Of a stretch of 64,000 nucleotides of DNA, positions 1 to 64,000 are shown one piece after another. The notes below the pieces were generated by a model that did not search any database, had not been told where the DNA came from, and worked only from the letters and a program-made list of their open reading frames with translations. A program made the translations under genes and the position numbers. Source of the DNA: Paenibacillus terrae (GTDB taxonomy: Bacteria > Bacillota > Bacilli > Paenibacillales > Paenibacillaceae); contig NZ_JTHP01000003.1 in NCBI RefSeq assembly GCF_000943545.1, positions 62,001-126,000 of the forward strand, given 5' to 3'. Each line of letters opens with the position of its first letter. The stretch's first letter is position 1.

Positions 1-842
1 GGCGGATACATATTGCTCTCCAATCCACGGTCGGTATATCTGTTATAGATATCCACCCGCATCTGTTGAAGAAGAATAAGAAACTGTGCTCTTTTCATAC
101 GAACATTCGGAAAGAAACGGTCATGATAACGAGCGTGTGCAGTGCTTACAACGACCGTCTCCTGTTTAAATTGCACACTTCCGGCTTCACGATAGTTATA
201 TCCGACAGTCGCGGGAAATCCGTTATAGTTGAAGGGGAGATACACAATTCCTTGATGAATCACAAATGCATCCTGCCTGAATTCAAATGCTTTCTTAATC
301 ACTTCCCTTGGATCTTCCTCCGATTGGATTTTTACAGGCAACCGCTTGAGCTTGGTTCCCAGAACCGTGACCGTCTCCGGCTGATATTTCGTTTGGCTCT
401 GATAATCAGCTGCCATGGACAAGGTCGCAGAAGGCAGGGTAATCAGACTTTCGTCCGTATCCATATAAGGTTTTTGAACACAGCCATCTCCCTGATAAGC
501 GGGTCTGCCATAAGCGATACATACCACCTCAAGTCCGCCGGATAAAGGATGGGGCATCGTTATTTTTTCGTTTTCCATTCTTTCAGGCTGTACCTGAACT
601 CCAGCGACGAAAACAAAAACTGGATTTTCAATATGCATCTGATAGCCGGGAATGGCAAATTCCTGCTGACCATCGAACGTTACAAAGCGCTTGACAATGC
701 GTTCATGTCCTTGTTCAAAAGTGTCGTAGGGCATCCCCTCGATAAAGCTGTGCTCGTTGCGGGCATCCAGACCTAAACGTGCCATATCTAACATATCTCT
801 ATAAAACCAATCCAGTGGATCTACATCAATCCAACGTTTCAT
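1..842 (-). CDS. Phage tail-cluster protein, partial (C-terminus off the window)
   Basis: An open frame runs without a stop from an ATG at 842 to the left edge, so at least 280 residues are present and the C-terminus is missing. It starts MKRWIDVDPLDWFYRDM and follows directly on the SLH-domain gene, one base after its stop, so it belongs to the same leftward tail operon. The middle is rich in beta-prone stretches with no catalytic motif that I recognise. Near the edge a segment FFPNVRMKRAQFLILL resembles the end of an SLH repeat, but the front half of such a repeat is not visible. Its position suggests a tail or baseplate component; the function is unknown. Confidence 0.7.
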   Translation of the reverse strand, partial: MKRWIDVDPLDWFYRDMLDMARLGLDARNEHSFIEGMPYDTFEQGHERIVKRFVTFDGQQEFAIPGYQMHIENPVFVFVAGVQVQPERMENEKITMPHPLSGGLEVVCIAYGRPAYQGDGCVQKPYMDTDESLITLPSATLSMAADYQSQTKYQPETVTVLGTKLKRLPVKIQSEEDPREVIKKAFEFRQDAFVIHQGIVYLPFNYNGFPATVGYNYREAGSVQFKQETVVVSTAHARYHDRFFPNVRMKRAQFLILLQQMRVDIYNRYTDRGLESNMYP

Positions 843-843
843 C

Positions 844-1461
844 TCAATACCCCCTTAGAATCCGGTCCACATACCTGTAGGACCTCATCAAAAAGGTGAT
901 TCCCTCTGCCCGGGTACAGCCCTCGTCCGGTCTGAAATAAGGACTGACTTCGCCTTCATCCGCAGGGATGGTAACCATACCACGCTGCTCCATTTCCTCG
1001 ATATAGCTGGATGCCCAATGGCCATCGAGGTCCATGAATTGGCTTTTGCAGCGGTATTCATCACCTTGCTTGCGAATAAGTGACATTTGTACTTGGATGA
1101 TATATTTAGTCTCCATCTCCGCCGTTTGAATATCCGGTTTACCTGTCACTACCCCCAGATAGATCGTACCTTTTTCATCATAATATTTGTGCTCTGAGCC
1201 TATAAAAGATAGCCAGTCTGCGTATTCCTTTTTACTGTAAAATAAAAGTGTTAGGGTAGCTGTATAATGTGAAGTTCCACGATTGACCAAGCCTGCTGAG
1301 TAGGAAAACGTTTCATTAACATGGGATTTTAGAGTCGGAGCTGGTGGCTTATATTCGCTGATTAGCTTGGCCTTAACCTCGACAAAGCGAATTCCATTAT
1401 CATAAAATAATCGCTTTTTGTAGATCACATCTTCTGATTTATTGGGGCTTTGCTGAGTCAA
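844..1461 (-). CDS. Tail-cluster protein with a C-terminal SLH domain
   Basis: About 205 residues. The first ~140 are not recognised. The last ~65 form a recognisable S-layer homology repeat: F-x-D-x-x-GHWA at its start, then IEEM, a Gly, and FRPDEGCTRAEGITFLMRS with the conserved TRAE. SLH domains bind pyruvylated secondary cell-wall polymers of Paenibacillus and relatives, so the protein could touch the wall of a host cell. I place the start at TTG 1461 because AGGAGG lies seven bases before it; an in-frame ATG at 1479 has no close ribosome-binding site. It lies between a possible tape-measure gene and a partial tail gene. Function is inferred from domain and context only. Confidence 0.7.
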   Translation of the reverse strand: MTQQSPNKSEDVIYKKRLFYDNGIRFVEVKAKLISEYKPPAPTLKSHVNETFSYSAGLVNRGTSHYTATLTLLFYSKKEYADWLSFIGSEHKYYDEKGTIYLGVVTGKPDIQTAEMETKYIIQVQMSLIRKQGDEYRCKSQFMDLDGHWASSYIEEMEQRGMVTIPADEGEVSPYFRPDEGCTRAEGITFLMRSYRYVDRILRGY

Positions 1462-1516
1462 ATGTATACCTCCTGCCATTAAAAATGATGTTTACTCCGG
1501 TTCGACAGAGTATGGA

Positions 1517-2377
1517 TTAATATGACGTACTGCTACGATAAGCAGTGGTCGGATTCATAAGAAGCTGATCCCGCAAACTTCCCACTCTACCGTTTTTAAG
1601 ACCTCTTCCCAGCCTGTTACCCATCGTCTCCAGTTGAGTCGGACTTACGTTATTCGTGACATTAGGCAATGTCATATGGACAATAACGTCACCGGAGTTG
1701 ATCATATACGATGGGTGCATGTTTGCACGTGTCAGATATTCATTGCTGGTCAGCTCTGTAACGCCCCCTGGCATATGAAACGTTCCAGCTAATGGCTCCA
1801 CCCCACTCCAAATCCCCAATTGGGCTTGCAGGGACTGCCCTCTCCATTCGCTGTGCTGCTCTTGGAATTCCCATGAAGCTTCCGACTTCATATGAAATGT
1901 ACGCTGATGACGGAGTACACTTTGCAAGTCCTGAGTTTGGTGCTTGCGCATACGGATATACTCCATAGAGCCTGTTCGTATATCTGCTATTTCAGCGTTT
2001 AGCGTCTTCCTGCTTTGATCCCTCTGCACCTTGCCCACGTATTCATTCATGGGGAAGGTCAGGGGCTTCGTTTTACCATTCATATCATGTTGCAGACTTT
2101 GACTCTCATCTGCGGGTGGCTGATCTGGTTTTTGCTGGTTTACTTCGGGCCTTGTCCTACAATCTAATAAGGTGCTTAATGTGTGCTTGTGTTCCTCCAA
2201 ACACCCGAAGCGTAAAACTAGCCCCTGCTTCTCTTCATTAGAAGAATGCCTTAGTGTCTGAATAAATGCCTGTAGCTCCACAAGCACATCAGCCTCTATA
2301 TTGCCCATACATTCACCGCCTTTTATAAAATGAAACTCCCGCCCCTCCATACGGAGCAGAGCAGGAGTGCCTTTCAT
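1517..2377 (-). CDS. Tail-cluster protein, possibly a short tape-measure protein
   Basis: 286 residues if started at 2377, where ATG overlaps the stop of the frameshifted chaperone as ATGA, the usual sign of translational coupling. A second in-frame ATG 23 codons later (MGNIEADV) also has an AAAGGCGGTG site before it and may be the true start. The middle is Gln/Arg/Glu-rich and helical. The C-terminal part (VIVHMTLPNVTNNVSPTQLE and on) looks like the short beta plus helix tail found at the end of many tape-measure proteins. In siphophage and myophage operons the tape-measure gene follows the G/GT chaperones, which is where this gene sits. At this length it would be very small for that role, so the call is tentative. 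Confidence 0.5.
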   Translation of the reverse strand: MKGTPALLRMEGREFHFIKGGECMGNIEADVLVELQAFIQTLRHSSNEEKQGLVLRFGCLEEHKHTLSTLLDCRTRPEVNQQKPDQPPADESQSLQHDMNGKTKPLTFPMNEYVGKVQRDQSRKTLNAEIADIRTGSMEYIRMRKHQTQDLQSVLRHQRTFHMKSEASWEFQEQHSEWRGQSLQAQLGIWSGVEPLAGTFHMPGGVTELTSNEYLTRANMHPSYMINSGDVIVHMTLPNVTNNVSPTQLETMGNRLGRGLKNGRVGSLRDQLLMNPTTAYRSSTSY

Positions 2378-3152
2378 CCAAGCATATTAGCCAGAAATGC
2401 CATATCTTCTTCGTCCGCTATCTTATAGCTGCCCATATATGAGCCGTCTTCCCTAACTTCTTCACGGCCTGTATGGCGGGTATCCGAACGATCCATTTGA
2501 TCAGTCCCGCTCCATAGCCCACCGGCAGACATGGAGGATACTTTAATTGTAAATTCGATATGGTCATGACACTGCTCCAGATAGTAACCCAACTGAGGGA
2601 GCGTAAGGTCCCAAACCTGATGCTTATCCAGGTGACAATAATGGGCCAGCTTAAAAAAAAGATTCGCCCAGTCAACGGGAGCTTGCCGGTCATACTCCAG
2701 CTCCTCATCCTCAGTGGCTACATGGACTTTTTTATTCCATTCAGTCCGATCATGGCATCAATAATTTGCTTGGCCGTTTCGAGGTCAACATACTCCTCCA
2801 GATGCTCAGGAGTCATCCAGCTATAATAAGGCTTGAAGCCCATCATCAGCACATCTATCAGCTCATGATAACGATCCGCACCTTCCGGGTCATCTGGAAT
2901 CAGATTTGCAATAATAAAGCCGGAATCAATAGCATTCAGCTTTTTAATCAGCTTACGAGCATCCTTTAACCCAAGCGGGGGTAAATAATACGTTTTACCG
3001 TCACGGAGACGCACCTTTTCATCTTCTTCAAAGAAAGCTTTTTCTTTGATCTGTGCTTCCTCTTCTGTCAAAACCTTCTTTGTACTTTCTACCACCGCAT
3101 CTGACTTGGAAGGCTCATTTTTAGATGGAACGGTGAACTCTCTTTCATTCAT
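2374..3152 (-). CDS. Tail assembly chaperone GT, made by -1 ribosomal frameshift
   Basis: The 144-codon upstream chaperone frame ends TAG at 2718. Just before it, codons ATA-AAA-AAG (2735-2727) contain the slippery heptamer A-AAA-AAG. Moving back one base at 2727 opens a frame that runs with no stop to TGA at 2374, giving 142 + 117 = about 259 residues. The extension (starting VHVATEDEELEYDRQAP) has no ATG, no good ribosome-binding site and covers all the otherwise empty space to the next gene. Lambda G/GT and many other long-tailed phages make their two chaperones this way in a fixed ratio. The frame and heptamer are seen directly; use of the shift is inferred. Confidence 0.8.
2718..3152 (-). 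CDS. Tail assembly chaperone, unshifted G-type product
   Basis: 144 residues, acidic and Lys-rich, with a disordered N-terminus and a helical body (LKDARKLIKKLNAIDS, MMGFKPYYSW). It lies between the tail tube gene and the frameshift extension, the standard place of the G-type chaperone that coats the tape measure while the tube polymerises. The reading frame ends NGIKKSM-stop, and the two Lys codons before the stop are the slippery site. I did not recognise a specific family from the residues alone; the call rests on position, size and the frameshift. Confidence 0.72.
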   Translation of the reverse strand: MNEREFTVPSKNEPSKSDAVVESTKKVLTEEEAQIKEKAFFEEDEKVRLRDGKTYYLPPLGLKDARKLIKKLNAIDSGFIIANLIPDDPEGADRYHELIDVLMMGFKPYYSWMTPEHLEEYVDLETAKQIIDAMIGLNGIKKSM

Positions 3153-3174
3153 TTCGAAAACACATCCTTACGTA

Positions 3175-4227
3175 TCAGTTGTTAGCAGATGTTGTTGCAA
3201 TCTCATAACGCTTGATCGTGCCGAGCTTGTTATCAAAGCGTTCCGGGTCAATGACCGTCAAGGTTACACTATGCGTAGACGCCTGCTGGCGTTGAGCATC
3301 AATCGTGAAATTGGATTTCACACGACATTGATACAATTCCGTTTGGTATCCTTGCACAGAACCGTCCTTTTGCTCAAAACGGCCATCATGAACCAGGTGA
3401 ACCGTCAACGGTAAATCCCTGCTCGAAATATCCAGAACATCCACCACTTCATTGCGTTTGTAGTTTACATAAATGGCTACATCCTTCAACGCCGCATTGA
3501 AAACCAGCTTTCCCCCTTCAACAAGATATTGCTCCTCGGTAGGGGTTCCGGTGCGCGAACGTTTGAGAAGCTTGTTTCCATTTAGCGTACGCACTGAAAT
3601 TTCAGGCGTGGTATGCAGCGAGGTACCAAAGACAAGCTCTGCCTCACACTTCCCGTTTACTTCCTGAATAACGTGCTTCTCTTCCAGCTCCCACACAAAT
3701 CCATCATCATCCTGCTGAATTCCACTCAAAGCGACAGGATAGACAATCACTACTTTTTTCCCGGCCAACGCTGCATCGAACACCGCCTTATTACCTGTCA
3801 CGGTAACTTCTGTGGTTACATCTGTGCCTGTAATTACATCCTCGTAGGCCTTCATAGCAGGGCTTGTCGCTGCGTCTTCTGTGAGCAGCACCCGGTATGG
3901 TGATTCCCCCGGAACCGTCACGGTTTCCGTTGTCAGTCGGTAAGACGCTCCGCTAACACCTTCACGAAGCTTGGAACCGAGGACGAGACGGACCAGATTT
4001 AAGTCAAATTTGGCATCTTGAGCTGTAATATCAATCGTTTTTTTACGAAGCAATGCATCCAAGGGCACACTGGAATCTCCACCCTCGATATCCTGCATAT
4101 CCAGTTGGATGTCCAAAAGCATGTTGTTCAGTGTTCCAATCGTGATGAGTTCATCACTATTCGGAATTTTAGCCATAAACTTGCCCGCACCTTTAATCAA
4201 CATTTTTTTGTTTTTCGTCATTCCCAT
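3175..4227 (-). CDS. Major tail tube protein-like
   Basis: About 350 residues. The N-terminus (MGMTKNKKMLIKGAGKFMAK) and the alternating beta-strand pattern with repeated TVT/VTV segments fit a tail tube or tail shaft protein, with an extra Ig-like insertion in the middle (AAPK-type strands around residues 130-250). Start at ATG 4227 is chosen because GGAGG lies nine bases upstream; a TTG two codons earlier is too close to it. It is followed by the two chaperone frames. Sheath genes are not seen in the window, so contractile versus flexible tail cannot be decided. Confidence 0.6.
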   Translation of the reverse strand: MGMTKNKKMLIKGAGKFMAKIPNSDELITIGTLNNMLLDIQLDMQDIEGGDSSVPLDALLRKKTIDITAQDAKFDLNLVRLVLGSKLREGVSGASYRLTTETVTVPGESPYRVLLTEDAATSPAMKAYEDVITGTDVTTEVTVTGNKAVFDAALAGKKVVIVYPVALSGIQQDDDGFVWELEEKHVIQEVNGKCEAELVFGTSLHTTPEISVRTLNGNKLLKRSRTGTPTEEQYLVEGGKLVFNAALKDVAIYVNYKRNEVVDVLDISSRDLPLTVHLVHDGRFEQKDGSVQGYQTELYQCRVKSNFTIDAQRQQASTHSVTLTVIDPERFDNKLGTIKRYEIATTSANN

Positions 4228-4422
4228 CTTCAAAAACCTCCAGTTTATTATTCCATTCTAATGGTATCCCGATTGGAATGGAGTATTTATATGTGATCTC
4301 TAGGCCCGCGTCATGATCTGAACCCGTGACAACTTGACCTTTGAGCAAACCACCTTCCTGACGATTTCAATATAAGTGAGGTATTGGATGTTTTAACTGT
4401 ATCGATGTACTTGATCTCTTCA
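4193..4422 (-). pseudogene. Possible frameshifted gene remnant ahead of the tail tube gene
   Basis: Between the Cys-rich gene and the tail tube gene, two short open stretches in different frames look like parts of one protein. The first reads DDEEIKYIDTVKTSNTSLI; the second, from about 4366, reads EGGLLKGQVVTGSDHDAGLE and continues to a stop at 4193, overlapping the tube gene start. Removing one A from the AAA near 4367 would join them. Neither part has its own start codon with a ribosome-binding site. This could be a decayed phage gene or chance open frame. Confidence 0.3.
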
Positions 4423-4677
4423 TCGTCCTCGTTTCTTCATACAGGGTCTACACCCCTCAATAGACGACCTCGGAATATGCTGCTGCCGATTAGACTGTTC
4501 AACCTCATGAGGATAAACAAGTTTACCGAACTGATCCATTACTTTACCTGTAAGCTCGCAGATACAATGCAGGCATAGCAAGGGTTCTCCTGCCATTTTC
4601 CCTGCCATAAAATTTTCTCTAGCCTTTTGTGTCACATAACGAAATTTACACCGGATACATGGGGTTAACTGCATCAT
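4420..4677 (-). CDS. Small Cys-rich protein, likely zinc-binding
   Basis: 85 residues from ATG 4677, which has AAGGAGG eight bases upstream; longer starts up to 4776 lack such a site. It has three C-x-x-C pairs (CIRC, CLHC, CRPC), the pattern of a small zinc ribbon or knuckle, and a basic C-terminus KKRGR. It is the rightmost gene of the leftward tail cluster. No named family recognised; a structural zinc protein or small nucleic-acid binder are both possible. Confidence 0.6.
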   Translation of the reverse strand: MMQLTPCIRCKFRYVTQKARENFMAGKMAGEPLLCLHCICELTGKVMDQFGKLVYPHEVEQSNRQQHIPRSSIEGCRPCMKKRGR

Positions 4678-4810
4678 TCCTGTAGCCTCCTTCATAGTAC
4701 AAGGTTTGATTTTTTTCTTTACATGGTGTCCAATATTACAATTCATCTGACGATCTCTATACTGCAATATAAGCAACTGTAAGCTTCATTGAACGATTCA
4801 TGGGTTATAC

Positions 4811-4868
4811 AAAAAAAAGAGGAGCAACCCCAAGCCAAATTACGGCTTGAGCGTCTGCCCCTCCTCTT
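4811..4868 (-). terminator. Rho-independent terminator after yhhQ
   Basis: On the minus strand an AGAGGAG arm, within the last codons of the gene, pairs with CTCCTCT followed by eight Ts. An inner AAGCC/GGCTT stem extends the hairpin. Confidence 0.8.
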
Positions 4869-5538
4869 CTGCAAAGCGGAAGTTGCGTGCGATGTACAAT
4901 ATCGGTGTACCCGCCGCGGTTAGTACAAATTTTAAGATATAGGTGGTGAACAGTAGCTCCAGCCATATTCCCCATTCATAGCCGTAAAAGGCGATGCTGC
5001 AAAAAATGAGCGTATCAATAAACGAGCTAATCATCGTACTGCCATTGCCGCGAATCCAGAGCTGGTGACGTTCCGGGAAAAACTTGCGAATCCACGAGTA
5101 TAGACGAACGTCCAGCAATTGGCTAACCGCATAGGCCGTCAGGCTGGCAAGCGCAAGTCTGGGTAATAGTCCGAATAATTGCTGCATCGGCGCCTGGGCA
5201 AAATCGGTTGCATTAGGCTGAAACACCAGCGCCATCTGCATCGTTAGCGTCGTCATAATTAAGGTGAAAAACCCGAACCACACAGCTTTACGCGCCTCTT
5301 TAGGCCCATATTTCTCATTCAGCAAATCGCTGGCCATGTACATAGAGACATACATTGTATTTCCCAATGTCGTCGTAATACCGAGCAAATCAATGGTTTT
5401 GGTTACCTGAATGTTGGCAAGTACGGTAGCCACACCAATCCAGGCGTACAACCCTTTTTTACCGAACAAACGATAACATAACAAAAAGAACATAAAATTG
5501 ACGAGGACAAAGGCTGCCCCCCATAGCAAATTAAACAT
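4840..5538 (-). CDS. yhhQ: Queuosine precursor transporter (YhhQ/VUT family)
   Basis: 232 residues with six or so membrane segments and the family signatures NIQVTKTIDLLG, YMASDLLNEKYG and NGSTMISSFIDTLIF. The family takes up queuosine precursors (preQ0, preQ1 or queuine) for modification of tRNA at position 34. Assignment is supported independently by a preQ1 class I riboswitch directly in front of the start codon. The gene is a single transcription unit with its own terminator; no que biosynthetic genes are next to it. Gene name follows the E. coli homologue. Confidence 0.93.
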   Translation of the reverse strand: MFNLLWGAAFVLVNFMFFLLCYRLFGKKGLYAWIGVATVLANIQVTKTIDLLGITTTLGNTMYVSMYMASDLLNEKYGPKEARKAVWFGFFTLIMTTLTMQMALVFQPNATDFAQAPMQQLFGLLPRLALASLTAYAVSQLLDVRLYSWIRKFFPERHQLWIRGNGSTMISSFIDTLIFCSIAFYGYEWGIWLELLFTTYILKFVLTAAGTPILYIARNFRFAEEEGQTLKP

Positions 5539-5540
5539 GA

Positions 5541-5583
5541 AATCCTCCTAGTTTTGATAGCGCGGGATGGTTGCGAACCGCGG
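5541..5583 (-). promoter_or_regulatory. preQ1-I riboswitch controlling yhhQ translation
   Basis: On the minus strand CGCGG (5582-5578) pairs with CCGCG around a loop UUCGCAACCAU, followed by the A-rich tail CUAUCAAAACUAGGAGG. This is the preQ1-I layout: hairpin, A-rich strand, and pairing of loop CC with the GG of the ribosome-binding site. The AGGAGG is both the end of the pseudoknot and the Shine-Dalgarno of yhhQ, so ligand binding should block translation. Confidence 0.82.
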
Positions 5584-5667
5584 TTCATCCGGAGTAAGCC
5601 GGAAAAACATTATTTTAATGTATCACAGATTACGATTCGTGAACAGATATAACTTAAATCAATAAAA

Positions 5668-5701
5668 CAACACAAAGAGCCGGCCTTATGACCGACTCTG
5701 A
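5668..5701 (-). terminator. Terminator after tcyP
   Basis: Minus-strand hairpin AGAGTCGGTC-ATAA-GGCCGGCTCT followed by TTTGTGTTGTTTT, 75 bases after the tcyP stop. Confidence 0.65.
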
Positions 5702-5776
5702 ATATTGACATACACGCAGATACTTCTACCCCACACGCCTCTCCCTAAACTGCGAAGAGAGTCCCTATCGTCCCAA

Positions 5777-7174
5777 TTAGGAGCTTAGCGTCGTATCTAG
5801 ATCCATACCCTGATCGTTGAACACATCCTGATCATTCTCCTTGAGCACCTTGCCTGAAATGAGTCCTGCCGTAATAGAATCATTGACATTCAGCGCTGTG
5901 CGTCCCATATCGATCAGTGGCTCAACCGAAATTAGCAATCCCGCCAAGGCTACAGGCAAGTTCATGGTCGAAAGCACGATCAGAGAAGCGAAGGTGGCAC
6001 CACCGCCTACACCCGCTACGCCGAAGGAACTAACCGTAACGACCAGAATGAGCGTGAGGATAAAATCCCAGCTCGTCGGATTTATGCCCACAGTTGGCGC
6101 AATCATGACCGCCAGCATGGCCGGATAAATACCTGCACAGCCGTTTTGTCCAATGGTCGCTCCCAAGGAGGCAGACAGATTCGCGATGCCGTCTGACACA
6201 CCGAGCTTTTTCGTTTGCGTTTCAACATTTAGGGGAATCGTTGCCGCACTGGAACGGGATGTAAAGGCAAAAACCAGCGTAGGCAATACCTTTTTCACAT
6301 ACGTTACCGGGTTATAGCCGAACAGAGCCAGCAAAATAAGATGAATGACGAACATGACCAACAGAGCCACATAAGAAGCGAGTACAAACTTGATCAGCTT
6401 CAAAATTTCATCCGGATTCGTCGTGGCTACAACTTTAGTAATCAGCGCCAAAATACCGTAAGGCGTCAATCTCAGCACCAGCGTCACAATCCGCATCACC
6501 ACCGCGTACACGGCGTCGATTACTTTACGGAAGGTTTGCGCCTGCTCTGGCTTTTTACGATCCAGTCCAAGCACGGCTACCCCGATAAAAGCCGAGAAAA
6601 TCACTACTGCCAGCGTCGAAGTACGACGTGCTCCCGTCATATCCTCAAAAGGATTGGATGGGATAAATTCCAGCACCTGCTGTGGAATCGTCATATCCTG
6701 AACTGTTCCAAGACGCTCCTCCATCTTCAAACCCTGTGCTTGTTCCTTTTCCCCACTTTGAATCTCAATCGCTTTAAGATCGAACGACAAGCTGGTCACA
6801 ATACTGACCGAAGCGGCAATAGCCGTTGTAATCAGCAGTACTGCAATAATAGACACGCTTATTTTGCCAAGATTCTGTCTTCCCTTCAAATTCATAATAG
6901 CCGAAATGATCGACACCATGATGAGCGGAATAACTACCATTTGCAGCAAACGGACATAACCATTGCCTGCGAGGTTGAACCAATCGACCGATTTTGTAAT
7001 GACCTCTGAGCCCGCCCCATAGGCGTATTGAAGAATAGCCCCGTAGATCAGCCCGAAGCCCAGCCCGGCAAATACCCTTTTTGTAAAGGAAATGTGCTTT
7101 TTCTGCATCCAGACCAACACGCCGAGCAGTGCAAGCAGCACAAGCACATTCAAAATAATAAAGAAGGTATCCAT
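5777..7174 (-). CDS. tcyP: L-cystine uptake symporter TcyP-like (DAACS family)
   Basis: 465 residues, matching the ~463 of Bacillus TcyP. Membrane segments begin at residue 1. The dicarboxylate/amino-acid:cation symporter signatures are present: a Ser-rich re-entrant loop (FAFTSRSSAATIPLNVE) and, later, NGCAGIYPAMLAVM and a Gly-rich GVAGVGGGATFASL segment, then the cation-binding DMGRTALNVNDS. The family imports cystine and related sulfur amino acids with sodium or protons. It is flanked by terminators on both sides and appears monocistronic. No S-box or CymR site was recognised upstream. Confidence 0.88.
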   Translation of the reverse strand: MDTFFIILNVLVLLALLGVLVWMQKKHISFTKRVFAGLGFGLIYGAILQYAYGAGSEVITKSVDWFNLAGNGYVRLLQMVVIPLIMVSIISAIMNLKGRQNLGKISVSIIAVLLITTAIAASVSIVTSLSFDLKAIEIQSGEKEQAQGLKMEERLGTVQDMTIPQQVLEFIPSNPFEDMTGARRTSTLAVVIFSAFIGVAVLGLDRKKPEQAQTFRKVIDAVYAVVMRIVTLVLRLTPYGILALITKVVATTNPDEILKLIKFVLASYVALLVMFVIHLILLALFGYNPVTYVKKVLPTLVFAFTSRSSAATIPLNVETQTKKLGVSDGIANLSASLGATIGQNGCAGIYPAMLAVMIAPTVGINPTSWDFILTLILVVTVSSFGVAGVGGGATFASLIVLSTMNLPVALAGLLISVEPLIDMGRTALNVNDSITAGLISGKVLKENDQDVFNDQGMDLDTTLSS

Positions 7175-7318
7175 ATATTTTTCCTCCAGACAGATGATGT
7201 TTTATTAAGTGACCCTTCAATCCGTTAATTACTATATCACAATACCAACTATCTTTGTAGGTTTTGTTTTAATAAATGGGTTGAAGCCAGTATAGCTTTG
7301 GGGGATTACATTGAAAAC

Positions 7319-7362
7319 GCAAAAAGGCAAGTCTTCCTGTTTCGAAGACTTGCCTTTTGTTG
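7319..7362 (-). terminator. Terminator after bglP (bidirectional shape)
   Basis: AAGGCAAGTCTTC and GAAGACTTGCCTT form a 13-bp perfect stem around a short loop, flanked by A-run and T-run, so it can end transcripts from either strand. Confidence 0.85.
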
Positions 7363-7408
7363 AATACAACGATTGATCTTAGATTATACGTAAAATCTTT
7401 TGTTGTCG

Positions 7409-9307
7409 TTAGACGATTACTGTATAAAAAAGCTCCTGTTCCTTAATCACTTTATGCTGGTTTCCAGCAGGCTCCAGCTCACTAAACTGAGCTACGTTCG
7501 TAACAATAACAGGCGTAATCGTTTCGTAACCAGCCTTGCGAATCTCCGCCAAATCAAACTCCAGCAAGAGGTCGCCTACCTTTACTCGATCCCCTGCTTT
7601 CACATGAGAAGTAAAATGAAGGCCTTTCAGCTTAACCGTATCCATCCCAACGTGTATGAGCATTTCAAGCCCGGAATCACTCACCAAACCTATGGCATGT
7701 CCACTTTTGGCAATGGAGAATACTGTACCTTCAACTGGAGAAACAACGCGACCTTCAGATGGCTCAATAGCCCAACCTCTACCCATGATTTCCTGAGAAA
7801 AAGCAGGGTCATTGACTTCACTGAGCGGCTTCACCTCACCCATAATCGGGCTGTATACGGGGATTTTCTCGCCTTTTGGCAGTGAGGCCACAGGAGATGG
7901 TGCTACTTCCTCAGTAGAGATGTCTCCAGCAGCACCTATTGATGAAGCTTCTTCTTCCTTCACATCTTCAAAACCGATCAAATAGGTTGCCACTGTAGCA
8001 GCCGCAAATGCGATAATGATACCAAGAATTGCGTACAAGAAAGTTGGTCCGATAAACATTGCCAAGCCAGGCAAGCCAGCCAGTCCACCCATAACATAAG
8101 CTTTTGTGCCAAACAAGCCCATGAATCCTCCGCCAACGGCACCTCCGATCAACGCTGCGATAAATGGTTTTTTAAACCGCATGTTTACCCCATACATTGC
8201 AGGCTCGGTTACACCCATAATAGCTGTCAAGCTTGTGGAGAAAGCCAACGTTTTGATTTTGGCATTTTTGGATTTCAAGAATACACCCATTGTAGCGCCA
8301 GCCTGAGCCAAGTTAGCTGCTGCCATAATCGGAATCATGTAGTCATAGCCCAGCGTGGCGATAGAACCAATCATAATAGGAACCAATGCATAGTGCATAC
8401 CTGTCATGATGATCAGGGAGAAGGTACCGCCAAGCAGCAGACCTGCAAGTGGACCTGTATTTTCAAACAACCAAGAGATACCGCCCGACAGGCCATCACC
8501 AACAATAGTGCCCAGTGGTCCTACAGCAATCAACGTCAAAGGTACAATAATTAATAGAGTCAGTGTCGGAACAACAATCAGCTTCAATGATGCATGCGTA
8601 TACTTATCGATGAATTTTTCAACATAGGACGCCAGCCAGATGGCGATGACGATGGGAATAACAGTCGATGCATAGGTTGCCGCCGTCACCGGAAGACCGA
8701 TAAAGCTAACCTTCACATTGGATGCCAGCAATGCCGTAATCGTCGGATGCAAAATAGAGGCACCTATCGCAGCCGCGATAAACATGTTACTTCCCAGTTT
8801 TCTAGCAGCACTCACAGCCAGAATAATCGGCAGGAAATAGAATGCTCCGTCTCCTATTGCCGCTAAAATCGTATAGGTTTGGCTCTTATCGGACATCCAG
8901 TTCATTGCCACCAATAGAGCAATGATCCCTTTGATCATACCTGCACCGGTGATCGCCGGCAAAATAGGTGTAAACATACCAGCTATAAAGTCAAACAAAC
9001 TGCTGATCGGGTTTTGTTTTTTCTTAGATGTATTGCTTGCGCCTGTCTCACTTTGCGGCGCCTTGGACATGTTGCTCACCAATGATTTGTACACATTAGC
9101 TACATCATCACCGATAATAACCTGAAACTGGCCGCCACTCTCCATCACTCCCATGACGCCATCCGTTTTTTTCAACTGCTCTTTCTCAGCTTTCTTATTA
9201 TCATGAAGATTGAAGCGCAAGCGGGTCATGCAGTGAACTACCTGCTCAACGTTTTCTTCACCACCAACCAGTTTAAGTATCTCTTTGGATAATTGATTTC
9301 GATCCAT
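7409..9307 (-). CDS. bglP: PTS beta-glucoside-type transporter, EIIBCA
   Basis: 632 residues, three domains in the order B-C-A. IIB carries the phosphorylated Cys at residue ~26 in HCMTRLRF. IIC spans roughly residues 105-460 with conserved TEPAMYGVNMRFKKPF. IIA is C-terminal with SPVEGTVFS, KSGHAIGL and the active His in MLIHVGMDTVKL. This enzyme imports and phosphorylates a beta-glucoside or related sugar. I chose ATG 9307, eight bases after AGAGGA; the frame runs 31 codons further up without a site. It follows a LicT-type antiterminator gene and is preceded by a RAT overlapping a terminator. No phospho-beta-glucosidase gene is adjacent, so the sugar is not certain. Confidence 0.9.
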   Translation of the reverse strand: MDRNQLSKEILKLVGGEENVEQVVHCMTRLRFNLHDNKKAEKEQLKKTDGVMGVMESGGQFQVIIGDDVANVYKSLVSNMSKAPQSETGASNTSKKKQNPISSLFDFIAGMFTPILPAITGAGMIKGIIALLVAMNWMSDKSQTYTILAAIGDGAFYFLPIILAVSAARKLGSNMFIAAAIGASILHPTITALLASNVKVSFIGLPVTAATYASTVIPIVIAIWLASYVEKFIDKYTHASLKLIVVPTLTLLIIVPLTLIAVGPLGTIVGDGLSGGISWLFENTGPLAGLLLGGTFSLIIMTGMHYALVPIMIGSIATLGYDYMIPIMAAANLAQAGATMGVFLKSKNAKIKTLAFSTSLTAIMGVTEPAMYGVNMRFKKPFIAALIGGAVGGGFMGLFGTKAYVMGGLAGLPGLAMFIGPTFLYAILGIIIAFAAATVATYLIGFEDVKEEEASSIGAAGDISTEEVAPSPVASLPKGEKIPVYSPIMGEVKPLSEVNDPAFSQEIMGRGWAIEPSEGRVVSPVEGTVFSIAKSGHAIGLVSDSGLEMLIHVGMDTVKLKGLHFTSHVKAGDRVKVGDLLLEFDLAEIRKAGYETITPVIVTNVAQFSELEPAGNQHKVIKEQELFYTVIV

Positions 9308-9356
9308 GAGGGTTTCCTCTTTTCTTTTAAGATATAAAATGTGTAAATTGACAATA

Positions 9357-9421
9357 AAAAAACCTGAATACAGAAAGCAGACAGCTTTATAAAAAGCCAA
9401 TCTTCTTTCAGCATTCAGGTT
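9357..9421 (-). terminator. Conditional terminator in the bglP leader
   Basis: AAAACCTGAATGCTGAAAG pairs with CTTTCTGTATTCAGGTTT and is followed by a T-run. Its 5' arm shares bases with the RAT, so bound antiterminator protein should prevent it from forming. Confidence 0.85.
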
Positions 9422-9449
9422 TTGCCTTCTGGTTTAGAAGTAGCAATCC
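9418..9449 (-). promoter_or_regulatory. RAT (ribonucleic antiterminator) site of bglP
   Basis: A ~32-base element that begins GGATTGCTACT and ends AGGCAAAACC, the conserved flanks of RAT sites bound by the CAT domain of BglG/LicT/SacY-type proteins. It lies between the antiterminator gene and bglP and overlaps the following terminator. Confidence 0.9.
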
Positions 9450-9472
9450 TAAATCCCTGATCATCCATGAAA

Positions 9473-10306
9473 TCATTGATTTTTAATGATACGCTCGATA
9501 TGAATGGTGAGATATAGCATCTCATCCTGGGACAAGCTCCGACCATAGATTTTAGTCGTATAATCTCTTATTTTTTCAGCACAGGCGTAGGCATTCTTGT
9601 ACTGCACCTTAACCATATCATGAAGGGAATTATCTGCATTTTGTACAGGGGTCCCATTCATTACCCGTTGAGCAAAAAATTTGAGATGTGTAATAAAGCG
9701 GTAGTAGCTTAACGACTCTTCATCCAGCTCCATTACAAAAAAGCGGCTTACAATGTTCATGATATCCTTGACGATATTAGTCAGGGCTATCGTTTCGCGC
9801 ATTTCGCTGTTGAGCTGAGCATTCACCAGATGCAGAGCAATGAAGGCTCCCTCATCATCCGGAAGCGTAACTCCCAGCTTGTCCTGAATCATGTGCAGTG
9901 CTTTGGTCCCAATCGAAAATTCCTTGCGGTACATTCGTTTGATTTCCCAGAAAAGGGCGTTTTTTATATCCATCCCCAAACGATAACGCTCTATAGCAAA
10001 ATGGATATGATCCGTCAGCGAAATGTAGATGCTGTCATGTAATTCCACACCGAGTATCGTTTTGGCATATTGAATGATCTCATCAGAAATTTCAACATAT
10101 TCAATAGGGATATCAGACATCAGGGTCATCAGTTTGCGGGAAACCTCGGTGCTTTCAAGCTTAAAGATTTTCTCGATATGCCCTTCATCAATCTCATCGC
10201 CTGCGCTTTTTTTAAAAGCAATGCCTCTTCCCATAATGACTAATTCTTTCTGCTGCTCATCAATGACCGTTACGACATTGTTATTCAGCACCTTTGCTAT
10301 CTTCAT
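9473..10306 (-). CDS. licT: BglG/LicT-family transcriptional antiterminator
   Basis: 277 residues. The N-terminal ~55 residues are the RNA-binding CAT domain (MKIAKVLNNNVVTVIDEQ, MGRGIAFKKSAGDEID). Two PRD domains follow, with regulatory histidines in SLTDHIHFAIER and FIALHLVNAQ (PRD1) and in FITHLKFFAQR and LTIHIERI (PRD2), which the PTS phosphorylates according to sugar supply and catabolite state. It should bind the RAT in front of its own gene and the one in front of bglP. Licensed by substrate and HPr, it would let both genes be transcribed. The name is by family; GlcT- or SacT-type specificity cannot be told apart here. Confidence 0.9.
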   Translation of the reverse strand: MKIAKVLNNNVVTVIDEQQKELVIMGRGIAFKKSAGDEIDEGHIEKIFKLESTEVSRKLMTLMSDIPIEYVEISDEIIQYAKTILGVELHDSIYISLTDHIHFAIERYRLGMDIKNALFWEIKRMYRKEFSIGTKALHMIQDKLGVTLPDDEGAFIALHLVNAQLNSEMRETIALTNIVKDIMNIVSRFFVMELDEESLSYYRFITHLKFFAQRVMNGTPVQNADNSLHDMVKVQYKNAYACAEKIRDYTTKIYGRSLSQDEMLYLTIHIERIIKNQ

Positions 10307-10332
10307 TCCATCACCTTAGGCCGCTTGGAGTA

Positions 10333-10384
10333 GTAAAAAAAGGCAATACCAAAACTGACACTTAGTGCCTGCTTATGGTTTTGC
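10333..10384 (-). terminator. Conditional terminator in the antiterminator-gene leader
   Basis: GGCAAAACCA and TGGTATTGCC pair imperfectly and are followed by seven Ts. The upstream arm lies inside the RAT, as in the bglP leader. Confidence 0.7.
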
Positions 10385-10406
10385 CTGATACAATCAGTAA
10401 CAATCC
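10377..10406 (-). promoter_or_regulatory. RAT site in front of the antiterminator gene
   Basis: A 30-base element starting GGATTGTTACTG and ending CAGGCAAAACC, a near-perfect RAT. It places the regulator gene under its own antitermination control. Confidence 0.92.
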
Positions 10407-10436
10407 ACGAATGTGCAGTTTTGAATAACTGCCATC

Positions 10437-10465
10437 ATAATATCATATAAGAACTGAGCTGACAA
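10437..10465 (-). promoter_or_regulatory. Sigma-A promoter of the licT-bglP unit
   Basis: TTGTCA at 10465-10460 and TATTAT at 10442-10437, exactly 17 bases apart, ending about 30 bases before the RAT. Confidence 0.8.
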
Positions 10466-10473
10466 GTTTTTTT

Positions 10474-10487
10474 TGTAAACACTTTCA
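10474..10487 (-). promoter_or_regulatory. Probable cre site for CcpA
   Basis: TGTAAACACTTTCA matches the catabolite-responsive element consensus TGWAANCGNTNWCA except A for G at position 8. It sits eight bases upstream of the -35 box, so glucose repression of the PTS unit is plausible. Confidence 0.6.
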
Positions 10488-10504
10488 TAAGGCCCCTAGG
10501 CGAT

Positions 10505-10605
10505 GGGAGCACCAAATTACTGCCTCTAATCTGCACGATAGTGCTGCAGCGTGTCCGCTTTTGGAGTTAGAAAACACGATCCCTCCACTGGGGGAAATGA
10601 CAAGT
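10505..10605 (-). pseudogene. Remnant of a PTS IIA domain downstream of the IIC-only gene
   Basis: Just past the stop of the IIC-only gene, and in another frame, about 30 codons read IEGLVISPSGGIVFSNSKSG followed by HAAALSC. They align with the IIA start of the neighbouring bglP product (SEGRVVSPVEGTVFSIAKSG, HAIGLVS). The sequence then loses similarity and the active-site His region is gone. This indicates that the IIC gene once carried a IIA domain now lost by frameshift and deletion. Confidence 0.7.
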
Positions 10606-10630
10606 CCTTCGATGGTTTATTCGAAGCCGC

Positions 10631-11866
10631 CTAGTTGTTGGCGCTCTTTTCCACTGCCAAATCCGAAGCAGTGCTGGTGCCAGATGTGGATGGTCCTTTT
10701 GAATGTTCCTCTTTTTCCTCCACAAAGCCCATGAGATACGTAATTACACCAGCCGTCACAAACGAAATGACCATCCCCAAAACGGCATACACAAGCGTGG
10801 AGTCACTAAACAGCGGTAAAGTCATTAGTCCGAATAAGCTTACCAGAGCAGTGATCGCCGTTTCAAACAGGCACACAAATGCCCCACCAATGGCCCCGCC
10901 GATCAACGCAGCAAGAAACGGTTTTTTGAAACGTACATTAACACCATACATGGCCGGTTCAATGATTCCTAGCATGGCTAACAAGCCTGTGGTTGCGGCC
11001 AGCGCCTTGACTTTGGAATTTTTGGATTTAATACATACGCCGAACGCCGCCCCCGCTTGAGCCATAACCGTCGCCACCATGACAGGAGCAATGTAATCAT
11101 AGCCCGTCGCAGCAACGGATTCCAGCATATCGTTCACCAGCATATATTGCATGCCCGAAAAATGAAGCAAAGGTATAGTGCCTCCATACAGCAGACCCGC
11201 CAATACTTCCGAATTGAAGAAGAACAATGAAGAAAATTCTTCTGACAATGTATGAGCCAGGGTAGTCCACAGCGGACCAAAAACAAACAGCAATAAAGGC
11301 ATGATAATGATGAGTGTCAACGTTGGGGCAACCAGCAGCTTAATGGCATAGCGATTTAATTTGCCCAATCCTTGCTCAATCTTCGCTGCAAGCCAAACGG
11401 CAATAAGGATCAGTATAAAAGAAGAAATATATTGCGGCTCCGCCACTGGTAAACTGGTCGAGCTGATCTCTTTAGCGGACTTCAGCATTTCTGTAAGGTC
11501 GGGAAGAAATGAGCATCCCCCGATGACCATGGCAATGAATATATTGCTGCCAAGCTTTTTGGCCGCACTTACCGCTACCATAATAGGTAAAAGATAAAAT
11601 ACTATTTTGCCAATGTACGATAGAATAATAAAAATTTTAAAATTAGAATGAAGATCCAGATACAACAAGACAGAAGCAATCACCTGAATGATTCCCGCCC
11701 CGATCAGTGCCGGCAGGATTGAGGTAAATACGCCCGAAATAAAATCAAACAGTCGACTTACCGGATTCCTTGCTGTGCCAGCTTTTCCATTGCCGGAAGC
11801 AAGCTCCTGTTTGTTTTCTCCTCCTGCCTGCGAACTCATTTCTTTGGAAAGTAAATCCTGATTCAT
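10631..11866 (-). CDS. PTS EIIC domain protein lacking IIB and IIA
   Basis: 411 residues from ATG 11866. The N-terminus DLLSKEMSSQAGGEN resembles the start of the bglP product (QLSKEILKLVGGEEN), but the rest of the IIB domain with its phosphorylated Cys is missing, and the chain goes straight into IIC (NPVSRLFDFISGVFTSILPA). IIC itself appears complete, with IIEPAMYGVNVRFKKPF. The IIA domain ends as a decayed remnant downstream. Alone it cannot phosphorylate a sugar; it might use IIB/IIA of another PTS, act as a channel, or be a dying gene. No RAT was found in front of it. Confidence 0.85.
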   Translation of the reverse strand: MNQDLLSKEMSSQAGGENKQELASGNGKAGTARNPVSRLFDFISGVFTSILPALIGAGIIQVIASVLLYLDLHSNFKIFIILSYIGKIVFYLLPIMVAVSAAKKLGSNIFIAMVIGGCSFLPDLTEMLKSAKEISSTSLPVAEPQYISSFILILIAVWLAAKIEQGLGKLNRYAIKLLVAPTLTLIIIMPLLLFVFGPLWTTLAHTLSEEFSSLFFFNSEVLAGLLYGGTIPLLHFSGMQYMLVNDMLESVAATGYDYIAPVMVATVMAQAGAAFGVCIKSKNSKVKALAATTGLLAMLGIIEPAMYGVNVRFKKPFLAALIGGAIGGAFVCLFETAITALVSLFGLMTLPLFSDSTLVYAVLGMVISFVTAGVITYLMGFVEEKEEHSKGPSTSGTSTASDLAVEKSANN

Positions 11867-11968
11867 AAAAGCCTTTTCCCCTTTTTTATGTATATTGAAG
11901 GCCACATTCGTACTTAATATATAACTGCTTACAGGAAGTACATGGAAAGTGACATTCCTTATACTACT

Positions 11969-12011
11969 TTCATTCCTTCTTTTTTACAATAGTCTTAAAA
12001 GAAGGAATGAG
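11969..12011. repeat. Perfect inverted repeat in the IIC/chemoreceptor intergenic region
   Basis: TCATTCCTTCTTTT and AAAAGAAGGAATGA flank a 15-base centre. No T-run follows on either strand, so it is less likely a terminator than an operator or a structured leader for the leftward IIC gene. The rest of 11906-12380 holds no gene that I can see. Confidence 0.6.
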
Positions 12012-12380
12012 ATATTCATTTTCATGCTCTGATGATTTCACATCAAGCTTACATCTAATAGCCCACGACCATAGTTACATTTTTTTGTTTGTTTTTGGGC
12101 AAATATGACTATTCAACCGCCTGTTAATTATGTAAAATAGGTCTAACCTACTTTTTAGTAATTCATGGATTGCTTCCCTTTCTTGTTCTTGCCCCTTGAA
12201 TACAACTGAAATATACATAGAATCCGAACATTTTCAGTTTTCTCTTCAAGCAGAAAAGGAAATTAAGTAGATCATGACGTGTCTAATGTAAATTGGACAA
12301 GCGACCTACTTCAAGCAGGGAAATCTGTATATTTTCTTTTTAATACCAACTTATCATTATCATGTGAGAGGAGATTTTCC

Positions 12381-14081
12381 ATGCAACGTTTTAATCGTTC
12401 CATTGGCGCAAGATTGCGGATTATGATTGTATTGATTCTGCTCTTCGCGTCCCTTCTGTTCAGTGTCAGTTTTTATGTAGTATCCATGAGTATCATTAAT
12501 AACAGTGTCATTCCTCAGGTGGATCAAATGCTGGAAACCGGGGCCAAGAGTGTGTATCAGGATCTTAATATTTCTTTGGCAGTCCAGGCACAGCAAGGAA
12601 ATGGTTCGGATTCCGGGTCTGGTATGCAGATGGAATCTTATCTTCAGGATAAGGTTAACACTCTTAAGCTTGAATCGGCATATATCGCAGTGGTGAAAGA
12701 TGGTAAGGCCGAGGTTATCGCACGAAATGAAAAATCGTTATATAAGGTCAAGGATGCACTGGTTCCTGTGGAGGATATCAAAAAAGCAAAACAAGGCGAG
12801 ATGAATGTTAGCGATATTTACAGCGATTCATACGGAGTACACAAAACTGCCTTCTTTGCCATATCGGGCAGTAACCTGGTCCTGGGTGTGAACGAGGACG
12901 TTGGCTTTGTGCAGGACAAATCCCAACAAATTTTATGGATTTGCATAGGTATTACAATTGTAACGCTCCTGCTGGGTGGAATTATTTCCACCATTGTCGT
13001 GCGCAAGGTTGTAGAGCCTATTGCCGAATTGGTTCGTCATAGTGAAAAAATTGCTCAAGGTGACCTGTCACAAGAACCGAACGTTATCGGTAACAACGAA
13101 ATTGCGCAGCTTGCCCGCAGCTTCCAATCCATGTCTCACAATCTGAAAGAAATGATCGGTCATGTGCTTTCCACATCCGGTGCGGTTGTACAAGGCTCGG
13201 ACGAGCTGCTTCGCCGGACTGAAGCCATGGGTGTAAAAGTACAGGACTCTACCGTTGCCGCAGAGGAAGTGGCAAAGGGTAGTACCAGCATAGCTTCTGC
13301 TGCTGCCGAAAATGCACAGGCTATGGAGGAAATCGCACAAGGCGTTCAGCATATTGCCTCCTCTGCCAATGATGTATCCGATCAGATCAGTGAAGCAACC
13401 GAAGAAACAGTGAACGGCAATACACTCGCTCAAAATGCTGTAGCTCAAATGTCGCAGGTAGGACAGGCTGCCGATGAGTCGCTTCGATACATCCATAGTA
13501 TGAATGAGCGCTCCGAGGCCATCGGAAGCATCGTTTCGGCTATTTTTGACATTACAAAACAGATTCAAATGCTGTCTCTGAATGCCTCCATTGAGGCTGC
13601 TCGTGCAGGTGAACATGGACGCGGCTTCGCCGTTGTAGCCGGAGAGGTTCGCAAGCTCGCCGAGCAGTCAAAAGAAGCGACACAGCAAATTTCCGATTAC
13701 CTGGTAACCATTCAGGAAGTATCGCAACAGTCCGTTGACTCTGTGACCCGGGTCAGCCGTGAAATTCATTCGGGAACGGAAATGGTGCAGCAAGCGAGTA
13801 CAGCCTTTAATCAGCTAAGTCAGCTCATGCAGACGATCAATGCAACGATTCAGACGGTATCCGCAGCAACAGAGCAGGTATCCGCCAGCTCAGAGCAGGT
13901 ATCGGCATCCGTGGAGGAGACAGCTCTCATCGCTGCCAATGCCCAGCATATGATTCAGGAAATCGGTTTTAATGCCGATGAGCAACTGAATGAAATGGAA
14001 GGCCACAGCGAGGTCGTACGGCAATTAAGCAAGCAAGCGACCGAACTGCAAACAGCCGTACAAAAATTCAAAATCAACTAA
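12381..14081 (+). CDS. Methyl-accepting chemotaxis protein
   Basis: 566 residues from ATG 12381, eight bases after GAGAGGAG. Layout: a first membrane segment at ~14-36 (IVLILLFASLLFSVSFYVV), an external sensor of ~140 residues that I cannot assign to a ligand, a second membrane segment at ~178-200, a HAMP domain with a VVEPI start, and a long cytoplasmic signalling hairpin. The tip contains the highly conserved LSLNASIEAARAGEHGRGFA and VVAGEVRKLAEQS. There is no C-terminal pentapeptide tether. It would signal to CheA/CheW to steer motility. It stands alone, between a PTS gene and the B12 locus; the ligand is unknown. Confidence 0.93.
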   Translation: MQRFNRSIGARLRIMIVLILLFASLLFSVSFYVVSMSIINNSVIPQVDQMLETGAKSVYQDLNISLAVQAQQGNGSDSGSGMQMESYLQDKVNTLKLESAYIAVVKDGKAEVIARNEKSLYKVKDALVPVEDIKKAKQGEMNVSDIYSDSYGVHKTAFFAISGSNLVLGVNEDVGFVQDKSQQILWICIGITIVTLLLGGIISTIVVRKVVEPIAELVRHSEKIAQGDLSQEPNVIGNNEIAQLARSFQSMSHNLKEMIGHVLSTSGAVVQGSDELLRRTEAMGVKVQDSTVAAEEVAKGSTSIASAAAENAQAMEEIAQGVQHIASSANDVSDQISEATEETVNGNTLAQNAVAQMSQVGQAADESLRYIHSMNERSEAIGSIVSAIFDITKQIQMLSLNASIEAARAGEHGRGFAVVAGEVRKLAEQSKEATQQISDYLVTIQEVSQQSVDSVTRVSREIHSGTEMVQQASTAFNQLSQLMQTINATIQTVSAATEQVSASSEQVSASVEETALIAANAQHMIQEIGFNADEQLNEMEGHSEVVRQLSKQATELQTAVQKFKIN

Positions 14082-14097
14082 GATGAACTACAAGGAA

Positions 14098-14146
14098 AGA
14101 GGTATCTCTCGGCCACGATCACGGCTGTGGAGATACCTCTTTATTT
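14098..14146. terminator. Terminator between the convergent chemoreceptor and cobQ genes
   Basis: AAAGAGGTATCTC pairs with GAGATACCTCTTT around a GC-rich inner stem; a T-rich tail follows on the plus strand and the same hairpin faces cobQ on the minus strand. Confidence 0.85.
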
Positions 14147-14181
14147 TTTAAAGCGTGATGTTATACGATCATCTATAAAGG

Positions 14182-15798
14182 TTAAGAGTCCATCCCCATA
14201 ATGCGGTAGATTCGGTCCATGTCCAAATGGGCCCGTACCACCTCTGCAACACGGTCAAACTCACGTTCCTTGGCTTCACGTACGGTAAAGGTGCTGTCCA
14301 TCGCTGCCAAACCCTTGGCTTGTCTCAATCCATCCAACCAGGAACGACGAAAACGATCGTTATCAAACACCCCATGCAAATAGGTACCCCATACTTTACC
14401 ATCCGCTGTTCCCCAACCCTCCTCAAAGGTTGTTCCCTCGCCGCGACGAATATGGAATAACGTGTGCATTGGGTTCATTTCCTCGGCACTATCTGTAGGC
14501 GCGTGTGGTTCCGTAACACATTCCGTAACGCCCATATGTATTTCATAGCCTTCAATCATCGTCGCGGGAGCAGAATCCGAATCGGGCGCAATTAGCAACA
14601 ATGGGCAGTGATTAGACAAGGTTCCCTGTACGCGTACCGTTTGCTTTTCCTTTAAAAAGGTTGTGGATAGCGCCAGCCAACCTAACCCTTCTGCCTGCTG
14701 CGGCATACCAGATTCGACGGCTTCGGGATCAAACAAGGCTGTGCCGAGCATCTGATAACCTCCACAAATGCCAACTAACTGCGTGCGTCCCGTAGTCATA
14801 GCCTCCCGAATGTCCTGCTCCAGACCTCTTGTTCGCAATTCAAGCAGATCGCCAATCGTGTCCTTCGTCCCCGGTAAAATAATAGCGTCAGGTACACCCA
14901 GTTCTCCGGCCTCCGTGACATAACGTACACTCACATCCGGCTCTGCGGCCAAAGCATCCGTGTCTGTAAAATTGGAAATACGCGGATAACGAATGACCGC
15001 GATGTCCAGCGCTTTATCCTTTGCAGACAGCTTGGGCTTCTTGTCCAGCACCACAGAATCCTCTGCCTCAATGCGGATATCCGGTAGATAGGGCAGCACG
15101 CCGAGTACAGGAATACCGGTTCGTTCCTCCAGCCAGTCCAGTCCCGGCTGAAGCAGGGACAGATCCCCTCTGAACTTGTTAATGACAAATCCACGGATAC
15201 GCTGCACCTCATGCGGCTCCAGCAGCTCAATCGTTCCTACCAGAGAAGCGAAAACACCGCCCCGGTCGATATCCGAAATAAGCAGCACTGGAGCGTCCGC
15301 CCAGCCCGCAAGATTCATATTTACAATATCGCGGTCCTTTAAATTAATTTCTGCCGGACTGCCTGCCCCTTCCATAAGCACAATGTCATAGGTATCACGC
15401 AGCCGATTCAGCGCGTCCATGACCGTCTGTTTGGCTTGCGGCAAAAATTTCTTTCGATAATCGGAAGCACTCATATATGCATAAGGCACACCGTGAACAA
15501 CAATTTGTGAATGCATATCCTTGACCGGCTTGATCAAAATCGGGTTCATGTCAGTCGTCGCTTCAATACCGCAGGCTTCTGCCTGCACACCCTGAGCGCG
15601 TCCAATTTCTTTGCCGTCCTCGGTGACATAAGAATTTAGCGCCATATTTTGTGACTTGAACGGTGCAGGATGATAGCCATCCTGCGTGAATATACGGCAC
15701 AGTGCAGTGGTCACCACGCTTTTGCCCACATCCGATGCTGTGCCCTGAAGCATAAGCACTGCTGCGGGATTCGTGCGGGACGGTTCGAAATTTGACAA
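14182..15798 (-). CDS. cobQ: Cobyric acid synthase CobQ/CbiP
   Basis: 538 residues. The N-terminal half is a dethiobiotin-synthetase-like ATPase with the P-loop GTASDVGKS and motifs TDMNPILIKPV and LMEGAGSPAEINL. The C-terminal half is a class I glutamine amidotransferase with LVGICGGYQMLG (nucleophile Cys) and the His in GTYLHGVFDN. It amidates four carboxylates of adenosyl-cobyrinic diamide to give cobyric acid. It is the last gene of the leftward btuFCD-cobTUSQ run and ends at a shared terminator. Confidence 0.95.
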   Translation of the reverse strand: MSNFEPSRTNPAAVLMLQGTASDVGKSVVTTALCRIFTQDGYHPAPFKSQNMALNSYVTEDGKEIGRAQGVQAEACGIEATTDMNPILIKPVKDMHSQIVVHGVPYAYMSASDYRKKFLPQAKQTVMDALNRLRDTYDIVLMEGAGSPAEINLKDRDIVNMNLAGWADAPVLLISDIDRGGVFASLVGTIELLEPHEVQRIRGFVINKFRGDLSLLQPGLDWLEERTGIPVLGVLPYLPDIRIEAEDSVVLDKKPKLSAKDKALDIAVIRYPRISNFTDTDALAAEPDVSVRYVTEAGELGVPDAIILPGTKDTIGDLLELRTRGLEQDIREAMTTGRTQLVGICGGYQMLGTALFDPEAVESGMPQQAEGLGWLALSTTFLKEKQTVRVQGTLSNHCPLLLIAPDSDSAPATMIEGYEIHMGVTECVTEPHAPTDSAEEMNPMHTLFHIRRGEGTTFEEGWGTADGKVWGTYLHGVFDNDRFRRSWLDGLRQAKGLAAMDSTFTVREAKEREFDRVAEVVRAHLDMDRIYRIMGMDS

Positions 15799-15837
15799 TT
15801 GCCTCTTCTCCTTTTACCAATTCATTTAAAAATCTGC

Positions 15838-16710
15838 TTACAGTCCGCGCAAAATCACAATAAACAGCAATAAAACGGTCTCCAGCAATTCGTTCAAGGC
15901 TCCGTAAATATCCCCTGTCAGTCCACCCAAACGGCGGTTAATACGGCTTGCTGTGAAGCTTCCAACAGCATTGGCCAGCAGCGGCAGCAGCAAAAAGCCT
16001 GTCCAGATGGCTAATTCGCCCGGATGGGAAAAGATTGAATGCCCATACGCTGTAAAAGATGTATTGCCCATGTCCATGCCGCCTGTTCCTGTGAACCATC
16101 CGGCAATGATACATTGCCCTGCTGCGGCACACACCGTAATGAGTACAGCCCAGAACACAGCCAATCCGGCACGTCTGCTACTCATATCGGCAAAACGCGC
16201 TGCCAGTCCATCATCATTACGAGCTTTCGGCCAGCGCTTCATCGCGCTTACCATAAAACAGCGGCTCCAAACCATCGGAAGCAGCAATAAACCGGACAGA
16301 TCCCGTTCAGCCAGCACCGTATACAGCAAAGAAGCCTTGAGCATAAGCAACAACACACAAGCAATGACGCCCATCGCTCCTACACGGCTATCCTTCATAA
16401 TCTCCAGCATCCGTTCACGGGAACGGTAGCTGAATAAAGCATCAGCCGCATCCATCCAGCCGTCCAGATGCAGTCCACCCGTGAGCCACACCCAAACGGC
16501 AAGAGTAAGAACTGCACATGGCAACGGTGGCAATACCAGAGAGGCAAGCGCTGCAAAGCACCATACGATGAGGCCGATGACCATCCCTACCAACGGATAA
16601 TAGCTTGCACTACGTTTTAGCAGCTCTGGCGAAAAATCCAGCTCTGCCTTAATTGGAAGACGGGACAAAAATTGAAAAGCAGCCGCAATCGCCTGACGTT
16701 CGCCACTCAT
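15838..16710 (-). CDS. cobS: Adenosylcobinamide-GDP ribazoletransferase CobS
   Basis: 290 residues, an integral membrane enzyme with six or seven hydrophobic segments. The signature TGGLHLDGWMDAADALFS (near residue 85) holds the Asp residues that bind magnesium, and a late GGLTGDIYGALNE motif is typical for the family. It joins adenosylcobinamide-GDP with alpha-ribazole(-phosphate) to make cobalamin. Its ATG overlaps the cobU stop by four bases (ATGA), so the two are translationally coupled. Confidence 0.95.
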   Translation of the reverse strand: MSGERQAIAAAFQFLSRLPIKAELDFSPELLKRSASYYPLVGMVIGLIVWCFAALASLVLPPLPCAVLTLAVWVWLTGGLHLDGWMDAADALFSYRSRERMLEIMKDSRVGAMGVIACVLLLMLKASLLYTVLAERDLSGLLLLPMVWSRCFMVSAMKRWPKARNDDGLAARFADMSSRRAGLAVFWAVLITVCAAAGQCIIAGWFTGTGGMDMGNTSFTAYGHSIFSHPGELAIWTGFLLLPLLANAVGSFTASRINRRLGGLTGDIYGALNELLETVLLLFIVILRGL

Positions 16711-17327
16711 AGCTTGTATTCCAACTGTTTTAATTCTACGGGAATGCCAGCCGTCACCAAAAATACCTCATCACAAAGGCGGGCGATCCGCTGATTCATC
16801 ACCCCGCTTAAATCCCGATACAGCCGTCCAAGCGGATACTCGGGCACAATGCCATCACCGACCTCATTGGTCACGATGACGAGTGGCCCCGGATACTGCT
16901 CCACAGCTATCGCCAGTTCATCCATGGCGGCACGGGCCGCAGCTTCGTCGTCCTCACCTGCGGCCAGCAGCACGTTCGACAGCCAGAGGGTCAGGCAGTC
17001 GACCAGCACCATCGGCGCGGACGCTGGCTGCGGTGTTTGACTGGCGTGCAAGTTGGCAGGATTGCTGCCTTGCGCAGCCAGCCGTGGCTCTACGCCGCCG
17101 CCCAGACGCCGCAGCAGCTCCGGCAGCGCCTGCGCTTCCTCCAGCGTCTGCCAGTCGTACCCGGCAGACTCGCGCTGGAGCCGATGAAGGGCGATACGCT
17201 CCTTCATCTCCACGTCATAGGCTTGCGCCGTTGCAATGTAGCAGGCGCGCGGGGCGCGCGACATGCACAATCGCTCGGCAAAGCCGCTTTTACCGCTGCG
17301 TGCGCCGCCGGTCACGAGCGCCTTCAT
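16707..17327 (-). CDS. cobU: Bifunctional adenosylcobinamide kinase / guanylyltransferase CobU
   Basis: 206 residues from ATG 17327; the longer frame upstream lies inside cobT. P-loop GGARSGKSGFAERL at the very N-terminus, CYIATAQAYDVEM with the following HRLQRE segment (family guanylylated-His region), and IVTNEVGDGIVPEYPLGRLY are diagnostic. It phosphorylates adenosylcobinamide and adds GMP. The region ~17000-17700 is clearly richer in G+C than the rest of the window. Overlaps cobT and cobS by four bases on each side. Confidence 0.95.
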   Translation of the reverse strand: MKALVTGGARSGKSGFAERLCMSRAPRACYIATAQAYDVEMKERIALHRLQRESAGYDWQTLEEAQALPELLRRLGGGVEPRLAAQGSNPANLHASQTPQPASAPMVLVDCLTLWLSNVLLAAGEDDEAAARAAMDELAIAVEQYPGPLVIVTNEVGDGIVPEYPLGRLYRDLSGVMNQRIARLCDEVFLVTAGIPVELKQLEYKL

Positions 17328-18394
17328 CGCTGCGCGGCTCCCTGACCGTCCGATACGCCTGCATCGGCAAAGGTCGCCATTTCGCGCATAATGCGGCACG
17401 CCGCATCAATCAGGTGCAGGCTAAGCGCACCGCCTGTGCCCTCCCCGAGCCGCATGTCCAGATGAAGCATCGGCTCCAGCTTGAGCTCGCGGAGCACCGC
17501 CGCGTGCCCGCGCTCGTCCGAGGCGTGCGAAGCGAGCATGTACGCTGCGCTTGCAGGCGCAAGTGTACGCGCAGCGAGCGCAGCTGCGCCAGAGATAAAG
17601 CCGTCCAGCACGACCGGACAGCGATGAGCGGCTGCGCCGAGGATGACGCCTGCCAATGCGGCAATTTCCAGACCGCCGACCTTGGTCAGTACATCTAAGG
17701 CATCGTTCCCGTCTGGCTGGTTCACGTCCAATGCGCGGCAGACGACCGCTATTTTACGGGTCAGTCCAGCCGAATCTACACCTGTTCCCCGTCCAACGAT
17801 CTTTTCCGGCTCCAGCCCGGTAAGGGCACATACGACCGCAGCGCTGGCCGTCGTATTTCCAATGCCCAGCTCTCCGGTTACGAACAGTCGTGTGCCGCCT
17901 TTGACTGCTTCCGCCACGGCTTCAGCTCCAGCCAAAACCGCTTGCTCGGCTTCCGTACGCAGCATCGCCGGCCCCTTCGCCATGTTCGCGGTACCCATAC
18001 GCACCTTACGGTTCACCAGATCCGCATGAGCGACATCTGCGTTCACACCCACGTCTACCACTTTGACATCTGCTCCTGCATGACGTGCCAGCACGTTAAT
18101 GGCCGCGCCGCCGGACAGCATGTTATACAGCATTTGCTGTGTAACCTCAGCCGGGAAGGCGCTGACCCCCTCTTCACACACACCATGATCCGCGGCCATC
18201 ACCATAACGGTTTTACGGTCAAACTCAGGCTTGTCCACCCCCGTAATGTCTGCCAGTTGTATAGCCAGACTTTCCAGCTTTCCCAGACTTCCCGGTGGCT
18301 TCGTTAATTGATCCAGATGCTCCGAAGCCGCCAAGGCTGTCGCCCCATCCGGCTGTGCAATGCTGTCTATTAACTGTCGTAATTTTTCGTTCAT
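17324..18394 (-). CDS. cobT: Nicotinate-nucleotide-dimethylbenzimidazole phosphoribosyltransferase CobT
   Basis: 356 residues from ATG 18394 (a GTG three codons up is also possible; GGGAG stands closer to a good distance from the ATG). Conserved LTKPPGSLGKLE, MAADHGVCEEGVSAFP, MLSGGAAINVLARH and the catalytic Glu region near the end (LRLGEGTGGAL in variant form MRLGEGTGGALSLHLIDAA) mark the family. It makes alpha-ribazole phosphate, the lower-ligand donor for CobS. Head of the cobTUS part of the run. Confidence 0.95.
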   Translation of the reverse strand: MNEKLRQLIDSIAQPDGATALAASEHLDQLTKPPGSLGKLESLAIQLADITGVDKPEFDRKTVMVMAADHGVCEEGVSAFPAEVTQQMLYNMLSGGAAINVLARHAGADVKVVDVGVNADVAHADLVNRKVRMGTANMAKGPAMLRTEAEQAVLAGAEAVAEAVKGGTRLFVTGELGIGNTTASAAVVCALTGLEPEKIVGRGTGVDSAGLTRKIAVVCRALDVNQPDGNDALDVLTKVGGLEIAALAGVILGAAAHRCPVVLDGFISGAAALAARTLAPASAAYMLASHASDERGHAAVLRELKLEPMLHLDMRLGEGTGGALSLHLIDAACRIMREMATFADAGVSDGQGAAQR

Positions 18395-18475
18395 GCCTTC
18401 CACTCCCTGCTCCGTATATATGTGTTTAGCGATCTCATCGTAAATTCTGTTGCTTCAGCACTTGACTCAAGCAAG

Positions 18476-19342
18476 CTACTCAAGTCGCTCACCCTGACCA
18501 GATACATCCCGTGCACTTCTCCGCAGTAAAAGCTGCGGCACACCACTATCCGGATGAGGCAACATTACAGGCTCAACACCATACACATGGCGAATTCGTT
18601 CCTCCGTTAACAACTCTGATGAAGCTCCTAACCCCTCAACCATCCCGTCCTTGAGCACAAGCAAATCATCACAAAACTGGGCAGTCAAATTGAGATCGTG
18701 CAGGACAGAGATAATCGTCACGCCCGTTTCCCGCCGCCATTCCGCCAGCAGCTCCATAAATTCAAGCTGATAGCGTAAATCCAGATAGGTTGTAGGCTCA
18801 TCCAGCAGCAAAATCTGTGGCTCCTGCACCATCACCTTCGCCAAAGCCACGCGCTGCCGCTGTCCCCCGCTCAAACGGTCTAACGACCTGTCCGACAAGT
18901 CGGTAAGATCCAGCCTCTCCAGCACACGATCCGTAATGATTCCCGGGTCCATCCCTTTTTCCTTATCCACCTTTTCTCTACCAAACCAGTCCTGATGGGG
19001 AAAGCGCCCCATTTCCACGACTTCCCTTACCGTGTAACCCACCGGGGGGAGCCCCTCCTGCTGGAGCACAGCTACAAGACGGGAAAGCTCTTTTCTGCCA
19101 TAGCTGCTGACCCTTTTACCATATACAAGAACGTTGCCCGAAGTCGGGTGATCCACACCGGAAAGCAAATGCAGCAGCGTCGATTTTCCACTCCCGTTCG
19201 GGCCGATGATGCCCCACCAATCTCCTTCATCCACGCTCCAGCTTATATTTTTCAACGCATGGAATTCCCCAAAATCACGAGTCAGACTGGCAATCTCCAA
19301 CGCTCGGACCCGCGTCTCCTGTGGTTCATTTGCTTCTTTCAC
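18476..19342 (-). CDS. btuD: ABC transporter ATPase, corrinoid/siderophore type (BtuD-like)
   Basis: 288 residues from GTG 19342, six bases after GGGGGG and overlapping the btuC stop as GTGA; the frame extends far upstream inside btuC but without support. Walker A GPNGSGKST, Q-loop, signature LSGGQRQRVALAKVM, Walker B ILLLDEPTTYLDL and switch His in ISVLHDLNL are all intact. It powers import through BtuC. The FecCD-type family also carries iron siderophores, but the B12 riboswitch and cob neighbours point to corrinoids. Confidence 0.92.
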   Translation of the reverse strand: MKEANEPQETRVRALEIASLTRDFGEFHALKNISWSVDEGDWWGIIGPNGSGKSTLLHLLSGVDHPTSGNVLVYGKRVSSYGRKELSRLVAVLQQEGLPPVGYTVREVVEMGRFPHQDWFGREKVDKEKGMDPGIITDRVLERLDLTDLSDRSLDRLSGGQRQRVALAKVMVQEPQILLLDEPTTYLDLRYQLEFMELLAEWRRETGVTIISVLHDLNLTAQFCDDLLVLKDGMVEGLGASSELLTEERIRHVYGVEPVMLPHPDSGVPQLLLRRSARDVSGQGERLE

Positions 19343-20385
19343 AGCAATCCCCCCCTGCGCAGCTTCTTGTTCCGGTACAGGAGATATGCGAAGAACGGTG
19401 CGCCGACAAAGGCGGTCATGACACCAAGGGGAATTTCCGTCGGAGCCAGCAATGTACGCGCCGCAGTATCGGCCCAAGCCATAAAAATAGCCCCGCCCAA
19501 CGCGGATAACGGAATAATCATCCGATAGTCGGGGCCCGTCACCAGACGGATGATGTGCGGTACAACGAGTCCCACAAAGCCAATCACTCCGCATACCGAG
19601 ACAGCCGCGGCTGTCAGCAGCGTGGATATGATCAGAACAGATAACTTCGTTGCATCTACATTAACCCCCATATGAGCCGCCTGACGTTCACCCAAGGCCA
19701 GAATGTTCAGCACTCGTGCCCGGTTCCACAGAAACACCACCCCAATGACCACATAAGGTAAAAGGATGCCTGTATACGACCAGCCGCGCAGACTGAGGCT
19801 TCCCATTGTCCAGTACAATATTTCATTGACCGTCTCCCTGGACATGGCTGTCAGGAAGGAAACGACGGCTCCCAGAAAAGATTGCATCACCACGCCCGAC
19901 AAAATGAGGCTCTGCGTCGGAATTTTGCCGCCTTCCCTGGCCAGCGTCAGCACCATCCACAGCGTCAGCATTCCGGTCGTAAACGCAACCAGCGGCAGTG
20001 TCCATACGCCTACAAATGAAAATTGAAGCCCCCAATAAATCAGTACCGCTGCCCCTACCGAAGCCCCCGAGGATACCCCCAGCGTGTACGGATCAGCCAG
20101 CGGATTGCGCAGCACACCCTGAAATCCGGCTCCCGCCAGCGCAAGCGCTGCGCCTACCAGCATACCCAGTAACACACGCGGCAGTCTGACCTTCAAAATA
20201 ATCTGCTCTGTGGATGGATTCCAATCCGGTGTAACCGTCTCACCTAACCACGGCAGATGGTTGACCAGAATACCCGTGATTTGGCTGACGGGAAGCTTGG
20301 CCGAGCCGATGCCGAGACAGAGCAGCAGCGTCAGCAGCAATAAGGCAAGACCTGCCCCTCCAAAGCCAATCAGCCTACGATTCAT
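19339..20385 (-). CDS. btuC: ABC transporter permease, corrinoid type (BtuC-like, FecCD family)
   Basis: 348 residues with about ten membrane segments. FecCD landmarks include RLPRVLLGMLVGAALALAGA near residue 70, GVLRNPLADPYTLGVSSGAS, and GFVGLVVPHIIRLVTGPDYR near residue 270. It forms the membrane channel for a substrate delivered by the lipoprotein encoded directly upstream. Start overlaps the stop of btuF by four bases. Confidence 0.93.
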   Translation of the reverse strand: MNRRLIGFGGAGLALLLLTLLLCLGIGSAKLPVSQITGILVNHLPWLGETVTPDWNPSTEQIILKVRLPRVLLGMLVGAALALAGAGFQGVLRNPLADPYTLGVSSGASVGAAVLIYWGLQFSFVGVWTLPLVAFTTGMLTLWMVLTLAREGGKIPTQSLILSGVVMQSFLGAVVSFLTAMSRETVNEILYWTMGSLSLRGWSYTGILLPYVVIGVVFLWNRARVLNILALGERQAAHMGVNVDATKLSVLIISTLLTAAAVSVCGVIGFVGLVVPHIIRLVTGPDYRMIIPLSALGGAIFMAWADTAARTLLAPTEIPLGVMTAFVGAPFFAYLLYRNKKLRRGGLL

Positions 20386-21386
20386 TTGAAAATTTCAGGA
20401 TACACGCCCTTGGCCACTGCCTTGAGACCTTCCGTTACGCGCGGACCCGGACGACTAATCAGATTATCATCCACGGCAAACACCCGGTTGAGACGAACAG
20501 CCGATATTTGATCCCATCCACTACGGGCTTTGATAATATCGCCGAGCGTCTGGCCTGTTTTGTCGTCCCTGATATTTTTGCTGTATAAAATCACGTCCGG
20601 ATTGGCCGCAATAATATTTTCCTCACTGATCTGGTACCAGCCCTTTTGCGTTGCAGCCACATTTTCGCCGCCCGCCAAAGAAATCAGCTCGTCCATAAAC
20701 TCGCCCTTGCCGACCGTCCAGCCGGGTGAAAATTCGACGTAGACTCTCAGCTTTTGCCCTTTACCGATATTTTTAACACCGTTTTTCACTTCCGCTACAT
20801 CGGCTCTCATCTTGTCGGTTACCGCTCTCGCTTCTTTCTGATGATCGGTAATTTTCCCATATAGTTCGATGTTAGCCATGACATCTTCAACCGTTTTCGG
20901 CTCGGTTTTAAAAATCATAATTCCCAGGTCACGCAGCTTGGTCGTCGCCTGCTCACTGAGCGATATCCCTGCAAAAACGACTTCCGGATTCGCGGCGATG
21001 ATCGCCTCTTCATTCGGCTTCATAATACCGCCCACTTTGGGCTTCTTCGTAGCCGCTTCCGGGTAATCGGAATAGTCGGATACGCCGACAATTTCCTTAT
21101 CCAGTCCAATGGCGAACAGCGCCTCGGTTTCAGCCGGGGAGACGGAAACGATTTTGTCCGGCGCTTTTTTGAACGTAAACTCCTGCCCGGTCGCATCCTT
21201 AATGGTCAGCGGGTAGACCGTTTTGCCCGGAGGCTCCTGAGCGGTTGCTGTCTGTCCCGGTTGCTGTGAGGCTTGATCCCCTTTATTTTCAGCGTTCTTT
21301 CCGTTAGCTCCACATGCACTCAGCACAACCGCCAAGACCAGAGCCAATAAGCCTGTTGTCCAGACCTTTATTTTATTCCCTGCCAT
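20382..21386 (-). CDS. btuF: Corrinoid-binding lipoprotein (BtuF-like)
   Basis: 334 residues. The signal peptide ends in a lipobox LSAC (Cys ~25), so the protein is anchored to the outer face of the membrane. A Gln/Thr linker precedes the periplasmic-binding-protein fold (KIVSVSPAETEALFAIGLDK, VGGIMKPNEEAIIAANPEVV). It should capture cobalamin or cobinamide for BtuCD. It is the first gene after the B12 riboswitch and its terminator, so the whole btuFCD-cobTUSQ run should fall when B12 is plentiful. Confidence 0.92.
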   Translation of the reverse strand: MAGNKIKVWTTGLLALVLAVVLSACGANGKNAENKGDQASQQPGQTATAQEPPGKTVYPLTIKDATGQEFTFKKAPDKIVSVSPAETEALFAIGLDKEIVGVSDYSDYPEAATKKPKVGGIMKPNEEAIIAANPEVVFAGISLSEQATTKLRDLGIMIFKTEPKTVEDVMANIELYGKITDHQKEARAVTDKMRADVAEVKNGVKNIGKGQKLRVYVEFSPGWTVGKGEFMDELISLAGGENVAATQKGWYQISEENIIAANPDVILYSKNIRDDKTGQTLGDIIKARSGWDQISAVRLNRVFAVDDNLISRPGPRVTEGLKAVAKGVYPEIFK

Positions 21387-21471
21387 GATTTACACCCCTC
21401 CATATAAATTCTTTAAGAGCGTCACTTGAACATCATCCGATATCTGCTAAATCCAGCCTTCTTTTCCTTTC

Positions 21472-21509
21472 AAAAAACCCCTGCATCCTCAGATAAGGAT
21501 ACAGGGGTC
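21472..21509 (-). terminator. Terminator of the B12 riboswitch expression platform
   Basis: On the minus strand CCCCTGTATCCT pairs with AGGATGCAGGGG around a small loop, followed by six Ts, 85 bases before the btuF start. Confidence 0.85.
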
Positions 21510-21597
21510 ACGTTAGCGCAGCTCATATGCAGGCGGCAGTTTCTTCCGCATGGACAGTCACTGCGAACACGTCATCCTTTCCTCGAAGGACTATGGT

Positions 21598-21825
21598 GAC
21601 AGGCGGACGGGCAGGTATCCTGACTTACAGAACCATGCGACAGCCTGTTGCTCCTTCATGTGCTTTGCGGCACATATAGCTGGGCGGGCTGGCATTTTTC
21701 CATTTACAGTGGCGGGACCGCGCCGGATTCAAACCGGCTTCCCTTTTAACAGCACACCGGAAAGAACCCAAGGGTTTCATTCCGCTGCACCGACCTCGTC
21801 TGCTGGATATTTGATGTAGTGTTGG
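21598..21825 (-). promoter_or_regulatory. Cobalamin riboswitch
   Basis: The minus strand carries the ordered aptamer landmarks: GTCGGTGC near 21790, GGGAAGCCGGTTTGAATCC, the B12-box core GCGGTCCCGCCACTGT near 21712, and the 3' part AAGTCAGGATACCTGCC near 21618. A terminator follows, then btuF. Binding of adenosylcobalamin should stop transcription of the uptake and late-synthesis genes. Ends of the aptamer are approximate. Confidence 0.95.
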
Positions 21826-21987
21826 TCAAGCCGTTCTTTTACTTGATGATTATAGGTTAAAAAAGACTGGCTTACAACCCAAACCGCCTGTTTGACCTAC
21901 CCTATGTCTGTGATCATGAGAAGTATAGCGTAGTTAGTTCATCCGGGTTATTCAGGAGTAGCGAATGCGGAGCCAGAGCTATAAACA

Positions 21988-22815
21988 TCATGTCTGCTCC
22001 ACCAACCATCCGGTGAACTTGTGCCCTGTAGCCAAATCTGGATGTGATTGTGTAGAACGGGTGGCGGTTAAATCTGCAAATGGCTTTTGTGCCAACCTCA
22101 ACCGAATCGTAATGGCCGCTCCCGGCTTCGGATTCAGGCTCCAAAAATCATGACCCGGTACCAGCATACAAGCCAACTGACGAATCACTCCACCATGCGT
22201 GACGACCAGAACAGGAGGTGGAGCATCAGACAAACCTATTTTTTGAATCTCCATCATTTTACGCCACTCATACAAGGAGTCTAGAAATTCACCAAGGCGG
22301 TTCACAAAGTCTTTCCAGGGCTCTCCACCCGGCGGCGTAACCCGTTGCGGCTCATCAATCCACGCGCGGTACAACGCCACATCCTTGAGCATATCATACG
22401 TTTTTCCATCCCATTCCCCAAAATGAAGCTCTCTCAGACGTGGTTCCATGATGGCAGACCAAGCAGACATATTAGAAAGCAAACGTTCAGAATCCAATTT
22501 CGATGTCAGCTCCAACCGCGATTCCGGTTTCGATTCGAAGTGGGCTCCCCCTTCAAGCTCTGGTTTCAATTCTGGCAAAATGATCTGCAAGGTCTGACGA
22601 CAACGTATCAAGTCACTACAATAGATGCGGGCAAAGGAATGTCTCTGTAATTTTTCCCGCAAAGGCTCTAATTCCTGCTCTGCTCCTGGTAGCAAGCCCA
22701 GATCGGAGTGCCCCAGGTATCGACGTTCCCTGTTCCATAAGGTTGTGCCGTGCCGCACCAGCACAAGTTCCAAGTCCCACTGCTGATGTTCTGTAAAATA
22801 ATGCTTCAAGGTCAT
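21988..22815 (-). CDS. cobC: Histidine phosphatase, probable alpha-ribazole phosphatase CobC
   Basis: 275 residues from ATG 22815, seven bases after AGGA. The phosphoglycerate-mutase-like core has LVRHGTTLWNRERRYLGHSD (catalytic RHG), the second Arg region in IYCSDLIRCRQTLQI, HFGEWDGKTYDML and VVTHGGVIRQLACML. An insertion of about 45 residues sits between the third and fourth blocks. Lying directly behind cbiB, it most likely removes the phosphate from alpha-ribazole-P or cobalamin-P. Other substrates are possible for this broad family. The longer upstream frame runs inside cbiB. Confidence 0.82.
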   Translation of the reverse strand: MTLKHYFTEHQQWDLELVLVRHGTTLWNRERRYLGHSDLGLLPGAEQELEPLREKLQRHSFARIYCSDLIRCRQTLQIILPELKPELEGGAHFESKPESRLELTSKLDSERLLSNMSAWSAIMEPRLRELHFGEWDGKTYDMLKDVALYRAWIDEPQRVTPPGGEPWKDFVNRLGEFLDSLYEWRKMMEIQKIGLSDAPPPVLVVTHGGVIRQLACMLVPGHDFWSLNPKPGAAITIRLRLAQKPFADLTATRSTQSHPDLATGHKFTGWLVEQT

Positions 22816-22856
22816 ATCGCTTCCTGCTCTATTGGCAGCGTTCGGTGTGTCACGCT

Positions 22857-23828
22857 TCACTGTATCCACCCCAGTGCATAGCATCCGGCGGACACGAACA
22901 GACACAATCCCGCAAACATACTGGACACGGCAAACATCAGCCGGATCGTATGCCGGATATCATCCGGCTCCATCGGTCGCACCAGCTCTCCCATATATGC
23001 ACGAAAAGAGTGCACGCCATGATATACATTATAGCCCCCGAGGCGAATCCCCAATGCACCCGCAACAGCTGATTCTGGAAAGCCACTGTTCGGACTGGGA
23101 TGCAGCCGCGCATCTCGCCTAACCGTACGCCAGCTACGTCCAGCATCATGCCGATAAACCCACGCCGCTACTACCAGCATCCCCGCTGTCAGGCGTGCCG
23201 GGATGTAATTAGCGACATCATCCAGACGTGCCGAGGCCCAGCCCAAATGCAGATACTTTTCATTTTTGTAGCCAACCATGGAATCAAGGGTATTCACGGC
23301 ACGATAAGCCAGAGCTAAGGGTGCTCCCCCGATCAGGGCATAAAAAAGCGGAGAAATAATCGCGTCCACGATGTTTTCAGCCACCGTTTCGACGGTACCG
23401 CGTACAATCTCAGGCTCATCAAGCTGCTGCGTATCCCGCCCGACGATCATCCCCAGCTCCCGGCGTGCCGCAGGCAGGTCACCCGCCTTCAATTCGCGAT
23501 ACACCGCCATTCCGGCATCCTTTAGTCCTTTGGAAGCAATCGTGGTGGCGATCAGCACAATTTCCGTGCCGACAGATAGCCACGGATGAATCCAGGCAAG
23601 CAAGCGCAGTAGCGCCCAGGCAAGCGCGAAGGAGCCGCCCACCACAATCAGTGGCAGCAGCAAGCCAGCACGTTTCAAACCACGGTCACTGTGAACCCGG
23701 CGGCGAATCGCCTTTTCCAGGGCAGAAATGGCATGTCCCATGCCGATGACCGGATGTGGCAACCACCTCGGGTCGCCGATCAGCCTGTCCAGAAGATATG
23801 CAGCCATCATGATCAAGCTAACTGTCAC
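22857..23828 (-). CDS. cbiB: Adenosylcobinamide-phosphate synthase CbiB
   Basis: About 323 residues from GTG 23828, which overlaps the cobD stop by 11 bases; ATG 23810 is an alternative. The membrane protein has the family motifs LLDRLIGDPRWLPHPVIGMG near the N-terminus, the ETVAENIVDAIISPLFY segment and NTLDSMVGYKNEKYLHLGWA in the middle. It attaches aminopropanol phosphate, the product of CobD, to cobyric acid. Confidence 0.95.
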   Translation of the reverse strand: MTVSLIMMAAYLLDRLIGDPRWLPHPVIGMGHAISALEKAIRRRVHSDRGLKRAGLLLPLIVVGGSFALAWALLRLLAWIHPWLSVGTEIVLIATTIASKGLKDAGMAVYRELKAGDLPAARRELGMIVGRDTQQLDEPEIVRGTVETVAENIVDAIISPLFYALIGGAPLALAYRAVNTLDSMVGYKNEKYLHLGWASARLDDVANYIPARLTAGMLVVAAWVYRHDAGRSWRTVRRDARLHPSPNSGFPESAVAGALGIRLGGYNVYHGVHSFRAYMGELVRPMEPDDIRHTIRLMFAVSSMFAGLCLFVSAGCYALGWIQ

Positions 23829-24921
23829 GCCGCCGTTCCTCCTCCAGCACTTCGCCCAATACAGACAGCAGCATGCCGTTGGCTTCCGCGTCCTTGACCG
23901 CAATTCGAAAATGGCTCGTCGTCAGCCCCGGGTACATGGCACAGCTCCGTATAAGAATCCCGCGCTGTCCAAGCGCCTGTTGAATGGCCGATGCGCTCCA
24001 CGTCCCCGGCGCCCGTGCCAGGACGTAATTCGCTTCACCGGGGATGACACCGCAGCCCCATTCCGCCAAAGCGGTCAATAGACGGCTACGCTCCGTAGCA
24101 ATCAGCTCCTGCGTGCGCCGCTCGTACGCCTCACCACTCCGCAAACACGCCTCTCCGGCCAGCAACGCCAGTCCGTTCACGCTCCAGGTCACCTGCTTGG
24201 CGGTCATTCGCCGGATGTAGTCCGGATGAGCAATCGCATAGCCCAAGCGCAAGCCCGGAATCGCATAAAATTTCGTCATCGACCGGATCAAAATCACATG
24301 AGGATACCGATCCAGCACAGGCAATAGTGAAATTTGCCGCTCCTGCGGGATAAAATCAATAAACGCTTCATCCACCACCAGCACGGTGTCCGTTTTCCCC
24401 GCCGCCTCTGCCAGCTCGCGCAGCTCCTGATCGCCGTATTGCACACCGTTCGGATTATTCGGCTGACCGAGAAACAGAACATCCACCTGCTCCATGAGCT
24501 GGATTATGTCTTCCACGTCCGCCTTCCATTGAAGCGAGGCCTTGCCGTACACCCTGCTTACCTCGGCTCCAAATTTGCCTGCCAGCTCGGCATATTCCGA
24601 AAAGCACGGCTCCACCGTGCCCACACGCTTGGGAGCCAGTCCCAGTAACAGCAACGCCATGCTCTCAGCCGCACCGTTTCCGATACTCAGCGACTCTGGT
24701 GGAACATGAAGTCGCCGCGCCAGCATATTTTTAAAATTCCGGTGTCCGGGGTCTGGATAGCGAACCACAGTGTCCAACGCACTTTGCAGCACCTCAAGCA
24801 CCTCCGGTGGCGGACCCAGCGGATTAATGTTCGCGCTAAAATCCACAAAATCCGCAGCCGCCCCGCCGAATGTCGCCGCAGCCGTCTCCCTGTCCCCGCC
24901 GTGACCGTAAACCTCTATCAT
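23818..24921 (-). CDS. cobD: L-threonine-O-3-phosphate decarboxylase CobD
   Basis: 367 residues, PLP-dependent fold type I. It begins MIEVYGHGGDRETAA and has NINPLGPPPEVLEVL, FLGQPNNPNGVQY, LVVDEAFIDFIP and the Schiff-base Lys in SMTKFYAIPGLRLGY. Relatives are histidinol-phosphate aminotransferases, but the opening HGGD..A and the cbiB neighbour mark CobD. It makes (R)-1-aminopropan-2-yl phosphate for CbiB. It leads the cobD-cbiB-cobC group, which has no riboswitch in front of it that I can see; the B12 riboswitch lies downstream, after cobC. Confidence 0.93.
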   Translation of the reverse strand: MIEVYGHGGDRETAAATFGGAAADFVDFSANINPLGPPPEVLEVLQSALDTVVRYPDPGHRNFKNMLARRLHVPPESLSIGNGAAESMALLLLGLAPKRVGTVEPCFSEYAELAGKFGAEVSRVYGKASLQWKADVEDIIQLMEQVDVLFLGQPNNPNGVQYGDQELRELAEAAGKTDTVLVVDEAFIDFIPQERQISLLPVLDRYPHVILIRSMTKFYAIPGLRLGYAIAHPDYIRRMTAKQVTWSVNGLALLAGEACLRSGEAYERRTQELIATERSRLLTALAEWGCGVIPGEANYVLARAPGTWSASAIQQALGQRGILIRSCAMYPGLTTSHFRIAVKDAEANGMLLSVLGEVLEEERRRDS

Positions 24922-25085
24922 TGCCTATCATCCTTTCCGACCGTTCCGAATCATTTAGCTCCATTATGGGGCTGCTTTTCGCGTCCCGTCAATGCAAATG
25001 AGCTTTTGTGTACGTCGCTCACTTGGGTTACAATAGAAAGAGCTACACATAAAACTACACAGTTTGTATATACGGAGGAATGGAC

Positions 25086-26087
25086 ATGCTGTTCATCGAC
25101 AACCAGGGCATACACGATCCAGCCATTAATCTTGCCATTGAGGAGTACGCGCTCAAGCATCTTCAGCTGGACGACAGCTATCTGTTGTTTTACATTAATC
25201 AGCCTTCTATTATTATAGGCAAGCATCAAAATACCATTGAAGAAATCAACGCCGAGTTTGTCAGAGACAACAACATTCAAGTCGTTCGTCGCCTGTCTGG
25301 CGGCGGGGCTGTATATCATGACCTCGGTAATTTAAATTTCAGCTTCATTACCAAAGATAACGGGGAGTCCTTTCATAATTTCCTCAAATTCACGCAGCCT
25401 GTCATAGACGCCTTGCGCCAAATGGGTGTGGAAGCCGAAATGACTGGACGCAACGATCTTCAGGTCGGTGAGCGCAAAATTTCAGGGAACGCCCAATTTG
25501 CTACGCGCGGACGCATGTTCAGCCACGGTACATTGATGTTTAACCTGAACCTGGACAATGTGGCTGCATCACTGCATGCCAATCCCGAAAAGTTTAAATC
25601 CAAAAGTACTAAATCTGTCCGTAGCCGCGTCGCTAACATCAGCGAGCTAATGGACCGTGAGATGACCATTGAGCAATTCCGCGAGGAGCTGCTGCGTTAC
25701 ATATTCGGTGCAGAGCTGGACCAGGTACCCCAATATACGCTAACCGATGCCGACTGGGACAAAATCCATGAAATTTCTGCTGAACGCTACCAATCGTGGG
25801 ACTGGAACTACGGTCAATCCCCTGAAAGCAATATCAAGCACACACGTAAATTTCCGGTCGGCATTATTGATATCCGTATGGATCTCAAGGAAGGCCACAT
25901 CCGTGATATTAAAATCTACGGCGATTTCTTCGGTGTGGGTGACGTCGCTGATATTGAAAATATTCTGCGCGGCAAACGCTACGATGAAAATGAGGTTCGT
26001 CAAGCCTTGTCCTCTCTTGATTTGAAGCATTATTTCGGAAATATTGAGCTGGACGATTTTGTAGGACTCGTATTTTTGGAAGACTAA
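25086..26087 (+). CDS. lplA: Lipoate-protein ligase A
   Basis: 333 residues. I chose ATG 25086, seven bases after CGGAGG; an ATG at 25080 stands only one base from it. The lipoate-ligase catalytic domain has INQPSIIIGKHQN, VVRRLSGGGAVYHDLGNLNF and the Lys-containing KISGNAQF motif; the C-terminal accessory domain (HTRKFPVGIIDIRMDL) is present. It attaches lipoate to E2 subunits and GcvH. Monocistronic, with its own terminator. Confidence 0.94.
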   Translation: MLFIDNQGIHDPAINLAIEEYALKHLQLDDSYLLFYINQPSIIIGKHQNTIEEINAEFVRDNNIQVVRRLSGGGAVYHDLGNLNFSFITKDNGESFHNFLKFTQPVIDALRQMGVEAEMTGRNDLQVGERKISGNAQFATRGRMFSHGTLMFNLNLDNVAASLHANPEKFKSKSTKSVRSRVANISELMDREMTIEQFREELLRYIFGAELDQVPQYTLTDADWDKIHEISAERYQSWDWNYGQSPESNIKHTRKFPVGIIDIRMDLKEGHIRDIKIYGDFFGVGDVADIENILRGKRYDENEVRQALSSLDLKHYFGNIELDDFVGLVFLED

Positions 26088-26131
26088 CAGCCACTTTTTC
26101 CCATTGATTCAATCCAATTCTTCAGTGGTTA

Positions 26132-26170
26132 TAAGGGGACAGGCTCTTAAGGGAGTCGTCCCCTTTTCAT
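26132..26170 (+). terminator. Terminator after lplA
   Basis: AAGGGGAC and GTCCCCTT pair around an inner CTCTTAAGGGAG segment, followed by TTC ATTG; moderate T-run. Confidence 0.7.
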
Positions 26171-26249
26171 TGTGATATTGTCATTTTGAATATTATAAGA
26201 TACAATTTGGACATTGCCCCATGATAGAGATAAAGGAGAGAATACCGAT

Positions 26250-27050
26250 ATGTATAAATTAATTGCCATTGATATTGATGATACACTCATTAACGATCAG
26301 AAAGAAGTTACTCCTGCAACGCAACTGGCGCTTGAAGCTGCTGTAGCCAAAGGTGTCGTGGTTACACTTGCAACAGGACGTGCTTATGCATCTGCCAAAC
26401 AACTCGCCCGCCAAACTGGCTTGAACGTTCCGATCATTACGTACCAAGGTGCCTTGATTAAAAACCTGCTGGACGAAAACGTGCTGTATGAGCGTTATGT
26501 TCCACTCGTGGCTGCACGTCGCTTGTATGAATTCTGCGTGGAACGCAATCTGCATCTGCAAACGTATATAGATGACAAATTGTACACACGTGAAGATAAT
26601 CAGAAAATCAAAGATTACACCGCGCTAAACAATACGGAATATTTTGTAGAGCCTGTATTCAGCAAATTGGTAGAACTTCCTACGCCTAAAATGCTGATTA
26701 TTGACGAGCCGGAAGTGCTGGACAAATTGATTCCAGAACTGCGCGAGCTGCTTGGTGATGAAGTGCATATTACCAAATCCAAGCCTCATTTTCTGGAAAT
26801 CATGCATCATGAAGGCACCAAGGGTCACGCTCTTACGTTCCTTGCTAACCATTACGGCTGTGATCTGTCCGAAACGATTGCAATCGGCGACTCCTGGAAT
26901 GATCACGAAATGCTCGAATGCGCGGGTCTCGGCATAGCGATGGAGAATGCCATTCCTGATTTGAAAAAGCTGGCTGATTACATCACTAGCAGCAATAACG
27001 AAGACGGCGTTAAGCACGCCATCGACAAATTCGTGCTAAATGCTGAATAA
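26250..27050 (+). CDS. Cof-type HAD-IIB phosphatase (YidA-like)
   Basis: 266 residues from ATG 26250, preceded by AAAGGAGAG. HAD motif I is IDIDDTLIND, motif II is TLATGRAYASA, the motif III Lys is in KSKPHFLEIM, and motif IV is GDSWNDHEMLE. The C2B cap lies between motifs II and III. Such enzymes remove phosphate from sugar phosphates and similar metabolites in the cytoplasm; the exact substrate cannot be read from sequence. Confidence 0.92.
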   Translation: MYKLIAIDIDDTLINDQKEVTPATQLALEAAVAKGVVVTLATGRAYASAKQLARQTGLNVPIITYQGALIKNLLDENVLYERYVPLVAARRLYEFCVERNLHLQTYIDDKLYTREDNQKIKDYTALNNTEYFVEPVFSKLVELPTPKMLIIDEPEVLDKLIPELRELLGDEVHITKSKPHFLEIMHHEGTKGHALTFLANHYGCDLSETIAIGDSWNDHEMLECAGLGIAMENAIPDLKKLADYITSSNNEDGVKHAIDKFVLNAE

Positions 27051-27076
27051 TTTGCAATAAATGAAGCAACACAACA

Positions 27077-27131
27077 AAACCTCCAAACGTCGCATGTTCA
27101 GTAACACGCGATAGCTTGGAGGTTTTTTCTG
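27077..27131. terminator. Terminator between convergent HAD and EamA genes
   Basis: AAAACCTCCAA pairs with TTGGAGGTTTT across a 28-base centre, T-run on the plus strand and a matching A-run on the other side. Confidence 0.8.
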
Positions 27132-27164
27132 TCATATCATAGGATGCCGAACGGCTTCAAAATA

Positions 27165-28076
27165 TCAGGCAGCAGAACGCACCTTTCGCCTGTTCACCAG
27201 ACGGATAATTCCATTGTTCATCAGCATTAATCCGGTCACAATGAGCAGCACCCCCGCCAGCATCCACCAGCTTACATGCTCTCCGTACACCAAGGCTCCC
27301 AATCCCACCGCAATCGGCGGTGAAATATACAACCACGTCGTCGGGAAAAGAGGATTTGTACGCTCCATGAGCCAGTAAAACAGTGTATGTGCAATCATCG
27401 AACCAAACAGAATCAGATACAATAAAGAGCCCATGGCAGGAAGGTACTGCCACCCCTCAGAACTCCACGGCTCCGTGATCGCAGACAGTAACAGCAGCAT
27501 CCATCCCCCATGGAGCATTTGCGCCGCATTCAGGGCAATCGGGTTCGTTTCCCGAAATACATCCATCACCCGCTTGGAATAAAGAGCGCCCCCGGAATAA
27601 CACAGCTCCCCCAGCAAAATAACAAGACATCCTGCCAGCCACAGGCCGCTGATCTGAACCGCCAATCCGGGCAGCACCACCAGCACCACGCCAAGAAAGC
27701 TGATCATGCAGCCAATGACCGTAATCCGTGACGTTTTTTGCCGCAGCAGCACCGATTGCAAAATAACGATCATCATCGGCCCCGTGGCTGATAAAATGGC
27801 TCCGATGCCCGAACTGACATATTGCTCTGCCCAATACAAGGCCGAAAACGTACCGAAGGTCGTTCCAGCTCCAATGAATACCATTTCCTTCCGCCATAAT
27901 AACGACCAGCGAACTTTTCCCATCAGCTTCATGGCGATAAACAATATAGCCCCTGCTGCGAAAAAACGTACGCCTGCCGACAAAAACGGCGGGAGTCCCG
28001 CTTCTACTCCCACTTTTATAGCCAAAAACGTTGTACCAAAAATAAGACACATTATCGTAAACGCGATACCAATCAT
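27165..28076 (-). CDS. EamA/DMT-family transporter
   Basis: 303 residues, ten hydrophobic segments arranged as two EamA halves (CLIFGTTFLAIKVGVEAGLP at the start; second half around LLGELCYSGGALYSKRVM; end block NPLFPTTWLYISPPIAVGLG). The family mostly exports amino acids or other metabolites. It is divergent from a MocR regulator that begins 130 bases away, with two operator-like repeats between, so it is likely the regulated target. Substrate unknown. Confidence 0.9.
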   Translation of the reverse strand: MIGIAFTIMCLIFGTTFLAIKVGVEAGLPPFLSAGVRFFAAGAILFIAMKLMGKVRWSLLWRKEMVFIGAGTTFGTFSALYWAEQYVSSGIGAILSATGPMMIVILQSVLLRQKTSRITVIGCMISFLGVVLVVLPGLAVQISGLWLAGCLVILLGELCYSGGALYSKRVMDVFRETNPIALNAAQMLHGGWMLLLLSAITEPWSSEGWQYLPAMGSLLYLILFGSMIAHTLFYWLMERTNPLFPTTWLYISPPIAVGLGALVYGEHVSWWMLAGVLLIVTGLMLMNNGIIRLVNRRKVRSAA

Positions 28077-28126
28077 GATACGTCCCTCTCCCTTCAGTTG
28101 CTTTCAAGCATACAGGGAGACGAACA

Positions 28127-28157
28127 GAACAGATGTATATCTACAGAACAGTTGTAT
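28127..28157. repeat. Direct-repeat operator, probable MocR binding site
   Basis: GAACAGATGTAT (28127-28138) and GAACAGTTGTAT (28146-28157) are 19 bases apart, about two helical turns, same orientation. MocR/PdxR-type regulators bind tandem direct repeats in the divergent intergenic region. The second repeat covers the -35 box of the regulator gene. Confidence 0.6.
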
Positions 28158-28180
28158 GCGGTTTTGAAATGTTTTATAGT
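28152..28180 (+). promoter_or_regulatory. Promoter of the MocR-family gene
   Basis: TTGTAT at 28152-28157 and TATAGT at 28175-28180 with a 17-base spacer; start codon follows 28 bases later. Confidence 0.6.
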
Positions 28181-28207
28181 AAAATACACAAAAGGAGTGT
28201 GGACCGC

Positions 28208-29701
28208 GTGGGCAAGAACAACAGCGAATTACTTTTTCCAGCCGATCATGCCTTAAAGCTGTATGAACAGGTCATCCATTATGTGACTGTGCGGATTGAT
28301 CGCGGGGATTGGCAAGCAGACACGAAGCTGCCGTCCGTACGAAGCCTGGCTCAGGAGTTGGGTGTACATCGGCTAACCGTTTTCCGGGCCTATCAGGAGT
28401 TGAAGCAACGGGGGCTGGTCTATGTCAAGGACAAATCAGGATATTACGTTCATGCTTCCCCAGCGACCGGCCATGCGAAATATGCTGGCTACTCGGGGCA
28501 TTCATCCATTGACCTTACGTTTCACTCCGAATCCGCCCATGCGGCAGATGATCCGTCAGTTTCAGCCTGGAGGGGAATGGATGGACTTAGCCGCGTTCAA
28601 TCGGTGAATGCGAATTTTCAGTTTTCCAAAGCGCTGATTGACCCGTCTCTCCTGCCCAACCGATATTGGGGTGAGCTGATGATGCAGGTATTTGAAAAGC
28701 ATCCGAAAGTAGCGGCCACTTATTCCTCTGTACAGGGCGATTCCGAGCTTCGGGATGCGATGGCGCAGCATTTTAGCGTCGATAAGCATTTTGCATTGTC
28801 ACCAGACGAAGTACTGATTACCTCCGGCGCACAGCAGGCTATCGACCTGATTTCCCGTTCTCTGATCCGGACAGGAGACCGCGTATTGACCGAGCGTCCC
28901 GCCTATGGCCCTGCTATGGAAATATTCCGCAGACAAGGTGCGCGCCTGACCATGACCGATATCCGACCGGAAGGCTATGATATGGAACAAATTGAATGGT
29001 GCATGAAGACAGAAAAGCCACGTGTGTTCTATATCAATCCAACGTTTCATAACCCGACTGGCTTCACGGTACCCGATGAACAGCGCAAACGTTTGCCCGA
29101 GCTGGCCGAGCGCTACGGTTGCCTTATTGTTGAGGACGACAGTACCTATGACATCAGCTTTGGGCAAAAGCCGCCGTTACCTATTTTCGCTTATGATATT
29201 TCGGGAAGCGTCGTCTACATTCGCAGCTATAGCAAATATGTCGCGCCAGGTCTGCGAATCGCAGCCGTGACCTGCCGACCACAGCTCATGAACAGCCTAC
29301 TGAACGTCAAAGCACTGGTAGATAACGGCTCGCCACTGCTGAATCAAAAGCTGTTCCTGCAATACTTTCAATCTCCACGCATGCAGCAGCATCTCAAAAA
29401 GCTATGTATAGCGCTCCAGATTCGTAAGGAAACGATGGAAGACAGCCTCCGCGATTCCGGCTGGACATGGACCAGCCCGGCAGGCGGCCTCAGTCTGTGG
29501 CTCCAGTTGCCTTCTACGTTGAAACCTAATGAACTGCTCGCCAAATGCGTGCAGGAGTCGGTCACCTTCGTACCAGGTAATGTATTCGATCCGATTGGCG
29601 AGGAAGGCGAAACGCATGTGAGATTGTCCTATTCGTATGCCAACGAGCTGCAAATCAAAGAAGGCATCGCGACCCTTCTCCGCATCAGCCGGACGATGTA
29701 A
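28208..29701 (+). CDS. MocR/PdxR-family regulator (GntR HTH + aminotransferase-like domain)
   Basis: 497 residues from GTG 28208, which has AAGGAG upstream; longer starts lie in the operator region. The N-terminal ~75 residues are a GntR winged helix (LPSVRSLAQELGVHRLTVFRAYQEL). After a linker, residues ~120-497 form a PLP-binding fold I domain with TSGAQQAIDLISRSL, NPTFHNPTGF, VEDDSTYDISF and a probable PLP Lys in YSKYVAPGLRI. Such proteins sense PLP or a PLP-amine adduct and control neighbouring transport or metabolic genes. The divergent EamA transporter is the obvious candidate. Confidence 0.93.
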   Translation: MGKNNSELLFPADHALKLYEQVIHYVTVRIDRGDWQADTKLPSVRSLAQELGVHRLTVFRAYQELKQRGLVYVKDKSGYYVHASPATGHAKYAGYSGHSSIDLTFHSESAHAADDPSVSAWRGMDGLSRVQSVNANFQFSKALIDPSLLPNRYWGELMMQVFEKHPKVAATYSSVQGDSELRDAMAQHFSVDKHFALSPDEVLITSGAQQAIDLISRSLIRTGDRVLTERPAYGPAMEIFRRQGARLTMTDIRPEGYDMEQIEWCMKTEKPRVFYINPTFHNPTGFTVPDEQRKRLPELAERYGCLIVEDDSTYDISFGQKPPLPIFAYDISGSVVYIRSYSKYVAPGLRIAAVTCRPQLMNSLLNVKALVDNGSPLLNQKLFLQYFQSPRMQQHLKKLCIALQIRKETMEDSLRDSGWTWTSPAGGLSLWLQLPSTLKPNELLAKCVQESVTFVPGNVFDPIGEEGETHVRLSYSYANELQIKEGIATLLRISRTM

Positions 29702-29710
29702 GGAACAGCA

Positions 29711-30481
29711 TTATTCCAATGGCAGGCTCATGCCGGTCCGTGCCAGGCTGATCCCTTCCAGAAGCCCGTAGTTGCGTGTGACATCCACATCATGAGACAT
29801 ATGTGTAAATACCGTGCGGTTGGGCTGGAGTCTCCCTATAAGCTCCTGAGCCTCCAGCATGTCATATACCGAGCGGGTTGCATATTCGGCCTCCTCATGA
29901 TAAAAGCTCGTTCCCAGCACGAGCAAATCCAGATTGTGCAGGGGCAGGATTTCCGCATCATTTAGCCCAATCGAATCCGAGCAGTAGGCCCACGAGAAGT
30001 CGTCTTTTTCCAGTCGATAAGCGTAAGCATAACCGTTCTTCCCGTGATTCACACGCCATCCCCGGATATTCCACCCTCCAAGCAAGGCCCCCTGATCGAC
30101 AGGGATTAGGTCAAGATGCCCCGGAAGCCAGGAAAATTGACGCAGGATCGTGTCGATCACCTCCTGTGGAGCGTACAAACGACCTCTGTTCCCGGTCCAG
30201 CGACAGGCATCTGCCCATTCCGGTAGTCCTCCAATATGGTCAAAATGTGCGTGCGTCACGAGGATCGTACCGATGAAGCGAAGCCCGCGTATTTCCATCT
30301 GCTTGCGCCAGTCCGGGCCGCAATCAATCATAAAGTCCTCCGTCTCGCTTTCGATCAGCACAGACGACCTCAGCCTCACATTTGCCCCTGTCGTGCGGGC
30401 CTCCGTACATACGAGACAATCACAATACACACGCGGAACGCCCATCGCATCCCCCGTGCCAAGAAAAATAAGCCGATTCAT
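29711..30481 (-). CDS. PhnP-like metallo-beta-lactamase-fold hydrolase
   Basis: 256 residues. It starts LIFLGTGDAMGVPRVYCDC and has the metal motif VTHAHFDHIGGLPEW, a later His in a THMSHDVD motif, and an Asp in WAYCSDSIG. Cys residues in the first loop (CDCLVC) match the PhnP type, where they bind a structural zinc. Related enzymes are cyclic phosphodiesterases, but no phn genes are present, so the substrate is open. It converges with the MocR gene, nine bases apart. Confidence 0.85.
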   Translation of the reverse strand: MNRLIFLGTGDAMGVPRVYCDCLVCTEARTTGANVRLRSSVLIESETEDFMIDCGPDWRKQMEIRGLRFIGTILVTHAHFDHIGGLPEWADACRWTGNRGRLYAPQEVIDTILRQFSWLPGHLDLIPVDQGALLGGWNIRGWRVNHGKNGYAYAYRLEKDDFSWAYCSDSIGLNDAEILPLHNLDLLVLGTSFYHEEAEYATRSVYDMLEAQELIGRLQPNRTVFTHMSHDVDVTRNYGLLEGISLARTGMSLPLE

Positions 30482-30632
30482 GGTTTAGCTCCTATCTATC
30501 TGGGTGTTTTTACTACTATTATATCGAACACACCAACCTTGCGTAAATCCTTCACTCCCAACGCCAAAAGGAGCATGCCCCAAACCCCTGAATACAGGCG
30601 GACATCCCCTTATGTTTGATCGCGTTAAAATT

Positions 30633-31694
30633 TTAAATCATAATAGGCATTGGATCTTTCTTGAGACGATTTTCCATCATCCAACTGGACTGGTCGTTAT
30701 ACAGATAAGCCCGATGCACCAGCACGCGCACCTGCTGGCCAGGCTCCAGCGTGGACTTCTCCAGCGAACGGTACGTCATGAGTCGATGATCCCCGACCTG
30801 TACTTCAACCATCCATTCACTCCCCCGAAAATGCAAATGCTTCACAATGCCTTCCTCGGTCGCCGACAGAAGCGCAAACTCCTCGCTTGGCCCGACATCA
30901 ATATACTCCGGACGGATCAAGGCACATGCTCCCGTTCCGGCAGCTTCCTCGAAGCCTTTGAGACTGCCCGCCTGTTCGATCACTGTCGATTCCCCAATAA
31001 AGGAAGCTACGAACGGCGTCCCCGGCTTTTTATAAATATCCCAAGGTGTTCCCTTCTGCTCCAGCCGTCCCTGATTAATCACCATAATTTCATCGGCTAC
31101 TTCAATAGCCTCATCCTGATCGTGCGTGACGAAAATCGAAGTGATCCCCACCCGCTCAATCAACTCCCGTAGCCAGGTACGCAGCTCCTGGCGAATCTTA
31201 GCGTCAATGGCTGCAAAAGGTTCATCCAGCAGCAGTAATTGAGGCTCCGGTGCCAAGGCGCGTGCAAAAGCAACCCGCTGCCGTTGTCCACCAGACAACT
31301 GATGCGGATAACGATGCTCGAAGCCTTTGAGTCCTGTCAGCTCGACCAGCTCTGTGACGCGTTCCTTGATGCGGGCTTTGGAGCTTTTTTTCACTTTTAG
31401 ACCAAAGGCAATATTGTCGTACACGCTCATGTGCTTGAACAAAGCATAGTTTTGAAATACAAATCCGATTCCGCGTTCCTGCGGGGCCAGCTCGTTTACC
31501 CTTTTTCCGTGAAAATGAATTTCTCCCGCATCCGGTTGTTCCAGACCTGCCAAAATCCGAAGAATGGACGTTTTACCGCCACCACTCGGACCGAGTAAAC
31601 CAATCAGATGACCCGCTTGAATATCAAAGGATACGTCCTTAACCGCATGAAAATTACCGAAATGCTTGTTTAAACCCCTTACTTCCACATGCAT
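30633..31694 (-). CDS. cysA: ABC transporter ATPase, sulfate/thiosulfate CysA-like
   Basis: 353 residues from ATG 31694, ten bases after AAGGAAG; the frame upstream to 31772 is unsupported. Walker A GPSGGGKTS, signature LSGGQRQRVAFARAL, Walker B LLLLDEPFAAIDA, switch His in FVTHDQDEA, and a C-terminal TOBE-like domain (IRPEYIDVGPSEE). The layout and early core are those of CysA. No binding protein or permease lies next to it, so it is an orphan ATPase or serves permeases encoded elsewhere; molybdate, spermidine or sulfonate cannot be excluded. Confidence 0.82.
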   Translation of the reverse strand: MHVEVRGLNKHFGNFHAVKDVSFDIQAGHLIGLLGPSGGGKTSILRILAGLEQPDAGEIHFHGKRVNELAPQERGIGFVFQNYALFKHMSVYDNIAFGLKVKKSSKARIKERVTELVELTGLKGFEHRYPHQLSGGQRQRVAFARALAPEPQLLLLDEPFAAIDAKIRQELRTWLRELIERVGITSIFVTHDQDEAIEVADEIMVINQGRLEQKGTPWDIYKKPGTPFVASFIGESTVIEQAGSLKGFEEAAGTGACALIRPEYIDVGPSEEFALLSATEEGIVKHLHFRGSEWMVEVQVGDHRLMTYRSLEKSTLEPGQQVRVLVHRAYLYNDQSSWMMENRLKKDPMPIMI

Positions 31695-31915
31695 AACCGT
31701 ACACTTCCTTTCCGCTTCTGAACCTGTGCAGGAACAGCAGTAGCCTTGCTTACCGCAAAGCGCGTACCTCATTCTAAATCATACTATTATTCCAATGTAT
31801 ATACTATGTTTTTCTCATGTGATACTTTATCAAAGGAAAGCTTTCGTCGTCAACTCTATATATTACGTCAGGTGTAAAATGGGTAAAGTAATAAGAAGAA
31901 GGGAGAGGGTAAATA

Positions 31916-32317
31916 ATGTTGCATACTTTAGAATTATCCACTAGCGGACGAGATGAGATGCGTGATATTACACGCGAGGTCGCTTCATTGATCGAAAAAA
32001 GCGGAGTCCAGGAAGGAACCGCACTGATCTATTGTCCACACACAACGGCGGGAATAGCCATTAATGAAAATGCAGACCCGGACGTCAAACATGATGTGAT
32101 TTTAAGGCTGGATGAGGTTTATCCGTGGGAGCATCCCCAATATCGCCATATGGAAGGAAATACGGCATCCCACCTAAAATCTATCACCACAGGTCCCTCT
32201 CAGACTGTCATTATTCATGATGGAAAGTTGTTGCTCGGACGGTGGCAGGGGCTTTATTTTTGCGAATTCGACGGACCGCGCAGACGCCAGTACCATGTGA
32301 AAATCATGAAGGGCTGA
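31916..32317 (+). CDS. yjbQ: YjbQ family (UPF0047) protein
   Basis: 133 residues, full family length. Motifs GTALIYCPHTTAGIAINENAD, EHPQYRHMEGNTASHLKS and GRWQGLYFCEFDGPR carry the His and Asp cluster of this small conserved fold. Members have been reported with weak thiamin phosphate synthase activity; the physiological role is unsettled. Monocistronic, followed by a terminator. Confidence 0.93.
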   Translation: MLHTLELSTSGRDEMRDITREVASLIEKSGVQEGTALIYCPHTTAGIAINENADPDVKHDVILRLDEVYPWEHPQYRHMEGNTASHLKSITTGPSQTVIIHDGKLLLGRWQGLYFCEFDGPRRRQYHVKIMKG

Positions 32318-32327
32318 CCATGTAAAA

Positions 32328-32373
32328 AAACAGACCATGATGTTCTCCTGCTGGATGCATCATCGTCTGTTAC
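32328..32373. terminator. Terminator hairpin after yjbQ
   Basis: AACAGACCATGATG and CATCATCGTCTGTT form the stem. An A-run precedes it on the plus strand, giving a T-run for transcripts coming from the right; it may serve mainly the tetR side. Confidence 0.7.
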
Positions 32374-32489
32374 AATCTTAGTCGCTTTCGCAAAGTACCG
32401 TAATGATAAGGCACCGTCATGAAGTGAACATATCCAGAAAAGCGCCCTACAGATTCATAGCCGAGGCGTGTGATCGCAGGTACGCTCAT
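32370..32489 (-). CDS. Possible 39-aa protein coupled to the TetR gene
   Basis: Its ATG overlaps the tetR stop as ATGA. It reads MSVPAITRLGYESVGRFSGY and ends at TAA inside the terminator stem. The opening resembles the end of a GNAT acetyltransferase (LGYESVGRF), so it may be a fragment of one. It may also be a chance frame; no other support. Confidence 0.35.
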   Translation of the reverse strand: MSVPAITRLGYESVGRFSGYVHFMTVPYHYGTLRKRLRL

Positions 32490-33067
32490 AGGTTTCTGCA
32501 CAGCAGCTTTACATGTGCCAAAGCAGCGGGCCTGATTTCTTCAAATGTCAAACCATCCTGAATATAAAAGGACACAAAGCCGTGCATAGACAAAAACAGA
32601 CTTTGCGGTACTCGTGAAGAATCTTCCTCTGAATGTCCCTGATCACTCAATTCCTGACGGATCATGGACGCGAATAATTCCACACAACGGTTTTGCTCCG
32701 TGCGACAGTAAGCGAACAGTTCTTCATCGTGCATCATGAACATAATTTCGTATTGATAAGGATTTTCCAAGCCAAAACGGATAAACTCCAGCATCAAGTA
32801 CTCCAGTCTGTTCAGACCATCCTCTGGGGTGCCTGTTGCTCCTTGTAGTAGAATTCCGCGTAACGTATTAAAATCCTCAATTACAATGGCGTAGAACAGT
32901 TCAGCCTTCTCTTTAAAATGATAGTATAACGAACCATGACTGTAACCCAGATGCTGGCCAATGCTGCGCATTGAAATAGCACGGTAGCCCTTGGTAATAA
33001 ACAAGTGCCTGGCCGCTTCCAGAATCCGCCCTCTTGACAACTCCTGTTCTACTGCTCTTCTAGCCAT
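32486..33067 (-). CDS. TetR/AcrR-family transcriptional regulator
   Basis: 193 residues. The N-terminal HTH reads ILEAARHLFITKGYRAISMR followed by SIGQHLGYSHGSLYYHFKEK, the standard TetR arrangement. The C-terminal ligand domain is not assigned. It starts five bases after the yigZ-like gene, so the two are co-transcribed. Target genes and ligand are unknown. Confidence 0.92.
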   Translation of the reverse strand: MARRAVEQELSRGRILEAARHLFITKGYRAISMRSIGQHLGYSHGSLYYHFKEKAELFYAIVIEDFNTLRGILLQGATGTPEDGLNRLEYLMLEFIRFGLENPYQYEIMFMMHDEELFAYCRTEQNRCVELFASMIRQELSDQGHSEEDSSRVPQSLFLSMHGFVSFYIQDGLTFEEIRPAALAHVKLLCRNL

Positions 33068-33072
33068 ATTTT

Positions 33073-33705
33073 TTATTCCCCTTCAATAAAGTAAAGCTGC
33101 TCTCCCTCCGACACAAGCGATTGCCCCTGTGTCAAGTCTGTTATCCAGTTGCTGAAGGATTCCGCATCACCAGCCAGCGGCAGACAGGTTAAGGTAACTT
33201 TATCCGTAAACATGGTTTCTCCTGTACGGATGCTGCGATTTCGCAATTCATTTTCCACTTTGCCCAACCAGGTGTAATCCAATTCCACAAAAATTTCACG
33301 ATGCAGCACACGCGTAATCGCATCCCCTGCCTCAATGGCTGCAACAGCACCATCTGAATATGCACGAATCAGACCGCCTGCTCCCAGCAAAATCCCCCCA
33401 AAGTAACGGGTAACGACAATTGCCACATTTTTCAGCTTCTGGTTACGGATAACCTCCAAAATGGGCTTGCCCGCCGTACCGCTCGGTTCACCGTCATCCG
33501 ATTGCTTCTGGATTTCGTCTCGTTCCCCGATCATGTAGGCAGAACAATTATGGGTTGCGTTCCAATGCTCTTTTTTAATGCGCTCGATAAAAGCAGCCGC
33601 TTCTTCCTCGGTCTGAACAGGCTGGATGTGACCGATAAAACGGGATTTCCGGATCACAATTTCCTTGCTGCCGGAGCCACGTACAGTTCGGTATTGTTCC
33701 AACAT
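33073..33705 (-). CDS. YigZ/IMPACT family protein
   Basis: 210 residues. The N-terminal UPF0029 (Impact) domain shows IRKSRFIGHIQPV, NCSAYMIG, QKQSDDGEPSGTAGKPILEV and VTRYFGGILLGAGGLIRAYS. The C-terminal ~70 residues are the DUF1949 domain. Function is unsettled; the family is linked to translation control. Upstream of the TetR gene in the same unit. Confidence 0.93.
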   Translation of the reverse strand: MLEQYRTVRGSGSKEIVIRKSRFIGHIQPVQTEEEAAAFIERIKKEHWNATHNCSAYMIGERDEIQKQSDDGEPSGTAGKPILEVIRNQKLKNVAIVVTRYFGGILLGAGGLIRAYSDGAVAAIEAGDAITRVLHREIFVELDYTWLGKVENELRNRSIRTGETMFTDKVTLTCLPLAGDAESFSNWITDLTQGQSLVSEGEQLYFIEGE

Positions 33706-33738
33706 ATCACGTATAACCTTCCTTACTTCATTTTACAA

Positions 33739-33782
33739 GAAAGCAGTCCCCCGCTTCTGGCAGCCGGTGAACTGCTTTCCTG
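33739..33782 (-). terminator. Terminator after pgi
   Basis: GAAAGCAGT and ACTGCTTTC pair around a GC-rich loop, with TTGT after it on the minus strand; weak T-run. Confidence 0.55.
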
Positions 33783-33854
33783 TACTTTATTTGGTGCTAT
33801 ACGCTATAACGCTCCTATCTGAAATCCTGTTTCAGTCAGGAGTTTACAGCTTCC

Positions 33855-35210
33855 TTATTCGGACAATCTCGCTTCAAGCTCCGCTTTTTGCTCTTCGAAG
33901 CCTGGTTTACCCAGCAGAGCAAACATGTTTTTCTTGTAAGCTTCTACGCCCGGTTGATCGAACGGATTCACACCCAACAGGTAGCCGCTGATGCCGCAAG
34001 CTTTTTCGAAGAAATAAGCCAGGTACCCGAAGGAGTAAGGGCTTAAGTCAGGAATGTTCACGATCAGATTCGGTACTTGTCCATCTGTGTGAGCCAGCAA
34101 TGTACCCTGGAATGCTTTTTTATTTACAAAGTCCACCGTTTTGCCTGCCAGGAAGTTCAGTCCATCCAGATCATCCTCATCTGCTTCGATGGTGATGTGG
34201 CTAGGTACATTTTCCACTTGGATAACCGTTTCGAAAATGTTACGGCTACCTTCCTGGATGAATTGTCCCATGGAGTGCAGGTCAGTCGAGAAATCAACAG
34301 AAGCAGGGTAGATACCTTTGTAATCTTTACCTTCGCTTTCGCCGTACAGTTGTTTCCACCACTCGGAAACGAAATGCAGGGACGGCTCATAGTTCACGAG
34401 AATTTCAATAGCTTTACCTTTGCGGTACAACGCGTTACGAACGGCTGCATATTGGTAAGCCTCGTTCTCAGCTACATTCGGATTGCTGTATTCCTTGGAA
34501 GCGTCTGCCGCCCCTTGGAGCATTTCCTCAATGTTAATACCAGCTGTAGCAATCGGCAGCAAGCCTACTGCTGTCAGCACGGAGTAACGGCCACCTACAT
34601 CATCAGGAATAATGAAGGATTCGTATCCTTCCTCGTTAGCCAGTTTTTTCAGAGCGCCGCGTTCTTTATCTGTAGTTGCATAAATGCGTTTGCGCGCTTC
34701 TTCTTTACCGTATTTTTTCTCCAGAGCCGCACGGAATACACGGAAAGCGATAGCTGGCTCTGTTGTTGTACCTGATTTGGAAATGACATTCACGGAGAAG
34801 TCTTTTCCTTCAATCAGTTCCAACAGATGATTCACATATGTAGAGCTGATGTTGTTGCCTGCAAAATAAACAGCCGGGCCTTTGCGCTTGTCTTTAGGCA
34901 GTGCATTATGGAAGGAATGCGACAGCATTTCAATCGCAGCGCGTGCGCCAAGGTAAGAACCGCCGATGCCAATTACGATCAACACTTCGGAATCACTTTG
35001 GATTTTAGCAGCAGCTTTTTGGATGCGTGCAAACTCTTCTTTATCATAATTGGTAGGCAAGTCAATCCAACCCAGGAAATCGGAACCTACACCGGTTTGG
35101 TTATGAAGCTGCTCATGAGCCAGCTTGATCGGTTCTGCAAAATAATCAATTTCGTGCTGCCCTATAAAGGAGAGCGCTTTGGTGTAATCGAAAATAACTT
35201 TTTTAGACAT
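33855..35210 (-). CDS. pgi: Glucose-6-phosphate isomerase
   Basis: 451 residues, the short bacterial form. Signatures: [52 protein letters not shown] and, near the C-terminus, [14 protein letters not shown]. It interconverts glucose-6-P and fructose-6-P in glycolysis. Single-gene unit with a promoter about 60 bases upstream. Confidence 0.97.
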
Positions 35211-35271
35211 GTTTGGAACCTCCTGTTTTGTATTGCTAAGACCATGAATACGAACATAAGGACTTAGGAAT

Positions 35272-35300
35272 AGGATACTTTAATTTGCAGGGCCTGACAA
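35272..35300 (-). promoter_or_regulatory. Probable pgi promoter
   Basis: TTGTCA at 35300-35295 and TATCCT at 35277-35272 with a 17-base spacer on the minus strand. Confidence 0.5.
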
Positions 35301-35463
35301 GCTTGCGTTACCTGTGCGTCCGGTGCCTTGCCAGACCCTAGTGTAGATAGGGTGGGATACCCATGCTACAATAAATAGAGATCAACCTATATTTAAGCAG
35401 TCAATTCAAGCCGAACTCGCATCTGCATCGGACGGCAACCTCCAACAAGAAAGGTGATTAGCT

Positions 35464-36363
35464 ATGAAAAACATCGGATTTATCGGACTGGGCACCATGG
35501 GCGCCCCGATGGCATCCAATCTGCTGAAGCAGGGATATGGAGTCACGGTCTACAATCGCACCGCCTCACGCTGTGAGCCACTTGTAGAGCAAGGCGCGCG
35601 TACGGCTTCAACGCCCCGTGAGGCGGCTGAAGGCCAGCAACTGGTCATTACCATGGTCAGCGATGATCACTCGATCCGTGATATCTACTACGGCGAGGAC
35701 GGCGTGTTTGCCGGTCTTACGTCTGGTGTAACCGTGATGGACAACAGCACCATTTCACCTGAGCTGGTCAAACAACTAGCCGCCGAAGCGGACAAACTGG
35801 GCTGTTCCTTCATTGATGCTCCGGTAACGGGCAGTAAGCCTGCTGCTGTGGACGGTACGCTCGTGTTCATGGTCGGCGGTGACGCGGAGGCCATTGCCGC
35901 ACAGTCGGACGTTTTTGATACGCTGGGCAAAAAAGTGCTCCACATGGGACCGAATGGCAGCGGGGCCGTAGCCAAGCTCGCACATAACACGATGGTCGGT
36001 ATTAACAATCTCGCTCTGGCTGAGGGCTTTGCCATCGCCGCGAAATCCGGCATTCCGGCGGACAGCTTCCTGGAGCTGGTACAGCTCGGATCGGCAGGCA
36101 GCAAGGCTGCTGACCTGAAAGGACGCAAAATCATCGAGCATGATTTCAGCAACCAGTTCTCACTGGCCTTGATGCTCAAAGACTTGAAGCTTGCAGCCTC
36201 GCTGACGGATAGCCAGTCCATCCCAGCACCTATGCTGTCCATTGCCAAAAGCCTGTTTCAAGCCGGGCAAACGCAAGGCTACGGCGACGAGGACTTGTCC
36301 GCTGTCGTGAAAACCTATGAGGCGTGGATCGGCCGCACTATTGGCGGTAAGCCACTCGAATAA
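35464..36363 (+). CDS. NAD(P)-dependent beta-hydroxyacid dehydrogenase (GarR/HIBADH family)
   Basis: 299 residues. N-terminal Rossmann fold GFIGLGTMGAPMASNLLKQG; substrate loop DAPVTGSKPAAVDGTL; catalytic Lys in GAVAKLAHNTMVGINN. The family includes 3-hydroxyisobutyrate dehydrogenase, tartronate semialdehyde reductase and glyoxylate/succinic semialdehyde reductases; the sequence alone does not decide among them. Stand-alone gene with GAAAGGTG upstream and a terminator after. Confidence 0.92.
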   Translation: MKNIGFIGLGTMGAPMASNLLKQGYGVTVYNRTASRCEPLVEQGARTASTPREAAEGQQLVITMVSDDHSIRDIYYGEDGVFAGLTSGVTVMDNSTISPELVKQLAAEADKLGCSFIDAPVTGSKPAAVDGTLVFMVGGDAEAIAAQSDVFDTLGKKVLHMGPNGSGAVAKLAHNTMVGINNLALAEGFAIAAKSGIPADSFLELVQLGSAGSKAADLKGRKIIEHDFSNQFSLALMLKDLKLAASLTDSQSIPAPMLSIAKSLFQAGQTQGYGDEDLSAVVKTYEAWIGRTIGGKPLE

Positions 36364-36419
36364 GCCGCATCCTTCTTTTTAACCATGTTGCTGTGCTTTT
36401 GTACATATCGCATAGCTTA

Positions 36420-36466
36420 TAGGGTAAGCACACTTGGCTTAAAGTCGAGTGTACTTACCCTTTTTT
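36420..36466. terminator. Terminator between dehydrogenase and ppnP genes
   Basis: AGGGTAAGCACACT pairs with AGTGTACTTACCCT, followed by TTTTTT on the plus strand; also placed to end the convergent ppnP transcript. Confidence 0.85.
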
Positions 36467-36473
36467 CACTAAC

Positions 36474-36788
36474 TTATTCCGGGTAAGAACAGCAGTAATC
36501 CGTTACGCTTCGTACTTCCAGCTTGAAGGAAGATTGCGCAGGCACGTGGAACGTTGCCGTTCCCTGTATTTCCAGCCATTCCTCAGTCCCTGGAAGCAAC
36601 ACCTTCAAATCCCCTGCCAAAATCTCCATAATCTCACGAGAATCCGTTCCGAATTCATACGTTCCCGGCAGCATAATACCCAATGTAACCTTACTGCCGT
36701 CACCCAAAATAACTGTACGGCTTGTGACCTGACCGTCGTAATATATATTTGCTTTTTTAACTACGCTGACTCCATCAAACTGTGTCAT
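36474..36788 (-). CDS. ppnP: Pyrimidine/purine nucleoside phosphorylase PpnP-like
   Basis: 104 residues, a compact cupin of the DUF1255 family: [40 protein letters not shown] and [18 protein letters not shown]. The E. coli member splits several nucleosides with phosphate. Single gene. Confidence 0.92.
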
Positions 36789-36901
36789 TCGTTATCCCCT
36801 CATCTGCTCATCAATGGTTGAATGAATATTTATGGATCATAACATAGTTTTGATCCAAGCCTCAGTATGAAAATACACAAGGCTACAAATTTCCTCAATC
36901 T

Positions 36902-36951
36902 ATTAAACAAACAGCCGTAAGCCTTACTCAGGTTACGACTGTCTGTTTAAT
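36902..36951 (-). terminator. Terminator after tkt
   Basis: TTAAACAGACAGTCGTAA and TTACGGCTGTTTGTTTAA form a long stem just past the tkt stop. Confidence 0.7.
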
Positions 36952-36959
36952 AGGTTGTT

Positions 36960-39005
36960 TTATTTCAACAAAGCTTTTACACGATTAACAACGTTCTCTA
37001 CCGTAAAGCCATATTCCTTAATGACGCGGTCGCCAGGTGCGGATGCGCCAAATGTGCTGATACCGAGAATGTCGCCTTGGTCGCCGACATATTTTTCCCA
37101 GCCCAGTGGATAAGCCATTTCTACAGCCAAACGAGCTTTTACTTCAGGCAGCAGAACGGAATCTTTGTATGCTTTGTCTTGTTTTTCGAACAGATCCCAG
37201 CTTGGGAAGCTGATAACGCGTACTTGGATACCTTGCTCCGCCAGTACTTCCTGGGCTTTAACAGCCAGTTGTACTTCAGAACCCGTAGCCAGAATTTGAG
37301 CAACCGGCTTGCCTTCTGTCGCATCTGCAACGACATAAGCACCGCGTTTGATACCTTCGCGTGCATGTTCAGCAGTAGCAGCCAGGATTGGCAGGTTTTG
37401 ACGAGTCAATACCAGAGCAACCGGGTTTTTCTTGTTTTCCAGCGTGTAAGCCCAAGCAGCGGAAGTTTCATTGCCATCCGCCGGACGAATGACTGTCAGG
37501 TTCGGGATAATACGCAGGGAAGCCAATTGTTCGATCGGCTCATGAGTCGGGCCATCTTCACCAACAGCAATACTGTCGTGAGTCAGAACGTAAGTTACAG
37601 GCAATCCCATCAGAGCTGCCAGACGAACCGCCGGACGCAGGTAATCCGTAAACACGAAGAATGTACCGCCGAATACTTTTACCCCTTGGTGCAATGTCAT
37701 ACCATTCATCGCAGCAGCCATACCAAACTCGCGGATACCGAAATAGATGTTACGGCCGGCATAGTCTTCTGGCGTAAAGTTCGTCAGGTTGTTCAAGTGT
37801 GTCATCGTGGAGCTTTCCAGATCGGCAGATCCGCCAGTCAGGAACGGTACGTTTGGAGCCAATCCGTTCAGTGCATTACCGGAAGCCACACGAGTCGAAA
37901 CTGCTTTGTCTTCAGTTGTGTACTTCGGAAGGTCACGGTCCCATCCTTCTGGAAGGTCGCCGTTTACGGCTGTTTCGAACTGAGCTGCCAGGTCAGGGTG
38001 AGCCGCTTTGTATTTCGCAAACTGCTCATCCCATGCTTTGTTCGCTGCGATGCCGTGCTCTTTTACTTTAGCAAAATGCTCGCGAACTTCTTGCGGTACG
38101 TGGAAGTCCTCTTCATATACCCATTTGTAAAATTCTTTAGTCAGCTTGGCTTCGTCTGCACCCAGTGGGGAACCGTGAGTACCGCCATGTCCGCCTTTAC
38201 CTTGTTTGTTCGGGCTTCCGTAGCCGATGACTGTTTTCACTTCAATCAACGTAGGACGTGTGGAGTCCCCTTGTGCTTCCTCAATCGCTTTTTGGATCGC
38301 TGGAAGATCGTTACCATCCTCTACGCGCAATACTTGCCAGTTGTAAGCTTCAAAGCGTTTTGCAACACTTTCGGAAGAGGACAGGTTCAGCTTGCCGTCC
38401 AGTGTAATGTCGTTAGAATCAAACAATACGATCAGCTTGCCCAATTGCAGACGTCCAGCCAGCGAAGCCGCTTCGTGAGACAGGCCCTCCATCAGATCGC
38501 CATCGCCGCAGATTGCATATGTGAAGTGATCCACAACTTTGAATTGATCTTTATTATAGGTTGCACCCAGTTGAGCTTCAGCCATTGCCATACCTACGGC
38601 CATAGCTACGCCTTGTCCCAGAGGTCCGGTTGTAGCGTCTACACCAGCAGTGTGTCCAAACTCAGGATGACCTGGTGTAAGGCTGCCCCATTGACGGAAT
38701 TGTTTCAGTTCTTCCATAGGCAGATCATAGCCGCTCAGGTGAAGCAGGCTGTACAGCAGCATGGAGCCGTGTCCTGCGGACAGTACAAAACGGTCACGGT
38801 TAATCCATGTAGGGTGATTCGGGTTATGATTCATTGTTTTAGCAAAAAGTTGGTAGCCCATCGGCGCGGAACCCATCGGCATGCCGGGATGTCCCGAGTT
38901 TGCTTTCTCGATAGCATCGATTGCCAACGTACGGATTGTCGTAATGGACAAATTGTCGATCGTGGAGTTTTCATCCTTTTGAATCGCTTGATTCTGGTCA
39001 GTCAT
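36960..39005 (-). CDS. tkt: Transketolase
   Basis: 681 residues from ATG 39005, eight bases after GGAGG; the frame up to 39062 is unsupported. Thiamine-diphosphate motifs: [17 protein letters not shown], the [18 protein letters not shown] metal site, the catalytic Glu region [14 protein letters not shown] and the end block [20 protein letters not shown]. It moves two-carbon units in the pentose phosphate pathway. Single-gene unit. Confidence 0.97.
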
Positions 39006-39145
39006 AGTTAGCCTCCTCATATTGTAAAAAGTATGCCAATTGCATTCGGTCATGCTCTCCAATACCGCCGTCCGATATAGTAACGACGCCCATTGAAGTG
39101 AGTGAATCTGCTTGAATGTTTCAATATGACTTATACATCCTTAAA

Positions 39146-39154
39146 TATTGTACC
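39146..39154 (-). promoter_or_regulatory. Possible extended -10 promoter of tkt
   Basis: TGGTACAAT on the minus strand, an extended -10 (TGn-TACAAT), 140 bases before tkt; no clear -35. Confidence 0.4.
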
Positions 39155-39234
39155 ATTTGCCGTGCAGGTTTGCCAGATCGTTTATAAAGATGGTTGTCGA
39201 AATGTCGTACCGAGTCCTCATATAAATATACCCG

Positions 39235-39400
39235 TAAAGTATTAACCTCATGTGAACTACCCTCCACTTACGCTAACGCTTAGAGGTGAGGGCTTCTAAG
39301 GTAATCGTACCTAACGGTACGAAATTTACTTAGCTATCAAGCCTGAACCATGCTCTATTGTGGGCTACAATTGTTCTAACAGCCGCAATCCTTCGTTTCT
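39235..39400 (-). ncRNA. Putative omega-RNA (reRNA) of TnpB
   Basis: In this family the guide RNA comes from the 3' end of tnpB through the element end. The span holds a GTACCGTTAGGTAC hairpin (39311-39325) and the RE hairpin (39260-39292), with the guide expected to be the flanking bases below ~39240. Placement is by analogy with known IS605 elements; the boundary is not seen directly. Confidence 0.4.
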
Positions 39401-40480
39401 GATATTGATAGAAGCGTTCCCATCCCTATCTGACACAAAACCACATTCACAGTGGAATATACGTTCAGAAAGGGATAGAGATTCCTTTACTTTACCGCAA
39501 CACGAGCAAGTCTTAGACGATGGAAACCACTTGTCTATTTTTATCAGTTTTTTTCCTTGCTCCTCTAACTTGTATTGGAGAAATGTCGTGAACATTCCCC
39601 AAGCATTGTCAGCAACGCTTTTGCCAAAATTCAGGGCTTGCGACATTCCTTTCATATTGAGGTCTTCAATGACCACGCCATCATACCGTTTGGCCAATTT
39701 GTGTGATTCCTTATGTAGAAAGTCTTTTCGTTGGTTGGTGATTTTTTCATGAATCTTTGCTACTATCATCCTTTGCTTGTTCCAGCGAGAAGAACCTTTC
39801 ACACGTCTGGATAAGGTACGTTGTGCTTTCACTAAACGATCTAACATTTGACGGTAGAAACGAGGATAATTGGCTTTCTCACCCTCACTACCGACATATA
39901 GTTCAGCCATTGTAAAGTCTAACCCAACAACGGTTTCGACTTGTTTTTGAATACGTTCCGTCTCATATTCAGTGAGAATAGACACGTAGTATTTCCCAGT
40001 GGATGTCATCGAGACCGTACATGACTTCATGATATGTTCAGCAGGGATTTCTCTATGTTGTTTTACTTTCACCCGTTTGAGCTTTGGTAATTTGATATAG
40101 CCATTCATAAGCATAATGTTTCCGTTCACAACATGGGTTGTGTATGATTTTCTTGCCTTCTTACTCTTGAATGCAGGGAAATTAGTCGTTCCACTATAGA
40201 AATTTCTGTAAGCAGTCTGCAAGTTTAATTGGGCATTAGCCAATGCCAAAGAATCGACTTCTTTCAGCCACACAAACTCATCTTTGTACTTAGCAGGGGT
40301 AGGGAACTTTCGCTTTTTCAAGGCTTCTTTATCGTCCTTGAATTGTTCGTATACTTCCTTGCGTTCAGCTAACATTTTGTTATACACAAAACGAACACAA
40401 CCAAAAGTTTTACGCATAAGGTGGGCTTGTTCCTCTGTTGGATACAAACGGAACTTATATGCTTTATTATATTTAGCCAT
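39365..40480 (-). CDS. tnpB: TnpB, RNA-guided nuclease of an IS200/IS605 element
   Basis: 371 residues. The N-terminus has KFRLYPTEEQAHLMRKTFG and the C-terminal half is a split RuvC nuclease. Visible catalytic positions are Asp in VVGLDFTMAELY, Glu in GVVIEDLNMKGM and the last Asp in SDRDGNASINI. A zinc ribbon CSCCG...CECG lies between them. All three acidic residues are present, so the nuclease may be active. It starts 11 bases after tnpA. Confidence 0.93.
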   Translation of the reverse strand: MAKYNKAYKFRLYPTEEQAHLMRKTFGCVRFVYNKMLAERKEVYEQFKDDKEALKKRKFPTPAKYKDEFVWLKEVDSLALANAQLNLQTAYRNFYSGTTNFPAFKSKKARKSYTTHVVNGNIMLMNGYIKLPKLKRVKVKQHREIPAEHIMKSCTVSMTSTGKYYVSILTEYETERIQKQVETVVGLDFTMAELYVGSEGEKANYPRFYRQMLDRLVKAQRTLSRRVKGSSRWNKQRMIVAKIHEKITNQRKDFLHKESHKLAKRYDGVVIEDLNMKGMSQALNFGKSVADNAWGMFTTFLQYKLEEQGKKLIKIDKWFPSSKTCSCCGKVKESLSLSERIFHCECGFVSDRDGNASINIRNEGLRLLEQL

Positions 40481-40491
40481 ATATTCTCACC

Positions 40492-40890
40492 TCACTTTTG
40501 ACCTTGATTTTCTATATACTTCTTTATTACCTCAACAGGCGAGCCACCTGTTGTAAGTAAGCAAAAACTTCTTGACCAAAACATTTCTTTCCAAAGCTTC
40601 TTTCTGACTTGCGGAAAATCTCTTTTGATGAGTCGAGAACTTGCACTCTTATACGCATTTATGAACTTTGTCATTTCAGTGTTCGGATGTGCTTTGAACA
40701 GAACGTGAACATGGTTATTGTCATGATTCCATTCTATTAGAGTTATGTTGTAACCCTCCGCAAGTCGCACAAACATGTCTTTTGCATAATCGGATATTCC
40801 ATCATCAAATACATTTCTTCTATATTTCACGACAAGTACGAGATGATAATACAATAGGAATACTGAATGATTATTACTATCTAATTTCAT
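40492..40890 (-). CDS. tnpA: TnpA, Y1 HUH transposase of an IS200/IS605 element
   Basis: 132 residues. The HUH metal motif is HVHVLF, preceded by HDNN; the nucleophile Tyr sits in VEVIKKYIENQGQK near the C-terminus. It opens with YYHLVLVVKYRRNVF, typical for IS200 transposases. It cuts and rejoins the single-stranded element at its hairpin ends. The gene appears complete. Confidence 0.93.
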   Translation of the reverse strand: MKLDSNNHSVFLLYYHLVLVVKYRRNVFDDGISDYAKDMFVRLAEGYNITLIEWNHDNNHVHVLFKAHPNTEMTKFINAYKSASSRLIKRDFPQVRKKLWKEMFWSRSFCLLTTGGSPVEVIKKYIENQGQK

Positions 40891-41123
40891 TGATATACCA
40901 ATCCTTATACTCGATACGACTGATTATAAACCTATCCAAATAATAAGCAAACCTTTTTGGCTACGCCAAACTGAAATTCATCTCCACCTTACCGTTGGAA
41001 CTAACGTTCCTTAACACGCTTGAAGATGGAGACTTAATTTAGAAAATCGTTTAAAAATCATAAAATTGCGAAAAATAATGCATTTTGTCCGGTTTTGACA
41101 CCCGCAGTCTGTAGAAAAAAGCA

Positions 41124-41153
41124 AAAAACCCGTCATTTTGACGGGCTTTGCTT
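41124..41153 (-). terminator. Terminator after purU
   Basis: AAGCCCGTCA-AAA-TGACGGGTT followed by a T-run on the minus strand, 40 bases past the purU stop. Confidence 0.85.
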
Positions 41154-41193
41154 GTAAGAAGTATGAACTCTTATATTTTAAAAAATATAAAAA

Positions 41194-42093
41194 TCAGTTA
41201 AAAACGACCGTTTTATTTTCATGAACCAAAATTCGGTCCTCCGCATGCCACTTCACGGCTCTTGCCAAAACGACTCGCTCAATGGTGCGACCGATCCGTT
41301 TTAACTCATTGACATCATCACCGTGGCTTACCCGCTGTACGTCCTGCTCGATGATCGGGCCACCGTCCAGTTCTTCAGTTACATAATGCGCGGTTGCGCC
41401 AATAATTTTCACACCGCGATTATAGGCTTGGGCATATGGCTTCCCACCCACGAATGCAGGCAGGAACGAATGATGGATATTAATGATCCGGTTGCGGTAA
41501 TGCTCAATAAACTTGGGTGAAATAATCTGCATGTACCGGGCCAAAATAATGACGTCGATATCTTCACCAATGACCTCTAGTTGACGGCGTTCCGCTTCCG
41601 GTTTGGTATCGGCTGTCACCGGAATATGGTGATACGGAATGCCGAACGATTCCACATACTCCTTCATATCTGGATGATTGCTGACCACCAGAGAAATATC
41701 CGCGTCCAGATCCCCTGCCTGCCATTGCCACAATAGCTCCACCAGACAATGATCTTCTTTGGAAACGAAAATGGCGAGCTTTTTCTTGCGGCTGACCGCT
41801 GAAATCGTCCACTCCATCCGGAATTGTTCTGCAACCACGGCAAAATCCTGCTCCAGTTGGGGCTGGGTTTCACTCAAGTATGGCAGATCAAATTCAACCC
41901 GCATAAAAAACATACCGCCGGACGGGTCCATCGTGTATTGATCAGATTGAACAATATTGGCGCCATGCTCGTACAAAAAGCGAGACACGGCCGCTACAAT
42001 ACCCGGGCCATCAGGACAGGATACGAGCATACGCGCACGGTTTTCATGCGCAGATTGAGTACTGTTTGGCTGATGTTTTACGTGAAGTTCCAT
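41194..42093 (-). CDS. purU: Formyltetrahydrofolate deformylase PurU
   Basis: 299 residues. An N-terminal ACT domain (RMLVSCPDGPGIVAAVSRFL) is followed by the formyltransferase fold: VSNHPDMKEYVESFGIPYHH, VIILARYMQIISPKFI, NIHHSFLPAFVGGKPYAQA and the catalytic Asp in EELDGGPIIEQD. It releases formate from 10-formyl-THF to balance one-carbon units. It lies 22 bases after nfo on the same strand. Confidence 0.96.
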   Translation of the reverse strand: MELHVKHQPNSTQSAHENRARMLVSCPDGPGIVAAVSRFLYEHGANIVQSDQYTMDPSGGMFFMRVEFDLPYLSETQPQLEQDFAVVAEQFRMEWTISAVSRKKKLAIFVSKEDHCLVELLWQWQAGDLDADISLVVSNHPDMKEYVESFGIPYHHIPVTADTKPEAERRQLEVIGEDIDVIILARYMQIISPKFIEHYRNRIINIHHSFLPAFVGGKPYAQAYNRGVKIIGATAHYVTEELDGGPIIEQDVQRVSHGDDVNELKRIGRTIERVVLARAVKWHAEDRILVHENKTVVFN

Positions 42094-42115
42094 GTGGCTA
42101 CAAATCCCCCTTGGC

Positions 42116-43243
42116 TTATACTGTCACTGGCAAATGACTGCCGGCAAACCAGGCAATCAGACGATGATTAATATGTTCTTCGCTCAGCTCTGGAAACAGG
42201 GCTGCTTCCGTTATCATGTCATACAGACGTTCCAGCGGCTCGCGCGGATCGGCCTTTTTCGCTTTGGCATCATTTTTCAGCAGCGTCCAGGTGTCTAGCA
42301 CAAATTTTCGTACATCCACATCCTGCTTTTTGAAAAACGAATTCAATTGCTCTACCTGACCCAAAAATTCATCGCCAAAACGCTCCTTCATATTCCCGCG
42401 AAGCAAAGCGATTTCAACCTCATACATTGGACGCTGAGTTTTGGCTTCCTTTCCGATCCATGGCGTTTCCAAAATAAATGGACGTCCTTGAAGTGCTTCA
42501 TGATGCACCACATTATGAATGGTCTGATAGCCAATCCAGCCCGATCCAATCGGAGTATGACGATCTTTATGAGCGCCAACCGCATTTTTACTGTCATTAA
42601 CGTGAACCACAGCGATACGATCCAGCCCGACAATACGATCAAATTGCTCCAGCACGCCGTCCAGATCATTCACAATATCATAGCCCGCATCGTGAATGTG
42701 ACAGGTATCCATACAGACAGTAAGACGCCCGTTGTGCTCTACTTTATCTATAATGGAGGCAATTTCTTCGAAGCTGCGGCCCATTTCGGTACCTTTGCCT
42801 GCCATCGTTTCCAGCGCAATGTTAACATCCGTCTCCTTCACACCGTTCAGTACCTCGTTCAAGCCATCAGCAATACGCTGAATCCCGTACTCTGCATCCT
42901 TATCGGTAAAAGCGCCCGGATGAAGCACGATATTTTTCACGCCAATCGCGTGGGTGCGACGAATTTCCTCCTGAAGAAAGCTGACTGCCAGCTCATAGGT
43001 ATTTTCCTTGTAAGAGCCGAGATTGATAATATACGGGGCATGCACCACGATATCATCCATCCCTTTTTCAGCCATCAACTGCTTGCCTTCCTCCAGATAC
43101 ATGGATTCCATCGGCTTACGACGCGTGTTTTGCGGTGCCCCCGTGTATATCATGAACGAGCTGGACCCGTATGAAGACGCTTCTTTTGTAGCGCTGAGCA
43201 GACCCTTGTCCGAAAAGGACACATGAGAACCAATTTTCAGCAT
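42116..43243 (-). CDS. nfo: Endonuclease IV with a C-terminal extension
   Basis: 375 residues. The first ~283 are a full AP endonuclease [68 protein letters not shown] and PFILETPW provide the metal-binding His, Asp and Glu residues for three zinc ions. It cuts DNA at abasic sites. The remaining ~92 residues (from [10 protein letters not shown] to the end) are not part of the usual 280-300-residue enzyme and I do not recognise them. Reads into purU. Confidence 0.95.
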
Positions 43244-43515
43244 GATTCGGTTTCATCCCCTTATCCTTGTTATTCTGTTATGCTTATCTTATTTTGATTT
43301 AATCATTTTAACGTGATTATTGAAATCAAACAACATGGCTTTTATGGTAGTCCACACACAAATCAGGATTACACGAAGGGAAACGGGGTAAATGAAAGCA
43401 TGGATTGACATCCTTTAACGTATACAGGTACATTCGAATGAGGTTTTTTTCTCGAAAAGGGTTATATTCTATAACATACATATTTTTTTGCGAATCGGAA
43501 GGAGAGTCAAACTCC

Positions 43516-44430
43516 ATGAACATCGTCATATGCGGAGGTACTGGATTAGTAGGGTGTGCGCTGACCAAAAGCTTGCTCAACGACGGGCATACGGTGAAGG
43601 TAATCACCCGTAAACCCATGGTAGGTCACGAAGCGAGCCCACGCTTGCAATATATGAGCTGGAACGAACTGAAACAAAAGCCGGAAGCATTAGAGGGTAC
43701 AGATGTGGCCGTTAATTTGGCAGGAGAGACGCTGAATCAGCGCTGGACGGACAAGTCCAAGCAAAAAATTCTCCAATCACGCCTGTTGTCTGTTGCCAAA
43801 TTGGCCCAAGCACTAAATGCTCTGCAAAAAAAGCCGGAAGTTATCATTCAGGCTTCGGCTGTCGCCGCCTACGGTACGTCCCTTACTGAAACGTTCGATG
43901 AAACCAGCTCGTGCCGTTCGGAAGACTTTCTGTCTCAAGTGGTCGAGCAGTGGGAGGAAGCCGCCAACGCCTACCCTTCCGATGCCCGGTTAATCAAACT
44001 GCGCATTAGTCTCGTACTGGACAGCAAACGCGGTGCATTTCCACTGATGAAGCTGCCTTACAGCTTCGGATTCGGCGGTAAAATAGGCAGCGGCCATCAA
44101 TGGATGAGCTGGATTCATATTAAGGATATCGTCCGCCTGATCACCCACTGCATCCATGCGCCGGATATCACCGGGGCTGTGAACGCTTCATCACCACACC
44201 CGTTGACGAACGACCAGTTTGGTAAAACCGTGGCTGAGGTATACCACCGTCCACACTGGTTTCCCGTTCCCGGCGTTCTCGTACAAAAGCTAGTCGGTGA
44301 GATGAGTACCCTCATATTGGACGGTCAAAAAGTAATCCCGCGCAAGGCGCTGGAGCACGGATTTCAGTTTAACTATCCTTCACTGAAGGAAGCACTGGAG
44401 GAACTACATTCTCCCCATAAGCGGCATTGA
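43516..44430 (+). CDS. TIGR01777-family NAD(P)-binding epimerase-like protein
   Basis: 304 residues from ATG 43516 after GGAAGGAGAG. Extended SDR fold: NIVICGGTGLVGCALTKSLL, VNLAGETLNQRWTDKSKQKI, VIQASAVAAYG, GSGHQWMSWIHIKDIVRLI and ADGAVNA-type GAVNASSPHPLTNDQFG. The family (also called SDR39U1/YfcH/YfhF) has no settled function. Terminator follows. Confidence 0.92.
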   Translation: MNIVICGGTGLVGCALTKSLLNDGHTVKVITRKPMVGHEASPRLQYMSWNELKQKPEALEGTDVAVNLAGETLNQRWTDKSKQKILQSRLLSVAKLAQALNALQKKPEVIIQASAVAAYGTSLTETFDETSSCRSEDFLSQVVEQWEEAANAYPSDARLIKLRISLVLDSKRGAFPLMKLPYSFGFGGKIGSGHQWMSWIHIKDIVRLITHCIHAPDITGAVNASSPHPLTNDQFGKTVAEVYHRPHWFPVPGVLVQKLVGEMSTLILDGQKVIPRKALEHGFQFNYPSLKEALEELHSPHKRH

Positions 44431-44440
44431 ATTGATTTTA

Positions 44441-44496
44441 AAAAGAGGAACTCTGGACTGATAAGATCTTTATCAGCTTAGGGTTCCTCTTTTATT
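44441..44496 (+). terminator. Terminator after the TIGR01777 gene
   Basis: AAAGAGGAAC pairs with GTTCCTCTTT and an inner CTGATAAGATC-type palindrome; T-run follows. Confidence 0.8.
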
Positions 44497-44583
44497 AGGT
44501 ATGAAATATTTTCACACAAGATGATTAATTAAAATAAACCATAGAGCCCTTCCTTATTTCGTCTAACTCGCACTTTGTTCCAT

Positions 44584-45192
44584 CTAATTTATCAAAGGTT
44601 TTTCAAGTTTATATTGAATGGCTTTTTCACACGTACCATCAGCAGTTTCCCACTCCCAAAACGCAATAATGTCAACGGGTTCAAGGAAATATAAAGTTAA
44701 GGCATTCACTGGATTTGCAGTGTACAATTTCATAAACTCTTCGTCTGAAAGTTGATTATACGTAAGATATTGCTCTTGCATCGCTCTTAGGAGAAGAAGC
44801 GTACTTTCCTCGTTCACATTAACAATTCGATTAACAAAAGCATTTCGTCTTTCAACCGTATTCAGTATAATTTGCATAGCATTTCGAGTGTGCGAAGCAT
44901 CAGAACTAATACTGAGCATACTAATTAGATCATTAGTAGTGAGATCAGGATTATATGGGGCTTGCTCTATAATATACGTCCATTTATCGTCACTTCCATT
45001 TTAAAATACTCGAATAGCGTCTGAAACATTATAGCCAATCGTTTGCCATTTTCGATTAAGCACGTCAATAATGTGGTAATAATACAACTCTGTTTCTTCA
45101 CTACTTACTTCTTGTCCCCAAACTTTTAGTATGCAAATAATGTTTTTAATGTCTTGTTTGTTGAATTTATATCTTGTAATCATAAGTATCAT
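44584..45192 (-). pseudogene. Hypothetical gene interrupted by one in-frame stop
   Basis: From ATG 45192 a frame runs 63 codons (MILMITRYKFNKQDIKNIIC on) to TAA at 45003-45001. The same frame continues with no other stop through NGSDDKWTYIIEQAPYNPDL to the TAA at 44584, about 202 codons in all. The two halves have one composition and no start or ribosome-binding site after the stop until an internal ATG at 44919. This looks like a single-base nonsense mutation in an unrecognised, AT-rich accessory gene. Confidence 0.65.
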
Positions 45193-45370
45193 CTCCAGTT
45201 CTATTCTGGTAAAATGGCCATAGCAAAGCTAAGGGTGTTGTACACCCCATTATTAAGATGATATAATCTTTTGACGGATATAGACATCTAACGACCATAT
45301 AAACAATATAAGACTATACACATCTATTGTTAATAATAATTCAATATGTTCTTGGAGGCTATCCATTGTC

Positions 45371-45610
45371 ATGAAGATTAAATTCGAATTAACCTGTAAC
45401 TTGGAAAGAATTCTTAAGAAAAAAAACATTACACCTTATAAGCTATCAAAAGATACAGGAGAGAGAATCGGAACGATCTATAAATTAGTGAATAATCAGG
45501 GTCTGGATAATTCACGTCTTTCGACCTCATTGCTTGCCAATATCTGTGGATATTTAGGAATAACTTTAGGGGAATTATTTGACGTTATTCAAGTGGAAGA
45601 AACTGAATAA
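45371..45610 (+). CDS. XRE-family HTH regulator, small
   Basis: 79 residues. A Cro/CI-type helix-turn-helix occupies most of the chain (ILKKKNITPYKLSKDTGERI, then GTIYKLVNNQGL and LANICGYLGITLGELFDV). Start at ATG 45371, ten bases after TTGGAGG. It stands beside the broken gene in an AT-rich patch that may be a small transferred piece. The 180 bases before it hold a TATAAT at 45261 but no other gene. Confidence 0.85.
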   Translation: MKIKFELTCNLERILKKKNITPYKLSKDTGERIGTIYKLVNNQGLDNSRLSTSLLANICGYLGITLGELFDVIQVEETE

Positions 45611-45631
45611 ACCTCCTATCTTTTAAAATAC

Positions 45632-45666
45632 AAAAGAAGCCCAGAGCATTAATCGGGCTCCTTCTT
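45632..45666. terminator. Terminator between XRE and FHA genes
   Basis: AGAAGCCC and GGGCTCCTTCT pair; A-run before and T-run after, so it can act for both convergent genes. Confidence 0.75.
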
Positions 45667-45690
45667 TATACATATCAAACTACCCTTCAC

Positions 45691-47613
45691 TCAAGAGGCA
45701 TTGGAAGAAGATTTAAAAGATTCCAGCCGATAAGTATAGGATACTCCGGCTATTTTAAAAGTATCTCCGTCCTTCATTGCATACTCCTTGTAAGGCACCA
45801 TCGGCTCTCCGTTCAGAACGCTTCCGTTCGTCGAGGACAAATCCTTGACGATGTGACCTTGTCCTTCTGCATCTATACAAAGCTCAATATGAGAACGGGA
45901 CGCTCCCTCCGTTTGTTCTACAAACTGGACCAATTGCGGGTCTCTTCCGATGAAGAAGCTGCCTGCAACAAATTGGTCCGACTGCAATCGGATGCGCTCG
46001 GCCGCTCCACTTCCCGGTGGCTTACGTTCCAGACAGGCAATCGGTGATTTTTGAACGTATGGAATATGTACCCCTTGATCTGCACGAAGCAGCACCGTTT
46101 CCTGCCTTGATGTAGCATTTAGCAGTTCCGTCACACCAGACAAGGATTTATAATATGCCTCGCTGGTATCACTGGCTTCCAAATCATTCCTCCGATCCGC
46201 ACCTATCTCCTGCGGCTCATGCAAGTCGTGACGTGCAGAAGCTTTACCTCTTTCTCCCGCCTGGCTACCCATATTTTCAGATTCCGGGTCAGGAAAAGAC
46301 CAGCGCCAGCTTTCCTGTCCTTGATCACCTGAATTGGAAGAGTGCTTATCCTTATTCTGACGTCCTGCTACGAATCCGGTTAGCTTATCGACCTGATAAC
46401 GGTCATTTTTCCACTGTGCAGGAGAAGCTGCGCCAAGCCATTCCGAATCCAGCACAGGGACTGAATCAGCATAGGTATGCGACGAAGCATCCTTGCGTCC
46501 CCATTTTCCTGTCCAGCTCATATAAGCAACGACTGCGAGTACCAAGGTAAGCACTACGGAAATACCAAGCGGCACCGTATCTGGATGGTCCAGATAAATA
46601 TATCGCCACACGATGGCTGAAGCTAGCATACAGCCTAAAGCAATGTACGTTTTATATTTCTGCAATGCAGGCTCCGTTTCTTCTATTTCTACATCTGCCT
46701 CATCATTCTCCTGGGGCTTCACGGACGGCTTGAGCCGATTGATCCGTTTAAGCTCCTGAATCTCCTGTAGCGTATCCTGATCCTCATGCATTTTTTTCTG
46801 GATTCTCGGATCCCTTGAGGCGAAAAATTTGTATTCCTCTCCTTGCCCACTTCCTTCTTGACTCGCTGAATAATCACGCGTTGACGAATGACCGGATAAG
46901 GATTGATCAGCATACGGAAAAGATTTTCCGTATGCTGTTGAATGCAATCCATCACGCTCTCCTCGAACTCCCATTCGAACACGGGTATCTCTGCTGCGTC
47001 CTTCTCCATCTTCACTTTGAGAGCTAAAGCTGTCTGCGCCGACCGCCATCCCTTGCAACAGCAGCTCCTTCAACGCTCCCGGATCAAATTCGTTCCTGTC
47101 GCACAGTTCAAATATGCGCTGCATAGGGGCCCCTTGAAAATGAACCACACGTGTCATCAAGCGAATAACCAATTGCTTAAATTGGCTCCCAGCCTGTCCT
47201 TCATACAATACACCCTGCAAAGGGACATAGGTTAAACTGACGTTTTCCCTTGAACCTGAACCGCTCATAAAAATATAATCTTCGTGTAAAATAAATTGCC
47301 GCATATCCAGCATATACCGCGGACTACGATGGAGAGCATCCACTACTGCAAAAAGAATACGATAGAAATCGGAAGTCGACACTCCCCCTCCCTTCCATAC
47401 CTGGGACAGCATACGTTGACCCGAAATATCGTAGTGCAGCTCCACCTGAAAATCGACTTCCTTGATTCTCAGCTCCAGAAGACCGGGAATCCGATTGCCA
47501 GTCATCATTCCGGTTTGCACGGAATTTAAATCATCGGTCTTAAGCCCGCCTTCCTTGTTTAAAATCATAAATGTCCCGCCGTTGCGGGCAAAATCCCTGC
47601 TTAAACCAAACAA
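45691..47613 (-). CDS. DUF6382-like + FHA-domain membrane protein of the Tad locus
   Basis: 640 residues from TTG 47613, seven bases after a perfect AAGGAGG; an ATG in another frame overlaps that spacer. The first ~180 residues (DFARNGGTFMILNKEGG and on) match the N-terminal domain often found with FHA in Firmicutes pilus loci. A disordered part follows, two membrane segments near residues 325-370, another disordered stretch, and a C-terminal FHA domain (FFIGRDPQL, GASRSHIEL, LSSTNGSVLNG) that binds phosphothreonine. It ends the leftward Tad run. A Ser/Thr kinase link to pilus assembly is inferred. Confidence 0.85.
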   Translation of the reverse strand: MFGLSRDFARNGGTFMILNKEGGLKTDDLNSVQTGMMTGNRIPGLLELRIKEVDFQVELHYDISGQRMLSQVWKGGGVSTSDFYRILFAVVDALHRSPRYMLDMRQFILHEDYIFMSGSGSRENVSLTYVPLQGVLYEGQAGSQFKQLVIRLMTRVVHFQGAPMQRIFELCDRNEFDPGALKELLLQGMAVGADSFSSQSEDGEGRSRDTRVRMGVRGERDGLHSTAYGKSFPYADQSLSGHSSTRDYSASQEGSGQGEEYKFFASRDPRIQKKMHEDQDTLQEIQELKRINRLKPSVKPQENDEADVEIEETEPALQKYKTYIALGCMLASAIVWRYIYLDHPDTVPLGISVVLTLVLAVVAYMSWTGKWGRKDASSHTYADSVPVLDSEWLGAASPAQWKNDRYQVDKLTGFVAGRQNKDKHSSNSGDQGQESWRWSFPDPESENMGSQAGERGKASARHDLHEPQEIGADRRNDLEASDTSEAYYKSLSGVTELLNATSRQETVLLRADQGVHIPYVQKSPIACLERKPPGSGAAERIRLQSDQFVAGSFFIGRDPQLVQFVEQTEGASRSHIELCIDAEGQGHIVKDLSSTNGSVLNGEPMVPYKEYAMKDGDTFKIAGVSYTYRLESFKSSSNAS

Positions 47614-47678
47614 ATCATGACCTCCTTAGCATTTTCCCGATCTCCGTGAGTACCCTGCTATCTACCTAACCGAACCTG

Positions 47679-48191
47679 TTATGGCAAAAAATAAAGATAA
47701 GCACTGATCGCTCCCGGAATGACGGCGGTCATAAAAGGAAACCTGAGGTGTGCCTCCCTCCCGTTCGTCAGCGCCTTGCCGCTGCGAAACAGAAAGAATC
47801 CTCCCAGATTAAAAGCCACACGCCGCAATCTCATTATGGTTTCCCGTCTCCACAGAAGGATCACCAAACCAATAATACCCGCGAAAAAAATCGAATAGAG
47901 AGCCGACTGCCATGCAAAAGCAGCCCCCGTCCATGCTCCGATCAAGCCAAACAGCTTCACATCGCCAGCACCTACAGCTCCCATCCAGTACAGAATCAAC
48001 ATGAAGCCGAATCCCGTCCCCAATCCAGCCGCTGCAAATAAAAATCCATGCCATCCCCCAAATATCGTATTAAACAGCAAGCCCATTGCCATGCCGGGCA
48101 GCGTAAGCTTGTTAGGAATTTTCATACTACGTAAATCCGTGACCAGCGCAATCGCCAGTAAAGCACCACATACGATATACATCCACGTCAA
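47679..48191 (-). CDS. Prepilin peptidase TadV/CpaA-like (A24 family)
   Basis: 170 residues, about six membrane segments, lacking the N-terminal methylase domain of classical PilD. The two catalytic Asp positions are in LVTDLRSMKIPNKLTLPG and in the GxGD motif VGAGDVKLFGLIG. It should cleave the Flp pilin and TadE-type proteins before assembly. Part of the leftward Tad operon. Confidence 0.9.
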   Translation of the reverse strand: MTWMYIVCGALLAIALVTDLRSMKIPNKLTLPGMAMGLLFNTIFGGWHGFLFAAAGLGTGFGFMLILYWMGAVGAGDVKLFGLIGAWTGAAFAWQSALYSIFFAGIIGLVILLWRRETIMRLRRVAFNLGGFFLFRSGKALTNGREAHLRFPFMTAVIPGAISAYLYFLP

Positions 48192-48283
48192 TGCAATTCC
48201 CCCTTAATGATAAGCACGAAGCGTTTCAAACCTTTTCCATCGTTATTTTCTCTATCTATTCGCATCGTTCCCATATATCCGTG

Positions 48284-49303
48284 CTATCGTGATCCATGTG
48301 TGTTCCTCTCCCCGTCGGTCGTCTTCTCTACCGAAAATGGAACCTCGATACGTTGTCCATCGTCCGTTTCGATCACAAAGCTCCATTGACCGGGTGTCGT
48401 TTTTGTACCTACAAACCAGTTCCATTCAATAATCCCGTCCGCATCGGCAGAGGTCCAGCCCAAGTGTTGAGCCGTGCTTTGGCCCGACTTATAAAGTACA
48501 GAAAGATTAGCTGACGTTCCGGGTTCCACTTTGGCCTTGATCAAGTTATATACACCCTTCACGGCAGGCTCAGGCTTGACAAGCAACTGTATGGAGCTCT
48601 GGGCATTGTTAGCCGCTGTAGCATCTCCTGTACCTGTTCCCTCTCCCGTGTCACCGATCCAGAGACGTTCCTCTGCCGCTGTCTGGAGTACAATACTACG
48701 ATACAGAAAAGGAACCTTCATCGGCAGCTCATAAGACAGCTCCACCCTAAAATAAGGGTCCTTAGTTCCCGCAAGAGACGGCACATACACGCTCGTTACG
48801 TGTATACGGTCGTACTCGAGAATGCTATCCTCTATAAAAGGCTTTAACAGTGGCTTTAGAACAGGATCAAGCGCGGCTTCTGTCAAGCGCCCACGTAGCT
48901 CCTCCATGGGCTTTTTTCCCCCCTGCACAGCGCTTTCTACCCAATCACCGATGGGAGGTGGCAGCTGGGTAGCGAATTGGCTTGCATATTCACTCACAGA
49001 TAACTTGGGCAGCTCATCCAGCGGTTGGCGAACTGCATCTATTTTCGCAGATGCCGCATCCACCGCCAGAGTCACCGGATAGATTTTAGCCGAAACCTGT
49101 TTTACCGCTTCTGAAGCGGTGGTCTGCAAGGCTGTAGATACCAGCGTCATCTGTACCATATAAATTAGAAAAATAATAAAAAATAGAAACAACGGCAACA
49201 CTAGCGACGCCTCTAAAACGATACTTCCTTGTTCACGGCGACTCCGTCCACCAATCCGCTGTAAATACCGATTAATAAGAAAAATGCGCTGTTTTCGTAA
49301 CAT
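48284..49303 (-). CDS. TadE-like pilus assembly protein, long form
   Basis: 339 residues. After a basic start, GSIVLEASLVLPLFLFFIIF is a TadE-type class 3 prepilin-like segment with the conserved Glu at position 5 after the Gly. The rest is extracellular. The C-terminal part (STAQHLGWTSADADGIIEWN, SFVIETDDGQRIEVPFSVEK) looks like a beta-sandwich surface domain. The start overlaps the previous gene by 32 bases. Confidence 0.75.
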   Translation of the reverse strand: MLRKQRIFLINRYLQRIGGRSRREQGSIVLEASLVLPLFLFFIIFLIYMVQMTLVSTALQTTASEAVKQVSAKIYPVTLAVDAASAKIDAVRQPLDELPKLSVSEYASQFATQLPPPIGDWVESAVQGGKKPMEELRGRLTEAALDPVLKPLLKPFIEDSILEYDRIHVTSVYVPSLAGTKDPYFRVELSYELPMKVPFLYRSIVLQTAAEERLWIGDTGEGTGTGDATAANNAQSSIQLLVKPEPAVKGVYNLIKAKVEPGTSANLSVLYKSGQSTAQHLGWTSADADGIIEWNWFVGTKTTPGQWSFVIETDDGQRIEVPFSVEKTTDGERNTHGSR

Positions 49304-51488
49304 AGTACACACTTCCCTTAATGCTTTCGCCTTCCTCTGAGGCAGTGCCCAGCATCTTCATCACCCCAGGTAAAAACAACAGCCTCATCCCGTTCTTAAC
49401 CTCGCCCCTTACATACGTTTGCCGTTCAGCAGGATTGACATCTGTATTCAGGCGGATCAAGGCCAGCATACGGGACATTTTCCGTTCATTATTGCTATGG
49501 AGCATGAGGAACAATCTCAAATGATCCTTGTACGTCATTCGAAATTTCAGAAAATCAGACAGAGGCACATACCCCTTCTGAGCCAGCATAATCATATCTT
49601 CAATCGCCTTCTCTACCCCATATAAAAGAGCTGCCGCCAAAACAACCAACGGATTGCCCTTGGAGCTATTTTTGACCAAACCCTCCATCGTGCGAATGGC
49701 CAGCCTCATAGCAAAAATCTCGCCATAAGCGGAGGCCAGGTTTCCGGTCGGGTTATGGAAACCGTACAGAATGTACTCGACCTCCTGATTATTCAACTCC
49801 AGTTGATCTCCCAAAATTTGCGCTGTATTCCCCACCCTCCCACCTGATCCGGCTAAACTGCCAAATCGGCTAAAATCTACGTGATTAAAGTAAGAAAGCG
49901 CATATTCATTCTGGAAAAATTCATCCCCTAGTTGCGTCAGCAAGCCGGATGCCGCCCCGTATAGACCATCCATACTGTCCATGGAAGCTCCTGCCGCATC
50001 ATAGGTATCATAGGACAAATCAGCCGATACAGACGGGCTGGATGCAGACTGGTTAAAGGAGATACTTTCATTGTAATACTGCTCCAGCTTTTGAAATGGT
50101 CCGGCACTTTGCGACCCTTTGGAAAGCATTTCAATGATCTGATAGGCTTGCTTGAGCTTGCTCTTCGCCTCTTTTTCCATTTTTTTGCGTTCTTTATCAG
50201 GTCCACGTCGCGTGTCCATTGCTCTGGCTTCACCATCAAGTACATTAGAAGGTCCTGACCAGGCATATGCATTCAAATATTGATCCATTTCCTTGAGCGT
50301 TGAGATCACTTCTTGTCTGAACATATCTGTATTGAGATTCGGATCTGTATAAAAGGATAATGTGCGGATCATACTCGTTAATCTGTTGTTAACCGTATGA
50401 ATAGCTATTCGTTGCTTTTCTATAGTCGCTTCCATCTGATCAAATTCCTTATCTGGAATCAATAAATCGTCAGCCTTCTGCCTTGCGCTTCCTATAGACG
50501 GATCAGCACTGGAGCTCCCTCCACTCGGAGTAGGGGCTGCGGAAACCTCATCATACCCTGCATTGGCAGCCCTCTGTTTATATTGAGCAATGACTTGACG
50601 CATCTCTTCGTTAATTTGCCTTGCTTCATTCAGCGGCTCCTTAGCCTCTACAAGCAGCTCATCATGCTCTTTTCCTACCTTGGTCATGGCTTGGCCCAGA
50701 CGATCAAGTGCCGATCTCGCCCTTCTCGCATATTTCTCGATCTGCATGATTTTAACGTCGTCTACACTCTTTTTATTATCCTCATACACATGCACGTAAT
50801 GCTTATATTGGGCGGCAATATCGGCTACAACCTCAAGCGAATCCCAAATATACTGATTGGGGATATACGCGCCCCTCTGTTTAATGATCCGTTTGCGAAC
50901 CTCTTCCATATAAGCTCCTGCCTCACGCTGCTTCTCCAGCATGTCATCCAGCTTAGCCTCGCGTTTGTCATACAGCTTTTGCAGCCGTTTCAGCAAATCG
51001 ACCGTGTGCGAAGCCTCTTTCATATTCTGAGAGAGCGGCTTCAGCTTTTCGAGCACTTCCACTGTAAAATCGACAGGCGCTTTATACTTCATTTCTTCAC
51101 GAATCTGCTCGTTAAATATGGCATATTTACCAAGCTCTCTTTCCATGTGCAAAGAGCTTGAATCCAGCTTCGTGTTCATAAGTGGCAGTGTGTCTGCACG
51201 CGGCGTGCGCTTGGCGCTGTCGTTCAGTACTTTGACCATAATTTGCTCTCCGCTGCTCTCACCATAGGCAAACAGACCATAATCCTGTTGTAATGCCGGA
51301 TCATAGGCAGACATGACTGAACGAACCGCCGCATGGGTCAACCGTTCAGTTTGCACATGTAGCGCGGCAATTCGTGCATAATCAATAAAAACAGCAATAA
51401 AGCCAAACATGACCGCTAAAATCAGAATCAAAAAGACCGTGACGGCTCCTAACTCGCTATCCTTAGCATTACGTCCTTTTCCAAACAC
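49272..51488 (-). CDS. TadG-like pilus assembly protein with coiled-coil middle
   Basis: 738 residues. An N-terminal membrane anchor (LGAVTVFLILILAVMFGFIA) leads into a TadG/Flp-type opening (FIDYARIAALHVQTERLTHA). Residues ~100-450 are mostly charged helix with heptads (MLEKQREAGAYMEEVRKRII, RSALDRLGQAMTKVGKEHDE) and the end is globular (KSSKGNPLVVLAAALLYGVE). It is an unusually large member, almost half of the operon's coding length outside the core. Exact role unknown; likely a surface or periplasm-facing part of the Tad machine. Confidence 0.7.
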   Translation of the reverse strand: MFGKGRNAKDSELGAVTVFLILILAVMFGFIAVFIDYARIAALHVQTERLTHAAVRSVMSAYDPALQQDYGLFAYGESSGEQIMVKVLNDSAKRTPRADTLPLMNTKLDSSSLHMERELGKYAIFNEQIREEMKYKAPVDFTVEVLEKLKPLSQNMKEASHTVDLLKRLQKLYDKREAKLDDMLEKQREAGAYMEEVRKRIIKQRGAYIPNQYIWDSLEVVADIAAQYKHYVHVYEDNKKSVDDVKIMQIEKYARRARSALDRLGQAMTKVGKEHDELLVEAKEPLNEARQINEEMRQVIAQYKQRAANAGYDEVSAAPTPSGGSSSADPSIGSARQKADDLLIPDKEFDQMEATIEKQRIAIHTVNNRLTSMIRTLSFYTDPNLNTDMFRQEVISTLKEMDQYLNAYAWSGPSNVLDGEARAMDTRRGPDKERKKMEKEAKSKLKQAYQIIEMLSKGSQSAGPFQKLEQYYNESISFNQSASSPSVSADLSYDTYDAAGASMDSMDGLYGAASGLLTQLGDEFFQNEYALSYFNHVDFSRFGSLAGSGGRVGNTAQILGDQLELNNQEVEYILYGFHNPTGNLASAYGEIFAMRLAIRTMEGLVKNSSKGNPLVVLAAALLYGVEKAIEDMIMLAQKGYVPLSDFLKFRMTYKDHLRLFLMLHSNNERKMSRMLALIRLNTDVNPAERQTYVRGEVKNGMRLLFLPGVMKMLGTASEEGESIKGSVYYVTKTAHFSY

Positions 51489-51527
51489 TCGCTTCCTCCC
51501 TTCCAGTCCATTCGTGTTCTCCGCTTC

Positions 51528-52196
51528 TTACGGACCGTTCTGTCCATATTGCGTTAATACTTGTCCTGCAACTGCCGGATTTATCTTTTCACCTGAGCCT
51601 CTGCCCATAAATTTTGCTCCGTAATATCGAACCAGCTCTACCGTGCGAATCCATTCCACAGGCTCTACCACACCCGAGCTCATTGTTCCCTGTAAATCTG
51701 TCTGATCCAGAAACTGATTCAGCAAAGGCACTTTCACTATTTTATTCAGCTCTGTCGTCACCTTACGGTTGATCAGGCTGTTCTCATATGTCATCTGTCC
51801 CTGCATACCGGCAGGCATGCCACTCTCGGCGTGGGACAGCTTCTGGGCGGGCAAATCGCCTCCTCCACCGCCACCGGGCACCTGCACACTTACCTGATTA
51901 TTGGCTCCAGCCCAGCCAAACAAGGCACCCAGCATGGCATCATCCTTCAAGCGCCAATAAAGCGAATCTCGTTGTCCTTGGGTGAATGCGCCTGTACGCG
52001 GTTCCTTGAAGCTGTTATCCCAGCTATAAGCGGCTCGTTCCGAAGCTGTAGAAGCAACCTGCACCAAGATGGATTTTTGATATATGTACAGGCAAAAAAA
52101 TAACATCACAAAAATGACCAGCAACAGTATGGGAAAGACGAGGGAAGCTTCCAATGAGAAGCTCCCTTCCTCTTTGTGTGCCAAATTGCGCAGCAT
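51528..52196 (-). CDS. TadE-family pseudopilin
   Basis: 222 residues. GSFSLEASLVFPILLLVIFV is the processed TadE signature, with Glu at mature position 5, followed by a single membrane helix. The rest is an exported domain with a Gly-rich stretch near residue 115. Its ATG overlaps the Flp pilin stop by one base (TAATG), so translation is coupled. Confidence 0.82.
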   Translation of the reverse strand: MLRNLAHKEEGSFSLEASLVFPILLLVIFVMLFFCLYIYQKSILVQVASTASERAAYSWDNSFKEPRTGAFTQGQRDSLYWRLKDDAMLGALFGWAGANNQVSVQVPGGGGGGDLPAQKLSHAESGMPAGMQGQMTYENSLINRKVTTELNKIVKVPLLNQFLDQTDLQGTMSSGVVEPVEWIRTVELVRYYGAKFMGRGSGEKINPAVAGQVLTQYGQNGP

Positions 52197-52387
52197 TATG
52201 AATCCATGAAGTCGTTACTCTTTTTATCCGCTTTTTTCAACAGACCTTCTACAATCTTCTTGATCTGATCCTTGAAAATAATCGCCACCGCAATCAGAAT
52301 CGCGATAATCAGAATCATTTCCAACGTACCCAAACCGTCCTCATCCTTGTACAATTTACGAATACTACCTGTTACTAATGTCATCAT
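52196..52387 (-). CDS. flp: Flp-type (class IVb) pilin
   Basis: 63 residues. MMTLVTGSIRKLYKDEDGLG then TLEMILIIAILIAVAIIF: cleavage after Gly leaves a mature peptide with Glu at position 3-5 and one hydrophobic helix, the usual Flp shape, followed by a basic tail. The small size and position between TadC and TadE fit a major pilin subunit. Confidence 0.88.
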   Translation of the reverse strand: MMTLVTGSIRKLYKDEDGLGTLEMILIIAILIAVAIIFKDQIKKIVEGLLKKADKKSNDFMDS

Positions 52388-52400
52388 CGTTGTATTCCTC

Positions 52401-53279
52401 CTACATATTCATCATCATTAAGGCGGGAGCACCCACCAGCACAATAACCGTTAGCAAAATCAGCGCCATCGGAAATACCAGCTTAGACGAAGCCTGCTCC
52501 CCTCTTGTGCGGCTAATCGAAGTCCGCTTGTTCCATAACGTCTGGGACAACTCACGTAAAGCCATTACAAAATCGCTCCCGCCGCGTCTCATATTCAGCA
52601 ACACTGTTGTCGTAAACACCGTCATTTCCTGAATGCCGCAGCGCTTGCTCAAATGCTCAAATGCCTGTTGAAAGGAATAGCCGCTTTCCCATTCCCCCAC
52701 CGTCTGACGCAGCTCCCGGTACAACGGATGTACCGTATCCGCCCCTTTGCGCTCCACGCAATGAAGCAATGCCCGCTGTACCGTCTCGCCTGCGCCGACC
52801 AAAAGCATGATTTTACTCAGTAATTCAGGCAATTCCATTAAAATTTGCTGATCCCGCTTCTGTACCTTTCCGTGCAGATCCTTGACCAGCGCGATGGGTA
52901 CCAGAATACCCAGCCCCAATCCGAGCACCAGCCCGGTCGCATCCCCGCCCATCATGAGCGATATTAAAGCTCCACCAGCCGCCATCATGTATCCGTAACC
53001 CACCATTTCGGCCAGAAAAAGCATCGTTTTTTCCCCACTGTTGCGCATACCGTACAGCTTTTGTACTGAGCGCTGGAGCTTGAACATCAGCAAAGGCAGT
53101 CTTTGGGCGGCACGTGAAGCATGGATCATGTGTACGAAAGGAACCGAGAGCCTTTGCAGCCGCAGTCCTTCCAGCTTCATATGGCGAAAGCTCGCATACT
53201 TAGCACCGTATATCTGGTTCAGCACCACCCAACCTCCCACTTGCAGAACCAGCATGACCAGACAAACCAACATCACCAC
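52401..53279 (-). CDS. tadC: TadC-like inner-membrane platform protein
   Basis: 292 residues with a GspF/T2SSF domain: helical cytoplasmic segments between four membrane helices, including LLVGAGETVQRALLHCVER and MRRGGSDFVMALRELSQTLW. It pairs with TadB to form the membrane platform driven by the CpaF ATPase. Thirteen bases before flp. Confidence 0.88.
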   Translation of the reverse strand: MVMLVCLVMLVLQVGGWVVLNQIYGAKYASFRHMKLEGLRLQRLSVPFVHMIHASRAAQRLPLLMFKLQRSVQKLYGMRNSGEKTMLFLAEMVGYGYMMAAGGALISLMMGGDATGLVLGLGLGILVPIALVKDLHGKVQKRDQQILMELPELLSKIMLLVGAGETVQRALLHCVERKGADTVHPLYRELRQTVGEWESGYSFQQAFEHLSKRCGIQEMTVFTTTVLLNMRRGGSDFVMALRELSQTLWNKRTSISRTRGEQASSKLVFPMALILLTVIVLVGAPALMMMNM

Positions 53280-53291
53280 GCCTATCTCTCC

Positions 53292-54089
53292 TTACACCTC
53301 AATTTTCATAATGTGGTTAATCCATACGAGGCAGCCACCAAGCACCAATAGGCAAAAGGTAGACAAAATCATACCTGTCCCGCTGTATAACGGCATCATG
53401 TAATCTCCCGCAGTCATGGTCATAAACAGTACAAACAGAAAAGGCGCCGCAAACATAACCCTCGATTCAAAACGTTTCTGCGCGATCATCACACCGATCT
53501 CTTGCTGAATTTCCAGCTTCTCCCCTATAACACTTGAAGCCCGTCGCACGACCTCCACCAGATCACCCCCGGTTCGTTTGCAAGCTGCAAACACGTCCGC
53601 AAAATTCGTAATGTCCTCCATCTGCGCCCGACGAGCAAAATCCTGCAAAGCCGTCTCCACGGGTTGTCCAATTTCCAGACAGGCTGTAATAATGTTAAAT
53701 TCAAAAATCAGATCATGATCTCCATCCGGGCTAAGCAGCCTCAAATCCTCTACGGCCTCACGAAAGCCGTTCTCCACCGACCTCCCCGCCGAAAGGGAAG
53801 ACGAGAGCGAATATAAAGCCTGCTTGAATTGAATGCCCAGAGCCGACCTGCGCCGTTGCAGCAAAAACTGACGAAAATAACGAGGCGTCACCAAAGCTCC
53901 AGCAGCGCACAGCAACGACAGTATCCATTGATGATAAAAAAGATAGCCGATCATCGCGAAGAGCACACCACTAAAGAGAATACACAGGCTTTTTTGCACA
54001 GGTGACAATGTATATACCGTATAGTCCGGCAGGGAAGTAGCCTGACGGGATGCTTGCTCCGGCTTCACAGCCGCTTTTCCTGGCTTCAT
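53292..54089 (-). CDS. tadB: TadB-like inner-membrane platform protein
   Basis: 265 residues. Two membrane helices near the start, a T2SSF domain (LSSSLSAGRSVENGFREAVE, ACKRTGGDLVEVVRRASSVI) and two membrane helices near the end. Starts with a four-base overlap on the cpaF remnant stop, which shows that it was coupled to an intact cpaF. With cpaF broken upstream, its translation and function are in doubt. Confidence 0.88.
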   Translation of the reverse strand: MKPGKAAVKPEQASRQATSLPDYTVYTLSPVQKSLCILFSGVLFAMIGYLFYHQWILSLLCAAGALVTPRYFRQFLLQRRRSALGIQFKQALYSLSSSLSAGRSVENGFREAVEDLRLLSPDGDHDLIFEFNIITACLEIGQPVETALQDFARRAQMEDITNFADVFAACKRTGGDLVEVVRRASSVIGEKLEIQQEIGVMIAQKRFESRVMFAAPFLFVLFMTMTAGDYMMPLYSGTGMILSTFCLLVLGGCLVWINHIMKIEV

Positions 54090-54486
54090 ACCGACTCTTC
54101 CCCCCTGCTCCAGCTTTCCGGCTTCATCCCGGCCATTTGCAGCTTCAGCGTATGTTGCAGACCTTCACCGCAACGCTCCAGCCCTCCGACGATGCGTCCT
54201 TTACTTTCGCCCCGTTCCTGAAAACGATAGAGCGGATTGAGCACCACTTCACCATTTTCAAAGCCAGTTACTTCGCTAATTTCCAGCACCCGTCTGGATT
54301 TGTCCCGCAATCGTGACAAATGCACGAATATATCAATGGCCGAGCTGATCTGCTGCCGTACCACACCTAGTGGCAGCTCAGCCCCGCCCAGCACCATCGT
54401 CTCCAGTCTACTGACCATATCGCGGATATTATTTGCGTGTCCCGTCGATAGCGATCCATCATGTCCTGTGTTCATCGCCTGTACAA
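54086..54486 (-). pseudogene. cpaF: 3' fragment of the Tad secretion ATPase gene cpaF (tadA)
   Basis: About 133 codons in frame to the stop at 54086. The fragment begins VQAMNTGHDGSLSTGHANN, the conserved His-box segment of CpaF/TadA ATPases, and continues with RDMVSRLETMVLGGAELPLG to the C-terminus. The Walker A, Asp box and Walker B regions, which should lie before it, are absent: a recombinase gene of an integrated element begins instead within 60 bases. The remaining part cannot bind ATP on its own. The other half should lie beyond the element, outside the window. Confidence 0.93.
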
Positions 54487-54505
54487 TGTTTATAATAAGG
54501 TCATT
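54476..54505. other. Predicted attachment junction (attL or attR) inside cpaF
   Basis: Similarity to CpaF ends after VQAMNTG (54486-54466), and the recombinase terminator begins at 54506. The crossover of the serine recombinase must lie in or right next to this span; the exact core cannot be read without the other end. Confidence 0.6.
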
Positions 54506-54539
54506 AAAAAAACAAAAAAAGTGAAGGATACCCCCTCAC
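54506..54539 (-). terminator. Terminator after the recombinase gene
   Basis: GTGAGGG and CCTTCAC pair around a five-base loop, with the gene's TGA inside the stem, then TTTTTTTGTTTTTTT. Confidence 0.85.
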
Positions 54540-56251
54540 TCTCCATACTGCTCCATAAAGGCTATTTCCTCCTCATAGAGCATTTCCTCTTCGTAAATCT
54601 CTTGCTTTATAGTTGGGTTGTTATTTATAATGTCATCCTCATCAGAATCAAGAAATCTCCAGTTGATTTCTCTAAAAGTTTCATCCTCATAAGTTGTTAT
54701 AGTAATTCGTTGAAGAAATTTACGTAATACCACATTACTCAAATCATTCAAATCGAGGCTATTCAACTCTTTATTGAAATCTTCAAATTTTAACTTTAAA
54801 CTATATATTTCATCATCAATAAAATTCAATCTTTTAATTTCATTTTGTAACTTTTGCATTTCCGAATCAATAGATTGATTTCTGGTATTATATTCTTCGT
54901 CAGAAATAAATTTTTTAACTACCAACCTAAAGTTAGTCTCCTTCTCTTCAGCTAATTCAGTCAACCTTTCAGTATGTTCCTTTATTGTTTTAGCAAAGTC
55001 AACTGTTTGATATCTATTTTCAATTAGCTTTGTGTAGTACCAATCATTTATTTCTGGAGCATTGACACGTTCCTTTATCTCTTCTTTTATCCATTCAAGC
55101 ATTTCTTCTTCTCTTACTAAATTACGATATTCACATACAGAATTTCCGTATTGTTCATGATTACGACAATAATAATAATGGTGTGTCTGACGAGTTGTTT
55201 TTTGTACTTTTTTTCTCATCATCCCACCGCAATTTCCACAACATAATAAATTACTAAATAAATGAGAGGTTGAATATCTTCCCCTACCATTTGTCTCAGC
55301 ACCTGTTCTAACTTTTTTCCCATCATCATGTTTTGTGTTGTATGTGAAACTCTCAATATGCGGTCTACTAGCCATTTCAGCCTTTGCCCTAAAGAAAATC
55401 TCGTCATCTATAATTCTAAGTAGTTGATCATCATAAATAATCTGCTTATCGATTGGTATTTTCTCAATTAGATTAGAATTAATATCAGACTTTCTTGTTC
55501 TATGCTGTCTAACTTTACCTAAATAAATTTCATTTTTTAAAATCTTAGCAACATGTGATCCAGTCCATTTACCTCCACGCTTAGTTGGTATTTGATCATC
55601 TACATACAGTTTTTTAGCTATTTTATTCACTCCATATAAATCATTAATGTATAACTTATATATATTTCTGACTACTTCAGCTTCATACTCATTAATAACT
55701 AGTTTGCCCTTAATAATATTATAGCCGTATGGTTCTCTACCTGACCAAATGCCTTTTTTAGCCGCTTCTTTCTTTGCCCACTGTATACTATCACTTTTCG
55801 ACGTACTTTCCGCTTCAGCTAAAGTCGCAAACAGTTGAATCTTAAGCATATCGGCGTTGTTTAGTGAGAAAGATTGTATATCTTCAAACCACACGCCTAC
55901 ACCAATTTTTTTTAATTCGTCAATGTGAATCAGCATCTCTTTTACATTACGACCAAATCTGCTGACAGATTTAGTTAATATAACATCAAAGAATCCAGCT
56001 TTAGCATCTTTCATCATTTGAAGAAAAGCTTTACGGTACTTAGTTGATTTAGCACCGGAAAAACCTTCATCGACGTATCCCTTATATGGAATATTTCCTC
56101 CATCCCTGCTACTGAAAACACCAGATTCAGACAATATATAGTCATGATCCTCTGCGTACTTCATTAAGCCACTAATTTGATTATCTATTGATTGCTTTTG
56201 CTCTTCTTTGTCTGTTGAGCATCTAGCATAATATGTAGCAATTCTCTTCAT
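54536..56251 (-). CDS. Large serine recombinase (integrase)
   Basis: 571 residues from ATG 56251, six bases after AAGGAAGG. The resolvase domain has the catalytic Ser in YYARCSTDKEEQKQSI and the Arg pair in SVSRFGRNVKEML. A recombinase domain follows (KEAAKKGIWSGREPYGYNII) and a zinc ribbon (LCCGNCGGMM ... CEYRN), with coiled-coil segments near residues 430-500. Large serine integrases insert and, with a directionality factor, excise phages and elements. No candidate excision factor was recognised. It is the gene nearest the cpaF break. Confidence 0.95.
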   Translation of the reverse strand: MKRIATYYARCSTDKEEQKQSIDNQISGLMKYAEDHDYILSESGVFSSRDGGNIPYKGYVDEGFSGAKSTKYRKAFLQMMKDAKAGFFDVILTKSVSRFGRNVKEMLIHIDELKKIGVGVWFEDIQSFSLNNADMLKIQLFATLAEAESTSKSDSIQWAKKEAAKKGIWSGREPYGYNIIKGKLVINEYEAEVVRNIYKLYINDLYGVNKIAKKLYVDDQIPTKRGGKWTGSHVAKILKNEIYLGKVRQHRTRKSDINSNLIEKIPIDKQIIYDDQLLRIIDDEIFFRAKAEMASRPHIESFTYNTKHDDGKKVRTGAETNGRGRYSTSHLFSNLLCCGNCGGMMRKKVQKTTRQTHHYYYCRNHEQYGNSVCEYRNLVREEEMLEWIKEEIKERVNAPEINDWYYTKLIENRYQTVDFAKTIKEHTERLTELAEEKETNFRLVVKKFISDEEYNTRNQSIDSEMQKLQNEIKRLNFIDDEIYSLKLKFEDFNKELNSLDLNDLSNVVLRKFLQRITITTYEDETFREINWRFLDSDEDDIINNNPTIKQEIYEEEMLYEEEIAFMEQYGE

Positions 56252-56414
56252 AAGCACCTTCCTTATAATGAATACTATGTTTATATAAAGGTTATCATTA
56301 AAACAAAAAAAATAATAGCTTAATTACGTATCAGACACACTACAGCATGTTAATTGTAGATATTTTTTTTATTACCACATAAAATGTATTTATCAAACAT
56401 AAGGAAGTGTACCA

Positions 56415-56969
56415 ATGAAATCATTAAATCAGCAAACAACGGTAATTTTATTATTACTCTTATTATCTGTATTCGGAATTTTTATATTATTTTTTCCCAA
56501 ATTCGAAATGGCACTCTTTATCTTCTCATATGCTACTCCTGTTCTTTTTTTAATAATACAACTACTACAAATTTTTTATTCTAGGAAATTCATTAAGCTT
56601 CCTGCCAAGTGTCAATACAACTGGTTTAACCGAATTGAAATACACATTGGAAAAAAAATAAAATACCGAAGAGATTTCATTAGGCAAATGCATAAACTAT
56701 TAGTTATATCGAAAAAAAGAAAAGCGAAAGTAACTGCATATACTTGGCTAGTTTCATCTAAAAACATCAAAAATTTATTAGGAGATTGCGCAACAGTAAC
56801 AACACCTAGTCCTTTCGAAGAGTTTTCCCAAAAATTTTTAAATAAGATATATAGAAAAGTTCTAAAAGAAAAGAAGAATATCCTCCTACCTTTCATAAAG
56901 GTTGAGATAGATACTAATAAAATAACTCAAAATCAGTTAGATGACATTGCGCTTAAATATAAATTATAA
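56415..56969 (+). CDS. Membrane protein of unknown function (first of a pair)
   Basis: 184 residues, start ATG 56415 after AAGGAAG. Two adjacent hydrophobic segments (~9-29 and ~33-53) are followed by ~130 residues of basic, mixed helical-strand sequence (ISKKRKAKVTAYTWLVSSKN). No named domain recognised. It runs opposite to the recombinase and is followed, after 64 bases, by a second membrane-protein gene, then by a terminator, so they form a two-gene unit. Confidence 0.75.
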   Translation: MKSLNQQTTVILLLLLLSVFGIFILFFPKFEMALFIFSYATPVLFLIIQLLQIFYSRKFIKLPAKCQYNWFNRIEIHIGKKIKYRRDFIRQMHKLLVISKKRKAKVTAYTWLVSSKNIKNLLGDCATVTTPSPFEEFSQKFLNKIYRKVLKEKKNILLPFIKVEIDTNKITQNQLDDIALKYKL

Positions 56970-57033
56970 CCTGCGATATCCTTCTATTCTATTTGTTAAA
57001 AAGTTCAGACAAGATTACGAGGAGATAATTTAT

Positions 57034-57609
57034 ATGACATTTACTGCTTGGATAATTCTCACAATCATTATTCTGATTATAATTGACATTAATGTTCTCG
57101 ACAGTTTTGAAAAGACACTTATACAACCAATCAAACAGAAATTTAAATCTAAATCCACATTTTATAATTACAGAAAAACCAAATTGCTGTATCAGGCATA
57201 TCAAAGTGAAGCACCCTATGACTTGAAGCTTCATAAAGATTATTTAGAATATATCACCCCCAAAAGTAATTTCTTTTTAATCCTTATAGATTCTTTTATA
57301 AAGCTGATCTACCCTCTATTCACCTTTATTATTCTATTTCTTTTAACGTCTAACAGCACTTTATTTCAAATGAGGATTAATAAATCTGATAACAATGATA
57401 CTCCTACTCTCATTGAGAATTTCATTAAAGTAATCAATAATATTGTTGAGAATAACGTAACAAGCATCTTGCTTATTACTCTTTTTGTAGCCCTCTTATT
57501 CATTTGCACAAGCTTAATTCATGACAGAAAATCAAAAATTGTTGAGCTTCACAAAAATCTTATTGACCGAATAATTGAAGAAAAAGAGAAAGATGATTCT
57601 TTAGATTAA
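57034..57609 (+). CDS. Membrane protein of unknown function (second of a pair)
   Basis: 191 residues from ATG 57034, which has GAGGAG upstream. One membrane segment at the N-terminus (AWIILTIIILIIIDINV), a soluble basic stretch (KQKFKSKSTFYNYRKTKLLY), then two further hydrophobic segments near residues 85-105 and 145-165. The charged C-terminus ends EEKEKDDSLD. Function unknown; paired membrane proteins on such elements are sometimes exclusion or abortive-infection systems, which is only a guess here. Confidence 0.72.
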   Translation: MTFTAWIILTIIILIIIDINVLDSFEKTLIQPIKQKFKSKSTFYNYRKTKLLYQAYQSEAPYDLKLHKDYLEYITPKSNFFLILIDSFIKLIYPLFTFIILFLLTSNSTLFQMRINKSDNNDTPTLIENFIKVINNIVENNVTSILLITLFVALLFICTSLIHDRKSKIVELHKNLIDRIIEEKEKDDSLD

Positions 57610-57615
57610 GATAAA

Positions 57616-57661
57616 AAAGTAAAATCCCAATTCTTCAGGTAGAAGAGTTGGGATTTTATCT
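57616..57661. terminator. Terminator between the membrane pair and the GNAT gene
   Basis: AAAATCCCAA and TTGGGATTTT with an inner CTTC/GAAG stem, A/T-runs on both sides; serves both convergent transcripts. Confidence 0.85.
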
Positions 57662-57692
57662 ATAGAAAAATATATAGATATTTATAAATGGA

Positions 57693-58295
57693 CTAAATAA
57701 TATCCAACTTATTAAAATATTCATCAATATTTAGGCGTAAACTTATGATGTTACCCGCAGTATTTCCGTTTTGTATTTCTAGATTTTTCACAAATCCTAT
57801 ACGTTCATTAGTGTAGAACGCTAATCTATGTGGAAAACAATCGAGAGTAATAAATTTGACTCCAGCAATTTGTTCTCTCATATCGAATGCTTTTAAAATA
57901 GCATACTGTATTAGCCATTTACCAATGCCTTGCTTTTGGAAGTTCTTATGTACCGCCAATCTAGCTATTTTTACGGAAGGAAAAATCTCATAGCCAATTT
58001 CTCCGTTATTTCTTTCTGAATAATTAAGTCGAATTCCATCAGCACATAAAGACAAGTAACCTATAATAACTCCATCATTGTTTTTAGCTAAAAAAGTTGT
58101 GTTATAACCTTCAGCTTGTTCAGCTAAAGATTCGTCCGCTAAGAATTTATTCATGTCTTCCGAATGGCGACGAAGCTCTTTTCTTTTTCTGTTATGGATC
58201 GAACGATATTCATCTTCATTGATACAATCAAAATTAGATAGGTTATCTAAATCATCCTCAGATAGCCTATCTATAGTATATCCTTCATAAGACAT
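57693..58295 (-). CDS. GNAT acetyltransferase, possible toxin of a TA-like pair
   Basis: 200 residues from ATG 58295, which stands one base after the stop of a 50-aa gene; the longer frame up to 58409 overlaps that gene. The acetyl-CoA binding block reads KIARLAVHKNFQKQGIGKWL with the R-x-x-Q-x-G-I-G loop, followed by FITLDCFPHRLAFYTNERIG, the pattern of the TacT/AtaT-like branch of GNAT enzymes. The N-terminal ~60 residues are acidic and helical. Coupling to a small upstream gene makes a toxin-antitoxin-like role plausible; small-molecule acetylation is the alternative. Confidence 0.8.
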   Translation of the reverse strand: MSYEGYTIDRLSEDDLDNLSNFDCINEDEYRSIHNRKRKELRRHSEDMNKFLADESLAEQAEGYNTTFLAKNNDGVIIGYLSLCADGIRLNYSERNNGEIGYEIFPSVKIARLAVHKNFQKQGIGKWLIQYAILKAFDMREQIAGVKFITLDCFPHRLAFYTNERIGFVKNLEIQNGNTAGNIISLRLNIDEYFNKLDII

Positions 58296-58296
58296 A

Positions 58297-58449
58297 TTAT
58301 TTTCCTTTTCCTTCAAAAGACTTAAAATATTCTTTAAGTTTAAGGGCATTCTGTCTGGATTTTTCGGTTGGTTTATTTTCGAGTGATTTAAGCAATCTTT
58401 GTGCATCACGTCCGTACAGTGTCGGGGTCGCAGCCATTTGAGTAGCCAT
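58297..58449 (-). CDS. 50-aa protein coupled to the GNAT gene, possible antitoxin
   Basis: ATG 58449 has GAAGGG seven bases upstream and the frame ends TAA one base before the GNAT start. It reads MATQMAATPTLYGRDAQRLL then KSLENKPTEKSRQNALKLKE, a short helix-rich chain with a TPTLYGRDA opening. I recall similar small proteins in front of GNAT genes in Firmicutes, but I cannot name the family. Shape and coupling fit a small antitoxin or partner. Confidence 0.7.
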   Translation of the reverse strand: MATQMAATPTLYGRDAQRLLKSLENKPTEKSRQNALKLKEYFKSFEGKGK

Positions 58450-58956
58450 CTTTTTTCCCTTCTTTCTTTTGTCCACTTTTCATGTCATCTCCTATCAACT
58501 TAGATAGAAGATATATATGACGAAAAACAAGAAAATATGTTTAATAGGTTTACTAAGTAAACTCTATTGAATTTCATTGTATCATATTGCACGTGTTATA
58601 TGCTACGTGAAACGAAGAAAAAATGGTACGATTTTCGTCTGAAAATAGACGATACTTTGAGGTATATTTCAAGTTAAAATAAGTCACAAAAAAGTTGGAA
58701 AGAAAAACGCCTAGAAATAGGAGCTTGGAGTCAATCAAATCCATTAAGTTTTGGACTAATTTTAAGACAAAATATCTAACAATCAATTAGTTTGTGAATT
58801 CTTTTATTCTTATACATAATTTTTAGGATTCCTAACCTAACTCTAAACTTTCTTAACACAGCCTTTACGTTCGTCTGAAGCTACTTTTATGTACATGCTC
58901 ACTCTGCTGGTAGCTTTTTAATACAACCACTAATGTTAAAATGCCAATTTTATAAA

Positions 58957-59064
58957 CTATCCATTGAATACTAGCCAGATGAATCCGTAGATTAAAGCCA
59001 TTAGTCCTATCATGCACGACAAGCAAAAAAGTAAAAGCATGAGAACAAATTTTTTACCTTCCAT
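58957..59064 (-). CDS. 35-aa single-pass membrane peptide
   Basis: ATG 59064, seven bases after GAGGTG. It reads MEGKKFVLMLLLFCLSCMIG and ends FIWLVFNG, almost all hydrophobic with a short basic start. Size and shape resemble small phage membrane proteins or type I toxins. No antisense RNA or partner was identified. The rest of 58450-59245 holds no other gene I can support; a GGGGAGGTG site near 59211 leads only to a five-codon frame. Confidence 0.55.
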   Translation of the reverse strand: MEGKKFVLMLLLFCLSCMIGLMALIYGFIWLVFNG

Positions 59065-59245
59065 AATAAACACCTCATTAAAGAATATAAAACAGCTAGA
59101 AGAAGTCGGCTACGATCCAATCAACTTTACATAAGAAAGGAATATGTAAAGGATACTATAGGTCGTTGTGTCCAAACACGCTAACCAATCAAGCGCATCA
59201 CCTCCCCAATATATCAAAATCTCATATTATAAGCTTTTTATCTAT

Positions 59246-60052
59246 TTAAACTAATTTTAAATTTGGCTTATTCATTTTCATGTCTGTGATATTCCCAAAC
59301 TCGTCCACTGTACTTGTGAATGATGGTAGCGGCTTGCCAATGATCTCCTGAACCATATCCAGAACGTCAAAGCCCTGTTGCTTCATCAATTTAATACATT
59401 CATGCATGAGGTATCCCGATACAGCACTGTCATTCAATAAAACACTATCTGTAGCAGCAAAATCTAAGAATGCACTTCCATCAATTACATCTGGCAAATC
59501 CTCAATTGCTTCAATCGTTCCTTTATAGTTCAATCTGCTCCAATCGTCCCTATCTTTATCCCGATTGAAGGAAAACAATCCAAGGAATTCGTCTTTCGTA
59601 AGAGGGTGCATATCGAAAAAGATTATATAGTGTTGTAGGCTAGGATAATTCTTCTCAAAAGCTTCCTTTAAACTGGAATCAATCTCAAGCATCATGGCCT
59701 TCTTATTTTCAAAATCATTCTTAACCTGTTTGGTTACTTCATCCAAATTATCACGAATATATGTACAAATACGTTTAGCTTCATTTGATGCCTTTCTAAA
59801 AACTCTTTCATATTGATTAACTTTATTACCCATATTATTCAGATAAATGATAGCGCTAGTCGTCTTTATTTTTGGTATTCTATAAGATACATCTGTCATT
59901 AATTCTACGGCTTCCTTGGATGTTCTGATTAAACCAGATTGAGACACTGTGAACTTACGATCTGCCTTTAAATCCTCAAAAGCACTAATCATCTGCATCA
60001 TACAGTCATCAAGCTCGTTGAGCTTTTGTTTAATCTCAAAGTTTTTGTCCAT
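59246..60052 (-). CDS. Hypothetical helical protein, 268 aa
   Basis: Start ATG 60052 after GGGAG. The N-terminal ~150 residues are predicted helical with charged heptads (NELDDCMMQMISAFEDLKAD, NEAKRICTYIRDNLDEVTKQ). The C-terminal ~110 are more globular (SLQHYIIFFDMHPLTKDEFL, LINDSAVSGYLMHE-type helix). No domain recognised. It is the last of three leftward genes that each carry an ACCAATACATAT-like leader motif 17-20 bases before the start. Confidence 0.75.
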   Translation of the reverse strand: MDKNFEIKQKLNELDDCMMQMISAFEDLKADRKFTVSQSGLIRTSKEAVELMTDVSYRIPKIKTTSAIIYLNNMGNKVNQYERVFRKASNEAKRICTYIRDNLDEVTKQVKNDFENKKAMMLEIDSSLKEAFEKNYPSLQHYIIFFDMHPLTKDEFLGLFSFNRDKDRDDWSRLNYKGTIEAIEDLPDVIDGSAFLDFAATDSVLLNDSAVSGYLMHECIKLMKQQGFDVLDMVQEIIGKPLPSFTSTVDEFGNITDMKMNKPNLKLV

Positions 60053-60071
60053 TTCTACTTTCTCCCTTTAA

Positions 60072-60083
60072 ATATGTATTGGT
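60072..60083 (-). promoter_or_regulatory. Leader motif copy 1 (ACCAATACATAT)
   Basis: Twenty bases before the start of the 268-aa gene; the ribosome-binding site lies between. Same motif precedes two neighbouring genes. Confidence 0.5.
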
Positions 60084-60125
60084 ATAACCGATCTATTATT
60101 TGATTTTACTTCTCAACCTATTAAA

Positions 60126-60458
60126 TTATTTTCTACAAAATTTATTCATTAAATCTAAGTAATCATCTATGAGCTTTTCTTGTTCATCAATATATTTATC
60201 AAAAACTCCTGTAAAATTCTCCAAGTCGTTTAGAGTTAAATTTAAATCAATTGATCCTTTAATCATCTTCTTCAATTGAACGGTCATGCTTTCTGCCACT
60301 TGTTTCCCTTTGTTGCGTAGCATTTGCAATTCATCATTAATAGAAAAGTCTGCCTTTTGCATAACATCTTCTGTTGTTTCAATAATTCCCAGGAATTTCT
60401 CATACATCACACCAGCATCGACCTGCATTTTAACAGGAATTTCAACTGTATTATTCAT
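60126..60458 (-). CDS. Hypothetical helical protein, 110 aa
   Basis: Start ATG 60458 after AAGGAG. Almost entirely helical with Leu/Ile heptads (MYEKFLGIIETTEDVMQKAD, FDKYIDEQEKLIDDYLDLMN). A small soluble coiled-coil protein; no family recognised. Middle gene of the three-gene set. Confidence 0.72.
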   Translation of the reverse strand: MNNTVEIPVKMQVDAGVMYEKFLGIIETTEDVMQKADFSINDELQMLRNKGKQVAESMTVQLKKMIKGSIDLNLTLNDLENFTGVFDKYIDEQEKLIDDYLDLMNKFCRK

Positions 60459-60474
60459 TTAATCGCTCCTTTTT

Positions 60475-60483
60475 ATATGTATT
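60475..60483 (-). promoter_or_regulatory. Leader motif copy 2 (AATACATAT)
   Basis: Seventeen bases before the start of the 110-aa gene. Confidence 0.5.
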
Positions 60484-60566
60484 ATTTTATATAATTCTGG
60501 CTGTATTTCATGTGAAGACAATCCAACACTAGCTCAATCCACATCACCCCTTTCAAGCCACTTCAT

Positions 60567-60857
60567 TCAATGAACAATCGTTTGCGAATGTACACCCTCA
60601 ATTTCGCTGATTTTTAAACTAGCCATGTCAAGGCTAGAGCGCATTGAATCTAGCCTTTTAGTGGTATCATCGGTTATTTCTTTAACATCACTAATATGCG
60701 CTCTTGTCATAGCTTGAATAGTATTTTTGACCTCCTCTACATATTCCCTAATCATCTGCTGGCTCTTCTTTGTCTTTAAATGAGAACTACACATCAAATC
60801 GACACCTTTCTCAAGTACTTTTTCAGCGTTATCAAAAGCCTCATTAAATTTATTCAT
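60567..60857 (-). CDS. Hypothetical helical protein, 96 aa
   Basis: Start ATG 60857 after GAGGAG (11 bases). Helical throughout (AFDNAEKVLEKGVDLMCSSH, LDSMRSSLDMASLKISEIEG). First gene of the leftward set. No family recognised. Upstream, 60862-61461 (~600 bases) holds no gene I can support; it contains a 74-codon hydrophobic frame that I reject and hairpins at 61320-61450. Confidence 0.7.
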   Translation of the reverse strand: MNKFNEAFDNAEKVLEKGVDLMCSSHLKTKKSQQMIREYVEEVKNTIQAMTRAHISDVKEITDDTTKRLDSMRSSLDMASLKISEIEGVHSQTIVH

Positions 60858-60875
60858 CTCATATTTTCTCCTCGT

Positions 60876-60887
60876 ATATGTATTGGT
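60876..60887 (-). promoter_or_regulatory. Leader motif copy 3 (ACCAATACATAT)
   Basis: Nineteen bases before the start of the 96-aa gene, same arrangement as copies 1 and 2. Confidence 0.5.
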
Positions 60888-61379
60888 GTTAATTCTGTTG
60901 CTACTTTTATGGCTCCTACTTTAAGCATATGACAAAGGAAATAAATCGTTAAGGTTTGTTATACTTTTTTTATTTTCCGTGCCTTCATCATCTAATTAGA
61001 CGTGCATCTAATTAATTCAATCAATCTATTTGCTACTTCTGCAACGGGTAACGATTAGAAAACTCCCCTTATCGGGTCGTGTTCTAACATTTACAGCATG
61101 GCATACGCCACATTGTTCATCTCATACACTGTTAACCTTATCCAAATCAAACGACTCAGATAATTAAACCAATTTTTACATCTCACCAATCTCGTCAGTG
61201 TATTCAAGAGTTTGATCGAAATATAGGCGAAAAAGGCATGTTTTTGACTATAACTTACAAAATTAAATGTGCAAAAAGCATAGGTAAACATTGAGTTTTT
61301 CATCAATCTCGTCAAATTTCTATATATTATATATAGGGAGATTGGATAGATTAATATCTGACAAGTTCAAGAATCTCAA

Positions 61380-61450
61380 TTAGTATATCCTCGTATGAGG
61401 AGAGACAAGGTATTGGAAATGTTTTCTCCAATATCCTTCCCTCGCATAAG
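61380..61450. repeat. Hairpin region downstream of the helicase-like gene
   Basis: GGTATTGGA (61411) and TCCAATATCC (61428) form a stem; flanking CTCGTATGAGG and CTCGCATAAG can extend it. No T-run, so terminator use is uncertain; it could be a structured RNA or a replication-related site. Confidence 0.4.
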
Positions 61451-61461
61451 TAGTTGAAAGA

Positions 61462-63321
61462 TCACAATCTAATGATTGAGCGGTATTCAATTCGAATCTG
61501 CTTTGTGTTTATGTACGTTTGGACGAGAATTAAATCTTTATTAAAGTGTCTTGCAAAATTAGTGCTGGAAATATTGAATTGCTTACCAATATCTTTCTTT
61601 AGATACGTTCCCGGTGGCTGTTTAAGTAACCAATCAACAATTTTCTCTGTCATTGTATCTTCATTTGATGATCCTGAAACACCATTTAATTCATGTCTGC
61701 TAACAAAATCATCTACAGCTAATAGGATTGGTTTGGCTATCTTGATATGTTTCAATTGTTTGGCTACCCCTCCATAAACCTCTTCTTCATTTGTCACAAT
61801 ATATATTTCTGCTTGAGGTTTGGGATTGCGTTGTACCCGTTTCACTGTCTGATACATATCAGATATGATTGTGGATTGCCTAATTTTCTCTAGGTCAGCA
61901 TTTTTGAAAGACTTAGTTTTCCCATTCTTAACAACACCAAATCCAATTCTCCAATCATGCCTATCCGTGTATTGGCATAAATGTATTACATGGGCCTCAA
62001 ACCGTGAATTAGGTGTACCAAGCAAATAGCAACAGTCAAAGTCACGCCAAGTATTTTTTCCAATTAGATTCCCATACCAGTTAACCGATATAGATTCGCC
62101 ATTATATTCATCCCCTATGGCAATATCCGTGAATTCAATTTGTCTGAGTTGACGAATAAAATCACCTTCATCACCGTTAGCAGATAACACGAACTCCTTA
62201 TGTAAGACAATCAAATAGCGCTTATCAAGCTTAAAGTTACGCTTAATGAAATTTGATACTTTCTCGAAATAACCATTGTTGCCTGTCTCAGTGTTCAGCT
62301 TCTTATGAATGCTGGTTTTGCTGGTGCTGCATTTAATGTGCGTTATCGTTGAGCCTGAATGGTCAATAAGCTTGGATTGTTTATCCAAAATAAATTTGAT
62401 ATTCCCGTTCTTCACACCGTATAGGTGATCTATCTGCCCGTTAGCGTCTAGTATTACATTGTTGTCTAGACAAAACAATCTGTGCTTTCTGTTATATGTA
62501 CTGAGCGAATGATAATTATAATAGCATGTGTTTTTATAAAATAATTCTAGTTTTTGTACGATGCCTTTGAGATTATTATAGACTGGTAATCCTTTGTCAC
62601 GGATAATCTCTGCATTGTTTTTATTTATGACATTACACAACTCATAGACAGGCTCCAAGCTATCTATTTTGGGATGACACCTTATGATCCCTGTGCTTGA
62701 GAGCTTTTTCCCTTCACTCGTCTTCATTCGCTCACATGCATTAACCTGATCAAGCAAGCCTTTGGTCGCATCATACAACAAGGGATGAAGAGTATGCGGT
62801 AAAATAGAAAATAGATTATTATACTCCGACCTACTGAAACTGGCAATATCAAAGTCGATACGTTCATCTATAATTTGTGTATGTCTGCCCTCTGTGAACG
62901 ATTGCCTCAATTCATCATCTTCACACAGCATTTTATAGCGTGAATGCGTAATAATGAGAACATCCGAATCACGTACAACCTCAAGATTATGGCGATAATG
63001 CTTCTGCCAACTTTCACTTGTAATCCCAATAACATGCTGACCTTTGCCTATAATTCGTACGCTACTGTCTCCAAATCCTTGGTACAATCTGTCTACATTT
63101 TCACCTATGTACTCTTCTGAATCTTCAACGTCCTTAGCAAACCGCTTCACCAACAGAAACTTCCTGTGTGGTTGCCCATAATTGATACCTGTAAACTGAT
63201 AGGACTCTATATAGTCTCTCAAAATCTTATTTGTTTCCACAGACTTCCCTAATGAAGCCTCCAAATCAATGACCACAAATGTATTCGGGTCTGTTTCACC
63301 ATCTAAAATCCTCCGTTTCAT
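61462..63321 (-). CDS. SF2-helicase-like protein with degenerate motif I
   Basis: 619 residues from ATG 63321. Motif I position reads VVIDLEASLGKSVET: the GKS is kept but the leading Gly-rich part is not. Motif II looks like IIDERIDF, and a motif VI-like QTVKRVQRNPKPQAEIYIVT lies late. The last ~70 residues look like a winged helix (WLLKQPPGTYLKKDIGKQFN). No ribosome-binding site precedes this ATG; the frame is open 28 codons further up (KLIHSNRSIPTFSDVYGEKY) to AAGGGG followed by ATA, so the true start may be non-standard. Probably a replication or DNA-handling protein of the element. Confidence 0.65.
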   Translation of the reverse strand: MKRRILDGETDPNTFVVIDLEASLGKSVETNKILRDYIESYQFTGINYGQPHRKFLLVKRFAKDVEDSEEYIGENVDRLYQGFGDSSVRIIGKGQHVIGITSESWQKHYRHNLEVVRDSDVLIITHSRYKMLCEDDELRQSFTEGRHTQIIDERIDFDIASFSRSEYNNLFSILPHTLHPLLYDATKGLLDQVNACERMKTSEGKKLSSTGIIRCHPKIDSLEPVYELCNVINKNNAEIIRDKGLPVYNNLKGIVQKLELFYKNTCYYNYHSLSTYNRKHRLFCLDNNVILDANGQIDHLYGVKNGNIKFILDKQSKLIDHSGSTITHIKCSTSKTSIHKKLNTETGNNGYFEKVSNFIKRNFKLDKRYLIVLHKEFVLSANGDEGDFIRQLRQIEFTDIAIGDEYNGESISVNWYGNLIGKNTWRDFDCCYLLGTPNSRFEAHVIHLCQYTDRHDWRIGFGVVKNGKTKSFKNADLEKIRQSTIISDMYQTVKRVQRNPKPQAEIYIVTNEEEVYGGVAKQLKHIKIAKPILLAVDDFVSRHELNGVSGSSNEDTMTEKIVDWLLKQPPGTYLKKDIGKQFNISSTNFARHFNKDLILVQTYINTKQIRIEYRSIIRL

Positions 63322-63397
63322 ATTTAAAATTTTATTTGTATACTTCTCACCATAAACGTCAGAAAATGTTGGAATAGAACGATTGGAATGTATTAGT

Positions 63398-63619
63398 TTA
63401 GCCCCTTACTGGCATTCTGCTGGCATACTCATGAAACTCATGATCGGTTTTATAATCTGCCATTGCCTGTTGTAAGCGTTCACTAGAGCAAAACAAATAA
63501 ACATTCCTGTCACTCTTTAAATCATCACCAATCGCAACCAGCATAAATCCCTTTAATTGAAGGTAAAGAGATAGTTTGCGCGAATGAATGACAGTTGTCT
63601 CCTTAGATATATAGACCAC
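63398..63619 (-). CDS. DUF5659-like small protein
   Basis: 73 residues from GTG 63619. The body reads KLSLYLQLKGFMLV ... NVYLFCSSERLQQAMADYK, the pattern of the small DUF5659 proteins found on Firmicutes phages and elements: a hydrophobic strand pair followed by F-x-x-S-x-x-L-x-x-A-M-x-x-Y. A strong AAGGAG lies inside the frame, nine bases before an ATT codon, so the true start is uncertain. It precedes the helicase-like gene and overlaps its possible extended frame. Confidence 0.65.
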   Translation of the reverse strand: MVYISKETTVIHSRKLSLYLQLKGFMLVAIGDDLKSDRNVYLFCSSERLQQAMADYKTDHEFHEYASRMPVRG

Positions 63620-63809
63620 TCCCGTTGTTTTTCAGTTTTCAAAGATCACACAACAAATAAACTTAACGATTCATATCAGAAAGAAAAAATAAAACAATAT
63701 TAAGTTGCCAATCCTAAAAATAATTTCATTTCTTCTATCTAATCTAGTATTCATCTCATCTACTTACTGTGTTGTAAATCTACTTTGTTGATTGTATTCG
63801 TGGTAATGC

Positions 63810-63818
63810 ATATGTATT
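63810..63818 (-). promoter_or_regulatory. Leader motif copy 4 (AATACATAT) in the 5' leader
   Basis: Same nine bases as at 60072, 60475 and 60876, here about 190 bases before the DUF5659-like gene and with no gene start directly after it. Confidence 0.35.
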
Positions 63819-63930
63819 GTCTACTACTTAACTTTCATTCCCTTTGATCCCGTTTCATCTTCGCTTCATTTTGCGTCTCCTTTTCTTTGTGATTCCAACT
63901 GAATTCGCTACGTTCAAATGGTGTGTTTAT

Positions 63931-63959
63931 AATATAGCACCGTCCTACAATACTGTCAA
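63931..63959 (-). promoter_or_regulatory. Strong sigma-A promoter reading left into the element
   Basis: TTGACA at 63959-63954, 17-base spacer, TATATT at 63936-63931. It gives a leader of ~310 bases before the DUF5659-like gene. The leader holds a good AAAAGGAG site followed by three tiny overlapping frames (MKRR, MKRDQRE, MKVK). Confidence 0.8.
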
Positions 63960-63978
63960 GAATATTTTTCAAAAAAAA

Positions 63979-64000
63979 GATATTGGAGGAAACTTACGTT
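63979..64000 (+). other. Possible ribosome-binding site of a rightward gene beyond the edge
   Basis: ATTGGAGGAAACTTACGTT at the very end resembles a Shine-Dalgarno site with a start codon just past the window. Confidence 0.3.

Follow-up and report, generated by a model that had tools for sequence, protein, structure and literature searches.

Large serine recombinases (LSRs) join a circular element to a host site, leaving the integrated element between attL and attR, and the reverse reaction needs an excision factor (RDF). Among the best known cases are SPbeta, which lies in spsM, and phi3T, which lies in kamA; excision of the former restores spsM, and excision of the latter restores kamA. The skin, vfbin, vrin, gin, and yin elements of spore formers likewise interrupt a chromosomal gene, and precise excision is known or supposed for such gene-intervening elements (PMC4191935, PMC5595907, PMC10747680). 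Recurrent insertion into one gene is also seen for comK, comYC, comM, and comFA, the last being entered at two sites by divergent integrases (PMC4774983). Finally, there are LSR families with a single conserved attB, for example in a prolyl isomerase gene, in which many diverged LSRs use one site within a coding sequence (PMC10083194). The main text of that study is without the words Tad, pilus, T2SSE, and secretion, and neither cpaF nor Tad is named as an integration site in the titles or abstract openings of the open-literature matches listed.

The locus in this report is a cpaF gene of Paenibacillus terrae (genome G000) that is split by foreign DNA. The window, a stretch of 64,000 nucleotides, holds the 3' part of the gene with the tad genes downstream of it and the first part of the element (Table 1). 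It had been noted that the CpaF His-box frame is present next to an LSR gene occupying the place of the preceding half of cpaF, and both are confirmed: the minus-strand frame ...NIVQAMNTGHDG... is open from window position 54517, with its cpaF portion beginning at the CA core (54481/54480), and the LSR ORF of 573 aa has its end some 55 bp away. The attachment site does lie within a highly conserved part of cpaF, as proposed, just before the His-box. The 5' half, which was to be sought to the right, lies beyond the window on the same contig (G000:C3:148904-149764), and comparison of the junctions for a crossover core gave CA, readable at both ends. The core-to-core distance is 32,425 bp, and the intervening DNA is, with little doubt on the sequence evidence, a mobile genomic island of that length, integrated into the cpaF attB by its own LSR.

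Table 1. Features of the split cpaF locus, in window positions.
Feature	Position	Strand	Remark
Prepilin peptidase (Peptidase_A24)	47679..48191	-	
Flp-type pilin (Flp1_like)	52196..52387	-	
tadC-like gene, open frame (name presumed from gene order)	52401..53279	-	
tadB-like open frame, following cpaF (name presumed likewise)	53292..54089	-	
cpaF 3' part, an open frame starting at codon Q287 as numbered in the intact gene	54086..54481	-	
attL crossover core (reads CA on the strand of cpaF)	54480..54481	-	Centre of attP inverted repeat
Element portion within the window	54482..64000	.	Goes on to G000:C3:148904 (L005:2904), outside the window
Large serine recombinase (LSR), 573 aa, phrog_95 integrase	54536..56257	-	
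GNAT acetyltransferase, cargo	57693..58409	-	
Three small ORFs (268, 110, and 96 aa)	59246..60857	-	Homologues of the 268- and 110-aa ORFs in the G062 element
619-aa protein without a family match	61462..63321	-	578-aa homologue in the G171 element

Relatives bear this out. In G060, of the same species, cpaF is continuous through the junction, and related LSRs adjoin the same cut in other species, so that the insertion is not a chance event. Chance or an assembly artefact is ruled out, same-core junctions being found in nine assemblies, of which G015 is a single contig. Both cpaF halves are stop-free in G000, G062, G037, and G015, and the codons that adjoin across the element are the same as in intact relatives; as in other gene-intervening elements, the host gene halves are intact and in register. 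The G000 assembly yielded no full-length cpaF: PF00437 hit the two pieces of the gene and, weakly, a 611-aa frame, and a CpaF query gave weak matches only beyond those pieces. Neither of the outcomes set against the original prediction, a full-length cpaF elsewhere or the lack of a 5' half past the element, was therefore seen in this assembly, and its comparison with comK-type insertions is apt for what is a site-specific insertion in the coding sequence of cpaF.

The 573-aa ORF scores above the cut-off for PF00239, PF07508, and PF13408 (Resolvase, Recombinase, and zinc-ribbon domains), the combination that defines an LSR. Y10, R12, S14, and other N-domain residues are invariant across nine LSR sequences, and we take S14 to be the catalytic serine. 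The LSR profile A1 matched the structure chain of the SPbeta integrase YokA with an E value of 9e-31. In all nine site-1 elements read, CA is common to both junctions, and in three of them (G062, G015, and G235) attL and attR overlap in CA alone, with a longer overlap in the other elements. The core is not uniquely fixed everywhere: attL and attR of G171 have CAGGCGATG in common. The attP arms are inverted repeats, with 14 to 20 of 24 positions symmetric versus 7 to 9 expected (shuffle p <= 0.003 in 9/9), and the attB arms have no clear symmetry (4 to 8 of 24 positions in the eight read); a short, 2-bp core with differing, imperfectly palindromic attP and attB is what characterizes LSR sites. 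In cpaF, the CA centre of attB falls at codon Q287; the Walker-B stretch GEVRGSEALDML lies on one side of it and the His-box QAMNTGHDG on the other.

If established LSR biology holds here, the circular element and cpaF would have given attL and attR, and the reverse reaction would need an RDF. As long as the element stays inserted, no complete CpaF would be made, and Tad pili would therefore not be assembled. A truncated CpaF of 286 residues, ending in a tail supplied by the element, is still encoded and may have some activity.

The resemblance to SPbeta in spsM and phi3T in kamA extends to the match of the LSR to the YokA chain, the splitting of the target within its coding sequence, the inverted-repeat attP arms, and the placement of int and a small ORF at opposite ends, to become neighbours across attP. 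Unlike those phages, the element has cpaF, which is no sporulation gene, as its target; its phage-record matches are at most 29% identical among the 15 listed, and no structural gene appears in 29 of the 42 G000 ORFs. Excision, which restores the host gene in SPbeta and phi3T, is a possibility for the G000 element. From the skin, vfbin, vrin, gin, and yin elements it differs in that its target is not a sporulation gene and no developmental regulation is known, and from the competence-gene insertions in that the target is a Tad pilus motor with a putative transformation role in the genus.

The island carries defense-like genes (for Mrr, AbiJ-domain, and HEPN proteins), toxin-like genes, and genes without an assigned function. 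Of its 42 ORFs, 29 were scanned with Pfam, and among these neither phage structural genes (terminase, portal, capsid, and tail) nor the relaxase, coupling protein, and T4SS domains of an ICE or IME exceeded the cut-off; a complete prophage was rejected as its identity on the same ORFs. Eco57I-type methylase, SLATT, and TIR domains occur among five other elements. In the eight elements measured, G+C is 0.34 to 0.38, compared to 0.475 to 0.561 in the flanks.

Among 394 Paenibacillaceae genomes searched, 11 have a homologue of the LSR at E<=1e-60, and cpaF is split in 10 of these; junction pairs were read for 9 of the 10, the remaining one (G287) being split over two contigs. In the 11th genome, G193, cpaF is uninterrupted, and a near relative of the site-1 LSR clade is located outside cpaF. 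A tree of 40 LSRs, comprising 11 LSRs of site 1, 7 of the 13 of site 2, and 22 more (L026, long-branched in an earlier tree, was left out), places the 11 site-1 LSRs, from the 10 genomes and P. allorhizosphaerae, in one group (96/97) that G193 adjoins. The element of G333 is a siphophage prophage with portal, capsid, head-completion, and tail genes, and defense- or toxin-like islands accompany related recombinases in other genomes; recombinase and attachment site make up a cassette that rides on elements of very different content. G026 has kept only the 5' half of cpaF; the 3' half is gone and tadB is not detectable, which is an irreversible outcome.

The cpaF cut of a second, distant LSR clade, seen in 13 of the 20 loci read, lies some 27 bp downstream of site 1, and one of the elements of this clade, in G008, is an apparently complete myophage (terminase, portal, capsid, sheath, and baseplate genes). 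In all, cpaF is interrupted in at least 24 of about 394 Paenibacillaceae genomes, and two distantly related LSR clades recurrently target one short stretch of cpaF in this family. Diverged LSRs sharing a target in a coding sequence recall the single-attB families of PMC10083194.

Why this stretch should be chosen can be read in several ways. A little under even odds goes to the simplest, that LSRs settled independently on the Walker-B to His-box DNA as a conserved, dispensable landing pad and gain nothing when the pilus is lost. A degenerate 35-mer that spans the core has zero-mismatch matches in 239 of the 394 genomes of the family and 69 of the 75 of the genus, counts that do not exclude genomes cut at site 2. 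The split cpaF halves have dN/dS as low as that of intact pairs, which together with the lack of stops fits recent, low-cost insertions, and the G333 element that bears the cassette is simply a phage. What a landing pad alone leaves unexplained is the use of the same pilus gene by two distant clades and the existence of comEC insertions.

Those two observations are accommodated by a second reading, to which we give a tentative and lesser weight: Tad is the DNA-uptake pilus of the genus, and the cpaF insertion blocks transformation, shielding the element from removal by homologous recombination with incoming DNA. The same protective role has been proposed for insertions in comK, comYC, comM, and comFA (PMC4774983). 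ComEC is found in 75/75 genus genomes. In G000 its gene (941 aa) is adjacent to two others that are presumed to be ComEB-like and ComEA-like, and DprA is also present. A ComGA-type ATPase is absent from G000, where the best match to the ComGA model is 2e-12 (the cut-off is passed by 44 of 151 class genomes), and a full-length PilB/GspE-like match occurs in only 4 of the 75 genus genomes. The comEC gene is split in 2 of the 75, by a Tn7-like element in the one examined (G030). The comEC of G005 was rejected as an insertion and looks like frameshifts within one locus. From elsewhere, Micrococcus luteus, which has comEC and comEA but lacks counterparts of the other known competence genes, uses Tad pili for transformation (PMC4322843), DNA uptake is lowered in a cpaF mutant of Liberibacter (PMC8513845), and DNA competence genes are enriched among LSR target genes (PMC10083194). 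However, the literature matches listed include no report of Tad-dependent transformation in Paenibacillus, PilB-like ATPases exist in other genera of the family (the site-2-carrying G381 is one such genome), a second T2SSE-family match, shorter and scoring 84 to 161 bits, occurs in ten more genomes of the genus, and the choice of site is explicable by conserved DNA alone.

Excision bears on a third reading. In 7 of 11 site-1 attR ends (G000, G026, G062, G037, G015, G235, and L082), an ORF of 59 to 72 aa in tad orientation begins 40 to 50 bp inside the core, with dN/dS of 0.12 to 0.30 in 5/5 pairs, and from its position this small ORF is a candidate RDF. The int and rdf genes of SPbeta and phi3T are likewise at opposite ends, and after excision only attP lies between them (PMC6957869). 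Excision restoring cpaF appears possible, because the LSR ORF seems undamaged, as do both att halves, and the candidate RDF adjoins attR. We consider it unlikely that the arrangement is a programmed reversible switch, in which conditional excision restores cpaF and the RDF is the small gene inside attR, read from the tad transcript. A scan of the G000 region gave no terminator-like sites on the cpaF strand, a point in its favor, but int occupies the attR end instead of the small ORF in G171, G296, and G345, the attR end of G333 is without such an ORF, and G026 has lost what excision would rejoin. Moreover, the small attR proteins have no significant match to phage families, phage records, or solved structures, including the SPbeta YotN chain. 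Sequence comparison of the small ORFs as homologues of known RDFs gave nothing significant.

The transformation and excision ideas can be combined: Tad would be the Paenibacillus transformation pilus and cpaF the counterpart of comK and comYC; two distant LSR clades, on siphophages, myophages, and defense islands, would have converged on the Walker-B/His-box DNA against their own removal; and, in the commonest layout, the tad transcript would run into the excision-factor gene, so that demand for pili could trigger excision and restore the motor. We regard this whole as unlikely. That the element gains by phage exclusion, Tad pili being phage receptors, is less credible still: the defense-like cargo described above would suit it, but we know of no Tad-dependent Paenibacillus phage.

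With cpaF, a pilus motor gene joins the genes recurrently and precisely interrupted by mobile elements, and the insertions yield recombinases with matched attP/attB pairs for two sites that lie about 27 bp from each other within a single gene. They also raise a testable question, namely, the route of DNA uptake in Paenibacillus, which has ComEC, a ComEA-like protein, and DprA, here without a recognizable ComG motor. If Tad is the DNA-uptake pilus, cpaF insertions may block transformation.

The Tad pilus motor gene cpaF of this genome is split by a mobile element, as the original prediction had proposed. The cpaF 3' part lies on the - strand (...VQAMNTGHDGSLSTGHANN...), and immediately upstream of it are AT-rich DNA and then a large serine recombinase (LSR) ORF of 573 residues. 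The cpaF 5' part, expected beyond the element, was found in the DNA right of the window (locus L005), ending ...GEVRGSEALDML, and 32,425 bp separate the CA cores of the two junctions. When CpaF was searched in the own genome, these two parts matched (residues 1-287 and 283-418), with only weak matches otherwise; no full-length cpaF was found elsewhere in the assembly.

Comparison of the junctions gave the crossover core. In cpaF sense, the 5' side (attR) reads GCGTTGGATATGTTA CA TGACAAATC and the 3' side (attL) ATAAACATTGTA CA GGCGATGAAC, while G060, a genome of the same species with an uninterrupted cpaF, reads GATATGTTA CA GGCGATGAAC. For the elements of G062, G015 and G235, the sequence common to both sides is CA only, which narrows the core; the longer common stretches of other elements (e.g., CAGGCGATG in G171) always contain CA. 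The joined element arms (attP) are inverted repeats centered on CA in all nine of nine elements, with 14 to 20 of 24 positions matching, compared to 7 to 9 expected by chance (shuffle P ≤ 0.003); the arms of the uninterrupted site (attB) match at 4 to 8 of 24 positions in the eight elements read. Such a layout is that of an attP for a serine integrase.

A search of related genomes for such a recombinase next to cpaF, which the original prediction had suggested, showed that the insertion recurs. Close relatives of the LSR (E ≤ 1e-60) occur in 11 of 394 genomes of the family Paenibacillaceae, and cpaF is split near residue 286 (site 1) in all of these except G193, where it is uninterrupted. Both junctions were read in nine of the ten split genomes; the tenth, G287, has the halves on two contigs. 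Site-1 members include P. terrae PIC167 (G062), Paenibacillus sp. PCH8 (G037), P. glycanilyticus (G333), P. dokdonensis (G171), P. cellulosilyticus (G296) and P. paridis (G345), with P. allorhizosphaerae (L082) a further case from the 5' side alone, and the elements range from 18.6 to 41.6 kb. Among 75 Paenibacillus genomes, a PF00437 search found cpaF interrupted in six, with both halves in the own genome (G000), G015, G037 and G062 and the 5' half alone in G026 and G008.

The cpaF of G008 is cut 27 bp downstream of site 1 by a distant recombinase, and TC is all that the two sides of this junction (site 2) have in common. Relatives of that recombinase (E ≤ 1e-80) were found in 21 of 388 family genomes, and 13 of the 20 loci read around them hold the cpaF 5' half, the 3' half being located for G008 only; the remaining seven have no cpaF within ~1.5 kb. 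The cut falls directly after HDGS, replaced in some loci by HEGS, HSGS or HEGR. In an LSR tree of 40 rows (11 site-1, 7 of the 13 site-2 and 22 others), the recombinases of the two sites fall into separate groups (96/97 for site 1, 100/100 for site 2) that lie far apart. At least 24 distinct genomes of ~394 thus have an interrupted cpaF: the ten, the remnant in G026 and 13 at site 2.

Cargo varies greatly. When ORFs of ≥60 residues were linked at E ≤ 1e-6, serine recombinases, including small resolvases, were the sole family common to all ten elements compared. The 41.6-kb element of G333 is a siphophage prophage: it has genes for portal, capsid, head completion and tail as well as a Clp-type protease. 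That of G008 is a myophage, with genes for sheath and baseplate besides terminase, portal and capsid. The G008 prophage also encodes an AgrB-family protein, which suggests peptide signalling. The element of the own genome carries an Mrr nuclease, AbiJ-domain and HEPN proteins, a WXG100-headed protein, a second small resolvase and numerous proteins of unknown function; among the 29 of 42 ORFs scanned, none had a domain for phage structure or conjugation above the cut-off. The 57 ORFs of the G062, G037 and G015 elements gave three PemK/MazF matches and one MrpR-like match. In the interior of the own genome's element, a 457-residue regulator, with a homologue in the G062 element, is overlapped by a 47-residue ORF, a pair that we take to resemble peptide quorum-sensing systems such as Rap-Phr or arbitrium. 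The WXG100-headed protein and the ORF after it are presumably arranged like an antibacterial toxin that is secreted and the protein that gives immunity to it.

Locations of features in the window and in compared genomes
Feature	Location	Strand	Remark
Window	G000:C3:62001-126000		
LSR ORF	window 54536-56257		
619-aa protein	window 61462-63321	-	578-aa homologue in G171 element; no Pfam, PHROG or PADLOC match at limits used
457-aa regulator	L004:2134-3507	-	HTH-like N-terminus; phage-regulator profile matches weak
47-aa ORF	L004:2016-2159	-	signal-like N-terminus
WXG100-headed 378-aa protein, then 117-aa ORF	L004:298-1798	-	
attR remnant	G026:C1:4316681 (L043, L044)		
CpaF of G060	L046:4900-5043		different, longer C terminus; whole CpaF 433 aa
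Myophage in cpaF	G008:C68:681696-737174 (L130-L132)		
comEC in two pieces	G030:C15:84459-129146 (L133-L135)		~44 kb apart
comEC in two pieces	G055:C1:5726440-5780779		~54 kb apart; insert read at ends

At 7 of 11 site-1 attR ends, an ORF of 59 to 72 residues in tad direction starts 40 to 50 bp inside the core. Two sequence types occur, A (G000, G026, G062) and B (G037, G015, G235, L082), and by eye a ribosome-binding-site-like stretch, weak in G235, precedes most of them. The attR ends of G171, G296 and G345 hold the recombinase gene instead, and the sole match in G333 is a divergent type B, 5.9 kb inside. These ORFs probably encode real proteins, since their dN/dS is 0.12 to 0.30 in five pairs. 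Sequence comparison gave no significant relation to known excision factors (RDFs); we consider them candidate RDFs because of their position at attR, as with int and rdf in SPbeta and phi3T, which lie at opposite ends with attP alone between them after excision (PMC6957869). Timing of SPbeta excision is under SprB control (PMC4191935). Tad transcripts would run into the candidate RDF gene, and a terminator scan of this region in G000 gave no terminator-like site on the tad/cpaF strand. In G026, a single-contig genome, attR and the type-A ORF are kept and neither the cpaF 3' half nor tadB was found; this is decay after insertion, an irreversible end state.

Why cpaF is chosen has two readings, which are not mutually exclusive. 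It is quite possible that conserved cpaF DNA by itself explains the site choice: 239 of 394 genomes contain a match to a degenerate 35-mer that spans the core. That the insertions serve to stop DNA uptake by the Tad pilus is more doubtful. ComEC is present in all 75 genus genomes, in the own genome with ComEB-like and ComEA-like neighbors and also DprA. The ComGA model, whose cut-off 44 of 151 class genomes pass, gave 2e-12 in the own genome and never better than 1e-19 in seven other genus members sampled, and a full-length PilB/GspE-like ATPase occurs in only 4 of 75, with a second, shorter match of 84 to 161 bits in ten others. Moreover, comEC is itself interrupted in two of the 75; the G030 insert is Tn7-like, since it has TniB, rve/Mu transposase and TniQ genes. 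In the literature, M. luteus transformation requires Tad genes, and this species has comEC and comEA without genes like other known competence genes (PMC4322843); Croucher et al. built an argument on repeated insertions in comK, comYC, comFA and comM (PMC4774983); and competence genes are enriched among LSR targets (PMC10083194). Against uptake as the reason, PilB-like ATPases exist in other family genera, G381 combines one with a site-2 insertion, and Tad-dependent transformation in Paenibacillus was not found among the literature matches listed.

In mechanism, the element agrees with gene-intervening elements already known for LSRs. Three features were not found among the literature matches listed: cpaF as the target, the convergence of two LSR clades on sites ~27 bp apart, and a single cpaF-specific cassette that phage and islands share. 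Compared with the near relatives examined, CpaF of G060 has a longer and different C terminus, which looks like the effect of a frameshift late in the gene, ahead of tadB. The two cpaF halves of the own genome have no stop codons, and their dN/dS against G060 (0.036 and 0.056) is as low as in intact pairs; therefore, the insertion is either recent or reversible. With the element, a complete cpaF was not found; a strain minus the element would possess one.
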